The position numbers were made by a program, and so were the translations under genes. The notes under the pieces were generated by a model. The model was not told the origin of the DNA, did no database searches, and saw nothing but the letters and a program-made list of their open reading frames with translations. A stretch of DNA of 64,000 bases, from NCBI GenBank assembly GCA_903863935.1, contig CAIPDV010000113.1:43333-107332 (forward strand), written 5' to 3'. The stretch comes from an uncultured Bacteroidota bacterium (GTDB lineage: Bacteria; Bacteroidota; Bacteroidia; JABEUT01). Positions 1 to 64,000 of this stretch are shown here, piece by piece. Position 1 is the stretch's first letter. The number at the start of each line of letters is the position of its first letter.

Positions 1-718
1 AAAGCGCGGCAGTGAAGAAATTATATGCCTCGCTTCCATTGTGGTTCGGGTTAGCATCCATTCTCATTTTTGCTAATCTGGCAGAAGATGCAGCCCTGTG
101 ATGGCCATCGGCTATATAGATAGCAGGAATGTTATTGAAAAGTGAATGTATCCTCTCTATATCGTTTTGCTGATCGATTATCCATACGGAATGCTGAATA
201 CCATCTTTTATATAATCATATAAAGGAACTTCTTTGATTTTTAAATGCATAAGGTCATTTAACCCTTTATTGTGCGGATAGGTAAGGCAAACAGGCTCTG
301 CATTAAATTCGCATACATCAAGATATTCCTTTAGTTTTTCTTCCCTTTCTGCAAGGGTTTGTTCATGAATCTTAATGATGTTATTATTATAATCTTCCAC
401 TGAAGCCAACCCGATAATGCCAGTGTGGTGCCGTCCGTTTTTTACCTGGCGGTATATGTAATAACAAGGGGCCGGGTCCTGTAAAAAGGTGTGGGCAGAA
501 ATAGATTCCTTATATCTTTTTTTTATTGACTGTAATCGGTCTTCAGGTGACTGAGATGCAATTTCAATAGGATGAATTACCTGCAAAAATGAAATAGGAT
601 TAGTTGATAAAATATGCTTTATTTCATCTTTGCTGTACCGCTCAACAGAATGTGTGGCAACATCTGCCACCAATTCCGGAGCAGGTCGGAAGGCTCTAAA
701 TGGGTTAATAATACTCAT
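1..718 (-). CDS. DUF1015 family protein (partial, C-terminus beyond window edge)
   Basis: Open frame read by hand on minus strand from ATG at 718: MSIINPFRAFRPAPELVADVATHSVERYSKDEIKHIL...CYYIYRQVKNGRHHTGIIGLASVEDYNNNIIKIHEQTLAEREEKL; pattern typical of DUF1015. Runs off the left edge so absent from ORF track. Confidence 0.8.
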   Translation of the reverse strand, partial: MSIINPFRAFRPAPELVADVATHSVERYSKDEIKHILSTNPISFLQVIHPIEIASQSPEDRLQSIKKRYKESISAHTFLQDPAPCYYIYRQVKNGRHHTGIIGLASVEDYNNNIIKIHEQTLAEREEKLKEYLDVCEFNAEPVCLTYPHNKGLNDLMHLKIKEVPLYDYIKDGIQHSVWIIDQQNDIERIHSLFNNIPAIYIADGHHRAASSARLAKMRMDANPNHNGSEAYNFFTAAL

Positions 719-739
719 TGGGGTTGCAAATTTATGCTA

Positions 740-1804
740 TTACCTGACAGAAGTGAAGGAACGCTTCCAATTTATTCCACCCCATTTCAATTTTGACAGG
801 CTTTGCTTGAGTGAACAAAGTATAAAAGATGCTTTCCCGATTATATGGTCTTCCGGAACAAAGCCCCAGAAGCGGGAATCGTCAGAATTATCACGGTTAT
901 CGCCCATAACAAAGTAATAATTCATTTTAAAGGTGTAGGTGCTTGCATAGGCTCCGTCGATGAAAATAGAATCATTCCGGATATCCATTTTGTGTTTTTC
1001 GTAATGGGTTATTATACGGGAATAAAAATCAATACTGTCTATATTCAAACGGATTGTTTTTCCTTTTTGCGGAATAATTACAGGGCCGTAATTATCTTTA
1101 TTCCAATGTGCAAACTTGCCTCCGGGGAACATATCATTTGTGGCATATTGCTGGGAAATTTGCTTTACCAGAAGTATATTACTCATCTTGCTCACCGAAT
1201 CGGCTTCTGCTGCAGTAAGTAGAAAGATGTATTTATTATCCGATGAAACCATTCCACCTTCGGTTACATGGAACATATTGTAGAGTAATGCAGCAAGCGT
1301 ATCGTGGGTAGAATAAACCTCATAGGAGTATTTTGCATGGGGAGGTGAGGCTACGGCAATTTTGTTGACCATAACGGTTTTTCCTGTTATTTCAATAGTA
1401 TCTCCCGGTAACCCAATGCATCGTTTTACAAAATTCGATTTTTTATCTACCGGCGGCCCGTCTTCATCCGGAAAGTTAAATACCAGTACATCATTCCTTT
1501 TTATTTTTTCAATACCGGGAAGTCGGAAGTAAGGTAACTCCAGCCATGTTAAATAAGAGGGTTTGTTTTCGGAAAAAGGCATCCTGTTTTTTGTGAATGG
1601 AATAGATAATAGGGTCTGAGGAAAACGCGGACCGTAAACAAACTTATTAACCCAGATAAAATCTCCGGCCATCAGTTCATTTTCCATGGAGGAGGAAGGA
1701 ATGAAATAAGTTTCACCAATAAAATTCTGGATCAACAGAACCGTTAGTGTAAGAACCGACAGCCAGATAAAGATTAATTTAATGGTGGGTTTTTTTACAG
1801 GCAC
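740..1804 (-). CDS. lepB: Signal peptidase I (Bacteroidota-type, with large internal insertion)
   Basis: N-terminal [21 protein letters not shown] (Ser box), [13 protein letters not shown] (Lys box), [29 protein letters not shown]. Confidence 0.92.
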
Positions 1805-1883
1805 AGGAAGCAGTTAAACGTTGCGAATTATTAATTTATTCCGGACATAACTAATAGTTTAGTACGTATAACCGGATTGAAAG

Positions 1884-2681
1884 TTAGAATATCTTCCCGA
1901 TTTTAAATATAAGCGTGTTCAGGCGGAAAACCACATCATTGGAGCCTTGCGTATTGCCTGTATAATGCAATGGCGAAAGGCCGTAATTATATTCAAAATT
2001 GGCATACCAGCCTCTCTTCTTTTTCTTTTTAGTATTGCGTTGGTACCCTATGCTTACCTCAAAAATACTGCTTCCAAATGGGGAAAGTATTCTGTAAATA
2101 GTTGACACATCTCTTTCGCCTGACCAAACAAGATAACCGGTGTTATTATTAGTTACCTGGGAATAGGTGTATGAAATATATCTCCATTTCCAGCCGGCTG
2201 TCATATAAACACTTCGGTTTTTGCGGTCTGTCGGTCCTATTGGGAATTTATAAAGTACAGGCACATGGATCTCATTCATGGATATGGAATGGCTATATGC
2301 AAAGTTTCCGTCGTAAAGAAAGGAGGTGTTTGGTCCAAAAAAATATGAATTAAAGGAAACTCCATCTTTCAAAATTTCAAGCCCAACTTGAATATAAGAG
2401 CGTTTTTGTACCGGAATTTCTTCAATTACCCCGAAAGTGTATCCTGAATTTGCCGAAATTCCGCTTACATAATAGTTATAATACCCTGAGGTTCCCGCAA
2501 ATCCGAAAACCAATCCTGCATCAATACTCGTTTTCCACGGCCTGCCGCTAGGTGCCTCATATGTAGGTGGAGTTGCCACACCTCCATCATGATATAGATA
2601 GGTAGAGTTTTGTCCGATACCTTTACCACAGATCAATATAAAAAGTAAAAATAACGGACTAAGAATTTTCCTAAAGGTCAT
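1884..2681 (-). CDS. Hypothetical secreted/outer-membrane beta-barrel-like protein
   Basis: Signal peptide, alternating aromatic beta-strand pattern, C-terminal FKIGKIF. Confidence 0.6.
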   Translation of the reverse strand: MTFRKILSPLFLLFILICGKGIGQNSTYLYHDGGVATPPTYEAPSGRPWKTSIDAGLVFGFAGTSGYYNYYVSGISANSGYTFGVIEEIPVQKRSYIQVGLEILKDGVSFNSYFFGPNTSFLYDGNFAYSHSISMNEIHVPVLYKFPIGPTDRKNRSVYMTAGWKWRYISYTYSQVTNNNTGYLVWSGERDVSTIYRILSPFGSSIFEVSIGYQRNTKKKKKRGWYANFEYNYGLSPLHYTGNTQGSNDVVFRLNTLIFKIGKIF

Positions 2682-2709
2682 CTTTATATTTTGGCGATAA
2701 AAGACAAAT

Positions 2710-4677
2710 TTACGAATTTACCCTCAATCTGCTGTTTTTGATACCGTAGGTGAAGTAGATAACCATTCCAATAATGAGCCAAACGATAAACCGCATCCAG
2801 TTGGTAAGGCCAAGTTCGGTTATTAAATAGAAGCAGGAAAGAAGTCCCAAAACAGGTATGAGTGAAAGTTTTTTTACAAAGCTTGCTATAGTCATTACAA
2901 TGGATACTATAATAAAGATCCAGAAAGTGATGTTATCGGCAAAAACGCTCCATCCCGAATTATATGCTAATGATTCTATATAGCTAGAGTGTCCTGTTTT
3001 ATAAGAGTAAATTGAATCATTTGCTTGTGAAAGTTCCTTTATCCTGATATCCTTTGCTTCTTGACTAATTGAAACAGGAGGAGCATGTTGTTCAACTTTT
3101 ACATCGTCCCAGTATTGGAAAAATTGATCAAATTGGTCTGGGGTAAGAGAGTTGACCAATTCATCCGGAGCTTTTAAAGACCTTGAGTGAACAAAGTCAT
3201 AGCATTTGCTGGTATTAAAAACTAGTGCGATTCCGGTAACAAGTATCATTAAAAGTCCAATCCAGTACTTACCGTTAATATAAGGCACCCTGAATTTACC
3301 TTTTACTTTTTCTTCTCTTGGCAGTAAAAGTATTCCCCCGCAAACCAATGCAAATGCAAAGAGTGTGCCAATGCTGGTTAAGTCAGTTACTAAATCCGAA
3401 TCAAGAAAGAGGGCGGGAATACCAACCATTAAACCTGTCATAATGGTTGCAAAACCCGGAGTGTGGTATTTGGGGTGCAGTTTCGAAAAGCGTTTAGGTA
3501 ATAAACCATCACGGCTCATACTCATCCAAATTCTGGGTTGCCCCAACTGGAAAACCAATAATACGCTGGTGGTGGCAATAACGGCACTAAGGGCAATTAT
3601 ACCACTAAGCCAGTTCAATCCTTTTTGTTGGAAAGCATCGGCAAGGAAATCGCCTACATTCAGATGGGTATAGTTCACCATTCCGGTTAAAACAAGTGCC
3701 AATACGATATATAAAATGGTACAGATAATTAGCGAATACATCATTCCTCTCGGTAAATCCCGTTGTGGGTTTTTACATTCTTCTGCCGTAGTGGAAATGG
3801 CATCAAAACCGATGTAGGCAAAGAACACATCCGACACGCCCCGCATAACACCTCCAAAACCATTCGGGACAAATGGGGTCCAGTTGGCGGTATTGACGTA
3901 GAAAAACCCGATTGCTATTACAAGCATTATTACAATCAACTTAAAGGCGACCATCAAATTACTCGAGGTTCGTGATTCACGTATACCGACAAACACCAGC
4001 CATGTGATAAAAAATGTAACAACTAAAGCAGGAAGATTTATGATAAATGGTACTGAACCTATATGTGGTGCGGAGTTCCAGAGTGATTGCATGCCTGCAA
4101 CATCATCAGGTATTTTGGCATGTTTTGCTGCCAAATCTACAAATTGGTTGTGCCCTAAATAAATCTGGCGGAAACTATTGGCAAGGTAATCGGGAATGTG
4201 GAGATTAATGCTGGTATTCGGAAATCGTAGATGGATTCCGGCATTCATCTTATCCAGAAAGCTTGTGAAGTTGCTGGACCAGGAGTTGGCCACTACAATG
4301 TTTCCAATGGCATATTCCATAATTAAATCCCAACCAATTATCCAGGCGATAATTTCGCCAAAGGCTACGTATGAGTAAGTATAGGCACTACCCGAAATAG
4401 GCACACGCGAAGCAAACTCAGCATAGCAAATAGCAGAAAATCCGCATACTACCGCGGTTATCATAAACAGAAAAATAACCCCGGGGCCTCCATAAAAGCA
4501 AGCTTTTCCTACAGTGGAAAATATACCGGCTCCAATAATAGCAGCAATTCCAAGAGCCGTTAAATCACGAACTGAGAGCACCCTGTTCAGGGCATTACCA
4601 TTTGCGCCGTGCTCATCTTTCTCAAGCTGTGCAAGGATTTGCTCTTGCGATTTTTTCCGGAATAGTTTTTCTCTCAT
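2710..4677 (-). CDS. APC-family amino acid permease
   Basis: DLTALGIAAIIGAGIFSTVG, GFDAISTTAEECKNPQRDLPRG, about 12 or more TM segments. Confidence 0.9.
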   Translation of the reverse strand: MREKLFRKKSQEQILAQLEKDEHGANGNALNRVLSVRDLTALGIAAIIGAGIFSTVGKACFYGGPGVIFLFMITAVVCGFSAICYAEFASRVPISGSAYTYSYVAFGEIIAWIIGWDLIMEYAIGNIVVANSWSSNFTSFLDKMNAGIHLRFPNTSINLHIPDYLANSFRQIYLGHNQFVDLAAKHAKIPDDVAGMQSLWNSAPHIGSVPFIINLPALVVTFFITWLVFVGIRESRTSSNLMVAFKLIVIMLVIAIGFFYVNTANWTPFVPNGFGGVMRGVSDVFFAYIGFDAISTTAEECKNPQRDLPRGMMYSLIICTILYIVLALVLTGMVNYTHLNVGDFLADAFQQKGLNWLSGIIALSAVIATTSVLLVFQLGQPRIWMSMSRDGLLPKRFSKLHPKYHTPGFATIMTGLMVGIPALFLDSDLVTDLTSIGTLFAFALVCGGILLLPREEKVKGKFRVPYINGKYWIGLLMILVTGIALVFNTSKCYDFVHSRSLKAPDELVNSLTPDQFDQFFQYWDDVKVEQHAPPVSISQEAKDIRIKELSQANDSIYSYKTGHSSYIESLAYNSGWSVFADNITFWIFIIVSIVMTIASFVKKLSLIPVLGLLSCFYLITELGLTNWMRFIVWLIIGMVIYFTYGIKNSRLRVNS

Positions 4678-6392
4678 TCGCCTTTTACCTGTGACTTATT
4701 TTTGGTTATTAGCAGCAGCAAAATAAACATAAATGGAATAACCACCGACTTGTACCTTTCAATTCCTCCTAATATGGGGGTTACCAAACCAATCAGAGTA
4801 AGCATCATAAAGCTATAGGTAAAGCATAGCAGAACCAAATCTTTGTTTTGTATTGGCCGTCTTATAAAGAATAACGATAGTATAATTACGAATAAAACGA
4901 AAATATTTTCGGCACAATAAATGGCAGTCATAGCGGAATGCAAGTGCCAGGGGTAGGGTTGGAGCATAGAGATATTCAGGGCAGAAGGAATATGTGCAAA
5001 TAGGCTGGTAAAGGTTGGTTTTATTGGTTCTATATACAAGCGACTGTTGGCGACCTCAATATACGTGTATACCCAATAGATGGTACTACTATCCGGAGTT
5101 GATAAATTAATTTTGTCTTTGCTTTTCGAGTCAATAATGGAGAAATATATGTTGCTGTCCCTCGCAATTGAATGAATAGTATCTTTCTTGCCAACCGTGA
5201 TTTTTGAAAAATGAGTTCCCCTCTGTAATAAAAATGGGATTTTTTCATTTTTGGTCCATTCCCGATAAACAATAGGATTACTAGCAAGGTATTGTAACCC
5301 TTTGTTATGAAGCAGACTGTCACCTTCTTTTGTGAGTGGATTCAATTTGTTGGAATCGGCCACGCTGATGAGCGCATATACATTTCCATCGGCCATATTG
5401 CCATATTTAATATTAGAAAGGTAGATACCGCCTTTACTTGTTCTGTTGAAATCCATTTGTTTGTCGGCTATCATTTGCAAGGGGTTTACTTTGCCCGAAA
5501 ACATGAGATGTCCCAACGTTCCGGCACCAATATATAGCAGCAATGTAAAAGTGTAATTAACGACAGGATGTTTTTTGAAAAATTCTTTTTTTTCAATTAA
5601 AAATTGTGCCACCAGACAGGGCAAAAGGCAAAGCAGTGTATAGGCTTTGGCTTCGAAAAGAATTCCAAACCCTATAAGTATTAAAATAATTTGCATCCCC
5701 CGTTTAGGGCGACTGATAATTGACGACTGCACATGGTTTACTAATTGGAAAAAATAATAGATTGACAAGCCCAACCCAAGCCATACCAGAGCCTCTTTCA
5801 GGATTCCGGAACTCCATAAAATAACAGACGGGAAAAGAAAAATGGCTGCGAAGAGCAATTTTGTTTTGTATTGCAAGAATGGTACAAAAGCTTTATAAAC
5901 ATAAGTAAGTCCAACTAACGAAATAAAACAAAACAGTATAACATGTACTCCGTAATGTTCATGCGACAAGAGCATCATAACAGCATTCAGGCGGATAATA
6001 AAATGGCTGTTATTATAGAGGGTGGAATCATAGCCATTGTCCCAACTATTCATAGTGTGGTACATGGTCTGGTAATGAATATCCTTGTCGCCAATGCCAG
6101 TAAGAAGCGTGAAATAGTCTTTTGCACTCGTGTGCAGCGTTCCGAACATCATTCGGGCATCATCGTAATATTTGAAAATATCGCTGGTGACGCGGTTTTT
6201 GTAAATGTGGGTATAAATGTACCACAGCGCAATTCCAAAAAACAGTTTCAGGTAAAACGCACCCAGAAAATGCCGGTTGTTAAACCCTGACGCACTAAAC
6301 CATGTACTTTTTAGTATAATGGCCGAAAAGAGCAGCAGGTAGAAAGTGCAAAATAAAATATCGGACATCTGTAAGAGAAATGATTTTCTCAA
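4674..6392 (-). CDS. Hypothetical polytopic membrane protein
   Basis: 572 aa, many TM segments; 4-bp overlap with the downstream permease suggests co-transcription. Confidence 0.6.
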   Translation of the reverse strand: MRKSFLLQMSDILFCTFYLLLFSAIILKSTWFSASGFNNRHFLGAFYLKLFFGIALWYIYTHIYKNRVTSDIFKYYDDARMMFGTLHTSAKDYFTLLTGIGDKDIHYQTMYHTMNSWDNGYDSTLYNNSHFIIRLNAVMMLLSHEHYGVHVILFCFISLVGLTYVYKAFVPFLQYKTKLLFAAIFLFPSVILWSSGILKEALVWLGLGLSIYYFFQLVNHVQSSIISRPKRGMQIILILIGFGILFEAKAYTLLCLLPCLVAQFLIEKKEFFKKHPVVNYTFTLLLYIGAGTLGHLMFSGKVNPLQMIADKQMDFNRTSKGGIYLSNIKYGNMADGNVYALISVADSNKLNPLTKEGDSLLHNKGLQYLASNPIVYREWTKNEKIPFLLQRGTHFSKITVGKKDTIHSIARDSNIYFSIIDSKSKDKINLSTPDSSTIYWVYTYIEVANSRLYIEPIKPTFTSLFAHIPSALNISMLQPYPWHLHSAMTAIYCAENIFVLFVIILSLFFIRRPIQNKDLVLLCFTYSFMMLTLIGLVTPILGGIERYKSVVIPFMFILLLLITKNKSQVKGE

Positions 6393-6583
6393 AAATAACT
6401 AAAACAGAGATAAGTGATGAACTGTTGTATTAACTAATTTTTTATGCTCATCTCTGATCGCTCAATACTTTTTATGTCTGGTTCTTATTGTCTTATAAAT
6501 TAATTATGATGGCACTGATAATTATCAGCTAACAAGAAGGATTGCATACATACTATTGTGAAACTCAACTAACGCCTATGTTA

Positions 6584-7150
6584 ATGAAAAAAATCAGTTT
6601 GCTTTTTTCTGTTTGCTGTGTTATGGTCGCCTGCAACCAGTCCCCTAAATCAAGGGCTTTCGATGCATTTAAGAAAAAAATACCGATGCTTAAATTGCCT
6701 TATAAAAAGGCATGTTCCGATACGGTTGGCTATTTAAAGTTGAATATACCAGACAGTATTTTAAAAAAATATGCTCCACCGGGAACTACCGGTATTATAG
6801 GGATGATAAAGGATACAGATTTTTATACGGCAATAGTGTATTCCGTTAAAGGCGATATTGATTACCCTGTTGTACAGACTTATAATGCCGAAGGGGATTC
6901 ACTCAATAACATTGGCATTATGGAGGGCACCTGTTGTGGTAATTCGGCTAATTGCAGTGGAACTTTCTGGGGTGAAATTTCAAAAGATCTCACCATCTCC
7001 CTGCATGATTCTGAAAAAGTTTTTGAGATGGATAAAGCGGGAAATTATTCTACCATTAAGTTTAAAAACATTAATAACACGCAGGTTTACAATATAACCA
7101 ACGATGGCTACCTCCGCCTGAAAAACGCTGGAAGTGGTGCTGTAAAGTAA
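6584..7150 (+). CDS. Hypothetical lipoprotein
   Basis: ORF track starts at a TTG (6542); ATG at 6578/6584 gives MKKISLLFSVCCVMVACNQ, a lipobox signal peptide. Confidence 0.6.
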   Translation: MKKISLLFSVCCVMVACNQSPKSRAFDAFKKKIPMLKLPYKKACSDTVGYLKLNIPDSILKKYAPPGTTGIIGMIKDTDFYTAIVYSVKGDIDYPVVQTYNAEGDSLNNIGIMEGTCCGNSANCSGTFWGEISKDLTISLHDSEKVFEMDKAGNYSTIKFKNINNTQVYNITNDGYLRLKNAGSGAVK

Positions 7151-7344
7151 AATTTAAATGGCAGCCGTTGTTTAAATGGTTTGTAAATCAATGGAAATAT
7201 ATTGCAGATAAAGAACGTATTGCAATTACTGGATTATTAAAAAGCTTCTTCCTTGATTTTATTAACCGTTAATGGATTTGCCTGAATTTATCAACAGATT
7301 GCAATAAATACCAATTTATTAATGCAGGAGTTTTAGAGTTAACA

Positions 7345-7352
7345 TATCTTTG
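7345..7352 (+). promoter_or_regulatory. Bacteroidota -7 element (TATCTTTG) upstream of purL
   Basis: TAnnTTTG consensus 20 nt before the ATG at 7372. Confidence 0.5.
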
Positions 7353-7371
7353 CGGCACATAAAATGAACAT

Positions 7372-9603
7372 ATGGAAGCTATCGCAAAAGAGATAAAGGT
7401 GAACGTGGAAACCGCCAGGCAATTGGGTTTATCGGAAGATGAATTTCAAAAGATTGTTACTATACTTGGGAGAACTCCTAACTATACCGAGTTAAGTATT
7501 TACTCCGTTATGTGGAGTGAACACTGCTCCTATAAAAATTCCATTTACTGGATTAAAACTTTGCCTCGTGAAGGCAAAGGCTTGCTTGCTAAAGCCGGCG
7601 AAGAAAATGCCGGATTAATTGATATTGGTAACGGATACGCCTGTGCTTTTAAGATTGAATCACATAACCACCCGTCTGCACTTGAGCCTTATCAAGGTGC
7701 TGCTACGGGTGTTGGCGGTATTAACCGCGACATATTTACCATGGGCGCAAGGCCAATTGCCCAATTGAACTCGTTGCGTTTTGGAAATATCAATACCGAT
7801 AAAACCAAGTGGCTCATGAAAGGAGTGGTGCGAGGTATTGGCCATTATGGCAATGCGTTTGGTGTTCCTACCGTTGGCGGCGAAGTATTCTTTGATGAAT
7901 GTTACAATGTTAACCCGCTTGTAAATGCAATGTCAGTAGGCATAGTAAAGGTGGGTGAAACTATTTCTGCAACCTCGTATGGTGAGGGTAACCCGGTAAT
8001 TATTATTGGTTCGAGTACCGGTAAAGATGGAATACATGGAGCCACATTTGCTTCGGCCGATATTACTGAAGACTCGGCAGAATCATTACCATCGGTGCAG
8101 GTAGGCGACCCCTTCCAGGAAAAGCTATTACTGGAGGCATCCCTTGAAATTATTAAAACCGGGGCGGTTGTAGGCATGCAGGACATGGGTGCAGCAGGTA
8201 TTATATGTTCTACATCCGAAATGTCGGCCAAAGGCCAGAGCGGCATGAATATCTGGCTTGATAAAGTGCCTCTGCGTCAGCAAAACATGCAACCGTTTGA
8301 AATTCTACTTTCCGAATCTCAAGAGCGTATGCTTGTTATTGTGAAGAAAGGAAGGGAAAAAGAAGTGGAAGCAATTCTGGAGAAATGGGATTTGCATTAT
8401 GCCGTAATTGGTGAAGTAACCAACGGTGATCGTTTGAAATATTACGTTCATGGAGAATTAGTTGCTGATGTTCCGGCTGAAACATTAGTGCTTGGTGGTG
8501 GTGCGCCGGTTTATCACCGGGAATTCAAGGAACCTCAATACTACAGAGAGTTCCAGAAGTTTGACATTGATACAATTAAAGAACCATCCAATTATAAAGA
8601 AATAGCAGATTACCTATTAACTCACCCTAACATTGCTTCGAAAAGATGGGTATATGAACAATATGACTCTATGGTGGGAACAGTGAATATGAGTTCCAAT
8701 AAACCATCGGATGCGGCTATTGTAAACATTAAAAAATCGGATTCAGCATTAGCATTGAAGGTAGATTGCAATTCCCGTTATGTATATGCCGACCCACATA
8801 AAGGTGGTGCAATAGCGGTTTCGGAAGCAGCCCGTAATATTGTTTGTTCGGGTGGTGAGCCAATGGCCATTACGAATTGCCTGAATTTTGGTAACCCATA
8901 TAACCCGGAAGTGTATTGGCAATTTGTTGAAGCTATAAAAGGTATTGGCGAAGCTTGCACGGAATTTAATACTCCGGTAACCGGCGGTAATGTAAGCTTC
9001 TATAATCAGTCATCTTACGAAGGCCCTGTGTTCCCAACCCCTGTAATTGGTATGTTGGGAATAATTAAAAACAAGAACAAAGTGATGACTCTTGACTTTA
9101 AAAATGAAGGTGACCTGATTTACTTAATAGGTGAATGCTATAATGATATTAGTTCTTCGGAATACCTTTATTCCTGGCATAACGTAAAAGAAGCTCCTGC
9201 TCCGCATTTTGACCTTTCGGAAGAATATGAGGTGCAATTTGCTGTGAAGGAAGTAATAGAAAAGAACCTTGTAGAATCAGCTCACGATTGTTCCGACGGA
9301 GGATTGTTTATAACCCTTGCAGAATCTGCTATGGCAGGCAAACTGGGTTTTGATATTGATACAGACACCAGCATCCGCAAAGATGCCTTCCTGTTCGGAG
9401 AAGGGCAATCAAGAGTAGTGGTAACAGTTAAGCCCGAAAATGAAGATGCTTTTACCGATATGTTGCTTAATTCCAATGCCGAATTTAGTTTCCTTGGGGT
9501 AGTTGATGGAAACGAAATGATTATAGATGGGGAAGTTTATGGTAAAGTGGAGGATATGAAAGGGCAGTATGATAATGCTATCGGAAAAATAGTAGAGGGG
9601 TAA
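7372..9603 (+). CDS. purL: Phosphoribosylformylglycinamidine synthase subunit PurL
   Basis: MWSEHCSYKNSIYWIKTLP, IESHNHPSALEPYQGAATGVGGINRDIFTMGARPIA, HDCSDGGLFITLAESAM. Confidence 0.96.
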   Translation: MEAIAKEIKVNVETARQLGLSEDEFQKIVTILGRTPNYTELSIYSVMWSEHCSYKNSIYWIKTLPREGKGLLAKAGEENAGLIDIGNGYACAFKIESHNHPSALEPYQGAATGVGGINRDIFTMGARPIAQLNSLRFGNINTDKTKWLMKGVVRGIGHYGNAFGVPTVGGEVFFDECYNVNPLVNAMSVGIVKVGETISATSYGEGNPVIIIGSSTGKDGIHGATFASADITEDSAESLPSVQVGDPFQEKLLLEASLEIIKTGAVVGMQDMGAAGIICSTSEMSAKGQSGMNIWLDKVPLRQQNMQPFEILLSESQERMLVIVKKGREKEVEAILEKWDLHYAVIGEVTNGDRLKYYVHGELVADVPAETLVLGGGAPVYHREFKEPQYYREFQKFDIDTIKEPSNYKEIADYLLTHPNIASKRWVYEQYDSMVGTVNMSSNKPSDAAIVNIKKSDSALALKVDCNSRYVYADPHKGGAIAVSEAARNIVCSGGEPMAITNCLNFGNPYNPEVYWQFVEAIKGIGEACTEFNTPVTGGNVSFYNQSSYEGPVFPTPVIGMLGIIKNKNKVMTLDFKNEGDLIYLIGECYNDISSSEYLYSWHNVKEAPAPHFDLSEEYEVQFAVKEVIEKNLVESAHDCSDGGLFITLAESAMAGKLGFDIDTDTSIRKDAFLFGEGQSRVVVTVKPENEDAFTDMLLNSNAEFSFLGVVDGNEMIIDGEVYGKVEDMKGQYDNAIGKIVEG

Positions 9604-10251
9604 TTATTTCAACAGTCTGCCTGCGCCCCAATAGTATTTCTTGTAATAATCTTCACCAAGGTCGCTTATTACAACACCCGCATGAACGCTTGCATGTACA
9701 AATTTGTGATTCTGCAAATACACGCCCACATGCGAAAGGGATTTGCTATTGATTTTGAAAAATATCAGGTCCCCTTCCCTCAGTTCCGAGGCTTTAATGG
9801 GTTTGCAGCGTTTATAAATATCAGTTACATTACCCGAAATGGTAATATTATAAACACTTTGATAAAGTAAGGATGCTAAGTCCGAACAATCAACTCCAGC
9901 TTTTGTTCTTCCTGCAAACTTATAAGGAACACCATACCAAACGTCGATGAAATTATAAAGGGTATAGTTAGTAATTGAGTTTTCGGAAACGCCTAACTTC
10001 TCGGAATACTTTTTAGTAATTCCGCTTTCTCGTGAAGCTGTTTCAGAGGGGGGGGCATTTTTTTGTTTTTTAGATCGCTTACCTGGTTTACTTGTGGCAG
10101 GTGGAGGGTTCGGTGTATGTGTATAACTGCTCTGTTGAGCTGCGGCCGCTTTTTTCTTAGCCGCTTTTTTACTTGAATGGCAAGATTCCAGTAAAAAAAC
10201 AGAAACTAACAAATAAACAAACAAGAAGTATATCCCTGAAGTTTTCTTCAT
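9604..10251 (-). CDS. C40 (NlpC/P60) family peptidase, lipoprotein
   Basis: GVDCSDLASLLYQSV, LSHVGVYLQNHKFVHAS; LESCHSSKK lipobox. Confidence 0.9.
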   Translation of the reverse strand: MKKTSGIYFLFVYLLVSVFLLESCHSSKKAAKKKAAAAQQSSYTHTPNPPPATSKPGKRSKKQKNAPPSETASRESGITKKYSEKLGVSENSITNYTLYNFIDVWYGVPYKFAGRTKAGVDCSDLASLLYQSVYNITISGNVTDIYKRCKPIKASELREGDLIFFKINSKSLSHVGVYLQNHKFVHASVHAGVVISDLGEDYYKKYYWGAGRLLK

Positions 10252-10404
10252 CTATACAAAGTAAAGCTAATCTACAATATAGAAATGAATATACTATGAA
10301 GTAGTTTTAAAGTAAGGCTGTTAATAAGCTTGGAAAAATCACCGAACTCCATTAAAAAGGCCGATAATTCTTCAATGCAGTTCCTGAAGAAAATAACGGA
10401 GGGC

Positions 10405-11457
<1,053 letters not shown>

Positions 11458-11461
11458 TTAA

Positions 11462-11501
11462 AATTGCCTGTATGCAAAAATATTCGGGCATACAGGCAAT
11501 T
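11462..11501 (-). terminator. Hairpin between the two gap-type genes
   Basis: Perfect 14-bp inverted repeat AATTGCCTGTATGC...GCATACAGGCAATT followed on minus strand by a T-rich tract. Confidence 0.6.
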
Positions 11502-11528
11502 GCTTTTCCAGAAACAATAAAGTTATTC

Positions 11529-13007
11529 TCAGTAATAAGTTAGCCTGATAACATCGGCAATATGTTTCGCAAAACGAAGAACCTGCCTGCAATAACCAAA
11601 TTCATTATCATACCAGGCATAAATTACAATGGAACGGTTATCGTTTGAAACAATTGTGGATGGGCTATCAACAATACAAGCACATGCATTTCCAATTAAA
11701 TCAGATGATACAAGTTCATTGAATTCTGAATATTGAATCTGTTCGATTAAGTTGCCAAACAATGCACCGTGACGGAGAATGTTATTTACCTCCTGTTTAG
11801 TAGTATCTTTTTTTACGCTTAAATGCAGTATGGCAAGTGAAACATCAGGTACCGGCACTCTTACTGCATTTCCAGTAATCTTGCCTTCCAGTTGAGGCAT
11901 TACTTTGGTAACTGCTTTACCTGCCCCTGTTTCAGTTATAACCATATTTACAACTGCAGACCGTCCTCTGCGGTATTTTTTATGGTAGTTGTCAAGCAGG
12001 TTTTGGTCATTGGTGTAGGCATGAATGGTTTCAATATGTCCTTTTTCAATTCCAAGCGAGTTTTCTATAACATGCAACACCGGGATAATAGCATTAGTGG
12101 TACAGGAAGCTGCTGAAAAAATCTGTTCTTCAGGTTTATAGTTTGTGTGGTTTACACCATGCACTATATTTGGAATATCTCCTTTGCCGGGTGCTGTAAG
12201 CAATACCTTTCCAATACCTTTTGATTTTAAATGTTGTTCTAAGCCGGCTCTGTCTCTCCAAACACCAGTATTATCAATAAGCAGAGCATCATTAATATCA
12301 TAAGCCGTATAGTCAACTTCACTTGGTTTTTCTGCGGAGATCATATGAATGATATGTCCATTCACAATAAGGGCTTTATTCTCAAAATCCTCAATTACGG
12401 TGCCGGGGAATGGGCCATGCACAGAATCTACTCTGAGAAGATCGGCTCTTTTTGAGATATCTTCATTGCTATTGCCTCTTGTTACTATTGCACGAAGTCG
12501 GAGTTGTTCACCTTTACCAGCCTGGGTTATGAGTTCACGGGCTATAATTCGGCCAATACGCCCAAATCCATACAAAACAACATCCTTAGGTATCATTCTT
12601 CGTTTATCCTTGCCAATAAAACTTGCAAGTTTATCTGCAACAAAATCTGCACTGCTTTTATAGTTTACTTTTTCTTTCAGCCATTCTGAGCTCAGCCGTC
12701 CAATATCAATCCGGGCAGGAGCCATATCCAGCTTTAAAATTTCATTAGCCAGTAATAAGGTATCGTGTATTGTGATTGGTTGCTTAATAATGTTTTGCGC
12801 ATAATGATGGTGATTCAATATTACACTTGAACTCCGGTCGACAAGTTGAAGACGGAATATTACAAGCTCAATTGATTTATCAAACCATAGCTTGCCTACC
12901 ACACTTATAAGTTCTATTGCTGCTTTTTCCTGTCCGTTCCAAATATTAAGACCTAATTCATACTTGTTTTGATGTGAATCTAAGGTTTTTTCATTACTGT
13001 TTGACAT
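11529..13007 (-). CDS. GAPDH-family protein with ~130-aa N-terminal extension
   Basis: DVVLYGFGRIGRIIARELI, SAASCTTNAIIPVLHV, WYDNEFGYCRQVLRFAKHI; long N-terminal domain preceding Rossmann fold. Confidence 0.88.
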   Translation of the reverse strand: MSNSNEKTLDSHQNKYELGLNIWNGQEKAAIELISVVGKLWFDKSIELVIFRLQLVDRSSSVILNHHHYAQNIIKQPITIHDTLLLANEILKLDMAPARIDIGRLSSEWLKEKVNYKSSADFVADKLASFIGKDKRRMIPKDVVLYGFGRIGRIIARELITQAGKGEQLRLRAIVTRGNSNEDISKRADLLRVDSVHGPFPGTVIEDFENKALIVNGHIIHMISAEKPSEVDYTAYDINDALLIDNTGVWRDRAGLEQHLKSKGIGKVLLTAPGKGDIPNIVHGVNHTNYKPEEQIFSAASCTTNAIIPVLHVIENSLGIEKGHIETIHAYTNDQNLLDNYHKKYRRGRSAVVNMVITETGAGKAVTKVMPQLEGKITGNAVRVPVPDVSLAILHLSVKKDTTKQEVNNILRHGALFGNLIEQIQYSEFNELVSSDLIGNACACIVDSPSTIVSNDNRSIVIYAWYDNEFGYCRQVLRFAKHIADVIRLTYY

Positions 13008-13082
13008 ATACTTCAATTTTTAATTATTCATAAATTATCGAGATAGTTACCCGAATAAAATTCCAGAGAAATTTTAAAGATG

Positions 13083-13090
13083 CAAAACTA
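13083..13090 (-). promoter_or_regulatory. -7 element TAGTTTTG upstream of the long gap paralog
   Basis: CAAAACTA on + strand, matches TAnnTTTG. Confidence 0.4.
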
Positions 13091-13253
13091 AAATATTCAA
13101 TTCAGGAATGATGTGATAAATGTATAATTTTTGTAAGTCCATTACAAAAATTAACTACTTAACAATTGGGGTGACTATTTTTATCCAGCCTTAGTAAGTT
13201 TTGAAGGATATTATACAAATAAAAACAGCATAAATGAGACTAGTATAAAAAGA

Positions 13254-13280
13254 AAACCCTGCCTTACTAAGGCAGGGTTT
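13254..13280 (-). terminator. Rho-independent terminator
   Basis: AAACCCTGCCTT-act-AAGGCAGGGTTT perfect 12-bp stem, T-rich flank; 3' of the 13302..16457 gene. Confidence 0.75.
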
Positions 13281-13301
13281 CTATTTTTTAAGAACGGTTT
13301 T

Positions 13302-16300
13302 TTATTTGACTACAACAAATTTGGCTACTTTTCTAAAGTTGCTTCCGGTTACAGCAGCAAAATAGGTTCCGGCTTGTAAATCTGTAACACTGAAAGGTAT
13401 TACATGGTTTCCAGGTGCTTGTTTGCCAAGTTCCATAGCTTTTACTTCCTTGCCTTGAATGTTATAAATACTGATGGTAATATTGTCAGCCGAAGAAAGG
13501 TCAAAGTTAATATTACCGGTACTGTTCATTGGGTTAGGATATATGGATAGTTTTTCCAATGAAGATGCTGATGTAATAGAAGGAACGGCAGTAGGTGCCT
13601 GATACATATCACTTGAAATCCAAAGGCCTCTTCCATGTGTTCCTACATAAATATCACCGGCATTATTACACATCCAGTTTGGCATGGTTTGTTGCTTGAT
13701 AGCTTGGGTAAGAACATTTGCAGGGAAGCCATTACTTGCTTTTGTCCAAACTGTAGAGCCACCATTCAATTTATCGGTATAATATATACCATGTTCAGTA
13801 GCAACCATTGCAGAACCCGGTAAGTAAGTGCCGTCTGAGTTTCTGATATCCAGAATTGCTCCATACACTGGCATTGGTGGCAGGTTACCTTGTTCATCTG
13901 TAAAGGTAGGGGTGCCAGCTGTAATTGCATTAGTTGATAAATAAACATAGTGAGTTGAAGAACCACCATAGTTGCCTAATGTAATCAATAAATTGTCGTG
14001 GTTTTTCGGATCAAAGTTAATCGAGAGAACATCCCTTCCGCTGGCAGAACTTAATGTAATCTTGGTTGAAACAACAGTAGTAAGTCCGGTAGGATGTGAG
14101 CCGCCTTCTGAATACCAAAGAGCACCAGAAGCGTAGTCGTTTGCTATAACAGCATTCAAGTTTGTAAACCTGAAAATATTTCCAGATTCATCTCCTGAGA
14201 AAATTGCATCTCCGTCAGGGCTCCATGCCAAGGCATGAATTGAACCACCGGTGAGAGCTGTTGGTTTGGAAAGCGGACCTGCAACTGGAATCCAAACCAC
14301 AGTAGAATTGCTTGCTCCCTGACCGTTAATCCAAATACCGTGTGCGGCATCAAAGCCTACCGCAAGTTTCGAAACCACTCTGTCAGGAACATTAAATGTA
14401 TCACCAGCATTATGTGCAGATGTGAGAACATAAGGGAAATTTCCATTTGCGCCAATCACCCAAATTAAACTATCCTTACCATAATTTTTCTGAGCAATGA
14501 ATAGAACAGAGTCATGGTTCAACGTATCATAATAATTTTCATATAATGCAACAGGGAATACGAAACAAGATAAATATTGTTGGTTACACACAGTAGCAAT
14601 AGAGTCAATATTAGCACCTCGGTTTACTCCGACGGTCTTTGTATAGGCGGTAGTAGGTTGTGAAAAACTGATTAGGTTACCTTCTTTGAGCAAAGAACCA
14701 TAATCACTACAGAAGTAAGCAATATATGGGTTAAGTTGAGAAACAGCAGCTCCTGCACCATCTCCGCCTGATAAATCAGTAGCATCATTCTTATAGTATC
14801 CATTACCATTAACGTAAGGTGAACCATTGTCTTGTGTTCCTCCGCCAATACCTAGGCCTTCTACCAGGGTACCGTTTCCATAATTAACAGTATCATAATT
14901 TACCATTGGTGAATAGCAAACGGTGTAATATTGAGTAACGTTATAATTTCTATTATAAGCTAACCAGTTTACACCTGCATTGACACTTTTGTAAATACCA
15001 CCATCGCAACCAAGGAAAATGATATTTGGGTTATTATTGTCGAATACGATTGTATGTTCATCCGGGTGGATTGGCCTGAAATATCCGCTTAATTCTGTCC
15101 AAGTGCCAACTGTATCTCCATTATATAATGAGCTCCATTGATAAAGAACGGTTCCCCCAGCCAACACCTTACCTGCATTTCCTGATGAAACAGCAAGAGC
15201 GTTATCATAGGTAGCCTGATCTTGAACGGTTGCTGGTTCAGCGTAAGGATCGAAAGCCATACTTCCGCCTGGGCCGATTTCATACCAATAACCTTGGTTT
15301 GTTAAAGCTGTTTTGGTCATAAAAATACCTGATTTTGAACCTGCTCCACCAAAACTTCCATTGCTTTGAATATAAGAAGCATAAATACGGTTAGGGTCAG
15401 TAGGAGCAACCGCAAACTCAATACGTGAGCCGCCATTTGGTAATTTACCCGCTCCGGTGGTATGTATTGGTGTGAATGAATTATCGGGTCCGCTTTGTGG
15501 GTAACAAATAAAACCAGCTCCTCCGTCTTCCGCAACAACTACACTTCCATCTGAAGAGATCTTGACGTCAAGACTACGTTGACTTAAAGTTTTACTATTA
15601 GTAGAGTTGATACATAATGCCCAAGTGGCACCACTATCATGAGAAATATATAAACCACCACCATTAGCACCAACATTACCTGTTGCTGCATAAATTACCA
15701 TTGGGTTAGTCGGGTTAATAGCAATACGATTTGTATAAGCCCAGGTAACATTATTCAAATTAGCTGTTGGTTTTGTACTAGGAAGCAAACGCCAGGTATT
15801 TCCATCATCTGTGGATTTAAAAATACCTCCGCCAAGTTCCCCTGAACTGAATTCCGGTAATGAAGCTGTAAAGCCTTCACCTGTACCTACATATATAGCT
15901 CCATTCGCATCTTGTGCTATGCAGCAAATATTCATATTCAACATGTTTTCATCTTGGCTGAACGATACGGTTGAAAAGGTATTACCCCAATGTGAACCAC
16001 CATCTGTCGATTTCCAAACACCACCTGTCATTCCACCTGCAAAAATTGTTTGGTGTGAAGGATCATTCTTATCAATTAAAATAGCCCTGGTACGGCCACC
16101 AATATTGGTTGGCCCTGCACTTACCCAACTAAAATTAGGTAGTGCTGATGTATTGTGTGTATTACGTGCGTTTAAAGCGGCTCTGTCAGCTTCCGCTGCA
16201 GCAAGCATGCTTGGGTAATCTAACGCATTGGTAGTGATGTTCTTTCTTGCATTGAAGAAATAGGACATCATACCTTGAGCACCTGCATCATGTTCTGCTT

Positions 16301-16457
16301 CTGATTCTTTCACTCCAAGGTCACCGGCACTGTATTGCCTGTGATGATTGGAAAACACAGTAAATAATAACCCGGCAGCAACAGCCACCGTTCCAAGCCT
16401 TAAGCTAATGAATGATAGTGAGTTTTTTGTGGTTTTGGTAGAATCTTTAAGGTTCAT
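13302..16457 (-). CDS. T9SS type A sorted BNR/VPS10-sortilin-like beta-propeller protein (paralog A)
   Basis: Repeated SxDxGxTW motifs (STDGGSHW, STDDGNTW, SHDSGATW) and C-terminal LSIYPNPMNSTGNINFDL...VAKFVVVK sorting tail. Confidence 0.88.
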   Translation of the reverse strand: MNLKDSTKTTKNSLSFISLRLGTVAVAAGLLFTVFSNHHRQYSAGDLGVKESEAEHDAGAQGMMSYFFNARKNITTNALDYPSMLAAAEADRAALNARNTHNTSALPNFSWVSAGPTNIGGRTRAILIDKNDPSHQTIFAGGMTGGVWKSTDGGSHWGNTFSTVSFSQDENMLNMNICCIAQDANGAIYVGTGEGFTASLPEFSSGELGGGIFKSTDDGNTWRLLPSTKPTANLNNVTWAYTNRIAINPTNPMVIYAATGNVGANGGGLYISHDSGATWALCINSTNSKTLSQRSLDVKISSDGSVVVAEDGGAGFICYPQSGPDNSFTPIHTTGAGKLPNGGSRIEFAVAPTDPNRIYASYIQSNGSFGGAGSKSGIFMTKTALTNQGYWYEIGPGGSMAFDPYAEPATVQDQATYDNALAVSSGNAGKVLAGGTVLYQWSSLYNGDTVGTWTELSGYFRPIHPDEHTIVFDNNNPNIIFLGCDGGIYKSVNAGVNWLAYNRNYNVTQYYTVCYSPMVNYDTVNYGNGTLVEGLGIGGGTQDNGSPYVNGNGYYKNDATDLSGGDGAGAAVSQLNPYIAYFCSDYGSLLKEGNLISFSQPTTAYTKTVGVNRGANIDSIATVCNQQYLSCFVFPVALYENYYDTLNHDSVLFIAQKNYGKDSLIWVIGANGNFPYVLTSAHNAGDTFNVPDRVVSKLAVGFDAAHGIWINGQGASNSTVVWIPVAGPLSKPTALTGGSIHALAWSPDGDAIFSGDESGNIFRFTNLNAVIANDYASGALWYSEGGSHPTGLTTVVSTKITLSSASGRDVLSINFDPKNHDNLLITLGNYGGSSTHYVYLSTNAITAGTPTFTDEQGNLPPMPVYGAILDIRNSDGTYLPGSAMVATEHGIYYTDKLNGGSTVWTKASNGFPANVLTQAIKQQTMPNWMCNNAGDIYVGTHGRGLWISSDMYQAPTAVPSITSASSLEKLSIYPNPMNSTGNINFDLSSADNITISIYNIQGKEVKAMELGKQAPGNHVIPFSVTDLQAGTYFAAVTGSNFRKVAKFVVVK

Positions 16458-16483
16458 AACAGGTAATTTGGTGAGTTAGATGA

Positions 16484-16491
16484 CAAATGTA
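16484..16491 (-). promoter_or_regulatory. -7 element TACATTTG proximal to paralog A
   Basis: CAAATGTA on + strand, 26 nt before the ATG. Confidence 0.4.
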
Positions 16492-16617
16492 TTAATTATT
16501 CAGACGTATGAATGCTACTTTTTACTCTTAGCAATAAAAATATTCAATAACATCATGAATTGGTTTTTAAAACGATGTAAAGGTATATCCTAAATCATGT
16601 TTTTGAAGTCACAATTA

Positions 16618-16668
16618 TTAAATGGTGGGTTTGACTTATTAAACGGCGGGTTTCACTTATTGAATGGT
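16618..16668 (-). promoter_or_regulatory. Three 9-bp direct repeats, 21-bp period (LytTR-like operator candidate) upstream of paralog A
   Basis: On minus strand ACCATTCAA / GCCGTTTAA / ACCATTTAA at 16660-16668, 16639-16647, 16618-16626; spacings exactly 21 and 21. Confidence 0.5.
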
Positions 16669-19600
16669 TACCTTATAATAATGATTTTTTTTGTCATGTT
16701 TAAATCCTTACCGCTTAATGTTATAAAATATGAACCAGGGGGTAAATCGGTCGTATTAAATTGAAATGAATGGCGTCCAATTGATACGTTTTCTCGAAAT
16801 AATGATAGTACTTCCTTACCTTCCAAATTAGACAGCCTAATTGTTACAAGAGCTTCTCGATTTAGAGAAAATTCAACATTCCCCTGATTTTTAATCGGGT
16901 TAGGGTAAACGGATAATGTGTTTTTATAATCAGAACCAACAATTTGGGCCAGCGAAGTTGGGGCTTGAAAGTTGGTATTTGACACCCATAAACCTCGACC
17001 AACAGTTGCCGCATAAATGTCTCCGGCGTTATTGCACCACCAGTTATCCATTGTTTGTTTTTTTATTGACCTGACCAAGCAATTAGCCATACCGTTATTG
17101 TTTTTAACCCATATTGTTGAACTTCCATTTATTTTGTCGGTAGTATATATCCCATGTTCAGTTCCGATCATTGCTGTATTGCCACTCCAGCTACCATCCT
17201 GATTTCGGATGTTCATGATTGAACTGTACACCGGCATTTGAGGTAGATTTCCTGTTACATCTTTAAATGTTGGAACACCATTCAAGGCATTGGATGAGTA
17301 AAATACATAGCCGGCGCCACCATATCCACCAACTGTAACAAGTATATTATTCCCATTTTTAGGATCTACTGCTATTGAAAGAATATATCTGTTTGCTGCC
17401 TGTGCGAGCGTTAATTTTGTTGAAACTATATTCGTGTTTCCAGTTGGGTGCGCACCTCCCTGGCTATACCAAAGAGCACCACTGCAAAAATCATTCGCAA
17501 TAATTGAGTTAATATTTGTAAATCTGAAAATGTTACCAGCCACATCACCTGAAAAAATTGCGTCTCCATCTCCAGTCCAGCTAATTACACTAATTGAACC
17601 ACCTATGAGTGGAGTAGGGGAAGAGAGTGCTCCTGCAATTGGCATCCAAATTACTGAGTTATTACTCGCGCCTTGTCCATTTATCCAAATACCATGGGCA
17701 GCATCAAACCCAACTGCTACCCTTGAAACCACCCTGTCGGGAATACTAATTGTATCGTTGGAAGAAATTGACTTCGTAAATACATAAGGATAGGAACCAT
17801 TAGCACCATTAGCCCATATAGTGTCACCTTTGGCGTAGTTTTTAAGGGTTATGAATTGAATAGAGTCATGATTCAATGTATCATAATTATTTTCATACAT
17901 TGAAACAGGGAAAATAAAATTAGAAAGATAAGTATACGCGCATAACCTTCCTACAGAATCGATATTTGCTCCCTGACAATTGCCTATGGTTTTAGTGTAG
18001 GCATCTATCGGAGTAGTAAAACTAGAAAAGTTGTTTGTTCTTTGGAACGATTGCCCATTTTGTGTAGCATAATAAGCAATATTTGGATTTATTGAGGAAA
18101 TGTTGAGGGATGAAGCATCTCCACTTTCAAGTTCATATCCATCATTAGAATATGGTCCATTTCCTTTTATGTAAAGTAATCCATTATCCTGGGTTCCTCC
18201 ACCAATTCCTAATCCAACAGTATTTAAAGTAGAGTTATATATATAATTGACCTGTGGGGCAAATGCAACGTTAAAGAATTCTGTTACGTCATAGTTCCGA
18301 TTGTACGGTAGCCAGGAGTTTCCATCAGTGTAGCTTTTAAAAACACCTCCGTCGCAACCAACAAAAACTATATCAGGGTTTTTAGAATCAAAAACTATCG
18401 TTTGATCATTTGTGTGAATCCAATTTGAATCTGGGTTAGATAATGGAGTAGTATGGGTTAAATTTACCCATGCCCCAATTGTATCTCCTAAAAATAGTGA
18501 GTTCCATTTCCATAAAGCTGTTCCCCCAACTAATAAATACCCTTCATTGGCTGGTGAAACTGCCAAGGTATTATCATAAACTGCCTGGTCAAGATTATAT
18601 AGATCTTTATATGGGTCAAATGAAAAACTTCCACCAGGGCCAATCATGTACCAATAACCTCCATTTGTTTTAGCTGTTTGAGTCATAAATATACCTGAAA
18701 CCGGATTAGCACCAAAACTGCCATTAGAAGCTATATCTGATGCATAAATTCTATTTGGGTCAGTAGGTGAAATGGCAAATTCTATTCGTGAAGAATTGCC
18801 AGGTAAACTTCCGGCACCCGTGTATGGGATTTGTGCAAAAAGGCTATCCGGTCCGCTTAGCGGATAGCAAATATATCCATACCCGCCAACCTCAGCAACA
18901 ACAACACTTCCATCGTTCGAGATTTTTACATCCTGAGAAGTTGCAGTCAAGTTTTTACTATTAGCAGAGTTAATACATAAAGACCACGAATTTCCACCAT
19001 TATTGGTTACATATAATCCACCCCCATTTGCTCCAACATTCCCAGTTGCAGCATAAATTACCAATGGGTTTATTGGGTTTACTGCAATTCGGTTTGTATA
19101 TGCCCATTTTACGTTATCAAAATTCGCTATTGGTATTGTAGCAGGAAGCAAATGCCATGTAGCTCCATCATCCATAGATTTAAAAATCCCTCCACCAAGT
19201 AAACCGGAACAATATTCAGGAATTGCACTTGTAAATCCATCCCCGGTACCAATGTAAATTACACCATTCACATCTTGTGCAATGCAACTAACATTCATGT
19301 TTGACATACTATCATCCAGGCTGAAAGAAATGGAAGGCATGGTATTTCCCCAAGTTGCGCCTCCGTTTGTAGATTTCCAAATTCCTCCTGCAATACCTCC
19401 TGCAAATATTGTTTGATGGGAAGGATCATTATTATCTATTAAAATTGCCTTTGTCTCTCCACCAGTATTGGTTGGTCCAACACTGTTCCATGTGAAAATA
19501 GGGAGTGAACTTGTAGCGTGAGATTTCTGATGGTTAACCATTGCTTTGTCTGCTAAATCCGCAGCCAACATGCTTTTGTAATCCATTTTATTAGTATACG

Positions 19601-19823
19601 GATTTTTGCGTGCATTGAAGAAAAACTGTTCTCTTCCTTTTAATGATGAAAAGCCACCATTAATATTGTTCTTTATATTTTGAACATTATTTGATGTGTA
19701 TTGCTTGTGTCTTGTGGTAAACAAGGTTATAAGCAAACTAAATAAAAGAGTCAGCAGTGCCGGTTTTAAAGCTAGTAGCGAGAAGGAGTTCTTGCTCACC
19801 CTTAAAAAATCTTTCCTGCTCAT
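16668..19823 (-). CDS. T9SS type A sorted BNR/VPS10-sortilin-like protein (paralog B)
   Basis: 1051 aa, same length and collinear with 13302..16457; STNGGATW, SMDDGATW, C-terminal LSVYPNPIKNQGNVEFSL...MTKKIIIIR. Confidence 0.88.
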   Translation of the reverse strand: MSRKDFLRVSKNSFSLLALKPALLTLLFSLLITLFTTRHKQYTSNNVQNIKNNINGGFSSLKGREQFFFNARKNPYTNKMDYKSMLAADLADKAMVNHQKSHATSSLPIFTWNSVGPTNTGGETKAILIDNNDPSHQTIFAGGIAGGIWKSTNGGATWGNTMPSISFSLDDSMSNMNVSCIAQDVNGVIYIGTGDGFTSAIPEYCSGLLGGGIFKSMDDGATWHLLPATIPIANFDNVKWAYTNRIAVNPINPLVIYAATGNVGANGGGLYVTNNGGNSWSLCINSANSKNLTATSQDVKISNDGSVVVAEVGGYGYICYPLSGPDSLFAQIPYTGAGSLPGNSSRIEFAISPTDPNRIYASDIASNGSFGANPVSGIFMTQTAKTNGGYWYMIGPGGSFSFDPYKDLYNLDQAVYDNTLAVSPANEGYLLVGGTALWKWNSLFLGDTIGAWVNLTHTTPLSNPDSNWIHTNDQTIVFDSKNPDIVFVGCDGGVFKSYTDGNSWLPYNRNYDVTEFFNVAFAPQVNYIYNSTLNTVGLGIGGGTQDNGLLYIKGNGPYSNDGYELESGDASSLNISSINPNIAYYATQNGQSFQRTNNFSSFTTPIDAYTKTIGNCQGANIDSVGRLCAYTYLSNFIFPVSMYENNYDTLNHDSIQFITLKNYAKGDTIWANGANGSYPYVFTKSISSNDTISIPDRVVSRVAVGFDAAHGIWINGQGASNNSVIWMPIAGALSSPTPLIGGSISVISWTGDGDAIFSGDVAGNIFRFTNINSIIANDFCSGALWYSQGGAHPTGNTNIVSTKLTLAQAANRYILSIAVDPKNGNNILVTVGGYGGAGYVFYSSNALNGVPTFKDVTGNLPQMPVYSSIMNIRNQDGSWSGNTAMIGTEHGIYTTDKINGSSTIWVKNNNGMANCLVRSIKKQTMDNWWCNNAGDIYAATVGRGLWVSNTNFQAPTSLAQIVGSDYKNTLSVYPNPIKNQGNVEFSLNREALVTIRLSNLEGKEVLSLFRENVSIGRHSFQFNTTDLPPGSYFITLSGKDLNMTKKIIIIR

Positions 19824-19849
19824 AATTTGAATGAAAATAAATTATAAAA

Positions 19850-19857
19850 CAAAAGTA
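19850..19857 (-). promoter_or_regulatory. -7 element TACTTTTG upstream of paralog B
   Basis: CAAAAGTA on + strand, 26 nt before the ATG. Confidence 0.45.
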
Positions 19858-19889
19858 TGTAATAATAACTGGTCGTCAGGCTACAATTA

Positions 19890-19919
19890 TTAAACGGCGG
19901 GTTTCGCTTATTGTATGGT
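19890..19919 (-). promoter_or_regulatory. Two 9-bp direct repeats, 21-bp period, upstream of paralog B
   Basis: On minus strand ACCATACAA (19911-19919) and GCCGTTTAA (19890-19898), spacing 21. Confidence 0.5.
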
Positions 19920-19962
19920 AGAAAAACTACCCGAAAGTTGAAAAAGTGAAACTAATTTAAAC

Positions 19963-20838
19963 TTAAAAAAGATGCTTTTCAGCATGATAAGAAGACCGAA
20001 CTAACGGTCCACTTTCAACATACCTGAATCCTTTTGCAAGACCAATTTGTTTTAACTCGGCAAATATGTCCGGATGAATAAATTCCTTTACAGGAAGATG
20101 TTCGGGGGTGGGCTGAAGGTATTGGCCTAATGTGAGTATACTAACTCCTGAGTTTCTCAGATCGTCCATTGATTCCAGTATCTCGTCAAATGTTTCGCCA
20201 AGTCCAAGCATTATGCCTGATTTTGTTCGCATACCTGCATCTGTCAGCATTTTTAAAACTGCCAGACTACGGTCGTATTTGGCTTGCACCCGAACCTGTT
20301 TGGTTAACCTACGTATAGTTTCCAAATTATGCGAAACTATTTCAGGGTGGGCTTCTGCAATTTTAGCAACCAGTTCTGGGTCGCCCTGAAAATCACCAAT
20401 CAGGGTTTCTAAAGTAACACCCGGGCATTTTTCACGAATTGTATTAATGGTTTCAACCCAAATGGCCGCACCGCCATCCTTTAAATCATCTCGATCAACG
20501 GATGTGATAACACAGTGTTTCACTTTCATTAATGAAACAGCTTCCGCAACACGCTGAGGTTCCTGAAGGTCCACAGGTTTGGGACGTCCGGTTGCAACTG
20601 CACAAAATCCGCATGAACGGGTACAAATATTACCAAGTATCATAAAAGTGGCAGTGCCGGCACCCCAGCACTCGCCCATATTCGGGCAATTGCCACTACG
20701 GCAAATAGTGTGCAATCGGTTATGTTCAACAGTATCCCTCACGGAACGATAATTCTCGCCAGTTGGTAGTTTTACTTTAAGCCAGGAGGGTTTGCCAGTT
20801 GGCTGCTTTGTTAATTCAGTAGTATTAGTTTCGGTCAC
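19963..20838 (-). CDS. lipA: Lipoyl synthase
   Basis: [36 protein letters not shown] radical-SAM and auxiliary cluster motifs. Confidence 0.96.
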
Positions 20839-20849
20839 AATTTAGGAAG

Positions 20850-21614
20850 TTAATACCAGCGTTTACCAACGTTGATACTTAAGTAGAGATTAATAAATAC
20901 CTGGTTGTTTTTGGTAAAAGCCATCATTGGAATTACATTCTTATATCCATCTACAACTATGCCTGCTTCAATTGCTTTGATACTTTTATTACGATTGGCA
21001 AAATCAAAGTTTAACCCACCCTTAGCGTATAATCCAGGATAGAAAGATAACTCGCCCATACCATCGAAAACAGATGCACGCCCGTAAATGTTAGTAGGAG
21101 TATCCTTGTAGGGATCATATTTTTCTGGAACCGGTAATTGGTCACCGGTTGGTCCGGTGGAATAAATCTCAAGATAAACAGGCTTCAAAACAGCCAATGA
21201 TACTCCTGCTGAATAAACTGCATCAATCTGAACACAACTCAAGTCATTTTTTCTCCATATCATCCTGGAAACACCTACTCCTAAACGTAAAGTACCCATT
21301 CCATTTAATTTGCCAAAATAATAAGGTGATGCTTCAGGCTGATTCGGATTTGAAATTTTATATTCCTGGGCATGGTGCATCGTAACAAACTCAGCTTCCC
21401 AGTAAATTTTTTTATAAATATCAAGTATTTTACCTTTTCTGAAGTAAAACCCCCATCCTTCCGTATGTATGGAAAGTCCACCAACTGCCTGATGGTTATA
21501 AAGCACTTTGGCATCATTAATAATAGCGTCTTCAATTACTTCCTGAGAAAAGACTCCGTTGCTAAATGATACAGTAATAAATAAGACGGATAATATTTTT
21601 ACAAATCGGGTCAT
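20850..21614 (-). CDS. Hypothetical secreted protein, outer-membrane barrel-like
   Basis: Signal peptide, beta-rich periodic pattern. Confidence 0.6.
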   Translation of the reverse strand: MTRFVKILSVLFITVSFSNGVFSQEVIEDAIINDAKVLYNHQAVGGLSIHTEGWGFYFRKGKILDIYKKIYWEAEFVTMHHAQEYKISNPNQPEASPYYFGKLNGMGTLRLGVGVSRMIWRKNDLSCVQIDAVYSAGVSLAVLKPVYLEIYSTGPTGDQLPVPEKYDPYKDTPTNIYGRASVFDGMGELSFYPGLYAKGGLNFDFANRNKSIKAIEAGIVVDGYKNVIPMMAFTKNNQVFINLYLSINVGKRWY

Positions 21615-21658
21615 TAATACTTTGTCCTATATTTGTAAGGGCAAATTTATACAAAATT

Positions 21659-22078
21659 ATGGCAGCTAACAGTATCACATCGAAAGTAATTTATACGGGC
21701 GGGTTAAGAACTACCGCCGAACACATCAAGTCAGGAGTTATAATCATTACAGATGCTCCTCCTGATAATCATGGTAAAGGGGAAGCTTTTTCGCCAACCG
21801 ATTTAATGGCAACATCGCTGGCCAATTGCATGCTTACAGTGATGGGCATTGCCTGCCAGAGCCGCAATATTAATATTGATGGTACCGTTGCAGAAGTTAC
21901 CAAAATAATGGCTGCAAATCCACGAAGGGTTGCAGAAATACAAATTGTACTTACGTTTCCTGCAATGGGATATACGGATGAACAAAAAAAACTGCTGGAA
22001 CTTACCGCCAGAACTTGCCCTGTTGCTGAAAGTCTTCATCCAAACCTCATACAGAACATTACTTTTGTGTTCAATTAA
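21659..22078 (+). CDS. OsmC family protein
   Basis: GEAFSPTDLMATSLANCMLTVMGIACQSRNINIDG, ARTCPVAESLHPN. Confidence 0.88.
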   Translation: MAANSITSKVIYTGGLRTTAEHIKSGVIIITDAPPDNHGKGEAFSPTDLMATSLANCMLTVMGIACQSRNINIDGTVAEVTKIMAANPRRVAEIQIVLTFPAMGYTDEQKKLLELTARTCPVAESLHPNLIQNITFVFN

Positions 22079-22084
22079 TAACCC

Positions 22085-22846
22085 TTGTATATGAATTTAA
22101 AAACAGTTTTAGCTATTGGATGTTTAGTAACATCGGTATCTGCATTTGCACAGTTCGACCTTAAAAAAGTTGAAAACAGTGCATCTAAAGATATAAATGG
22201 AGTGTTAGGTAAAAAAGGTGGAAGTGATGCCCTAAGCAGTGATGATATAGTGAAAGGATTAAAGGACGCCTTATCTGTAGGTTCTAATAATGCCGGCTCA
22301 TCCGCATCAAAGGTTGATGGGTTTTATAAAAATCCTTCCATTCAAGTTCCGTTTCCACCGGATGCCGAAAAGGTAAAGAAAACAGCTACTGATTTGGGTA
22401 TGCAAAAGCAGGTTGAGGATTTTGTAATGAGCCTTAACCGCGCCGCCGAAAAAGCTGCCGTAAAATCAGCTCCAATATTTTTGAATGCCATCACTTCAAT
22501 GAGTATTGATGATGGAATGAAAATATTAAAAGGTGCTGATAATGCCGCTACGCAATACCTGCAGAGCAAAACAATGCAACAACTTCACGATGCCTTTATG
22601 CCTGTTGTGAAACAAGCTATCGATAGTGTTCAGGTTACAAAGTACTGGCAGCCATTGGCCGATGCCTATAACATGGTTCCCGGCGTAACTAAAGTTAATC
22701 CTGACCTGAATGAATTTGTAACACAAAAGGCGCTGGATGGTTTATTCTATCTGCTTGCAGCAGAAGAATTGAAGATCCGTAAGAATCCAATGGCACGTGT
22801 TGATGATATTCTTAAAAAGGTATTCGGAAGTTTAGATAAGAAATAG
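22085..22846 (+). CDS. DUF4197 domain-containing protein
   Basis: DIVKGLKDALSVGSNNA, FYKNPSIQVPFPPDAEKVKKTATDLGM, QKALDGLFYLLAAEELKIRKNPMARVDDILKKVFG. Confidence 0.85.
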   Translation: MYMNLKTVLAIGCLVTSVSAFAQFDLKKVENSASKDINGVLGKKGGSDALSSDDIVKGLKDALSVGSNNAGSSASKVDGFYKNPSIQVPFPPDAEKVKKTATDLGMQKQVEDFVMSLNRAAEKAAVKSAPIFLNAITSMSIDDGMKILKGADNAATQYLQSKTMQQLHDAFMPVVKQAIDSVQVTKYWQPLADAYNMVPGVTKVNPDLNEFVTQKALDGLFYLLAAEELKIRKNPMARVDDILKKVFGSLDKK

Positions 22847-22851
22847 ATGGT

Positions 22852-23967
22852 TTATAAGTTCAGCAGCTTTTTGTACTGTTCGGTATAAACTTCTTTTCTG
22901 AAGAGTGATTCTCCAATATCCCGTATTCTTAGTTTTTCTTCGAAGGGTGGTCTTTGAATGGTTTCCCAGTTAATGTGGTCGAGGATGATTCCGCAGTTTT
23001 TTGCGACTACCATTTCGCTATAATCACCTACATTATTAGAAACAAGCGCAGTCAATCCAGCAGCCATATACTCAGCAAACCTGACAGGTGTACGTGTTAC
23101 ATTACTAATGGAATCTTCCTGGGCAAAAAATGCGTAATCAGCAGCACGTAGGTAATCCATAACACTTGAATACTCTACCCATTGCTGTATAACCCTGTCA
23201 GGGTATTTGTCCTTCAATGGTTTTTCGGCTCCCGGTTTGCTTAGCATTAGCAGTTTTATATTCTCGTTCCCCGATAAGGCATCACCTAAATATGTATATA
23301 AAAGTTTAATGCCATGCCATGCATATGTTGAACCGGAGGTGACAATCAGAATTTCATTTTCTTTTACTCCTAATTTTTCACGGAGTGTTTTAATTTTTTC
23401 TTTATCAATGGAGCTGTCTATTGCCGAATTTAAGGTGCAGGGAATTACAACGTAATTAGATGGTGTGCTACCTAAATAAGTATGCCAATAATCGACCAAT
23501 TTTTGGGATACAGCCAGTCTTCCATTCGCTTTATCAACTACTTCTTTTTCCGTCTCTTTTATGTAAGAAGAAATAAGTTGGGAATTATCTTGAAAGTACT
23601 CCAGCCATTCAGCAGCATAGGCCGCACGTCCATCGAAAGCGACCCAATTCACTTTTTTACAATACAAGGCAAGCCATGATGCAAAAACGCCTCTGGCAAT
23701 TATTGTCTGCTTCTTTTTTAAAAATAAAATACAATTTAAGGTTATCAGGTTTTTTTTCCAGTTGTTTATTCCCGGGAAGCTTGGCAGCACAATAGTATTG
23801 TGGTAATTCTTTTTGAATTCTTTGCGTGTATTAAAAAAATTGCGAACAGAAATAAGAGCAATAAGCGTGACCTTAATCTTGAATTCCTTTTCCAGAAAAC
23901 GGCACACATCAAAAGCCTGGCTCTTTAATACGCCTTCGGGTGCTTCGTTTATGGTTAAAAAATACAT
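22852..23967 (-). CDS. Glycosyltransferase (GT-B type, family 1/4-like)
   Basis: VTRTPVRFAEYMAAGLTALVSNNVGDYSEMV, GSTYAWHGI; N-terminal fold consistent with GT4. Confidence 0.75.
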   Translation of the reverse strand: MYFLTINEAPEGVLKSQAFDVCRFLEKEFKIKVTLIALISVRNFFNTRKEFKKNYHNTIVLPSFPGINNWKKNLITLNCILFLKKKQTIIARGVFASWLALYCKKVNWVAFDGRAAYAAEWLEYFQDNSQLISSYIKETEKEVVDKANGRLAVSQKLVDYWHTYLGSTPSNYVVIPCTLNSAIDSSIDKEKIKTLREKLGVKENEILIVTSGSTYAWHGIKLLYTYLGDALSGNENIKLLMLSKPGAEKPLKDKYPDRVIQQWVEYSSVMDYLRAADYAFFAQEDSISNVTRTPVRFAEYMAAGLTALVSNNVGDYSEMVVAKNCGIILDHINWETIQRPPFEEKLRIRDIGESLFRKEVYTEQYKKLLNL

Positions 23968-23970
23968 CAG

Positions 23971-24618
23971 TTATTTCAAATATTGGTTGGTATTATTTCC
24001 TTCACAAAATAATAAATCAATAATACTCAGGTTCGGAATAAACCCCTGTCGTTCCTCAAATACCTGGTGATAAGGATGTACATTCTTGGCATGTGCCGAT
24101 AATTCGGATGGCGAAGCGAGGTGCCTTTTATCGTTCATGTTTTCGTGGTTTTCCAAATACTCATTTGTAAATGAAACTTTAATTTTATTATTCAGGATTG
24201 TATTGATTATTTCAAAAATTTTAAGGTTCCAATCAACCAGAAATTCGGGTTTGAAATCTGAAAAGACCGGGGCAAAATGATGTTCGTAAAATTCAAAGTA
24301 AGGTGAACGCCTGTAGGCTGCCTCCATACTTCGCCAGTGAATGGTTCTCCAATGGTATTCATAGGAAATGCGAACGTCTTTTAAAGCTGTCCTAATGCCT
24401 CGGTGCAGAATTGGAACCGTTAATTTTAATACCCCGTTTGGACTGGCAATGATGCAACGGTTATAGTAATACTGCTTGTGGAAATGTTCATACAGGTCGA
24501 ATAGAACCTCCTCCTGGTTTAAAATTAACCGGAAATAATCGATAGGCGGAAAATAGGCCAACGGTAAGATTACCGCCTGATTTGTTTTAGCGTTTAATTC
24601 GGCTTCTGATAGCTCCAT
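23971..24618 (-). CDS. WbqC family protein
   Basis: LPLAYFPPIDYFRLIL, YYNRCIIASPNGVLKLTVPI. Confidence 0.85.
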   Translation of the reverse strand: MELSEAELNAKTNQAVILPLAYFPPIDYFRLILNQEEVLFDLYEHFHKQYYYNRCIIASPNGVLKLTVPILHRGIRTALKDVRISYEYHWRTIHWRSMEAAYRRSPYFEFYEHHFAPVFSDFKPEFLVDWNLKIFEIINTILNNKIKVSFTNEYLENHENMNDKRHLASPSELSAHAKNVHPYHQVFEERQGFIPNLSIIDLLFCEGNNTNQYLK

Positions 24619-25228
24619 AAATTGGAGGAATTAAAGAAACTATAATTATGCCGTATGTTATCTGCGTAAAATAGTTCTTTACAAAATCAGTATGGCCTAA
24701 AAGATATCCGGTCCATAGGAAACTATTTATCCAAAGGAGATTGCCCAAAATACTGAACACTACAAATCTTCTGTATGTCATACTTCCAACGCCGGCAACA
24801 AATGGTGCAAATGTTCTGATGATGGGTATGAACCTGGCAATGATAATGGTTCTTCCACCGTGCTTTTCGTAAAATGCATGGGTTTTTTCAAGGTAGTCTT
24901 TGCGTATAAATTTCAAATTGAGTTTAAAGATCTTAGGTCCGATAAAATTACCTATAAAATAGTTTGAATTATCTCCGGCAAAAGCCGCAATGAAAAGCAG
25001 AATCAATAACACATAAATATTTAAAACCCCAAGTCCGCTTGCAACAACGCCAGCCGCAAATAAAAGTGAATCACCCGGAAGAAATGGCGTTACAACAAGA
25101 CCTGTTTCACAAAAGATAATAAGGCAAAGTATAACGTAAGTGCTCTTCTGATATGCATCTACTATATATTGGAGAGAATCCCGGTCGTGCGGAATAAGGT
25201 GGATAAAATGCTTTATTTCTTCAATCAT
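24587..25228 (-). CDS. DedA family (VTT domain) membrane protein
   Basis: FLPGDSLLFAAGV, GDNSNYFIGNFIGPKIF, FYEKHGGRTIIIARFIPIIRTFAPFVAGVGSM. Confidence 0.92.
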   Translation of the reverse strand: MIEEIKHFIHLIPHDRDSLQYIVDAYQKSTYVILCLIIFCETGLVVTPFLPGDSLLFAAGVVASGLGVLNIYVLLILLFIAAFAGDNSNYFIGNFIGPKIFKLNLKFIRKDYLEKTHAFYEKHGGRTIIIARFIPIIRTFAPFVAGVGSMTYRRFVVFSILGNLLWINSFLWTGYLLGHTDFVKNYFTQITYGIIIVSLIPPIYGAIRSRIKR

Positions 25229-25276
25229 GGTTTTGTATTATGTGGAGCCAAAGGTAATTGAAAAGTTGAATTTAGG

Positions 25277-27283
25277 TTAGTTTAATCCCTTATCAGGATA
25301 TTGATTTTGCAGAAGGACTCCTTTGTCTTTAAGCACCCTGAGCCGATTAAGGTAATCTTTATAAAGGTCATCTTGTTTGAATTCTTTTGCAATGGTAACA
25401 AGCCGTTCAAGGGTCATCTGCGCTTCATTAAACGATGATTCTCTGTAAGAATCATCCTTATTGGGGTTGCTGAATTTTATGGCTTTATCTTCATATACTT
25501 TAAACAGTTTTTTGGAAATAATATTGGCCTTTTCAAGTGCTCCTGCATAATAGTAGTCATCCATAATTCCATATTCTTCAGCATCATATGGACAGGTGGT
25601 TTCCGGAATTGAATCCGTGCAAAGATCAAGGACTTTTATGGCAGAATCTTTTTTGTTTTCTGCAATCAAAGCTTTTGCAAGGTAATAAGCAATTGTTCTG
25701 TAGTTCTCTGCCATGTAAGTTTTTCCCTTGTTTAGTGGAATCCCGGAGCCCATATTGCCCCACTGGAATTTATGCATAAATGTATTGTACAACTTAGGGG
25801 TTGAAATAGCGGCATTCTCGAAGGATTGTTTAGAAGAATTCAATGGCACTAGTTCATACACAAGTCCCTGCATTCTTAAGTAATTGTCAAGCCCGCACAA
25901 GTCCGTACTGCTTCCATTAAGGCAGAAGCAAATAGGCCTTTTCCAATCATTCGTTAATAGGGCATTCAGAATGATCAATTTATCCTTAAATAGATAGCTT
26001 GTTTGCATTTTCCATTCAATTTCGGTAGCAATATTTTTCATCTCAGTTTGTGACAATATTTTGCTGGCTAATACATTCTTGTTGTTTACAGTAAATTTAA
26101 ATTTCTTGCTCGGTAAATAGTTGAATTTTTCACTACCACTGCCAATGTCAATTTTTTTTGATGGGTCTTCACTTAACATAAAATCCATCGCATCTTTTAA
26201 ATCAAGATAGTGCTCGGTTCCATCTAAATGGTCTGCATAGGTATCATTGAACAATATAAGGTCTCTTGTTCCATCTTTATATTGTTCAGGTGTAAGGGAA
26301 AGAGCAAGGGGATCATTATTCATAAATGGTGTCCGCATTCGGTCAATGTATCTGCTGGTTTGAAGAAGCGATGAGTTTACTATTAGAACATCGGTCCGGA
26401 ATTTATACCTGGCCTGCACATAAAGCAATGGGTATGTATCATTGTCACCAAAGGTGATGAGTATGGCGTTTGAATCACAAGATGTGAGATAATTCTTTGC
26501 GAGTGAAACCATAAAATAATCGTAGATATTATCCTGGAGTTCTTTATTGGCTTCCATTTGATTTTGATAGAGCATCATATCCAAATAAGCAACCATATAT
26601 TCATCGGCTAGTTTAGTGCCAATATCTCCTATCATAGTTTCATATTTCGGATTTAATTTCTGAACTTCCTTATATGTTTCAATAGATAATTGGTGGTACT
26701 TATTATATTTTTCGAGTTGTTCTTGTGTAAGGCAGTTCGGGCCATCTTTTAGGTTAAACCGGTAGCGTTTATCCGAATATCCTGAATTATCATTTAACAG
26801 ATTATCGGCAAAATAGGAGTAAGATCTTCCCAGTGCATAAAGGATTGAATCAGGAAGATTTTTCCGGTCTCTGTAATCTTCTATCACATCCCAATCCCAG
26901 CCTTTATAATTGTAATAGGGAAATAAGTTGAAACTTTCTGTTTTCGTCTCCCGCCAAAACCTGTCAATGTGTTCTTTATTTTCGTGCGGACTTGAAGCGT
27001 GATTAAAATTTAGTATACGGTAAGTTTTACTTTTCCTCGACCAGAATAATTCGTCCCGTAGAACCGTGTCAACCGTATTTTGCTTGAAGATAACTACATG
27101 CCATCCGTCAGGCTTTTTCTGAAATTGAAGTTGCGATATATCTCCAAGGCTTCTAACTGAATAGGTCTGAAAAAACAAAGTGTAAACGGTTTTATAGTTG
27201 GGGTATATAAGATATCCGGGTTCCCGGTTACACCCGATAAAAAAATAAACCAAAAGCAAACTTAAAACAGTTGTTTTTCTCAT
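25277..27283 (-). CDS. Lipoprotein resembling the soluble C-terminal part of DUF2723 proteins
   Basis: LLVYFFIGCNREPG lipobox; NAILITFGDNDTYPLLYVQARYKFRTDVLIVNSSLLQTSRYIDRMR resembles the DUF2723 post-membrane segment. Confidence 0.6.
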   Translation of the reverse strand: MRKTTVLSLLLVYFFIGCNREPGYLIYPNYKTVYTLFFQTYSVRSLGDISQLQFQKKPDGWHVVIFKQNTVDTVLRDELFWSRKSKTYRILNFNHASSPHENKEHIDRFWRETKTESFNLFPYYNYKGWDWDVIEDYRDRKNLPDSILYALGRSYSYFADNLLNDNSGYSDKRYRFNLKDGPNCLTQEQLEKYNKYHQLSIETYKEVQKLNPKYETMIGDIGTKLADEYMVAYLDMMLYQNQMEANKELQDNIYDYFMVSLAKNYLTSCDSNAILITFGDNDTYPLLYVQARYKFRTDVLIVNSSLLQTSRYIDRMRTPFMNNDPLALSLTPEQYKDGTRDLILFNDTYADHLDGTEHYLDLKDAMDFMLSEDPSKKIDIGSGSEKFNYLPSKKFKFTVNNKNVLASKILSQTEMKNIATEIEWKMQTSYLFKDKLIILNALLTNDWKRPICFCLNGSSTDLCGLDNYLRMQGLVYELVPLNSSKQSFENAAISTPKLYNTFMHKFQWGNMGSGIPLNKGKTYMAENYRTIAYYLAKALIAENKKDSAIKVLDLCTDSIPETTCPYDAEEYGIMDDYYYAGALEKANIISKKLFKVYEDKAIKFSNPNKDDSYRESSFNEAQMTLERLVTIAKEFKQDDLYKDYLNRLRVLKDKGVLLQNQYPDKGLN

Positions 27284-27378
27284 TAAAATATTTATTTTAG
27301 CAGAACTCAATTATGATAAATTTTTACAAATGTATTTTAATTATTAAGTAGTTTTACCAGTCAATTAAATAAACAAAA

Positions 27379-27783
27379 ATGAAATTTCTCTATATACTTT
27401 CAGCTTTAATGTTAATGGCAATTCAGGGTAATAGCCAAAAAGTGTCCGACCCCTGCCAGAAGTTGGATACAAACTCAATAAAGAGACTTATTATCGGAAC
27501 TTGGGTTGAGGCAGCCGATACCTCGCATTATCTTATATTTACAGAGGATTCGCTTACAGAAAGAATAATGATTAAAGAAGGAGCAGTGCAGAAAGTAAAT
27601 CTGTCTTACTGGAGTTATAAGTTTACCGATAATATATTTTCCAGCGAAACGGTAACATGCTATTCCCTTTATGAATACAAAGAAGGGTATTCACACCATA
27701 CAGATTTCCCCATTAATGGACTCGATGAGAAGTTTTTAATGTTAGGCGCAAACGGTAAATTTCTTTATAAGAGGAAAAATTGA
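27379..27783 (+). CDS. Hypothetical secreted lipocalin-like small protein
   Basis: Signal peptide then LIIGTWVEAADTSHYLIFTEDSLTERIM. Confidence 0.55.
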   Translation: MKFLYILSALMLMAIQGNSQKVSDPCQKLDTNSIKRLIIGTWVEAADTSHYLIFTEDSLTERIMIKEGAVQKVNLSYWSYKFTDNIFSSETVTCYSLYEYKEGYSHHTDFPINGLDEKFLMLGANGKFLYKRKN

Positions 27784-28289
27784 CAAAAATGTTTAAGTAT
27801 ATTCCCCTGATAGCTTTACTATATTTTTTTGCCGGATGTAATTCTGCTGGCAAACAAGTTGAGGTTGATAACGCTAAAATGGATAGTCTTAAAGCTGAAT
27901 TACTAAGAGTGGATAATGGTTGGAGTCAGCTTTCACAGAAAAAGGGTTACTATCATACTCGGGTAGATTATGCTGCCGACAGTTCCATTGAGTTTGAAGA
28001 ACATGTAATGCCAATTATTGGCAAGGCTGCTTTTATCGACTATTCGGCAAAACATCCTGACTCAAATTTTTGCCTTGGTTGGAAACCATTAAGGGCAGAA
28101 GTAGCAGCTTCTGGTGACCTGGGTTATACCTTTGGGGCCTTTGCCTATTATACGAAAACACTCTTTGGGAAAGATACAATCTTTTATGGTAACTATGTTA
28201 CTGTTTGGCGCAGACAACCGGATGGCAAATGGAAGTTTGTTGTTGACGGAGGTACGGATACCCCAGCCAGGGTCGAGTCATTAAAATAG
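27780..28289 (+). CDS. DUF4440/SnoaL-like lipoprotein
   Basis: LLYFFAGCNSAGK lipobox; VDNGWSQLS...YGNYVTVWRRQPDGKWKFVVDGGTDTP. Confidence 0.65.
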   Translation: MTKMFKYIPLIALLYFFAGCNSAGKQVEVDNAKMDSLKAELLRVDNGWSQLSQKKGYYHTRVDYAADSSIEFEEHVMPIIGKAAFIDYSAKHPDSNFCLGWKPLRAEVAASGDLGYTFGAFAYYTKTLFGKDTIFYGNYVTVWRRQPDGKWKFVVDGGTDTPARVESLK

Positions 28290-28676
28290 CTATTTCGCTA
28301 TTCTTTTAAGAACCAGTAGATCATCTGCAAATGTTATTGTTACCTGGTCTTTGGATATGGACTGTATAGATCCGCAAAGTGTTTCACCATCATCAGTATC
28401 TTTTTCGTTTACATAATAGCCTGTCTGGCTTTTGGCGGTTGATTTACCATGACATCCATTGCGATTGATATGATAGATAAACATATCCGCCTCTGCATAA
28501 ACGCCATTGGTTGACTGGATAATAGAATCCCGGGTAATTTTTACGGTTAAAGCTGAATCATCCAGGTTGCGCCATTCACCAATCAATATTGATTTTAACT
28601 TGGTTTCGTTGATATTCTGCCCAAAACAAGCTGTGGTTATCATCAAAAGGAAAATGGAGTAAATAATTTTTTTCAT
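28290..28676 (-). CDS. Hypothetical secreted lipocalin-like small protein
   Basis: Signal peptide then LKSILIGEWRNLDDSALTVKITRDSIIQS. Confidence 0.55.
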   Translation of the reverse strand: MKKIIYSIFLLMITTACFGQNINETKLKSILIGEWRNLDDSALTVKITRDSIIQSTNGVYAEADMFIYHINRNGCHGKSTAKSQTGYYVNEKDTDDGETLCGSIQSISKDQVTITFADDLLVLKRIAK

Positions 28677-28989
28677 GACGGTTATCTTAATTTGTGATGG
28701 TTTAGCGTGTTGGTAACTAGTTGTTTATTGAGTTATTTTATCAGGTGTATCAGGAAAATCAATTGGTGGGTAGTTACAGTAGTTTCAAATAGGCTGTTAA
28801 TACTCAGTTTTATGTTGGTGATTATCTAAATTTGCCTTACTAACGAGGCCTGCAAAGGATTTGTTACAAAAAAGTTTTCTGAACAGCCTGAAATTGTTGA
28901 AAAATAATGATAAATAAAAGGCTTGTGATATAGGTGAGGGGCTTAAATTCGCCCAGTTAATAGCAGACCCGTTTTTAGGCTGATCAATT

Positions 28990-29670
28990 ATGAAGGTAAC
29001 ATACTACGGACATTCCAGTTTTGGAGTCGAAATTAAAGGGAAACACCTTGTGTTCGACCCTTTCATTTCTTTTAATCCGCTTGCATCCAAGGTCAAAGTT
29101 AATGAAATTAAGGCTGATTACATGCTTCTTTCTCATGCCCATCAAGACCACGTAGCCGATGCCTTTGATATTGCTAAAAGAACAGGTGCTCAGCTTATCT
29201 CAAATTTTGAGATATGCATGTATTTTGCAAAAAAAGGGATCAAAAATTTCCGCCCGATGAATACCGGCGGGGATTTTGCAACACCTGAATTTACAGTTAA
29301 AAGTGTAAATGCAGTTCATTCCAGTAGTTTTGATGATGGTACTTATGGTGGAAGTGCGGGCGGATTTGTGCTGACTGCGGACGAAGTTAGTTTTTACTAT
29401 GCCGGAGATACAGCCCTTACGTATGATATGAAATTGATAGGCGAGGAGCACAGGCTTTCATTTGCGTTTTTGCCCATTGGCGATAACTTTACCATGGGCT
29501 ATGAAGATGCCATAAAGGCTTGTGAGCTTATTAAATGCAATAGCATTATCGGAATGCATTATAATACCTTTGACCTTATAAAAATAGATACTGCAATAGT
29601 TACCGCAGATTTTGGAAAAGCGGGGAAGAAATTAACGTTAATGGAAATAGGTGAAACAAAAGAATTCTAG
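28990..29670 (+). CDS. Metal-dependent hydrolase, MBL fold (UPF0173-like)
   Basis: MKVTYYGHSSFGVEIKGKHLVFDPFIS, LLSHAHQDHVADAFDIAKRTGAQLISNFE, YAGDTALTYDMKLI. Confidence 0.9.
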   Translation: MKVTYYGHSSFGVEIKGKHLVFDPFISFNPLASKVKVNEIKADYMLLSHAHQDHVADAFDIAKRTGAQLISNFEICMYFAKKGIKNFRPMNTGGDFATPEFTVKSVNAVHSSSFDDGTYGGSAGGFVLTADEVSFYYAGDTALTYDMKLIGEEHRLSFAFLPIGDNFTMGYEDAIKACELIKCNSIIGMHYNTFDLIKIDTAIVTADFGKAGKKLTLMEIGETKEF

Positions 29671-29687
29671 AAAAACAAAATAAAAAT

Positions 29688-30500
29688 ATGGGAAAAATAA
29701 TTGCAGTTGCAAACCAGAAAGGTGGAGTAGGGAAGACCACAACCGCTATAAATCTGGCAGCAGCATTGGCTGTATTGGAGCATAAAACGCTTTTGGTAGA
29801 TGCCGATCCGCAGGCAAATGCCACTTCGGGTGTCGGTTTTGACTTAAAGAAGATTAAAGCCGGTTTGTATGAATGTATTATTGACAGTGTTCAACCCAAG
29901 GATGTAATTCTTACTACTGAAACTCCTAATTTGGATCTGCTCCCTGCACATATTGATTTGGTGGGAGCCGAAATTGAAATGATCAATCTTCCGAACAGGG
30001 AAAAGATGATGAAGGCTGCTCTTGCTAAAATTAAAGATGACTATGAATTCATTATCCTTGACTGCTCGCCTTCATTGGGTTTAATAACTTTAAATGCATT
30101 GACCGCTGCGGATTCTATTATTATTCCAATCCAGTGTGAATACTTTGCATTAGAAGGCTTGGGTAAATTACTTCAAACCGTTAAGTTTGTTGAAGAACGC
30201 CTGAACCCCGAACTGGAAATGGAAGGTATTCTGCTTACCATGTACGACGGACGCTTAAACCTTTGCAACCAGGTTGTAGAAGAAGTTAAGACCTATTTCC
30301 AACAAATTGTATTTGATACAATTGTGCACCGGAATATTAAACTCAGTGAAGCACCAAGCTTCGGGAAGACCATCATAATGCATGATGCAGCATCGCGCGG
30401 TGCGCTTAACTATTTGCACCTTGCCCGTGAAGTGCTGCAAAAGAATAAAATGACCCGCCTTAAGCAAAGCGAAAAGGTTATTAATATTGAAGAAAATTAA
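29688..30500 (+). CDS. parA: ParA family chromosome-partitioning ATPase
   Basis: IAVANQKGGVGKTTTAINLAAAL, LLVDADPQANATSGVG. Confidence 0.95.
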   Translation: MGKIIAVANQKGGVGKTTTAINLAAALAVLEHKTLLVDADPQANATSGVGFDLKKIKAGLYECIIDSVQPKDVILTTETPNLDLLPAHIDLVGAEIEMINLPNREKMMKAALAKIKDDYEFIILDCSPSLGLITLNALTAADSIIIPIQCEYFALEGLGKLLQTVKFVEERLNPELEMEGILLTMYDGRLNLCNQVVEEVKTYFQQIVFDTIVHRNIKLSEAPSFGKTIIMHDAASRGALNYLHLAREVLQKNKMTRLKQSEKVINIEEN

Positions 30501-30502
30501 GA

Positions 30503-31402
30503 ATGAATCAAACTCCAAAAAAGAAATCACTTGGAAGAGGATTGAGCGCGCTGCTTGATTCTGACGAAGCTATTGAAACAGTTACGCATTCTTCTATGCA
30601 CTCGGCCTCGCATGGAGGTACTTCACAAATACTGATTGAACAAATTGAAGTAAACCCATTTCAGCCACGTACCCGTTTTGACGAAAAGGCATTAAAAGAA
30701 CTTTCCGATTCAATCATTCACTATGGATTGATTCAACCAATTACGGTAAGAAGAGTTAGCAAGGATAAGTACCAGCTGATATCGGGTGAAAGAAGGTTTA
30801 AGGCATCGCAGGTAGCAGGATTGAAAGAGATACCAGCCTATGTTAGATTAGCCGATGATAAGGGCATGCTGGAAATGGCCCTTATTGAAAATACCCATCG
30901 TGAAGATTTAGATGCAATTGAAATTTCAATGGGCTACCAGCGTCTGATTGATGAGTGCGGACTTACCCAGGAAGAGCTTTCTGAAAAGATAGGTAAAGAC
31001 AGGTCTACCGTTACCAATTATCTCAGGTTGCTAAAACTTCCGCCGGTAATTCAGCTTGCTATTCGCGAGAAGAAGATTACCATGGGACATGCCCGAGCCC
31101 TTATCAATATTGATAATCCGATCCACCAGTTAACTGTTTTCGATAAGATTTTGGATGAATCATTAAGTGTTAGAGCTACCGAGGAAAAGGCGAAAGAGGC
31201 AAAAAAGAAGCAGCCTTCCAACCAGGCTCAGGGAAAAAATGGCAATAGTATTGAGGATAAATCAATAGAGAAGAATTTGTCCGGTTTGCTTTCATCAAAA
31301 GTGAAAGTTTCACGAGCAGGAAATAAAGGCAAAATAGTTATTGCATTCTCGTCTGATGATCAATTCAGAAAGATATTGGAGTTATTGCATGCAGGGCAAT
31401 AG
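30503..31402 (+). CDS. parB: ParB/RepB/Spo0J family partition protein
   Basis: KKKSLGRGLSALLDSD, NPFQPRTRFDEKALKELSDSI, LIENTHREDLDAIEIS. Confidence 0.95.
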   Translation: MNQTPKKKSLGRGLSALLDSDEAIETVTHSSMHSASHGGTSQILIEQIEVNPFQPRTRFDEKALKELSDSIIHYGLIQPITVRRVSKDKYQLISGERRFKASQVAGLKEIPAYVRLADDKGMLEMALIENTHREDLDAIEISMGYQRLIDECGLTQEELSEKIGKDRSTVTNYLRLLKLPPVIQLAIREKKITMGHARALINIDNPIHQLTVFDKILDESLSVRATEEKAKEAKKKQPSNQAQGKNGNSIEDKSIEKNLSGLLSSKVKVSRAGNKGKIVIAFSSDDQFRKILELLHAGQ

Positions 31403-31982
31403 CAGATTGATAAAAAGATATCAAGTATTACTTCTAGCAGGGGCTGTTTTTTTATTGGGTACTTCTATGGCTAATGCCCAAAAAACGGATTCAGCAAAAA
31501 CCACAGCACCTAAAAGTGTTCATTCTCCCAAACGGGCTATGCTATATTCTGCGGTATGTCCCGGCCTTGGCCAGATATACAATAAAAAGTACTGGAAGCT
31601 CCCAATCATATATGTTGGACTTGGAACCGCTGCTTACTTTTTTGTGACCAACACACAGTATTACAACAACTATAATAACGCATTAAAAACAAGGGATAAT
31701 TACCTGAAAGGCATTGGAGGTCCCGATCAGTACTACAATATATATACCTCCGGTACGCTTTCTGATATAGTGGCTTACTACCGCCGTAATGTCGATTTAA
31801 CTGTAATTATTGCCGCCGGAATATATCTTTTACAAATTGTAGACGCCAATGTAGATGCCCAATTGCATGGGTTTAATGTATCGGATGACTTGTCCCTTAA
31901 ATTCACGCCCAATATTGTTCCTAATTCCTTAACCGGAATGATGAGTTTTCAGCCGGGCTTTACGCTGGTGAAGCGGTTTTAG
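31389..31982 (+). CDS. DUF5683 domain-containing protein
   Basis: SPKRAMLYSAVCPGLGQIYNKKYWKLPIIYVGLG; immediately after parB as commonly seen in Bacteroidota. Likely start at internal ATG. Confidence 0.85.
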   Translation: MQGNSRLIKRYQVLLLAGAVFLLGTSMANAQKTDSAKTTAPKSVHSPKRAMLYSAVCPGLGQIYNKKYWKLPIIYVGLGTAAYFFVTNTQYYNNYNNALKTRDNYLKGIGGPDQYYNIYTSGTLSDIVAYYRRNVDLTVIIAAGIYLLQIVDANVDAQLHGFNVSDDLSLKFTPNIVPNSLTGMMSFQPGFTLVKRF

Positions 31983-31992
31983 TGGTCATAAT

Positions 31993-32703
31993 TTAGAAGG
32001 AATAACATCCTTTGGTGTACCTATGGTGATGCCTTCTTCGTTTTAGCTTCATATTTATTTCAGTGGAAGATTCATTTAAGGAAAGTTTTTTCGAAGTTGA
32101 TTTATAATATCTGCATTCAGTAGTAATGGTGGCACGTTGGTTTGTGTATGTTGATGGAACCATAATTGAATACGTTCCCGTTGAATCAGTATATGCGCCG
32201 GAAACATTGTATGTACCGATGGTAAGATTGACCGCCACATTTTCGAGGGGAATACCTGTTTTTTTATCAGTAACTTTTCCTTTAATTTGGATATAACCTT
32301 CAACCGGAGTTTTATATTTCCGGATAATAACTATTTCAGTGGCATGGCCCGATGAATCAATAGTTCCCGTGGGAATAACCTCTTTGTTGTTTTGGCTATA
32401 GGCTGTCCCGGTCACCCCGGCAGCCAGAGCTGTACCAAATAATATTCTTCTGAAAACCGGGGTGTCCGAAGGATTATTCGTCACCATAAGGCGGTTTAAT
32501 TGCGAGTTTTCAAATCGCCCACATCCTGTGCCTTTACCTTTCGAAAGATACTCATGTAATTCCTTGTCAGTAAAGGTTGAGAAATCAGTAACAGTCTTAT
32601 TGCAATTCCCGCAAAACTTACCATTTCCGTCAGGAGTCATTTTATCCCAATCCTCATTACATGGCTTTGGGATGGTGAGTTTTATTTTGAGTGGTTTTGA
32701 CAT
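31993..32703 (-). CDS. Carboxypeptidase-regulatory-like domain protein with N-terminal CxxC motif
   Basis: GKFCGNCNKTVTDFSTFTDKELHEYL...GCGRFENSQLNRLM then IQIKGKVTDKKTGIPLENVAVNLTIGTYNVSGAYTDSTGTYSI. The ORF-track ATG (32721) overlaps a -7 element; the ATG at 32703 is preferred. Confidence 0.75.
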   Translation of the reverse strand: MSKPLKIKLTIPKPCNEDWDKMTPDGNGKFCGNCNKTVTDFSTFTDKELHEYLSKGKGTGCGRFENSQLNRLMVTNNPSDTPVFRRILFGTALAAGVTGTAYSQNNKEVIPTGTIDSSGHATEIVIIRKYKTPVEGYIQIKGKVTDKKTGIPLENVAVNLTIGTYNVSGAYTDSTGTYSIMVPSTYTNQRATITTECRYYKSTSKKLSLNESSTEINMKLKRRRHHHRYTKGCYSF

Positions 32704-32709
32704 CTTCAA

Positions 32710-32717
32710 CAAAGATA
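32710..32717 (-). promoter_or_regulatory. -7 element TATCTTTG immediately before the ATG at 32703
   Basis: CAAAGATA on + strand; TATCTTTG-TTGAAG-ATG on minus. Confidence 0.45.
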
Positions 32718-33187
32718 GCATTTAATTTGAATTACAGAAGTGTTTAGAGTATTTTATTTTAGTAGGGTATTTTTTATTTGATATAAAATTAGATTTCTCA
32801 ATTAACAGGGAATAACAAGGCAATAACAGGTGTAATAACAGTAAAATAACAGGGCGAAAAAGTATTACGCAAAAATTTGGTTGGCTGATATTCAATAGTT
32901 TGGTTTTTCAATTCGTTGTTAATAACAGAGAAAAACAGGTTTTATAGCAAAAATAGGTAGATGATTTTGAATTTTGGCTATAAATTCCTATCGTAAATAT
33001 AAGTTTGTTTATGTTTATCATTCAGCAAAGGTAAATCATGAAATGTGTTTTTTTAACTAAGTCATTGACCAGATTTTAATCGCAAATAACCGCTATCTAA
33101 TTCATATTCAAAAATTTTACATACTCATTATCAACAATTAACAAAATAATTTACTACTATGCATTGCATGGTATTAAAATATTTACA

Positions 33188-33195
33188 TATCTTTG
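33188..33195 (+). promoter_or_regulatory. -7 element TATCTTTG upstream of padR-pspC
   Basis: TTG at 33164 plus 21-bp spacer plus TATCTTTG. Confidence 0.5.
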
Positions 33196-33235
33196 CATTG
33201 TCAAATAAGAACTACACAAATTAAATAATAGCAAT

Positions 33236-33607
33236 ATGGAAACAGAAAACGCAAAAACTCCGAAAAACGATCCGGCCGGCCAGGCTCAGATGCGTAAAGG
33301 AGTGCTTGAGCTTTGTATCCTTTGTGTCTTATCCGAAAAGGATGCATATCCTTCCGAGATAATAGAGGCAATGAAAGATTCAAAGTTAATAGTAGTGGAA
33401 GGCACACTTTACCCGTTGCTTATGCGCCTGAAAAATGAAGGCCGTTTAGCATACGAATGGAAAGAATCAACCTCAGGTCCGCCACGTAAATATTATAAGC
33501 TTACTCCATCCGGTAAAGAACTGTTGCAGGAACTTTATTCATCCTGGAACGAGTTAGTTGGCTCAGTTGATCAAATAGTAAAGAAATATTCCTCACATAT
33601 ATTATAA
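33236..33607 (+). CDS. PadR family transcriptional regulator
   Basis: MRKGVLELCILCVLSEKDAYPSEIIEAMKDSKLIVVEGTLYPLLMRLKNEGRLAYEW. Confidence 0.92.
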   Translation: METENAKTPKNDPAGQAQMRKGVLELCILCVLSEKDAYPSEIIEAMKDSKLIVVEGTLYPLLMRLKNEGRLAYEWKESTSGPPRKYYKLTPSGKELLQELYSSWNELVGSVDQIVKKYSSHIL

Positions 33608-33615
33608 TAAACGCC

Positions 33616-35214
33616 ATGAAAAAAACAATCAGTACAAGTATAGGTAGCATCGTTTTCAATGTAGAAGAAGATGCACACGACAAACTGGCAGCCTATCTGG
33701 ATGCTATCAGCGCATCGCTTAAAAATTCGGAAGGACACGATGAAATAATGCAGGACATTGAATCACGTATTGCAGAATTATTACAACAAAAAGTAAGTTC
33801 TTTTAAGCAGGTAATAACCATTTCCGAAATTGACGAAGTAATTGGAGTAATGGGTAAACCTGAAGATTTCGGTGCTGCCCCCGGTGCAGAAAAACAACCG
33901 AACTATTCCACATACACAACAGGCCCCAACGGCCAAAGGCGCATGTACCGCGATATTGACGACAAGGTATTCCTTGGTGTATGTTCAGGCCTTTCTCACC
34001 ATTTCGGAATCGATCCTATCTGGTTACGATTAGGATTCGGACTCTCTGTTTGCATAGGCGGTTTTGGTTTGATACTATATATCTTATTGGCCATTATTAT
34101 GCCCAAAGCCCGCACTTCGGCTGAAAAACTTGAAATGATGGGGGAGCCTGTTGATGTTAACAATATCCGCAGGATCATTGAAGAGGACGTTGATAACATC
34201 AAAAAAAAAGTAAAAGATTTTGGAAACGATATAAAACAAGGCAGAGGTAAAGACCACGCCAGAGAGTTTGGTAAAAACGTTTCTGATTTTTTTAATTCAA
34301 TGGGGCATGGAGTGGGTAATCTTCTTGCTGGTGTTATTAAGGCCATACTCATGTTTGTTGGCTTTATTGTAGCCTGCGTATTCCTGGCGCTATTAATAGG
34401 CTTGATAGTTTCTTTAACCAGCGGTGTAAACATAATTCATGTTGAAGGCGGACACGGACATATGGTGAATTACTCGGTGCACAGTTTCCTTGATATGCTT
34501 TCGGTTACAGGTGGTATGCGTACTGTACTTATTCTTGGCATCTTTCTCTTCCTGGGTGTGCCGCTATTAGCAATAGGAGTGCGTTTTGCAAGGGTTGTTG
34601 CAGGAAGAAAACAGCCTTATGTCTGGTTTACTATTACTGCATCTATATTATGGGCTACCGGATGGATTTTAATGTTTATAGGTGCTTCAGCCGTATTCAG
34701 CCACTTTTCGGTAAATGATTTTACACGCAAGGATATTATACTTAAGGCTCAGCCAAATAAAATCCTGTATGTTAAAATGGATAATAAAAAAGCAGGTGAG
34801 GACATCATTGAACTTGATTCTCTAAACTTATATGTTTCCGAGGGAAATGAATTCAGAGGAAACCCCTCATTATGTATTGAACAAAGTGCGGACTCCAATT
34901 ACCATCTTGTGCTAACCAAAATTGCGCGCGGTATTAATAAAGCGGAAGCTGACGAATATGCGGATGCTATAGATTATAATTATGCTAACCGCGACTCATC
35001 TTTAGTACTCGATCCTTCCTTTGGTCTGGAGTTGAATCGTGGATGGCGCAAACAAAAACTTGAACTTACATTAGATGTGCCTCTTAACAAAAGTGTGGCA
35101 TTACCTGTAGGTATTGACCATGTGCTTTGCAAGGCGTTGCATCATAAAGGTCAACATATGGGAGGCGAGGTTTGGACTATGAAGCAGGAAGGGCTTGTTC
35201 CGTATGGAAAATAA
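33616..35214 (+). CDS. PspC domain-containing protein
   Basis: RRMYRDIDDKVFLGVCSGLSHHFGIDPIWLRLGFGLSVCIGGFGLILYILLAIIMPKA; operon with padR. Confidence 0.9.
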   Translation: MKKTISTSIGSIVFNVEEDAHDKLAAYLDAISASLKNSEGHDEIMQDIESRIAELLQQKVSSFKQVITISEIDEVIGVMGKPEDFGAAPGAEKQPNYSTYTTGPNGQRRMYRDIDDKVFLGVCSGLSHHFGIDPIWLRLGFGLSVCIGGFGLILYILLAIIMPKARTSAEKLEMMGEPVDVNNIRRIIEEDVDNIKKKVKDFGNDIKQGRGKDHAREFGKNVSDFFNSMGHGVGNLLAGVIKAILMFVGFIVACVFLALLIGLIVSLTSGVNIIHVEGGHGHMVNYSVHSFLDMLSVTGGMRTVLILGIFLFLGVPLLAIGVRFARVVAGRKQPYVWFTITASILWATGWILMFIGASAVFSHFSVNDFTRKDIILKAQPNKILYVKMDNKKAGEDIIELDSLNLYVSEGNEFRGNPSLCIEQSADSNYHLVLTKIARGINKAEADEYADAIDYNYANRDSSLVLDPSFGLELNRGWRKQKLELTLDVPLNKSVALPVGIDHVLCKALHHKGQHMGGEVWTMKQEGLVPYGK

Positions 35215-35235
35215 AGCTTCCAGATTATTAAACAT

Positions 35236-35259
35236 AAAACCCCGGTTAACCGGGGTTTT
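35236..35259 (+). terminator. Rho-independent terminator after pspC
   Basis: AAAACCCCGGTT/AACCGGGGTTTT perfect palindrome plus T tract. Confidence 0.75.
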
Positions 35260-35334
35260 TAATTTTATAAATGTTTACCATTATGTTTGTAGGAGGGAAT
35301 CTCGCCTGCACTAAAGCTATGGCGAGGCGAAGGC

Positions 35335-35420
35335 GGAGAGTGGGGGATTCGAACCCTCGGGACCCTTTCGGGTACACACGCTTTCCAGGCGTGCTCCTTA
35401 AGCCACTCGGACAACTCTCC
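35335..35420 (-). tRNA. tRNA-Ser(GGA)
   Basis: Minus strand GGAGAGTTGTCCGAGTGGCTTAAGGAGCACGCCTGGAAAGCGTGTGTACCCGAAAGGGTCCCGAGGGTTCGAATCCCCCACTCTCC; long variable arm, GGTTCGAATCC T-loop, anticodon loop CTGGAAA, no encoded CCA. Confidence 0.96.
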
Positions 35421-35609
35421 GTAACAGCATAAAGTGGAAAGTTAAAATTGGAAAGGAAAATCTTCCAGTTTTATAATTTGCACTTTCGACTTAAATTGGG
35501 GCGCAAAGATATATAAATACCCTTGCACACCTATTTATGGTAAACAAGATTTCATTCAAAGAACACAGGAATTGTTTTCCTATGAAATAGAACCGGAAAC
35601 TAAACTCGT

Positions 35610-36230
35610 TTAATAGCTCAACCAGTCTCTGCACTTAGCAAGCAGATCGGCTTCCATAGCAGAGCCTTTATCGTGGGCGTGCCAACCGTGTAAGTTTTGA
35701 ATTAGTTCATCATGAGATGCCGTCGGGTTATTATTTTTGAAGTTCTGCACAAGTGAATCTATGTGTGTAGGTCTTGGTCCCCAGTGCCCAAGTATATGGC
35801 CAGTTTCAGCTTCTAAGCAAATTAAAATAGGGATGGAACGGCTTCCATGGGTAAGGAACATGTCCATCACTTTAGGGTTTTCATCCCGTAGCACAATTTT
35901 AAGTTCAATGTTCGGGTTTAAGGCTGCTATTTTTGCAATTACGGGTATGTTTTGAGCCCCATCGCCACACCACGATTCAGTAATTAAAACCCATTTCCAG
36001 TGAGGGTTAGCGGTAGCCAAAAGTAATTTTATAGTTTCGCCCGGATTGAATTGTTTGTCTATTCTTTTCATCCGTTGGGCGTTCAGTTTTGTTGCACGAA
36101 TACGCTCTTCTGTCTTTTCGGGGCCAGTGGTAGTGGCTGAATTAGCTGATGTAATTACCATAGTAAGATAATCAGCATAATCCATTTCATTAATTACATC
36201 TGGCAGGGTCTCTAACTGAATGGTTTCCAT
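35610..36230 (-). CDS. Thioredoxin family protein
   Basis: WVLITESWCGDGAQNIPVIAKIAALNPNIELKIVLRDENPKVMDMFLTHGSRSIPILICL. Confidence 0.85.
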   Translation of the reverse strand: METIQLETLPDVINEMDYADYLTMVITSANSATTTGPEKTEERIRATKLNAQRMKRIDKQFNPGETIKLLLATANPHWKWVLITESWCGDGAQNIPVIAKIAALNPNIELKIVLRDENPKVMDMFLTHGSRSIPILICLEAETGHILGHWGPRPTHIDSLVQNFKNNNPTASHDELIQNLHGWHAHDKGSAMEADLLAKCRDWLSY

Positions 36231-36236
36231 AGAATA

Positions 36237-36244
36237 CAAAATTA
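36237..36244 (-). promoter_or_regulatory. -7 element TAATTTTG immediately before the thioredoxin-family ATG
   Basis: CAAAATTA on + strand; TAATTTTG-TATTCT-ATG on minus. Confidence 0.4.
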
Positions 36245-36381
36245 GAATGAAAAGAGGCTTTACTTTATGAGCATAGTCATTACATTTGTATGATTAAAAT
36301 CGTGTACGAAGGCTACAGCGCAGGAGTAAATATCATTCCTTGCGGGATTGGAACAAGAGCCTGTACTCAAATGTTTTTAAC

Positions 36382-36389
36382 TATATTTG
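36382..36389 (+). promoter_or_regulatory. -7 element TATATTTG upstream of collagen-like lipoprotein 1
   Basis: TAnnTTTG 28 nt before the ATG. Confidence 0.45.
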
Positions 36390-36417
36390 TTACCTCAATC
36401 ATAAAAAAATAAACATC

Positions 36418-36957
36418 ATGAAAATTATTCATTATTTAGGAATTCTTGCAATAGCGGCAATAGTAGGTTCTTGCAGCAAAGGAGACACAGGTGCAACCGG
36501 ACCACAAGGCCCTGCGGGAAATAACGGAGTTGCTAATATCAATACTACTATTTATACAGTTACCAGTTCCGACTGGAGTGCTACAGGCTCACCTGCTTAT
36601 ACCTGGATATCTTCTTGGACTGCCAGTATAGCCGATAATAATACCGATGCTGTTTTAGCATATTGGAGCACTGCTTCATCAGGCTGGCTTGCATTGCCTG
36701 TCGACAATTTAATTGCTTCGCAAGATGAAATGACCTTTGGTTATGACAACAATATTGTTACCTTTTCATATCATACAGGTGGTGTTGCTACACTTCCTCC
36801 AAGTTCGTATGTGGGTTACACTACCATTTATTTTAAAGTTACAGTTATTCCGCCGGCTTTACAGGCAAAATACCCTGGCACCAATTGGAAAAATGCTTCC
36901 GAAGCTATGAAGATTCCTGAAGTTCGTGCAGCATTGAATAACGGAAACAACAAATAG
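36418..36957 (+). CDS. Collagen-like-repeat lipoprotein 1
   Basis: AAIVGSCSKG lipobox followed by G-D-T G-A-T G-P-Q G-P-A G-N-N G-V-A triplets; start moved to ATG at 36418. Confidence 0.75.
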   Translation: MKIIHYLGILAIAAIVGSCSKGDTGATGPQGPAGNNGVANINTTIYTVTSSDWSATGSPAYTWISSWTASIADNNTDAVLAYWSTASSGWLALPVDNLIASQDEMTFGYDNNIVTFSYHTGGVATLPPSSYVGYTTIYFKVTVIPPALQAKYPGTNWKNASEAMKIPEVRAALNNGNNK

Positions 36958-36978
36958 TATTTCTATTTTCTGAAATTT

Positions 36979-37005
36979 AAAAGCCTCGCATTATGCGGGG
37001 CTTTT
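36979..37005 (+). terminator. Rho-independent terminator
   Basis: AAAAGCCTCGCA-tta-TGCGGGGCTTTTTT. Confidence 0.7.
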
Positions 37006-37012
37006 TTATTTG

Positions 37013-37020
37013 TATGTTTG
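37013..37020 (+). promoter_or_regulatory. -7 element TATGTTTG upstream of collagen-like lipoprotein 2
   Basis: TAnnTTTG 27 nt before the ATG at 37048. Confidence 0.45.
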
Positions 37021-37047
37021 TTATCTAACCATAAAAACAAAAATACT

Positions 37048-37629
37048 ATGAGAACAATTTATTACTTCCTGTCTGTTTTAATTATTGCAGGAGTACTTAC
37101 CTCATGCAGCAAAGGAAATACTGGTCCTACAGGATCTGCAGGAGCAACCGGTGCTACGGGCCCTCAAGGTCCTAAAGGCGACACAGGTGCTACTGGCAAT
37201 GCAAATGTTATAAGCCAACAATTTTCAGTGCCGGCATGGACTTACAACAGCCCGCAATGGTACGTTAATTTAACTGTATCTGCTCTTACCTCTAAAGTTT
37301 TAACCAGCGGTGCTGTAGAAGTATACCTGAGCCCTAATGCAGGTACTAACTGGTATGCTATGCCATATATGGTATACGGTAGCGTAGCAGATTATATTGG
37401 TGGTTTTGTAACCGGATTAAATTCGGTACAGGTTACCTGGATTTATAATGGTGTTGGTTCAGGAAGTGACCCAAATGCATATTACAGTACCTCCGCTTGC
37501 TTAATTAATATAGTGTGTATTGCCCCGGCCATGATACAGTCGCACCCAAATGTTAATTGGGGAGACCCGGCTGAGGTTGCCCTTATACCCGAAGTTAAAA
37601 CTCAATTGAATAAGTTGAAAAACCGATAA
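37048..37629 (+). CDS. Collagen-like-repeat lipoprotein 2 (paralog of preceding gene)
   Basis: GVLTSCSKG lipobox then about ten G-X-Y triplets GNTGPTGSAGATGATGPQGPKGDTGATGNA; related globular C-terminus. Confidence 0.75.
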   Translation: MRTIYYFLSVLIIAGVLTSCSKGNTGPTGSAGATGATGPQGPKGDTGATGNANVISQQFSVPAWTYNSPQWYVNLTVSALTSKVLTSGAVEVYLSPNAGTNWYAMPYMVYGSVADYIGGFVTGLNSVQVTWIYNGVGSGSDPNAYYSTSACLINIVCIAPAMIQSHPNVNWGDPAEVALIPEVKTQLNKLKNR

Positions 37630-37652
37630 GCATTACTAGTTGTTTTATCAGA

Positions 37653-37680
37653 CCCATTCGGCAAGCCGGATGGGTTTTTT
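37653..37680 (+). terminator. Rho-independent terminator
   Basis: CCCATTCGGC-aa-GCCGGATGGG followed by T run. Confidence 0.7.
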
Positions 37681-37750
37681 TTGTTTCACGAAAATGATGG
37701 AAGTCATAATAAGGGATGAGAAAGTACTTTTATTTTTCATTCGTATTACG

Positions 37751-37758
37751 TACTTTTG
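37751..37758 (+). promoter_or_regulatory. -7 element TACTTTTG upstream of dps
   Basis: Matches TAnnTTTG, 18 nt before ATG at 37777. Confidence 0.4.
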
Positions 37759-37776
37759 ATTTTAAAATTAAAACCT

Positions 37777-38247
37777 ATGAAACCAAACATTGATATTTCC
37801 GACAAAAACAGGGGAGCTGTGGCTGAGCTTTTGAATGTATTATTAGCCGATGAATATGTGCTTTATACCAAAACCCGCAATGCCCATTGGAATATTGAAG
37901 GGAACAACTTTATGGAATTGCATAAATTTTTCGAAGGCCAGTATGAAGCCATTGATGAAACCATTGACTCAGTTGCAGAGCGTGTCCGGTCTTTAGGCCA
38001 TTATTCGCTTGGTTCACTTAAAGATTTTTTAGAGATAACCCATCTTTCGGAGGACAAAGAATTGAGTGATCAGAAATCGGCTTTGAAAGCATTATTGGAA
38101 AGCCATGAAACAATTATTTGCAATTGCAGAAAGGATTTGGTTACGATAAACGATAAGTATAAAGACCTTGGAACCGCAGATTTCATTACAGGGATTATGG
38201 AAGAACATGAAAAAATGGCCTGGATGCTGAGATCTTATCTTGCTTGA
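37777..38247 (+). CDS. dps: Dps family DNA-binding ferritin-like protein
   Basis: LLADEYVLYTKTRNAHWNIEGNNFMELHKFFEGQYEAIDETIDSVAERVRSLG. Confidence 0.92.
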   Translation: MKPNIDISDKNRGAVAELLNVLLADEYVLYTKTRNAHWNIEGNNFMELHKFFEGQYEAIDETIDSVAERVRSLGHYSLGSLKDFLEITHLSEDKELSDQKSALKALLESHETIICNCRKDLVTINDKYKDLGTADFITGIMEEHEKMAWMLRSYLA

Positions 38248-38371
38248 GTGTAAAACTACAGACTAGTTAAAATTTCGATGAGCAGGGCAGAAATGTTTTT
38301 TCTGGCGATGATGGAGATGGTAAAGAAACTGAAAAAGTAATAGCGGATTTTTTTCAGCATATAGAAACGGA

Positions 38372-39994
38372 GTGAGAATTACTTTCATATTATTTATTGG
38401 GCTTATTGCAAATAGTGAGCTTATCGGGCAATCAGTTCAGGAAAAACTTATGCTTACTGATACCAAAGATTCTGTATTGCTGAAATCAGAATCCCCAAAC
38501 TTTGATAGCACCGGAAGATACCTATTTGAGACTGTAAATGATTCGGGCGAATATTTCATTGATAATAATGGGAAAACAGGGCCTTTAAAACAAAATTGGG
38601 GAAGTTCTATTTCAAAATATACCTTATTAAAGGATGAAGATGTTTTCTATTACCACAGTGCAGCATTAAGGATTTTCGGGCCATTCAAAGGGGATGACCT
38701 AGCCCATTTTAGAAACCCGATATCGAAAAACAAGCAACATGTTGCAACTCCGTGTTTTTTTAAAGACAGGATTGCTATTTATATTGACGGTAAATTAATA
38801 ACCAAGGTGGATACATTAACTAAAAAAGAATGGTATTCTAACTTAAAACAGGAGAATCCTTTTGAATCAAAGGAGATTTATTTTCAATCGGATGATTGGT
38901 GCCAACTTAGTAACAATGGTAACTGTCTGTTTTCAGTGGAAAATGGATTGCGTTATAATTTATTCTTTAACGGCAGTATAATCAACACTTCTGAAAATGA
39001 GATTTATCCCGTCAGGGTAAATGATAATGGGAATTATATTTATTCAGTTGGCAGAAAACCAATGAAAAATGAGAATTACACATATGATTATATGTTCTTT
39101 ATTCATACAAAAGATTCAGTATTTGCCCCGGTAAGAACTGTATGGGATTCCTATCTGAATGAGGATGGTTCCTATTATTGCAAAGGGGATGATAGTGGCC
39201 CTGAGTATATACTAATTGATAATGCCATGTACAAGGGTATTAAAGAAATTAACTGTATCAGATTGCCTGATAAAACACATTATATGTTTAGTTATGCTAA
39301 GGATGATGGGCACTATATGAATGTTAACGGCAAATCGGAAGAATATAATTTTCAGGACATATTCTATCCGACTTTGGATACAAACGGTAATTATGCTTTT
39401 TATGGATTGCGTAATTATTACCTGTATAAGTTTATAAACGGGAAAGAGATTTCCGAGCCAATTACAAAATATGGTGTAAGGCCAGTTCCGCTTTATATAA
39501 GCCCAACTGGAGAATCTTTGCATATTTTTAAAACAGAGGATTCCACTTATCTTTACAGAGATGATAAAATGCTATATAAATTAAGTAACGATAAGAATTT
39601 AAGTATTATTGAACCAATGGATTTTCTTACTGGCGAGTATGAAAAAGACAAACCCCTGGAAGGGAATAATTTTTTCTATATGGAAATTGACTCGGTAGGG
39701 TATGTGGTTTTTAATGGTCAGTTCTCAAGACCCATGCTACCTGCCAAAACCCATGGTTCAGATGATGAAAAACCCATCGGGCAAATTATTTCAGCAGAAC
39801 GGGTAGGGCATGGGTTTTATTTTATTCAGAAAACAGGTGCGCGGAAGTATCTTATAAATATTAATAATTCCGTTTATAGGGAAGTGGACGACCTGGATAG
39901 AATATATAGCGGTAATACTTTTTTTGATGGGGGAAAGCTTATTTTTTACGGAGTTAAGGGGCTTTCATTTTATCAATTTTCGGTAAAAGAATGA
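38372..39994 (+). CDS. Hypothetical secreted protein
   Basis: 540 aa ORF, GTG start, N-terminal hydrophobic segment, repeated NGNYxYxxG-like strands; overlaps next ORF by 4 bp. Confidence 0.6.
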   Translation: MRITFILFIGLIANSELIGQSVQEKLMLTDTKDSVLLKSESPNFDSTGRYLFETVNDSGEYFIDNNGKTGPLKQNWGSSISKYTLLKDEDVFYYHSAALRIFGPFKGDDLAHFRNPISKNKQHVATPCFFKDRIAIYIDGKLITKVDTLTKKEWYSNLKQENPFESKEIYFQSDDWCQLSNNGNCLFSVENGLRYNLFFNGSIINTSENEIYPVRVNDNGNYIYSVGRKPMKNENYTYDYMFFIHTKDSVFAPVRTVWDSYLNEDGSYYCKGDDSGPEYILIDNAMYKGIKEINCIRLPDKTHYMFSYAKDDGHYMNVNGKSEEYNFQDIFYPTLDTNGNYAFYGLRNYYLYKFINGKEISEPITKYGVRPVPLYISPTGESLHIFKTEDSTYLYRDDKMLYKLSNDKNLSIIEPMDFLTGEYEKDKPLEGNNFFYMEIDSVGYVVFNGQFSRPMLPAKTHGSDDEKPIGQIISAERVGHGFYFIQKTGARKYLININNSVYREVDDLDRIYSGNTFFDGGKLIFYGVKGLSFYQFSVKE

Positions 39995-40824
39995 GGAGAT
40001 TAGTATTGATATTAACTATACTGATTGCAGTTTTTGCTCAAAATTCGGATGCGCAGAAGATGCCGTCCGATTATTTTGATGAAGGTAATAAATACTTTGA
40101 AGACAGTAATTATAAAAATGCCATCATCTCTTTTAAGTACATCGTAAATCATTATCCTAAAAATGTTTTATATCCCAGAGCTTTTTACAATCTAGGCTAT
40201 ATTTATTATTGCAATAATCAATATGATAGTTCATTAGTAATTTTTAAAAATATATTGGTCAGCCAATTTAATGAGAAGGAACATTTAGGCGGAGATATTA
40301 TGGCCGATCCTTATACCAATTACCGGCATTGGGCATGCATCGTATTATGTAATATTTACGAAGACAAATCGATGTTTGATACAGCCCTGCACTATCTGGC
40401 TTTAGGAGACACTGTTTATCGGTACCTTCATTTTTGCGGAAATGAATTGGATGCAAGTAAGGTAAGTACTGCACTAAAATATGCTGAGCTTTATAAAAAG
40501 CTAAATAAAAAGGATGAAGCCATTCAACATCTTTTGCCTGTTGTTTTTAAAAAGGATGGGGATTGCGCGGAAGTATTGGCTGAATTAAAAGAACTGCTGA
40601 AAGAGAAAAAAAACGTGAAAAAGGAACTTGACCTCGCTTTGGCAAAGCCTTATTCAAAACCTTACCGGGAAAACACTTCAGAAAGGTATTATTTTTTCAA
40701 ATTTTTAAATACCGAAATAGCTTTTCCAGGAAGATATGAAAGCGATGAATATAAATTCGACAGAAAAAGAGCGATTGAAGATGTGCATAAATGGAAATTC
40801 TATCAAATGATAGAGGGGTTATAA
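39991..40824 (+). CDS. Tetratricopeptide-repeat-like secreted protein
   Basis: Signal peptide, YFDEGNKYFEDSNYKNAIISFKYIVNHYPKNVLYPRAFYNLGYIYY. Confidence 0.7.
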   Translation: MRRLVLILTILIAVFAQNSDAQKMPSDYFDEGNKYFEDSNYKNAIISFKYIVNHYPKNVLYPRAFYNLGYIYYCNNQYDSSLVIFKNILVSQFNEKEHLGGDIMADPYTNYRHWACIVLCNIYEDKSMFDTALHYLALGDTVYRYLHFCGNELDASKVSTALKYAELYKKLNKKDEAIQHLLPVVFKKDGDCAEVLAELKELLKEKKNVKKELDLALAKPYSKPYRENTSERYYFFKFLNTEIAFPGRYESDEYKFDRKRAIEDVHKWKFYQMIEGL

Positions 40825-40828
40825 AAAT

Positions 40829-42595
40829 TTAAACCTCTTCCACCTCCGGGTTTAGTTCCAGTACGGTATTGTTATTCAGCAAGCGCACAATTTTATCATA
40901 CAGTTCATCCGGCTTGAATGGTTTCGGAACATATTCATTCATTCCAAGGGCTACGCACTTTTCATAATCCAATCGTAGTGCCGATGCTGTAATAGCTATA
41001 ATAGGCAGGTTAGATGCAGGAGGCAATAACGATGAACGAATGTATTTAGTAGCTTCTAATCCGTCCATTTCCGGCATTTGAATATCCATTAATACAAGAT
41101 CATAGGGTTTTACAGCAAGCATTTCAACAGCAATTTTGCCATTTTCTGCAAGGGAAACTGTAGCACCCCACCTTTCAAGCGTTTTGGTAACAACCCGTTG
41201 ATTGATCTTGTTGTCTTCGGCAACAAGTATTTTAACTCCATTCAGGTTTTTTAATTTCGCCGCACCATTGCCTGATTCGAGGTTAGTTGAAAAGTCTTCA
41301 TCATACTTTTTGAAGGTAAGCCTTACAGAGAATGTAGAGCCCATACCCGGTTTGCTTTCAGCAAAAATGGTTCCGTTCTGCATCTCCACCAGTTTCTTTG
41401 CAATGCCAAGCCCAAGGCCTGTTCCGCCATATTTACGGCTGGTGTCAATGCTGGCCTGGGTAAATGGTTCAAAAATGCTTATAAGTTTGCTCGAAATGAT
41501 TCCAATACCGGTGTCCTTCACTACGAACTCAAGGGTAATATTTCCGCCTTCTTCACCACGCAGATATACATTAAGGTTAACTTCCCCATGGTCGGTAAAC
41601 TTAACAGCATTACCAGTAAGGTTCCATAAAACCTGCGATAAACGTACCGGATCGCCAACAATTTTTTGAGGAATAGATTTTTCAATGTTGGTGTAATATT
41701 TTATATTCTTTTCCCTTGCCTTAACATCCATGGCAAGTGAAAGATTCCGGATAATATCGCGCACATTGAACGGAGTTTCCTCAAACACCATTTTTGATGC
41801 ATTAATTTTAGAGATGTCAAGGATATCATTAATAATGGTAAGCAACATACCTGCCGAATCACGTATTCCACGGGCATATTCCTTTTGTTCGTCTGAAAGC
41901 CTTGTTTGCGAAAGGAGGTAGGCCATTCCAATAACACCATTCATGGGTGTTCTTATCTCATGACTCATATTGGCCAGGAATTCTTCTTTTATTTTTGCTG
42001 CCTTTTCAGCTTGTTCTTTCGCTACTATTAACTGTGTTTCTAATTCCTTTTTCTCGCTAATATCGTTCAGTAATGAAAGGCTGCATTTTTTGCCGTATAA
42101 TTCAATAATAATATTTGAAAAAAGCATGTTAATAGGTTTCCCCAATTTGGTGAACATGATCTGTTCCCTATTCTTCAAAGAGCCTCTTTTTTTCAATTCG
42201 TTGATGATCCGTGCACGGCTTTCAGAAAGCACTATACCAAGGCTTGTAAGGGAGCGGCCGACAGCTTCCTGCCGCTGGTATCCGAACAGATCAAGAAATG
42301 CTTGGTTAGTATCAAGTATAATTCCGGAGTCAAGCTCGGCAATGCAAATACAGGTAGGGCTAAAATCAAAAAAGGTAAGGAACTTTTTATTGTTGTCAAT
42401 CAAAACCTTTGATTGGCCTGCCATTTTATTATAAATAATGGTGGAAATAACAAGGGTGAGTGCTATGGCTGCCCACAGCACATATTCATGTATTGTAGGG
42501 GTTTTATGTGTAGCCATAGTAAGTACCCAACTTACCAGCAGGATAATGGAGTTGAGTGCTAAAATTACAGACCACTTAGTAAATTTTCTTTCCAT
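40829..42595 (-). CDS. PAS-domain hybrid histidine kinase/response regulator (1 PAS)
   Basis: EEFLANMSHEIRTPMNGVIGM H-box, GGTGLGLGIAKKLVEMQ, C-terminal REC DLVLMDIQMPEMDGLEATKYIR. Confidence 0.93.
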   Translation of the reverse strand: MERKFTKWSVILALNSIILLVSWVLTMATHKTPTIHEYVLWAAIALTLVISTIIYNKMAGQSKVLIDNNKKFLTFFDFSPTCICIAELDSGIILDTNQAFLDLFGYQRQEAVGRSLTSLGIVLSESRARIINELKKRGSLKNREQIMFTKLGKPINMLFSNIIIELYGKKCSLSLLNDISEKKELETQLIVAKEQAEKAAKIKEEFLANMSHEIRTPMNGVIGMAYLLSQTRLSDEQKEYARGIRDSAGMLLTIINDILDISKINASKMVFEETPFNVRDIIRNLSLAMDVKAREKNIKYYTNIEKSIPQKIVGDPVRLSQVLWNLTGNAVKFTDHGEVNLNVYLRGEEGGNITLEFVVKDTGIGIISSKLISIFEPFTQASIDTSRKYGGTGLGLGIAKKLVEMQNGTIFAESKPGMGSTFSVRLTFKKYDEDFSTNLESGNGAAKLKNLNGVKILVAEDNKINQRVVTKTLERWGATVSLAENGKIAVEMLAVKPYDLVLMDIQMPEMDGLEATKYIRSSLLPPASNLPIIAITASALRLDYEKCVALGMNEYVPKPFKPDELYDKIVRLLNNNTVLELNPEVEEV

Positions 42596-42671
42596 TAACG
42601 AAACATGAGGTTAGAATTTAATTTCCTTGGGAGATCAATGACAAAACTTATTTTTCAGGGGGGCGTTACTG

Positions 42672-42679
42672 CAAATATA
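42672..42679 (-). promoter_or_regulatory. -7 element TATATTTG upstream of 1-PAS kinase
   Basis: CAAATATA on + strand. Confidence 0.35.
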
Positions 42680-42732
42680 TTATTTATTTTAATAATTCAA
42701 AGGAGGCATCCTGTTTCGCGAAAAAAGTTCTT

Positions 42733-45264
42733 TTATAAATTTTTATGCGTTTGTGAGGATTTGGCTTCTCCCTTGTGGCTGATATTAATTTTAGCGGTGG
42801 CTGATATCATTTTATAAAGATCCTCAGGTTTAAATGGTTTCGATATATAATCGTCCATTCCAAGTTCGCGGCATTTTTCTTTATCAAGGCTGATAACGGA
42901 GGCGGTCATGGCTACAATAGGTACTTTGGATGCAGGCGAAGGCAGGAAATTACGTATTTGCCTGGTTGCTTCAAATCCATCCATTTCAGGCATTTGAACA
43001 TCCATAAGTACAAGATCGTAAGGGTTGGTTGCTACCATTTCCACGGCTTGCCGGCCATTTTCTGCAACATCAACAGTTATACCCCATTTACTCATGGTTT
43101 TAACTCCCACACGTTGGCTGATGCGGTTATCTTCGGTAAGAAGTATTCTCAATCCATTAAGGTCGCGGCCATTCGTAATATCTTTTTCAGGCACCGGTAT
43201 GTGTTGTTTTGCTCCCGGGAAATATTTTTTATACCCTATGCGGAATGAGAAAACCGAGCCTTTACCCAATTCACTTTCAGCATGAATAGTACCTCCCTGC
43301 ATTTCAACAAGCCTTTTTGATATGCTCAAGCCAAGTCCGGTGCCACCATATTTGCGGGTAGTATCAGGCGAAGCCTGAACAAATGGATCGAACAAGGTGC
43401 TTATTTTATCGGTATCAATTCCAATTCCGGTGTCTTTAATTATAAATTCCAAAAAGATATTTTCAGAATCTTCTTTTTGCTTATTGATACTGATATTAAC
43501 CTCACCTTCTTCCGTAAATTTAACAGCGTTGCCCGCCAAATTTAAAAGTATCTGGAATAGCCTTACAGGGTCGCCCATCACCTTTTGTGGGATACTCAAA
43601 TCAATATGAGTATGGAATTTTACGCTCTTTTCTTTCGCTTTTAATTCCATTGACATGTTCAGATTTCTTAACACATCGTAAATGCTGAATGGGGTATTTT
43701 CAATGGCCATTTGGCCGGCATTTATTTTGGAAATATCCAATATGTCATTAATGATAGTTAGCAAAATTTCCGATGAATCCTTTATCCAGCTAGCATATTC
43801 TTTTTGTTCATCATTCAATTGTGTTTGAGCAAGCAGATTCACCATGCCAATAATACCATTCATGGGTGTTCTTATTTCATGGCTCATATTGGCAAGGAAT
43901 CGTTCCTCGGAGCGGACAGCCTGCTGCGCTTTTTCAGTTGCTGCAATTAATTGATTTTCTAATTCCTTACGTTCGCTAATATCGTTTACAATATCAAGGC
44001 TGCATTTGCGTCCGCCAATATCAAGTACAATACTGGAATAAAGCGTGGTAATCAGTTTTCCGCTTTTGGTACGTACAATTTGTTCCCTGTTTCGTATAAT
44101 GCCCGATTCAACAAGTTCATTTTTAATGGAGGCTCTTAATCCGGGCGGAAGAATTCCCAATTCCGAGGCGGAATGTCCCAGCATTTCTTCCCTGGAATAT
44201 CCACATATTTCAAGAAACGATTGGTTTACTTCCAATATTTTTCCATTCTCAAGGTCAAACAGTCCGATACCACCCGGATTATAATCGAAGATTGTTTGAA
44301 GCTTTGTTTTGTTTTCAAATAAATCAGACTCAATTTTTTTGTTTTCAGTAATATCATTCAGCAAGGTAAGGCTATACTTATTTCCATTCAGGTCAATAAT
44401 AATATCGGAAAGCAAAACTGTTATTTGTTTCCCTTCCTTTGAATAGGTTGCCTGTTCCCAGTTGCGTAATGAACCTTGTTTGGTAAGTTCTGAAATATAT
44501 TTTTTTCTGTCTTCAGGCCTTATTATTCCAAGCTCCATAGTTGTCCGGCCAACCAATTCATCTTTTTTATACCCATAGGTTTCGCGGAAGGACTGGTTCG
44601 CATCAAAAATTTTTCCCGATTCCAGTTCAACAATGGAAATTGCGGTTGGGCTGGAATCAAAAATTGTCTGGAACTTTTGCATGTTCTCCATCAATGCATT
44701 GTCAAGGTCCTTATGCGCACTTGCACTGTTCAATAAAACAATTCCACATTCCCTGCCTCCCAGAGTTATTAATTTATAGGATAATACACAGGTAAAATGT
44801 TCGCCAGATTTGGTTTTAAACCGGAGTACTTTGTTTTTTACAAAACCATATTGCTGCACTTCTGCAATCAGTTGTTTCCTTTCTTTTGGTTCAATAATGC
44901 CAAGGCCAATGGATGAGTTTCCAATTACTTCCTGGCGGGTGTATCCAAACATATCAAGGTAACCCTGATTTACATCAAAAATCTTTCCGGAAGTAAGCTC
45001 CAGAATGCAAATTCCAACCGGTGTATTTTCAAAAATTGTGGAAAGTTTATCGTTCGTTTCGTCATAAGCGTTTACTTTTTCAACCAATTTACGATATACG
45101 AAAAAGGCAGCAGCAATTGATAATACGGCAAGTACCAAAGTACATATTCTGAGCGGGAGGATACCGGTAGAAGGTGGTGAAAATACAAGCGTAGTGGCGC
45201 AAATAACAAACACTGAAAAAATTGCAAGTAAGATGTTTGTCCAGCGCGAAAACTTTATCTTCAT
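42733..45264 (-). CDS. PAS-domain hybrid histidine kinase/response regulator (3 PAS)
   Basis: Three PAS-like units each with (S/N)GKI(F/L)(D/E)(V/A)NQ...GY; ERFLANMSHEIRTPMNGIIGM, GGTGLGLSISKRLVEMQ, DLVLMDVQMPEMDGFEATRQIR. Confidence 0.93.
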   Translation of the reverse strand: MKIKFSRWTNILLAIFSVFVICATTLVFSPPSTGILPLRICTLVLAVLSIAAAFFVYRKLVEKVNAYDETNDKLSTIFENTPVGICILELTSGKIFDVNQGYLDMFGYTRQEVIGNSSIGLGIIEPKERKQLIAEVQQYGFVKNKVLRFKTKSGEHFTCVLSYKLITLGGRECGIVLLNSASAHKDLDNALMENMQKFQTIFDSSPTAISIVELESGKIFDANQSFRETYGYKKDELVGRTTMELGIIRPEDRKKYISELTKQGSLRNWEQATYSKEGKQITVLLSDIIIDLNGNKYSLTLLNDITENKKIESDLFENKTKLQTIFDYNPGGIGLFDLENGKILEVNQSFLEICGYSREEMLGHSASELGILPPGLRASIKNELVESGIIRNREQIVRTKSGKLITTLYSSIVLDIGGRKCSLDIVNDISERKELENQLIAATEKAQQAVRSEERFLANMSHEIRTPMNGIIGMVNLLAQTQLNDEQKEYASWIKDSSEILLTIINDILDISKINAGQMAIENTPFSIYDVLRNLNMSMELKAKEKSVKFHTHIDLSIPQKVMGDPVRLFQILLNLAGNAVKFTEEGEVNISINKQKEDSENIFLEFIIKDTGIGIDTDKISTLFDPFVQASPDTTRKYGGTGLGLSISKRLVEMQGGTIHAESELGKGSVFSFRIGYKKYFPGAKQHIPVPEKDITNGRDLNGLRILLTEDNRISQRVGVKTMSKWGITVDVAENGRQAVEMVATNPYDLVLMDVQMPEMDGFEATRQIRNFLPSPASKVPIVAMTASVISLDKEKCRELGMDDYISKPFKPEDLYKMISATAKINISHKGEAKSSQTHKNL

Positions 45265-45305
45265 AGAAAAATGCTACGAAAGGGGAACGAATAATTGCTC
45301 GTATG

Positions 45306-45313
45306 CAAAGATA
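45306..45313 (-). promoter_or_regulatory. -7 element TATCTTTG upstream of 3-PAS kinase
   Basis: CAAAGATA on + strand. Confidence 0.4.
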
Positions 45314-45591
45314 TACCAAATTTCTTTGAAATAAGGGACAAGACTAGGGTGGTTTTAATAAATTACCAAATAACCAGTAGGTTGCCTGTAATGGTAATTG
45401 AAAGGTCTTGTTTTATAATCATTTAGCAATTTGCTGGGAAAATTCAATATTATTAATGCAATTTTTTTTAAAAATAGTATATTTGCAAGGTATTAATCCA
45501 TGCTTGTTTTTGTAAGATTAATACAATCAATACGATAGCTTGTCCCTTGGGCTATCATTTAGATGTGGTGTAGTATGAACAATGATTTAAA

Positions 45592-45714
45592 ATGGGACGC
45601 AAATACATGATTCAGCATTCTCTTTCAAGAAGGCCCAGGATTCCATGGGTTTATATTATAATTCCCTTATTAGGTATAATAATTATTGGGCTGGTAATTT
45701 TGATTAATGTATGA
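45592..45714 (+). CDS. Candidate 40-aa single-TM small protein (not in ORF track)
   Basis: Hand translation MGRKYMIQHSLSRRPRIPWVYIIIPLLGIIIIGLVILINV*, basic N-terminus plus one hydrophobic helix. Confidence 0.35.
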   Translation: MGRKYMIQHSLSRRPRIPWVYIIIPLLGIIIIGLVILINV

Positions 45715-45736
45715 TAAAGGTTTCGGCTTACCAAAT

Positions 45737-46837
45737 CTATACACAAAGTAACCGTATATTATAGAGATACAATACAAATGCCAATACCCCGATTAGCAGA
45801 TTTATTAATCGAAGCGGTGGTGTAAGTATCATTATTAAACGAAATGGTATAAAACCTGAAACAGTAATCAGGAATATCAACCTGCCAAATGAAATACTGG
45901 CATAAGCATTTTTATCGGAGCTGAGAAGCAATCGCATCCCAATTTCATTCCATAGTATAAGCACAGTAACAATAAATAATGGAAACAGGTATTGTGCAAA
46001 CCGTGTGAGGATTTTATAAATACCCATTTTTTTCAGCAACGATAAAAGAGCATAATAGATTCCAAACACAATTACAGCTGCAACACAGGCTCCAATATAA
46101 ATTGGTAATATAAGCCAGCTATGCTTTTGGGTGTAATCGGCATTTGCCCACCAAATCATAAATCCAATAGCAAGTACCACAATCATCATTACCGATGTAA
46201 CCGACGGGTCATTAATATCACTTCCATCTTTTTCCGGTTGTTCACAATCTGCCTCTCCGGCCATAAAGCCGGGGATACACATCATTGGACCCAGAACAAG
46301 AAGAAACATGGCGAACATGGCAAAATTCTCGGTTATTTTATCTGTTTTGTGTAAATCATCCCATGGAACACTCATGGCTAAAACCATTAAATAGACCAGT
46401 GAAGCCAATACAATTGCAATAAAAAACCATTTGACAATTTTATTGACTATCTTTTTATAGTATTTGTTCCAATGCGCATAAAGGTAGCCCAGATACCAGG
46501 GCAAGGTTAATGCTACAACTGCATATAACCCAATAAGCTGCCAGGGTTTTATAATGGTAAGAATGTTATTTTCCTTGAAAAAGAATTGCGAAAAATAGAA
46601 TGCAAAGGCAATAATACCCGCGTCGGCCAGTAATTCACTGTAACTTATTTTCCAAAAATACCTGGAATCGTAAGGGTTCTTTTTCTCGGCAGGGGTAGCG
46701 GTGGAAGACTCCTTAGCCGATGGTTTTATATACGGGGGTTTAACTCGCATCAACCCCAAAAATAGGAAATTAAAGCAAGTAGAAACGTTGATGTATAATA
46801 ACTGATTTACTAGTTTCTGATAGTTGGGGATTTTCAA
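45737..46837 (-). CDS. Hypothetical polytopic membrane protein
   Basis: 366 aa with about 8 hydrophobic segments. Confidence 0.6.
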   Translation of the reverse strand: MKIPNYQKLVNQLLYINVSTCFNFLFLGLMRVKPPYIKPSAKESSTATPAEKKNPYDSRYFWKISYSELLADAGIIAFAFYFSQFFFKENNILTIIKPWQLIGLYAVVALTLPWYLGYLYAHWNKYYKKIVNKIVKWFFIAIVLASLVYLMVLAMSVPWDDLHKTDKITENFAMFAMFLLVLGPMMCIPGFMAGEADCEQPEKDGSDINDPSVTSVMMIVVLAIGFMIWWANADYTQKHSWLILPIYIGACVAAVIVFGIYYALLSLLKKMGIYKILTRFAQYLFPLFIVTVLILWNEIGMRLLLSSDKNAYASISFGRLIFLITVSGFIPFRLIMILTPPLRLINLLIGVLAFVLYLYNIRLLCV

Positions 46838-46878
46838 ACCTTACCCCGTATGTCTCGTTTGTTTTGTGAAAATTTCCC

Positions 46879-46886
46879 TACGTTTG
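46879..46886 (+). promoter_or_regulatory. -7 element TACGTTTG upstream of 3-hydroxyacyl-CoA dehydrogenase gene
   Basis: TAnnTTTG 15 nt before ATG at 46902. Confidence 0.45.
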
Positions 46887-46901
46887 CAAAAAAATATGAT
46901 T

Positions 46902-47792
46902 ATGAAAAATATTGCAGTTATAGGTTCAGGAACTATGGGTAATGGTATAGCACACGTGTTTGCACAATGCGGATATAAAGTATCATTAATAGATATTTCG
47001 GCCGATGCATTAAATAAAGCCGTTGCCACAATTTCTAAAAACTTAGACAGGCAAGTTGCAAAAGGTGTTCTGAAAGAAGAAGATAAAAACAATACCATTA
47101 AAAATATTACCACCTTCACAAAAATGGAAGAGGGTGTAAAAGGTTGTGAGCTTGTAATTGAAGCGGCAACTGAAAATCCTGATATTAAATTCAAACTTTT
47201 TCGTGATTTAGATGCCATGTGCCCTGAAGGTGTTATTCTGGCAAGTAATACGTCTTCAATTTCATTAACTAAAATTGGTGCAAATACCAAACGTTCTGAT
47301 AAAGTAATTGGGATGCATTTTATGAATCCTGTTCCGGTAATGAAGTTAGTGGAAGTTATAAGGGGGTACAACACTTCTGACGAGGTGACAAAGACTATAA
47401 TGGAATTATCCCGTAATCTGGGAAAAACTCCTGTGGAAGTGAATGACTACCCTGGTTTTGTTGCTAACCGCATACTTATGCCAATGATAAATGAAGCTAT
47501 TTACACATTGTTCGAAGGAGTGGGTGGAGTAGAGGAGATAGACACAGTAATGAAACTTGGTATGGCTCACCCTATGGGGCCGCTCCAATTAGCAGATTTT
47601 ATTGGGTTGGATGTATGTTTGTATATTATGCGGGTGCTTCACGATGGATTGGGGAATCCAAAATACGCACCATGTCCGCTTCTTGTAAATATGGTTACAG
47701 CAGGGGATTTAGGTGTAAAATCAGGAACCGGATTTTATAAATACACTCCCGGTAGCAAGGATGTAGTTCTTGCTCCACGATTTAAAAAGTAA
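46902..47792 (+). CDS. 3-hydroxyacyl-CoA (3-hydroxybutyryl-CoA) dehydrogenase
   Basis: MKNIAVIGSGTMGNGIAHVFAQCGYKVSLIDI, NTSSISLTKIG, GMHFMNPVPVMKLVEVIRG, YPGFVANRILMPMINEAI. Confidence 0.93.
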   Translation: MKNIAVIGSGTMGNGIAHVFAQCGYKVSLIDISADALNKAVATISKNLDRQVAKGVLKEEDKNNTIKNITTFTKMEEGVKGCELVIEAATENPDIKFKLFRDLDAMCPEGVILASNTSSISLTKIGANTKRSDKVIGMHFMNPVPVMKLVEVIRGYNTSDEVTKTIMELSRNLGKTPVEVNDYPGFVANRILMPMINEAIYTLFEGVGGVEEIDTVMKLGMAHPMGPLQLADFIGLDVCLYIMRVLHDGLGNPKYAPCPLLVNMVTAGDLGVKSGTGFYKYTPGSKDVVLAPRFKK

Positions 47793-47796
47793 GTAC

Positions 47797-48306
47797 TTAG
47801 ATTTCTTTTTTTAATTCTTTCTTCCCTTCCCTCAGAATAAAGGAAAAGTACCCTATGTAATAGGTGCAAAAGGTAAATAATACAGAACCCGTTAAAGGGT
47901 CCCTCAGTATTTTTGTTTTTTCATGGATTTCCTCGTTGCTTTGATTCGGTTGCAACATATCCTTGAGCACAAAAGCCCGATAAGCAATACGTGCAAGGAA
48001 TAAACCCATAACAGTCAGTTCAACCCAAACGTGAGTTTTAAAATAAACTCCATCTTCTCTTTTCTCAAATTGAGCTTGATTTGTTGCTATATAAGCAAGA
48101 ACTAATCCGGCAATTATGCCTACCCCATTATAAAATATGGTTTCCGGGTACATAATACTTGCCGATAGAATTAATAGCATGATAATCGCAAAAGAAACCA
48201 TGCGTATAATTAGGGTGGTTTGATTGAATTTTTGAAAACCAATACTTTTTTTCACCCTTCGAGCAATGATCAATAAAACCAATATAATGCCAATAATTGC
48301 CTGCAT
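47797..48306 (-). CDS. Hypothetical membrane protein
   Basis: 169 aa with four hydrophobic segments. Confidence 0.55.
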   Translation of the reverse strand: MQAIIGIILVLLIIARRVKKSIGFQKFNQTTLIIRMVSFAIIMLLILSASIMYPETIFYNGVGIIAGLVLAYIATNQAQFEKREDGVYFKTHVWVELTVMGLFLARIAYRAFVLKDMLQPNQSNEEIHEKTKILRDPLTGSVLFTFCTYYIGYFSFILREGKKELKKEI

Positions 48307-48396
48307 AAAGTCATTTTTTTGCCAAAATAAACAATTAATTATATCGATCAGAGTTAATATGTAACAAGAGTGTCACCGATAAAGCCTAAGATTTAT

Positions 48397-48404
48397 TATA
48401 TTTG
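48397..48404 (+). promoter_or_regulatory. -7 element TATATTTG upstream of PKD/T9SS-B gene
   Basis: TAnnTTTG 39 nt before ATG. Confidence 0.4.
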
Positions 48405-48443
48405 GATTATAAATGCAGTTGAACTAAATCATCCCATCGTAAT

Positions 48444-51239
48444 ATGCATAACAAAAAACTACCTGTTTTAGTTTTCTTTATTTCTCTGTTATTATTTATT
48501 ATTAGTGGAACAACTGTGTTTTCCCAAACCACCAAATTCAATCATAATTCGGAAGATATATACCTGCACTGGTTTTCGGCAATGGATAAATTTCAAGTTT
48601 CCGAAGGGATTAATAATGAAGATATAAAAGTATTTACATCCTTTTCTGAAAGCAGTATCGATTCTGTGCGTGGAGTATTTTTACAGGATATTGGTAATGG
48701 TAAAATAAGCCTTGATAATGCAATAAGTTATGAAGATATTTTGGTTGGAAAACTAAAAGTGATCTATAAAAAATTCGAAGCGGTTAAAAAACGTTATCCA
48801 TCTTCGGTTGAAGAATACAGAAATCCTAGTAAAGTGCTTACACAAACCTGCGATTCTGCTTGTAATAATATAGATTTTGAAAGTGGAAATCTTTCCGGCT
48901 GGTATGCTTATTATGGTGTAAATGTATCTTCAACAACAGCTTTTTTAACAGGCCTAATTACAGGTGGTTCGGCAGGTGCGGTTACTCATGCTGCTAACGA
49001 CACACTTACCAGTACACCCAGTTATTATAATGCAGGTAGTGTGGGGAAAAATCCAAGGCCCGACTATCAGGTAAATATAACAAGTGGCAGCCGAGGTGAT
49101 GCACTTGTGCCTTCAATTCCGGTGGTATCACCTTTTGGTGGAAAATATTCAGTAATGCTGGGTGATAGTACACAAGTTAATTATGGAGTATCAATTCTTT
49201 CTCAAACATTTTTAGTTGGTCCGTCAAACGCTAACTTCACCTACCAATATGCTGTTTTTTTAGCAAATCCCAAACATAATTACTTTCAGCAGCCTGCGTT
49301 TAAAGTGGCAGTTTTGGATGGGAAAGATACGATTCCTTATTGCGGAGAATATACTGTTGTTTCGGGGCGTGGCACTCAAAAGTTTGATAGTATAGAATAT
49401 CATGACACCTATCCGTTAGGTGATACAGCCACATTTTGGGTGTATTACAAAAATTGGACCATGGTGAATGTGCCATTATTGCATTATGTTGGAAAATGCA
49501 TTACTGTAGTGTTCCAAATATCAGATTGTGGCTTGGGCGGACACTTCGGGTATGCTTATATTGATGCTTCCTGCTCTCCGCTGGAAATTACAAGTTCTTC
49601 CCAAAATTTTTGCGGGCAGGACAGTATTACTCTTCGCGGCCCTAATGGAGAAGGCCAATATTCCTGGACTGGCCCCAATGGTGGAATAATGACGAATGAT
49701 ACATTGCAGCAAATAAGTGTTGACAGTGCGGGTACATATACGCTTGTTGTAACTCCTTTTACAGGCGCAGCTTGTAAGGATACACTTACTGTAAAAATTG
49801 GCAAGGTCTCTGGTCCTCCACCTCACCCTAATTTTAAAGCAGACACGGGTTGTGCAGGTTTATCTACATTATTTACCAATACTTCAAAACCTATAATTGG
49901 AGCCCAGTTTTATTGGGATTTTTATAACAATGGAACGTATGAAGATTCATCTGTAAACGCTACATGGACTTATAACCAGCCGGGCATTTATTGGGTTAAA
50001 TTGCATGAAGTTCATAATGGATGTGGTATGGATACTATTATTCGGGTAGTAATAGACACTACGGTTGCAAGTTCATTTATTGCAGATACGGTTTGTGTTG
50101 GCGATACTACTCGGTTTACTAACAATTCTGCCGGAGCTTCGGCCTATTACTGGAATTTTGGAGACCCTCCGTCCGGTGGAAATAATACGTCTACAGTAAC
50201 AAACCCTTCGCACTATTATTCCTCTTCCGGTACTTACGCTGTTTCTATGATTGGAACACATACGGGTTGGTGTAATGACACAACAAAACGGAATGTAGTG
50301 GTTCTTGCAAAACCCGTCCCAATGATTTCAGGTGCAGATAGCCTGTGTTCCGGTGGTGCTGAATTATTAGTTGTTAGTGGCGGCGTATCGTATATCTGGA
50401 GTACAGGTGCAACAACTTCAACAATCAGTGTTTCTCCAACTGTTCCTACTACATATACTGTTCAGGTCTCAAATGGGAAATGTACTGCTGATACTTCATT
50501 TACTATTTATATAAAACCTACCCTCGATGGCACGCTTACGGGAAATAATGTTTGCCTTGGAGATACTATTTACCTGAGCGCAACCGGTGGTGGAAATTAT
50601 TTATGGAGTAATGGTGCAACCACAAGTTCTATAAAAGTGGTTGCCAGTTCAGCAAACGACACATCCTATTCTGTGCTTATTACCAATGGTGGCAGTTGTG
50701 TTGTAATACATAAAAACATTACTATTTATCCTTTACCTTCAGGATATATTTGCTGTGATACCACCATATATTCAGGATCTTCAATTACTTTATATGGTTC
50801 TGACGGATCAAAATATTTTTGGTCGCCATCTACAGGGTTAAGTTGCGATACTTGTATTGACCCTACCGTTAACCCTTCATCTACTACTACCTATACTTTA
50901 GTAACAACCAGTTCCAATGGATGCTCAACTGAATCTAGCATAACCGTTAATGTAGAAATTCCATGCAAAGACTTTTTTGTTCCAAACGTCTTTTCACCAA
51001 ATGGAGATGCCAAAAACGATACTTATCTTATTAAGGTTGAGTTTATGACCCAGTATGAGATATGGATATATAATCGCTGGGGCAAACTGGTATTTCATTC
51101 CCAAAATCCGGATAACCCATGGGATGGAAATATTGATGGTTCACCGGCAAGCCAGGGAACTTACTATTACTTTGTTAAGTCCACTTGCTTAACTGGTAAT
51201 AGTTTTGAAAAGCATGGGTTCCTTTCGTTGATAAGGTAA
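48444..51239 (+). CDS. PKD-domain T9SS type B sorted (gliding-motility-associated C-terminal) secreted protein
   Basis: YWDFYNNGTYEDSSVNATWTYNQPGIYWVKL, YWNFGDPPSGG...YSSSGTYAVSMIG PKD-like; C-terminal FFVPNVFSPNGDAKNDTYLI...EIWIYNRWGKLVFHS...GTYYYFVK. Confidence 0.88.
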   Translation: MHNKKLPVLVFFISLLLFIISGTTVFSQTTKFNHNSEDIYLHWFSAMDKFQVSEGINNEDIKVFTSFSESSIDSVRGVFLQDIGNGKISLDNAISYEDILVGKLKVIYKKFEAVKKRYPSSVEEYRNPSKVLTQTCDSACNNIDFESGNLSGWYAYYGVNVSSTTAFLTGLITGGSAGAVTHAANDTLTSTPSYYNAGSVGKNPRPDYQVNITSGSRGDALVPSIPVVSPFGGKYSVMLGDSTQVNYGVSILSQTFLVGPSNANFTYQYAVFLANPKHNYFQQPAFKVAVLDGKDTIPYCGEYTVVSGRGTQKFDSIEYHDTYPLGDTATFWVYYKNWTMVNVPLLHYVGKCITVVFQISDCGLGGHFGYAYIDASCSPLEITSSSQNFCGQDSITLRGPNGEGQYSWTGPNGGIMTNDTLQQISVDSAGTYTLVVTPFTGAACKDTLTVKIGKVSGPPPHPNFKADTGCAGLSTLFTNTSKPIIGAQFYWDFYNNGTYEDSSVNATWTYNQPGIYWVKLHEVHNGCGMDTIIRVVIDTTVASSFIADTVCVGDTTRFTNNSAGASAYYWNFGDPPSGGNNTSTVTNPSHYYSSSGTYAVSMIGTHTGWCNDTTKRNVVVLAKPVPMISGADSLCSGGAELLVVSGGVSYIWSTGATTSTISVSPTVPTTYTVQVSNGKCTADTSFTIYIKPTLDGTLTGNNVCLGDTIYLSATGGGNYLWSNGATTSSIKVVASSANDTSYSVLITNGGSCVVIHKNITIYPLPSGYICCDTTIYSGSSITLYGSDGSKYFWSPSTGLSCDTCIDPTVNPSSTTTYTLVTTSSNGCSTESSITVNVEIPCKDFFVPNVFSPNGDAKNDTYLIKVEFMTQYEIWIYNRWGKLVFHSQNPDNPWDGNIDGSPASQGTYYYFVKSTCLTGNSFEKHGFLSLIR

Positions 51240-51249
51240 AGCTTTTAAA

Positions 51250-52158
51250 TTACTTGCTTGCAGCTTTGTATATTTGCTTCAAATCTTTCGCCTTTAATCG
51301 CTTAGAATATGCAGTATTAGTGCAGTAAATAAATTCACCTGTATGCGAGTCAACTACTGAAACATATTTTTCATTATTATTATCTATAGCAAAGTCGATA
51401 TAGAAGAACGGAGTTTTATCAGCAAGAATCATCTGATTTATAGTATCTAAGGGAACAAATTTATAATTGTATTTATAATCTGAAACTAAATCATTCATTT
51501 CAGAAGGGTTATTAACTATATTGTCGGGTATGTAAAGAGTACCCGTTTTTAGCCCATAAATGCTTTCTGTCAATCGCATATTTTCAGTGCAAAATTGGGT
51601 TTTGGAGTCACTAAAAAGTGTCATGAGTTCCTGTATGTAGTTTTTCAATAAACCAGTGCCCCAGTTTAGAAAATGCCCTTCTCCAAAATTATCAAAGACA
51701 TTTACCCCTTTTTTATACTCTTCTGCTGATAGGTAAATATATCCTATAAGGGTGCGTTTACGTTCATAATTTGCCGCACCATCAAAAAGCGGTTCTGTAT
51801 CATCAAAGATAAATAAGGATGCAATGTAAAAGCCTTCATTATGAGCTTCAGTATAATGCCCTGTACGTGGGTTTACTTCTAGCATAAAAAATGCATTATT
51901 GACAGCAACGTACTTATTTATATCGATAGAGTCAATAAACTCAATTTTAGAAATGGTCCAGTATTTCCTGAATATTCCTTTGAATTCATTTGCTGCCTTG
52001 GATGCTGTATCACTCATTACAATGTATGTGAGTCCTCTTTTTTTTAGCCGGGCTAAACCCGTCGAGCTATAAAAACAGACCTGGGATTGAACGACGGAAG
52101 TTTCTACAAAAAAAAGTGTAAGTAAAAGTATAATTGAATTTCTAAACCGGATTATCAT
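51250..52158 (-). CDS. Hypothetical secreted protein
   Basis: 302 aa, N-terminal signal peptide. Confidence 0.55.
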   Translation of the reverse strand: MIIRFRNSIILLLTLFFVETSVVQSQVCFYSSTGLARLKKRGLTYIVMSDTASKAANEFKGIFRKYWTISKIEFIDSIDINKYVAVNNAFFMLEVNPRTGHYTEAHNEGFYIASLFIFDDTEPLFDGAANYERKRTLIGYIYLSAEEYKKGVNVFDNFGEGHFLNWGTGLLKNYIQELMTLFSDSKTQFCTENMRLTESIYGLKTGTLYIPDNIVNNPSEMNDLVSDYKYNYKFVPLDTINQMILADKTPFFYIDFAIDNNNEKYVSVVDSHTGEFIYCTNTAYSKRLKAKDLKQIYKAASK

Positions 52159-52173
52159 ACTATAAAAATTTTG

Positions 52174-52200
52174 AAAAGGGGGAAGTTACTTCCCCCTTTT
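52174..52200 (-). terminator. Hairpin terminator after OsmC/Ohr gene
   Basis: AAAAGGGGGAAG-tta-CTTCCCCCTTTT perfect 12-bp stem. Confidence 0.65.
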
Positions 52201-52207
52201 TTAGAAT

Positions 52208-52615
52208 TTAACCTTGTACTTCCAACGTAATATTAGTATTCAACGATTTTGAAATAGGGCAATTAGCCTTTGCATCTTCTGCATGTTTTTTAAAATCATC
52301 AGCACTGCATCCAGGAACTACACCTTTTACAACAAGATGAGAGTTTGTTATTGCACCGTTCTCCATGGTTATGCCACAAGTTGTTTCCAGTGAAGTAGGT
52401 GTGAAGCCTGCTCCACCTAAAACAAAACTTAATTTCATGGTAAAGCAGCCGGCATGTGCCGCTGCCACCAATTCTTCAGGATTAGTTCCCGCACCATTTT
52501 CAAAACGGCTGGTATAAGAATATGGGGTTTTGTTGAGTATGTTGCTTTGGGTGGTGAGGTTACCGTTGCCTTCTTTTCCTGTGCCGTTCCAAATGGCTGT
52601 TGCTGTACGTTTCAT
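52208..52615 (-). CDS. OsmC family peroxiredoxin
   Basis: GTNPEELVAAAHAGCFTMKLSFVLGGAGFTP, ANCPISKSLNTNITLEVQG. Confidence 0.9.
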   Translation of the reverse strand: MKRTATAIWNGTGKEGNGNLTTQSNILNKTPYSYTSRFENGAGTNPEELVAAAHAGCFTMKLSFVLGGAGFTPTSLETTCGITMENGAITNSHLVVKGVVPGCSADDFKKHAEDAKANCPISKSLNTNITLEVQG

Positions 52616-52648
52616 AATGAATTGTTTTTAGTTGTTGGGTTATTGATT

Positions 52649-52656
52649 CAAAAGTA
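52649..52656 (-). promoter_or_regulatory. -7 element TACTTTTG upstream of OsmC peroxiredoxin
   Basis: CAAAAGTA on + strand. Confidence 0.35.
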
Positions 52657-52696
52657 GGACTTTTTTTAACTATGAGCTTTGAATGTTTTGGTCAAA

Positions 52697-52770
52697 CTGA
52701 ATTTGTTTCAGCATCCAAACAATCGCAAAATTTTCCCTCCCGAATTATTGCGATGCTGAAACAAGTTCAG
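52697..52770. repeat. Interrupted intergenic palindrome (CTGAATTTGTTTCAGCATC ... GATGCTGAAACAAGTTCAG)
   Basis: 19-bp arms with one mismatch, 36-nt spacer. Confidence 0.65.
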
Positions 52771-52802
52771 CATGAAGGAGACAAGAATCTCTATATATTG
52801 CA

Positions 52803-53384
52803 TTACCCAATCTTGTATGGTTCAATATGTTTTAGTATCAAAGGAAAAAACTCCAAAAAATCCCGGTTGTAAAGTTCAGGATTTTTCTCCAACTCCATTA
52901 CCGCATCATCCATCGGGAAATAATACTTCATCCGCTTTGACATACCTTTCAAGGCCATTTGAATACCCTCTTTTGTCCTGTATGAATAAAGCCAGTCGCT
53001 TTGCATCATATATTTGAGAATAATAGCACTTTCTTCAGTCAAGCTATGTTTATTGGATAAAAGAATCCGATACATTTTCTTGCAAAACTCTTCTAATCCC
53101 ACCGATGAGAACTGTTCCCAGTTGTTGGCTAAAAAATAGTCGTAAAACATGTCAGTAATAATACCGGAAAACTTGCCAAACTTAGGTTGCAGCCGATGCA
53201 CGCTTTGCAAATAAACAGGATTATTATCTGAAAAACTGTCAATGGCACGGTGCATTACAATCCCCTTTTTTATTTCTTCAGGAAATGTTTTGTAATTGCT
53301 TCCTTTAACAGAGTCAGCAATAAAGTTTCCAATAATAAGTCCTTCATCATCACCGGCCAGATAAAGGTGTGCGAGAAAATTCAA
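52803..53384 (-). CDS. Acyl carrier protein phosphodiesterase (DUF479/AcpH-like)
   Basis: MNFLAHLYLAGDDEGLIIGNFIADSVKG, HRAIDSFSDNNPV, DMFYDYFLANNW. Confidence 0.9.
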   Translation of the reverse strand: MNFLAHLYLAGDDEGLIIGNFIADSVKGSNYKTFPEEIKKGIVMHRAIDSFSDNNPVYLQSVHRLQPKFGKFSGIITDMFYDYFLANNWEQFSSVGLEEFCKKMYRILLSNKHSLTEESAIILKYMMQSDWLYSYRTKEGIQMALKGMSKRMKYYFPMDDAVMELEKNPELYNRDFLEFFPLILKHIEPYKIG

Positions 53385-53389
53385 TTTTA

Positions 53390-53989
53390 CTAGTTTAAAG
53401 TAGGGTCTTCCGGAAAGTCCGCCACCATCGAGTATTTACCGCCAAGGTCTTTAAGTATATTTTTCCAGAGGTTGCTATTATCCTTCATAACGAGTTTTTG
53501 GGTTCCGGGGGTAACTATCCAGGAATGTTGCTTCATTTCAGATTTCAATTGGCCTGCCGTCCAGCCGGAGTACCCGGCAAAAAAACGTATCTGGGAAGGT
53601 TTTACCTTACCTTCTCGCAGCAGATCCTTCAATACATCAAAATCACCACCCATATAAATACCATCCGTAACCTCTACACTTCCTTCCAGTAAATTGCCAA
53701 GGGTGTGAATATAAAATAAAAGTTCAGTACTTACGGGTCCGCCATAGAACAAAGTATCTTCAAAGTCGGGGAAATCATCAATGGCCTGTGTAGGCTTAAT
53801 GGCCAGTTTGCGGTTTAAAATGAACCCCATCGTGCCATCTTCATTATGTTCGGTAACCAATACAACCGACCGCTTGAATTCAGGGCTTTCCATAAAAGGT
53901 TCAGCAAGCAGCAAAACTCCCGGAGCCGGTTTCAGCTGTTTTTCAAAAAGCGAAGAAAAGTCGGTAATATTATTATGGTTTTCGGGCAT
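53390..53989 (-). CDS. YqgE/AlgH family protein
   Basis: PGVLLLAEPFMESPEFKRSVVLVTEHNEDGTMGFILNR, FFAGYSGWTAGQLKSEM. Confidence 0.92.
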   Translation of the reverse strand: MPENHNNITDFSSLFEKQLKPAPGVLLLAEPFMESPEFKRSVVLVTEHNEDGTMGFILNRKLAIKPTQAIDDFPDFEDTLFYGGPVSTELLFYIHTLGNLLEGSVEVTDGIYMGGDFDVLKDLLREGKVKPSQIRFFAGYSGWTAGQLKSEMKQHSWIVTPGTQKLVMKDNSNLWKNILKDLGGKYSMVADFPEDPTLN

Positions 53990-54479
53990 GTACGTGCTTC
54001 AGCTTATTGCGTAATTCAATCATCTCAAGGGCTGCATTTGCAGCATCTGATCCTTTATTGCCATGCTTGCCGCCACTCCTTTGTTTGGCTTGCTTTACAT
54101 TGTCGGTAGTTAAAACGCCAAATATTACCGGAATATTGTGTCTTAAATTGAGCTGCATAATTCCATCGGCAACTGCTTTCGAAATAAAATTAAAGTGAGG
54201 CGTTTCGCCTTTTATTACACATCCAAGGCAAATAACTGCATCCGGTTTATAACTCTCAATAGCCCATTGCGCCCCAAGTGGTATTTCATAACTGCCGGGT
54301 ACATCAATTACTTCCATGGAAAAATCTTCCATTTCCATTTTTTCGAAAACGGTAAAAACACCTTCTAATAAAGCGTCGGTAATATCCTTATGCCATTGGG
54401 CAACTACAACACAGATATTTAATTTATCGCCAGAAAATTTAACCGGTGATAATTTTTGATTTTGTTTTCTGGTCGCCAT
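53973..54479 (-). CDS. ribH: 6,7-dimethyl-8-ribityllumazine synthase
   Basis: VVAQWHKDITDALLEG, VPGSYEIPLGAQW, DAVICLGCVIKGETPHFNFISKAVADGIM, PVIFGVLTTDN. Confidence 0.95.
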   Translation of the reverse strand: MATRKQNQKLSPVKFSGDKLNICVVVAQWHKDITDALLEGVFTVFEKMEMEDFSMEVIDVPGSYEIPLGAQWAIESYKPDAVICLGCVIKGETPHFNFISKAVADGIMQLNLRHNIPVIFGVLTTDNVKQAKQRSGGKHGNKGSDAANAALEMIELRNKLKHVHARKP

Positions 54480-54487
54480 TATTTAGT

Positions 54488-54577
54488 AGTTATAAGTTAT
54501 GAGTTATAAGTTATTCCGAATTTGCCTATAGATATAAACGGTCATAACTTATAACTCATAACTTATAACTTATAACT
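54488..54577. repeat. AT-rich inverted/direct repeat cluster (AGTTATAAGTTATGAGTTATAAGTTA ... CATAACTTATAACTCATAACTTATAACTTATAACT)
   Basis: Complementary arms of about 25 bp, internally built from an ATAACTTATAACTC unit, between ribH and TPR gene. Confidence 0.7.
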
Positions 54578-55253
54578 ATTTTCCTGTTTTAACCTGAGCC
54601 CTTGCAATATACTTATCTATCTGATTGGCTTCAGCGAAATTGAAATACTTGGATCGTATGTTTTGGTAAAGATTCAAAGCACTCGTATAATCGCCTTTAA
54701 TTTCATAAGCTTGTGCGGCTTTCTTCATATACATTGGCGCAGTATATTCATTGTCGCTTCTCTTCACAGCTTCCAGGTAATAGTCAATAGCTTTATCAGT
54801 ATTGTTCAGTTGCATTTCTGCATCGCCTTCAACGCCAGCTGCATTTGCACTTACAAGTACATCATTGGCATTAAACTTCTCCAGGTTGTCAATTGCCTTT
54901 TGGTAATCTTGTTTTTGGTAATAGCAAAGGCCAAGGTAATAGTTGGCGAGTTTACCCGCAGGGGTCAAGCTGTATTGGTCAGCAATATCCTGGAAACCCA
55001 GATTAGCTCCATCTCCCTTTATAGCCCTGTTAACAGAGTCACGGGTAAAGTAGTTTTGTGCTCCCCGCATAGCCATCTCTGCTTCTTGTTCCTGGCTTGG
55101 GATATACCAATATTTAAAAGTAATGAAACCACCCACAACAATAGCCACTATTGCCAACAGGATAGTCATCATTTTCTTATTCTCTTCCATGTAATCTTCA
55201 ATGCGCTCCCATCTGTCATTTACATTCATGAGCGAGTTGTTTTTGTTTGCCAT
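54576..55253 (-). CDS. Tetratricopeptide repeat (YfgM-like) membrane-anchored protein
   Basis: N-terminal TM ILLAIVAIVVGGFITFKYW, GLCYYQKQDYQKAIDNLEKF; start at internal ATG. Confidence 0.75.
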   Translation of the reverse strand: MANKNNSLMNVNDRWERIEDYMEENKKMMTILLAIVAIVVGGFITFKYWYIPSQEQEAEMAMRGAQNYFTRDSVNRAIKGDGANLGFQDIADQYSLTPAGKLANYYLGLCYYQKQDYQKAIDNLEKFNANDVLVSANAAGVEGDAEMQLNNTDKAIDYYLEAVKRSDNEYTAPMYMKKAAQAYEIKGDYTSALNLYQNIRSKYFNFAEANQIDKYIARAQVKTGK

Positions 55254-55280
55254 TTTGCCTTTATGCTTTTTTTGAAGGGG

Positions 55281-55288
55281 CAAAAATA
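55281..55288 (-). promoter_or_regulatory. -7 element TATTTTTG upstream of TPR gene
   Basis: CAAAAATA on + strand. Confidence 0.35.
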
Positions 55289-55681
55289 GCCTTTTTTATA
55301 GAACAACGAACGCTTAAAAAAAAACTATGAACTATGGAATATGAACTATCTTCCAATAGGTACCAGTTTATCTTTCATCATTCAGGGGTATTTCAGCATT
55401 CTATATTTTACACTTTTTTACACTTTTCGAATTTTTATGGACTCCAAAAAATAGATATAATTAATTTGTAATCAATAATATAATATGGCTTTACATGTCT
55501 TCATTATTTGCCATAAAATCTAATATTATTTTGGAGAAAAGGATTCGCCATGCCATCAAAAAGTGAACTATTCTGGCCTAATAAACCTTATAAACAGATA
55601 AATGTTAGATATTTTAACCAAAGGATTTTTAATTGGGCTTAATTTTTTCTAACTTTACATTTTAATCCCTATCTACACAAC

Positions 55682-57916
55682 ATGAAAAAACTATTACTCC
55701 TCCTTGCTGTCTGCATTAGCAGTGTATCATTCAGTCAATCTAATTCAAAGATGGATTTGTACCTGGCACTTAAAATGGAAAACTATGTGCAGACCAAGGC
55801 TAATGCCAGCCTGATGCTGCCCATGCTTATACAAGGTAAAATAGGGGTGATTAAACAATTAGTGGCTCAATATAATGGTGTGTTTAAGTACTCGTACGGA
55901 AATATTGCGGCCATCATTATTCCTGTCAATGCTCTTTCGGCATTCAATGATAATGTAGCTGTTACAAGAATGGAAGGAGCTCCGCCCCGTAACCGCCCAA
56001 TGGATGATTCATCAAACGTGAAGAATCATATAACGGAGGTATTAGCCGGGCAGGCTCCATTGCCAAAAGCTTATAATGGAAAAGGAGTTGTAATTGGATT
56101 TATAGATACCGGAATAGAATTAAAACATTCCGATTTCAGGGATAGCAGCGGAACAAGGGTTAAATATCTTTGGGATATGAATATTCCAAATGGCCCATAT
56201 ACACCAATGCCTTGGAATTACGGACAAGCTTGGAACAAATCTCAAATGGATATTTTGTCAACACTGCCACTTGATATTCCGGATACTTCGCATTGTGTTG
56301 ATTTTGGACATGGTAGTAATGTGGCAGGTGCTGCAGTCGGCAATGGTACTTGTAATGGACATGAAATTGGTGGTTGCCCTAAGTCGGACATTATAATGGT
56401 TGCTTACAATTTTGATACTCAAACAGCCACCATGTTTACTGATGCTGTACAATACATTTTTAAATGTGCTGATAGTTTGAATGAACCGTGTGTTATTAAT
56501 GCCAGTATGGGTTCGTATGATGGTTCACATGATGATTCCGATTTGCAAGGCGAAATGATTGATACCATGATAGCCGCCAAGCAACCGGGAAGGGTTTTTG
56601 TGACTTCAGCTGGTAATGGCGGTACTCCATACCACGTGCATGATACATTGAACAAAGGAGATACTGCTTTCACCTGGTTCTTGTATGATGCAGGTATCGG
56701 TGTTGCCGACATCCCAATTTTTGCCAATGAAAACAATTTTAAAAACCTGAAATTTAAGATCCGGTGTGATAAAGTGCAATCCGGGTCATTCCTGGAACGC
56801 GATACCTTCACAGTGTGGTCTTCCATTAAAGATTTTATGGGCTTACAGGTAAGAAGCATTTATAACAAAAACGGGCAACGGCTCGGCGTTATGAATAGTA
56901 TTGAGATGGTATATGGAAAAGGAAGCTATTCAGTAGAGTTTCAAATTGCACCCGATTCTACCGGCTATTATTGGGGGTTTGAGGCAACCGATACTTCCTC
57001 AGGTACTTTTGGTCGTTGCGACATTTGGGATTTAGGTTCTATTAATGGTGTTGTAAATATTAATGCACTTGCAATAAACCCTGTGACATACCCGGAAATA
57101 AAAAAATACAAACAACCGGATACCCTAATGACCATTTGCAGCAGTTATCAGTGCTCACCAAATGTTATTACTGTGCAGACATACTTTAACAGGCTTGGCT
57201 ATACCGATTGTCTTGGAAACCCTGAAAAAAATGGTAATCTTTCTGATGTTCCCGGTGGATTTAATTATGGTACCAGCAGAGGCCCAACCCGTAATTTTAC
57301 TTTAATGAAACCTGAAATTTCAGCCTCGGGTAACTTTACGCTTTCAGCAGTTCCTCTTTGTTTTTCAACCCAGTGTAATGGTAACGTAGATGCCCTTGGA
57401 TGTCACAACACCGATGGTGGTACTTCTATGGCTTCTCCAATGGTTGCATCGGCAGTAGGTTTGTATTTACAAATGCATCCATTAGCAACCGATACGAATG
57501 TTAGGCGTTGCCTGATTGAAACAGCATACAACGATTTTTTCACTGGTCCTAAATCCGGATTGCCAAATACAAATTGGGGTTGGGGCAAGTTGCATACTTT
57601 TGATATGCTTACCCAATGTGGCCCGACTGATGTTCCAAATCTTGTAAACCCTAAAGGCGCGTTTAAGCTGTCGGCTTATCCGAACCCTTATACTTCAAAT
57701 ACTACTATTGCGTATGACTTTTCTACAATTAAGGAGTACAGCAATGCCAGCATAGTTGTATATAACCTAATGGGTAAAACTGTAAAGACAATAAGTTTGC
57801 TTGGGAATTCGGGAGCGGTTTCATTGGATAGAACCAATCTGGCTTCGGGTGTTTATTTCTACAGCCTTGTTGTAGATGGAGCCCGCCTAAGGACAGAGAA
57901 GTTAGAGGTTCTGTAA
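55682..57916 (+). CDS. S8 (subtilisin-like) serine peptidase with T9SS type A sorting tail
   Basis: VIGFIDTGIELKHSDF (Asp), DFGHGSNVAGAAVGNG (His), DGGTSMASPMVASAVGLYLQ (Ser); C-term LSAYPNPYTSNTTIAYDF...LRTEKLEVL. Confidence 0.93.
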   Translation: MKKLLLLLAVCISSVSFSQSNSKMDLYLALKMENYVQTKANASLMLPMLIQGKIGVIKQLVAQYNGVFKYSYGNIAAIIIPVNALSAFNDNVAVTRMEGAPPRNRPMDDSSNVKNHITEVLAGQAPLPKAYNGKGVVIGFIDTGIELKHSDFRDSSGTRVKYLWDMNIPNGPYTPMPWNYGQAWNKSQMDILSTLPLDIPDTSHCVDFGHGSNVAGAAVGNGTCNGHEIGGCPKSDIIMVAYNFDTQTATMFTDAVQYIFKCADSLNEPCVINASMGSYDGSHDDSDLQGEMIDTMIAAKQPGRVFVTSAGNGGTPYHVHDTLNKGDTAFTWFLYDAGIGVADIPIFANENNFKNLKFKIRCDKVQSGSFLERDTFTVWSSIKDFMGLQVRSIYNKNGQRLGVMNSIEMVYGKGSYSVEFQIAPDSTGYYWGFEATDTSSGTFGRCDIWDLGSINGVVNINALAINPVTYPEIKKYKQPDTLMTICSSYQCSPNVITVQTYFNRLGYTDCLGNPEKNGNLSDVPGGFNYGTSRGPTRNFTLMKPEISASGNFTLSAVPLCFSTQCNGNVDALGCHNTDGGTSMASPMVASAVGLYLQMHPLATDTNVRRCLIETAYNDFFTGPKSGLPNTNWGWGKLHTFDMLTQCGPTDVPNLVNPKGAFKLSAYPNPYTSNTTIAYDFSTIKEYSNASIVVYNLMGKTVKTISLLGNSGAVSLDRTNLASGVYFYSLVVDGARLRTEKLEVL

Positions 57917-57924
57917 TCCCCGGG

Positions 57925-59075
57925 ATGCAAAAGAAAATATATTTCCAAAACCTCGACGCAATACGTTTTATTGCAGCGTTGATGGTTTTCTTTTCCCACC
58001 GAATGGGGCAAGCGTTCGAGTTTTCCGGATGCAAGGTTACCATTATTGGAAAAGTATGGAGTCTGATTTCAGCGGGCTATATTGGGGTGATACTTTTTTT
58101 GTGCTCAGTGGTTTTCTGATCACCTATATATTACTTGAAGAAAAAGAGCTGTCCGGAAAAATAAACCTCAGGAATTTTTACCTAAGACGTGTTCTCCGTA
58201 TCTGGCCTCTTTATTTTCTTGTGTTACCCTTCGGTTTTTTCATTTTCCCCTACATCTATAATCTTGAATATATTTTCAGTTCTAATGCTCATAGGCTGCC
58301 ATATTATATTACCTTTCTTTCCAATTTTGAAGCTATCAATGCATACACACAAGGGCTTGTAGCAAATGTTGATGTAAGGCTAATGCAGGGAATTACATGG
58401 TCTGTTGCGGTTGAGGAGCAATTCTATCTTATCTGGCCCATCTTATTTATCTTAATAAAACCCAGGTACTATATTTTCATTTTTATCCCTATAATAATTG
58501 GGTCAGTTTTATTCCGCTTGCATGTTCAGGATGATTATTACAGACTCTCATTTCATACCCTTGCCGTAATGGTTGATCTTGCCATTGGCGGGCTTTCAGC
58601 TTACCTTGTACTGAAGTATAAAGTAGTAAAAGATTTTTTTGTCAAACTTCCACTTTGGGCTGCCAGCGTAATTTACTTAGCAGGAGGTTTCGTGTTACTG
58701 ATTCGGGATCATATTGAGTATTTTGTTCCCGATGCAAAAGCCACTGTCCATTTATTTTACGGGGTCTATTTTTCGTTTATCATATTACATCAGAATTTTT
58801 CTCCTGATAGTTTCTTGAAATTGGGCCGCATTAAATTCCTTACTTTTTGGGGTAAATATAGTTATGGTATATATCTGCTTCACCCAATTGCAATAGGCAT
58901 TGTGTCGTATATTGTGTTAAGCCTTCATATTGTACAGGCCAATTTTGTGAATTACCTTCTAATAGGGTTTGCCTCATTATTGCTTACATTGGGCCTGAGT
59001 TATATTTCCTATGAGCTTTATGAAAAGCACTTCCTTGCATTGAAAAAGAAGTTCGCAGTAATTGTAAAAGAATAG
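57925..59075 (+). pseudogene. Acyltransferase 3 family gene split by a frameshift at a poly-T tract (58094-58100)
   Basis: Frame 1 MQKKIYFQNLDAIRFIAALMVFFSHRMG...GYIGVIL| and frame 2 |FFVLSGFLITYILLEEKELSGKINLRNFYLRRVLRIWPLYF join into one canonical protein if one T is added. Confidence 0.85.
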
Positions 59076-59083
59076 CGATTCGG

Positions 59084-60583
59084 TTATTTGGCTTTCTTTC
59101 TCTCAAATATACTTATCAGTAAATAGGCTGCACAAACAAGAATAAAAGGCCAGCATGGCATCAAAAACCGGTTGGAGGTAACCCGTAAAATTAATGCATG
59201 AATGGCGATGGTATAGAGTGGGATAATTGAGATTAGTAAAATTAAAGAGTTGTATTTTAATCCCCGGCAGAATAGAAGTAATGAGCCAAGCAAACCAAAA
59301 CCAAGTACCAAATAATAGAAGATTGTAAAACCAATTTCACTCAAGTAGCCTACTATTCCCGGAAGTTGAAATCGTTTGGTGTAGTATTTTACCTCCGGCC
59401 CGAATAAAAACCTCGGTAAGCAATGGAAAAACGGAGCTTGTATATAGTAAAGGAATGGTTTTTCTTCTTTAATAGATTGAGTATATCTGTCCAAGCGCGC
59501 TTTTAATGCCTTTTGATAGACAAGGTTAACATTCCCGGAAGAAGCAACGTAATTAATCATGCTTATCAATACTTTGATCTCGATAAGGCTGTCTTTATTG
59601 AATTTTGAGGTATATATATAATCGGGTAAACTATCCTTATAATCTTTAGGGTCTGGCATTCCATCCAAATGAAAGCCGAACCAAAGTAACGGCGTTTTAT
59701 TATCTGTAAAATCAGCTGATCCACCCCAGGAACGAATGAAGTTTGACAGTGCAGGTTCATATATGTATTCAGCTCTGGGAGCTAGTTTTGCCGAGGTAAG
59801 GAATATTAGCTCATTGTGTTTTTGATAATTCCTCGTAACCCAAATTCCATCGCAAATAAGAAAAGGTAGAATTAAAAGCAATATTTTTTGCCCCAAACCC
59901 CTAAAGGGGCTTTGAATAGTGCTACTCAAAGCTCCTTTAGGGGTTTGGGACCGCCTTTTAAATATTAAAATAACTAGCAATATCAAATAAATAGGCGCAA
60001 ACACTGGCCTCAGAAATATGACCCAAGTGAGAAAAAGTCCTGAAAAAATGAGATGTTTCTTTTCTTCTTTTTCAAAATAGTTGACGAAAAACCATATGGC
60101 AAAAATTAAAGCCGAGGTGCAAAAACTTTCTGTAAGCAGCCAGCCATCGTAAAAGTTGGAGTAGGTGCTGAATAGAAATATGAAGTAGGTTACGTAAAAT
60201 ATCGGAGTACAGTTAAATACCTTTTTCGCAATCAGGGCAAGATAATAAACAGAGATTCCACCAAGAATGAACTGAAATATTAGAAGTAAATTACAAGCAA
60301 TTGCCTGTGAGAAAACAAAGCGGAAAACAAGATAAACGAAGCCATAGCCGGGCATACGGTAATCCGGCGAATACGTGCCATTCTGTAAAAGATTATCAAT
60401 AGGTGCGAGGTAAGTGTGGGTGTCGGTCATTGTGGCACCCCAAAAGCCAGGTATATCTGATGGTGGATAGTTGTGTAACAAAAACAATAGGGGTAACCCT
60501 TTTACAAGTATTCCTAAAACAATCCAGAACCAAGGTTTTGCAGGGTCTTTAAGGAAAATGCTTTTAAGTTTTTGTTGTATCAA
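59084..60583 (-). CDS. Polytopic membrane glycosyltransferase-like (GT39/PMT-like) protein
   Basis: 499 aa, many TM segments, TDTHTYLAPIDNLLQNGTYSPDYRMPGYGFVYLVF. Confidence 0.7.
   Translation of the reverse strand: MIQQKLKSIFLKDPAKPWFWIVLGILVKGLPLLFLLHNYPPSDIPGFWGATMTDTHTYLAPIDNLLQNGTYSPDYRMPGYGFVYLVFRFVFSQAIACNLLLIFQFILGGISVYYLALIAKKVFNCTPIFYVTYFIFLFSTYSNFYDGWLLTESFCTSALIFAIWFFVNYFEKEEKKHLIFSGLFLTWVIFLRPVFAPIYLILLVILIFKRRSQTPKGALSSTIQSPFRGLGQKILLLILPFLICDGIWVTRNYQKHNELIFLTSAKLAPRAEYIYEPALSNFIRSWGGSADFTDNKTPLLWFGFHLDGMPDPKDYKDSLPDYIYTSKFNKDSLIEIKVLISMINYVASSGNVNLVYQKALKARLDRYTQSIKEEKPFLYYIQAPFFHCLPRFLFGPEVKYYTKRFQLPGIVGYLSEIGFTIFYYLVLGFGLLGSLLLFCRGLKYNSLILLISIIPLYTIAIHALILRVTSNRFLMPCWPFILVCAAYLLISIFERKKAK
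59892..59949. repeat. 58-bp near-perfect palindrome inside the 59084..60583 CDS
   Basis: Arms 59892-59919 and 59922-59949: CCCAAACCCCTAAAGGGGCTTTGAATAG vs reverse complement CCCAAACCCCTAAAGGAGCTTTGAGTAG, 26/28 matches, 2-nt loop. Confidence 0.9.
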
Positions 60584-60666
60584 TGTTCGGTAGATAACTA
60601 GAATACAAAGCTAAGAGAAGATTTATAAGTGGAGTTTTAAGAAATCGGCAGTTTATCTCTTTTTTT

Positions 60667-60674
60667 TATCTTTG
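60667..60674 (+). promoter_or_regulatory. -7 element TATCTTTG 7 nt before ATG
   Basis: TATCTTTG-CCGTTAT-ATG. Confidence 0.5.
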
Positions 60675-60681
60675 CCGTTAT

Positions 60682-60957
60682 ATGAAAAAATTTCTTGAGA
60701 AAGCCTTTACCATCTCGCTTGTATTTGGTGCCATTGCAGTAATACTTTGTTTATTTGCAACCACAAGTCCTTATTTTATTCTGGGTGCGCTGGGGGCAGG
60801 TTTTGTGGGATTCATACTCGGCTGTCTGCATATTGTGGCAGTTCAGCGTTATGGAATAAAGCAATCTCCTGTTGCGCTTTTAATGTTGAGCTTGTTGCTC
60901 AATTCAGTTCCCCTTATTTATATGATGATAGTGGTTTCGCGGAACAGCCACCAATAA
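60682..60957 (+). CDS. Hypothetical small membrane protein
   Basis: 91 aa with three hydrophobic segments. Confidence 0.65.
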   Translation: MKKFLEKAFTISLVFGAIAVILCLFATTSPYFILGALGAGFVGFILGCLHIVAVQRYGIKQSPVALLMLSLLLNSVPLIYMMIVVSRNSHQ

Positions 60958-60985
60958 ATGTTCTGAAAAACTCAAATTCTGAATT

Positions 60986-62923
60986 TTGAATCCGGAAGAA
61001 AATATTCAACATTCAGCAGCGCATATTCAACAAATACTTATTAAGTATTGGGGGTATACGCATTTCCGTCCACTTCAGGAAGAGATCATCAATTCAGTTT
61101 TGGAAGGAAAGGATACGCTGGCGTTAATGACTACCGGTGGCGGAAAGTCTGTTTGTTACCAGGTTCCGGGATTAGTAAAAGAAGGCATTTGTCTGGTTAT
61201 TTCTCCTCTAATTGCGCTCATGAACGACCAGGTGGAATTCCTTACCCGTAAAGGCATTCGGGCTACCATGGTGCATTCATCACTCACTTCACGTGAGATA
61301 GATAACATATTGGATATGTGTATTCATGGGAACATGAAATTCCTGTATGTATCGCCCGAACGGCTTGATACCGACCTATTCGTAGCCCGTGTTCAGCAAA
61401 TGAAAGTGAATCTAATTGCAGTAGATGAAGCTCACTGTATTTCTCAATGGGGATATGACTTCCGGCCCTCTTACATGAAGATAGTGGAACTAAGGAACAT
61501 GTTTCCAGAAGTTCCGGTGCTTGCGGTAACTGCTACTGCTACACCTGAGGTCGCAATAGACATCCAGGAAAAACTCGGCTTTAAAAAGCAGAATATTTTA
61601 CGCAAAAGCTTTGAACGCAAAAACCTGTCGTACGTGGTATTGAATGAAGAAGCAAAAGGGGCTCGACTGTTGAAAGTGGTGAATAATGTAAAAGGAGTGG
61701 GAATAATTTATGTGCGGAATAGGAGGAAAGCGGAAGAAGTTTCGGCAATGCTGCGGCAACAAGGTATTACGGCAGATTATTACCATGCCGGTTTAAATTT
61801 TGAAGAGCGTAGCAAACGCCAGGATTTATGGCTAAATGATAAAACACGGGTAATGGTTAGCACCAATGCATTTGGCATGGGTATCAATAAAGCCAATGTT
61901 CGGTTTGTGGTGCATCTGGATCTGCCGGATTGTCTCGAAGCATATTTTCAGGAGGCCGGTAGGGCTGGCCGGGATGAGAAAAGGGCTTATGCCGTTCAAT
62001 TATATAACGAAGCTGACCGTCTTTCATTGGAAAGAAATATGGATCATTCTTTCCCTGCGTTAGATGATATAAAAAGGGTTTACGGGGCTTTATGTTCCTA
62101 CTATAAAATGGTAGCGGGTTCAGGCAAAGGCTCTACATTCGAATTTTTGCTCAATGATTTTTGTTCCAAATATTCTTTGGAGCCTATGTTAGTAATTAGC
62201 AGTATAAAATTCCTTGAAAAGGAAAACTACCTCATGCTTTCCGATGCTTTTTATAGGCCATCGCGCATTCAGATTCTTATAAAACAGAAAGACCTTTACC
62301 GCTACCAGATTGAAGCTCCCGCCTATGATGCATTTATAAAATTGCTTTTGCGTTCGTATGAGGGGCTCTTTGAAAACTTTGTAAATATTAAAGAATATGA
62401 TTTGGCAAAACGCTCATCCCTCACCATTCAGGAGGTAGAGAATTTGCTTCAACGGTTGGATAAAAAGAAAATTATTTCATACGTGCCTCAGTCTGACAAG
62501 CCACAATTGGTTTATCTGGACGACTGCCACCAGATAAGCAACCTGCATATTTCAAAACAGCATTACCATGAATTAAAAGAAAGGGCGTTGAAAAGAATGG
62601 AGTGGGTGATACATTATGCAGCCAGCACTCATAAATGCAGGAGCGAAATGTTGCTGGCTTATTTTGGTGAAACCGAAACTGTGCGTTGTGGAATTTGCGA
62701 TGTGTGCCTGGAACGAAATAAACTTGAATTAAGCGACCTGGAATTTAAAACCGTTGCGGAACAACTTAAAACTTCGTTGAATAAAGAGCCATTATCTCTT
62801 TCCGACCTGGTGCATAAGGTTCATCAGGTTAGGGAAGACAAGATTTTGAAAACTGTGCAATGGTTGATTGATAATGGCAAGCTAAGTTACAATGATGACA
62901 ACCTGTTGGAGTGGAGAAAATAA
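60986..62923 (+). CDS. recQ: ATP-dependent DNA helicase, RecQ family
   Basis: LALMTTGGGKSVCYQVPGL, VDEAHCISQWGYDFRPSYM, RVMVSTNAFGMGINKANVRFVVHLDLPDCLEAYFQEAGRAGRD, CGICDVC zinc site. Confidence 0.94.
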   Translation: MNPEENIQHSAAHIQQILIKYWGYTHFRPLQEEIINSVLEGKDTLALMTTGGGKSVCYQVPGLVKEGICLVISPLIALMNDQVEFLTRKGIRATMVHSSLTSREIDNILDMCIHGNMKFLYVSPERLDTDLFVARVQQMKVNLIAVDEAHCISQWGYDFRPSYMKIVELRNMFPEVPVLAVTATATPEVAIDIQEKLGFKKQNILRKSFERKNLSYVVLNEEAKGARLLKVVNNVKGVGIIYVRNRRKAEEVSAMLRQQGITADYYHAGLNFEERSKRQDLWLNDKTRVMVSTNAFGMGINKANVRFVVHLDLPDCLEAYFQEAGRAGRDEKRAYAVQLYNEADRLSLERNMDHSFPALDDIKRVYGALCSYYKMVAGSGKGSTFEFLLNDFCSKYSLEPMLVISSIKFLEKENYLMLSDAFYRPSRIQILIKQKDLYRYQIEAPAYDAFIKLLLRSYEGLFENFVNIKEYDLAKRSSLTIQEVENLLQRLDKKKIISYVPQSDKPQLVYLDDCHQISNLHISKQHYHELKERALKRMEWVIHYAASTHKCRSEMLLAYFGETETVRCGICDVCLERNKLELSDLEFKTVAEQLKTSLNKEPLSLSDLVHKVHQVREDKILKTVQWLIDNGKLSYNDDNLLEWRK

Positions 62924-63086
62924 AAACTGAAACAAAAAGAACGTTTGAACGTATACCTTTAAGAGTAAAAAATATTCTCTGATTTTTTATAAACAAAACA
63001 TTTATAGCCTGAATTTTACTTTATATTTACGTTCGATTTTTTATTCAAGGCTTACCCGATTTTATTTAACCCTAAAACCCAACCCC

Positions 63087-63350
63087 ATGAAGAAGTTGCT
63101 TTGCCTCTCTTTAATATGTTTGCTATCCGGAATGATTTATGCATTCCCCGGAAATGGTAAAAAAGCAAATGGTGCCCTTGACAACTCTTCTATTAAGAAA
63201 TCAGAAAAAGAACAGGACAAGCAAACCAAAAAATTCCAAAACCAACGCAGGTATTCAGGACAAGTTAATAGCCATTCGCCAAGGCAACGGAAAAGAAACG
63301 CCGCTAAAGCCCAGCAGACACAACAAAAGGAACAAGGCAAGGGATTATAG
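63087..63350 (+). CDS. Small cationic secreted protein 1 (novel paralog pair)
   Basis: MKKLLCLSLICLLSGMIYA signal peptide, then Lys/Arg/Gln-rich NSSIKKSEKEQDKQTKKFQNQRRYSGQVNSH. Confidence 0.65.
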   Translation: MKKLLCLSLICLLSGMIYAFPGNGKKANGALDNSSIKKSEKEQDKQTKKFQNQRRYSGQVNSHSPRQRKRNAAKAQQTQQKEQGKGL

Positions 63351-63548
63351 GTTTTTTATAATTTGTAATTTGAACTGAATTAATTGGTTGTTTAACATCT
63401 CTTCTTATTGGTTAATCTAAAACAAAAACAAAACCCCGCGTCTATATACTATATTAGGTAAAACAAAGTAATTCCCAAATTAGCCACTATTTAAAAGTAA
63501 ACATGCATCAAGATATACCAGCTTCTTTAACCTCTAAATTCAAAAACC

Positions 63549-63797
63549 ATGAAAAAGCCGGTGTTCATTTTCCTGATATGTTTACTATCAGGTATAGTTT
63601 CTGCCCAAAGTATGAAGGGCGGAAGAGTAAGGGTAAGCCCTTCAATTGCTAACTCCTCTATAAGCAGGTCTGAACGATACCAAAGCAGACAAACAAGAAA
63701 TTTTACAACACAAAGAAGATATTCCTCAGCTGTGAATAGCCATCGGGCTAAGGCAGCCAGAAAACAACAGTCTAAGGCTGCTGAAAAGGGATTATAG
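63549..63797 (+). CDS. Small cationic secreted protein 2 (novel paralog pair)
   Basis: MKKPVFIFLICLLSGIVSAQ signal peptide, then NSSISRSERYQSRQTRNFTTQRRYSSAVNSH. Confidence 0.65.
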   Translation: MKKPVFIFLICLLSGIVSAQSMKGGRVRVSPSIANSSISRSERYQSRQTRNFTTQRRYSSAVNSHRAKAARKQQSKAAEKGL

Positions 63798-63805
63798 TCT
63801 TACTA

Positions 63806-63840
63806 CAGTTGCGGCGGCCTTTGCCCGCCGCAACTGCTTT
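63806..63840 (+). terminator. Rho-independent terminator
   Basis: CAGTTGCGGCGG-cctttgc-CCGCCGCAACTG followed by CTTTTTCT. Confidence 0.75.
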
Positions 63841-63860
63841 TTCTAAATACCAAACATGTA

Positions 63861-63927
63861 TTGTCATTCTGAACGCAGTGAAGAATCTGTTTTAAAATCA
63901 GATCCTTCGCTATGCTCAGGATGACAA
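63861..63927. repeat. Intergenic palindromic repeat (TTGTCATTCTGAACGCAGTGAAGAATCTG ... CAGATCCTTCGCTATGCTCAGGATGACAA)
   Basis: Imperfect inverted repeat with about 30-nt arms; sequence style matches a palindrome common in many bacterial intergenic regions. Confidence 0.7.
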
Positions 63928-64000
63928 AGTCACGTTACTTTCTATAGACCGCATTGGGGGTGAGTCTTGTCAATAATTTGTATTATTGTAGTATGAAATC

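Follow-up and report, generated by a model that had tools for sequence, protein, structure and literature searches.

Rickettsia palindromic elements (RPEs) and the protein-coding palindromes of Wolbachia are dispersed repeats with an open reading frame that lie in frame in unrelated conserved genes (PMC2229807, PMC10969869). REPINs and BIMEs consist of two inverted, conserved short arms around a less conserved core and show no target duplication (PMC3116915). Intragenic REPs, and in Bacteroidetes REPs of the CGTC type, have been documented (PMC3733652), and among the Correia/NEMIS elements one length class is open and intragenic while another is not (PMC2229807). In the open literature, with subscription papers outside this coverage, we found no description of the repeat reported here or of in-frame palindromes in Bacteroidota. 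The element works like the Rickettsia palindromes and is built like a REPIN, and it departs from each of them in a defining respect.

The copy that led us to the family lies in a 64,000-nucleotide stretch of DNA from an uncultured Bacteroidota bacterium, which we analysed as a whole (the window). The initial annotation had reported a near-perfect 58-bp palindrome read in frame within a membrane glycosyltransferase gene, and the letters bear this out: at positions 59892-59949 of the plus strand, 28-bp arms with 26 of 28 positions paired flank a 2-nt centre. Alignment to 21 other 60-bp copies sets the limits of the repeat unit at 59891-59950, the outermost pair of which is mutated in this copy (C..A). 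The unit comprises a left arm on the plus strand (59891-59913, CCCCAAACCCCTAAAGGGGCTTT), which is REP-like, contains a CCCC-TAAA-GGGG core hairpin and is identical to the family consensus; a core (59914-59927, GAATAGTGCTACTC) typical of the 60-bp subfamily in its own genome and in the related genome G005; and a right arm on the minus strand (59928-59950, TCCCAAACCCCTAAAGGAGCTTT), an inverted copy with two changes against the consensus, the two mutations of this copy. With the outermost G..C pair (59890 G, 59951 C), which covaries between copies as A..T or G..C, the element spans 59890-59951. The palindrome has a folding energy of -44.4 kcal/mol (z -7.84; 0 of 200 dinucleotide shuffles as good), the arm pattern is expected by chance 0 times in the window, and an Rfam search of the region gave no match. 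Further perfect or near-perfect palindromes at window positions 35236-35259 (AAAACCCCGGTTAACCGGGGTTTT) and 52174-52200 (AAAAGGGGGAAGTTACTTCCCCCTTTT) are possibly terminators.

To follow the repeat beyond the window, the arm pattern was searched with up to three mismatches, and the reversed pattern served as control, in the 3.8-Mb genome of the organism (G000) and in ten other members of the genus (G001-G010). In G000 this yielded 57 arms, against 0 with the reversed pattern, arranged as 22 inverted doublets and 13 singlets, so that the palindrome is far from single-copy. Among the ten other members, arms are frequent in six (G001, G003, G004, G005, G008 and G009); G002 and G010 hold one or two each, and G006 and G007 none. 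No arm was found in 49 other families of the class, and among 395 other phylum genomes just two had stray arms. When 84,980 species genomes were scanned for the complete palindrome, the only matches were on contigs of a few Bacteroidetes MAGs, and a search of phage and plasmid collections returned no match. The palindrome is thus a member of a multicopy, dispersed family that is essentially restricted to one genus.

The consensus of the 60-bp unit is CCCCAAACCCCTAAAGGGGCTTTGAATAGYRCTATTCAAAGCCCCTTTAGGGGTTTGGGG, and each arm holds a small CCCC-TAAA-GGGG hairpin. Doublets of exactly 60 bp account for 15 of 22 in G000 and 7 of 13 in G005; G003 and G008 carry the same arms with other cores, for totals of mostly 62-67, 78-80 or 120-149 bp. 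The base just outside each end covaries across copies (matches in 44 of 67, against 29 expected; p<0.001), which makes the effective length of the unit 62 bp. Flanks past position 1 do not extend the palindrome, and the outward flanks of copies share a conserved YWRA. No target duplication of 2-12 bp was detected: slight excesses at 3 and 10 bp (p 0.012 for both) lose significance once 11 tests are allowed for. Arms also occur singly or fused to an unrelated hairpin repeat. These parts occur in several arrangements. On contig C10 of G003 (L236:2079-2359) a 63-bp variant is repeated three times in tandem, with a period of 109 bp, and a fourth copy lies roughly 700 bp away. Long variants with a palindrome of the CGTCATTGCGAGG or GTCATGTTGAGCCTGTCGAA type nested between the arms occur at L091:9062-9188 and at L247, L249, L250, L253, L262 and L265. 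Another REP-like repeat, GTCGGAGCCCGACTGGCAATTAT, is matched 45 times in G000 and 52 times in G005; it is often joined to a single arm of the element (L081, L101, L102, L110, L169, L331).

A length of 60 bp is exactly 20 codons. Every one of the 24 copies of 60 or 66 bp has at least one strand free of stops, and in 13 of the 22 60-bp copies both strands are. Insertion in the right phase therefore adds the peptide PQTPKGALNSxxQSPFRGLG, or one near it, and does not kill the gene. In G000 the element is internal and in frame in six ORFs, all of them unrelated genes: those for cysteinyl-tRNA synthetase (CysS), glutamine-dependent NAD synthetase (NadE), the tRNA methylthiotransferase MtaB, a DppD/DppF-type double ABC ATPase, a GT28-like glycosyltransferase and the PMT_2/GT-C glycosyltransferase at 59084-60583. 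Two further copies lie close to N-termini whose start codons are less certain, those of GldB and of a PA0069-type radical SAM protein, and G005 has an internal copy in a methyltransferase related to RlmI/RlmK. The inserts in CysS and NadE are located where solved structures align with a gap, and that in the ABC ATPase lies in the linker between the two ATPase halves as bounded by Pfam; an AlphaFold model of CysS was of low confidence (pLDDT 51 from seven sequences) and was not relied on. NadE of G000 (contig C74, L095:1551-3410) also has a second in-frame insertion at residues ~263-306, RDCFVPRNDG...LRGSAKQS, which reads as a CGTC-type REP (GTCATTGCGAGG.. / ..CTTCGTTCCTCGCAATGAC) plus a fragment of the GCCCGACTGG repeat.

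Counted irrespective of coding density, 14 of the 22 G000 doublets fall outside ORFs of 150 aa or more. Doublets inside such ORFs number 11 of 35 in G000 and G005 together versus 0 of 36 in G003 and G008 (Fisher p 0.00016), and lengths divisible by 3 number 28 of 35 versus 12 of 36 (Fisher p 0.0001), the doublets of G003 and G008 being a sample, not an exhaustive set, from two incomplete assemblies.

The gene that hosts the window copy (59084-60583, minus strand, TTG start) encodes a 499-aa membrane glycosyltransferase of the PMT_2/GT-C family, assigned by Pfam PMT_2. Its frame is open through the palindrome, and the insert encoded by 59891-59950 on the minus strand reads SQTPKGALSSTIQSPFRGLG (residues 212-231). 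An AlphaFold model built from 22 sequences (pLDDT 88.3) has a helix at 197-212, a low-confidence loop at 213-229 with the minimum at 220-222, and a helix at 230-256. This agrees with the loop position between two helices that had been proposed, and the insert is predicted to sit in a flexible, disordered loop between two membrane helices. Foldseek returned GT-C enzymes (PglB, Pmt4, ArnT) at weak E-values only (best 0.0033), consistent with the PMT_2 assignment and no independent proof of it. Homologues of the protein are without the insert, leaving a net excess of ~13 residues in the host protein; since they are at most ~45% identical and the family is multicopy, they may be paralogues. Within its own genome the protein has 20 matches, several of which are merely other palindrome copies; in that genome and in the genus, the PMT_2 glycosyltransferases appear to be an expanded family.

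Filled and empty sites can be compared in other host genes as well. Seven CysS orthologues, 61-81% identical, are without the insert, as are all NadE orthologues recovered. Neither outcome that the initial annotation named as counting against its reading, a single-copy palindrome or ordinary protein sequence shared by orthologues, is what was found. Because the closest relatives are at least 16% diverged at the protein level in most compared genes, insertion junctions are blurred, with net gains of ~13-24 codons and not exactly 20. Three sites are occupied in relatives by eroded or mosaic versions. The ABC ATPase site holds an intact palindrome in G000, an eroded one in G005 (PQTPKGALSSIPQSLREVLGL) and one with about half deleted in G002 (PQTPKEALNKGLGL); in G007 and in species further away there is no insert. 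The MtaB and GT28-like sites are occupied in G000 by an arm-arm palindrome; in G005 the corresponding position has a single degraded arm joined to the repeat GTCGGAGCCCGACTGGCAATTAT. Old insertions at these sites thus erode as protein sequence: the inserts persist, lose symmetry and appear able to swap halves.

Like RPEs, the element lies in frame in several unrelated genes, and orthologues of CysS, NadE and others are without the insert; in this way of working the analogy drawn in the initial annotation stands. Membership of the RPE family does not: RPEs are 105-150 bp long and belong to Alphaproteobacteria/Rickettsiales, whereas this element is 60 bp long, belongs to one Bacteroidota genus and consists of short arms, paired as an inverted doublet, around variable cores, a separation made by length, lineage and organisation. 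With REPINs and BIMEs it shares inverted conserved arms, a variable core, the lack of target duplication, tandem copies and mosaics, and, with REPINs, a singlet:doublet ratio below 2 (13:22 in G000). Unlike canonical REPs, its arm has no GTAG/GTGG foot and begins with CCCC preceded by R. Sequences starting with CGTCATTGCGAGG, as in GTAG- or CGTC-tagged REPs, do occur in G000, one of them nested in the element (L091), but the arm itself has neither tag. The intragenic 60-bp class, next to the remaining length classes in sister species, parallels Correia/NEMIS; Correia elements differ in length (107-155 bp), in having a target duplication and in their host, Neisseria (PMC2229807).

We consider it probable that the palindrome is a dispersed, non-autonomous, REPIN-like repeat, a doublet in which REP-like arms of 23 bp, inverted to each other, enclose a short variable core, with a frame-neutral 60-bp subfamily. 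New copies would arise by transposition of a single-stranded hairpin, which would insert at a TYWR^YWRA-like site and duplicate no target sequence; a Y1/HUH transposase would act in trans, and selection would remove out-of-frame or damaging insertions and keep the in-frame copies. The earlier suggestion of a small mobile palindrome holds as regards dispersed copies and filled versus empty sites, and it is from those sites that we infer the movement itself.

As to the enzyme, Y1 (IS200-type HUH) transposase genes are present in 10 of the 11 genus genomes, with seven matches in G000, and most of the genus Y1 proteins with a readable motif show the signature Y---Q--HH. This signature marks subclass 1.2, whose members are generally without typical flanking structures (PMC6006769). 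The genus Y1 genes contrast with that description in their flanking hairpins: GC-rich hairpins with TAAA/TTTA-type loops accompany those at L198, L199, L206, L209, L217, L218, L222, L223 and L224. GC-rich hairpins occur at 3.92 per kb within 200 bp of Y1 genes versus 0.30 in the window, a 13-fold difference, and 23 of 33 have a TAAA/TTTA/TGAA/TTCA loop, the same plan as the arm core, the TAAA/TTTA loop classes having been chosen after the data were seen. No complete arm lies beside the Y1 genes of the genus, own genome included, so the Y1 connection is a lead. The bare core CCCCTAAAGGGG/CCCCTTTAGGGG occurs near two Y1 genes only (G001 L198 and G008 L197), few enough that chance may account for them. 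Where REPINs have a RAYT-type pairing, here there are Y1 genes with similar hairpins and a core match in two species, none of them the own genome; REPINs with RAYT transposases differ further in that the Y1 enzymes here are mostly Y---Q--HH and many copies are intragenic. The hairpin-flanked Y1 transposases of the genus may nevertheless be what mobilises the element. A bolder form of this proposal is doubtful, though worth stating: a frame-neutral (exactly 60 bp, one or both strands stop-free) REPIN-like Bacteroidota element would have entered coding DNA, the slot would stay switchable by hairpin template switching, interconverting arm-arm palindromes and mosaics of an arm plus another hairpin at the same codon, and the subclass 1.2 Y1 enzymes would be unrecognised transposases.

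The alternative that survives best, though we judge it unlikely, is a classical MITE with terminal inverted repeats of 23-24 bp, mobilised by the DDE transposase of an autonomous element that was lost or has escaped detection. Conserved ends, a variable interior (62-149 bp and more) and many copies would all fit. The lack of a target duplication speaks against it, as do arms that stand alone or are joined to an unrelated hairpin repeat, in the way of REPs in mosaic elements; nor was an inverted arm pair around a transposase gene noticed in the loci viewed, in a non-systematic look at draft contigs that may hide an autonomous element.

Rather less probable still is spread and self-perfection through template switching during replication and gene conversion between the hairpin arms, with no dedicated transposase. 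The two arms of one copy do share rare, non-consensus bases (8 observed, 1.5 expected), and the pairs covary above shuffles, with changes on both sides in 6 of 30 pairs and 5 of 500 shuffles as high. The change at the MtaB and GT28-like sites between arm-arm and arm-plus-hairpin-B mosaic forms points the same way. Such a process covers the repair and swapping of arms in place, but not the arrival of a complete unit at the clean CysS or NadE sites.

We regard a selected function in host genes or transcripts, be it RNA stability, transcription attenuation or a peptide module, as very improbable. The RNA hairpin is strong and its pairing is conserved above control, but such conservation is equally expected of a mobile hairpin, there is no Rfam match, and the inserts sit at linker or terminal positions of unrelated host proteins, are missing from orthologues and erode. 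Despite the open frame, an ordinary protein sequence palindromic by chance is ruled out by the existence of the repeat family, with the same peptide in unrelated proteins and shuffles that never match, and we reject both a chance palindrome and a conserved protein motif as readings of the element.

In-frame mobile palindromes are best known from obligate intracellular Rickettsiales, where weak selection is a natural explanation. Taken as a dispersed REPIN-like repeat, the element described here lies in frame in core enzymes of an environmental Bacteroidota with a 3.8-Mb genome, which suggests that the process is not bound to an intracellular lifestyle. The hairpins near the Y1 genes provide a concrete candidate transposase, and the contrast between the 60-bp subfamily and the other lengths found in sister species is a natural experiment on whether a frame-neutral length allows the colonisation of genes. 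The graded ABC ATPase site, from intact through eroded and half deleted to absent, shows how inserts can become ordinary linker.
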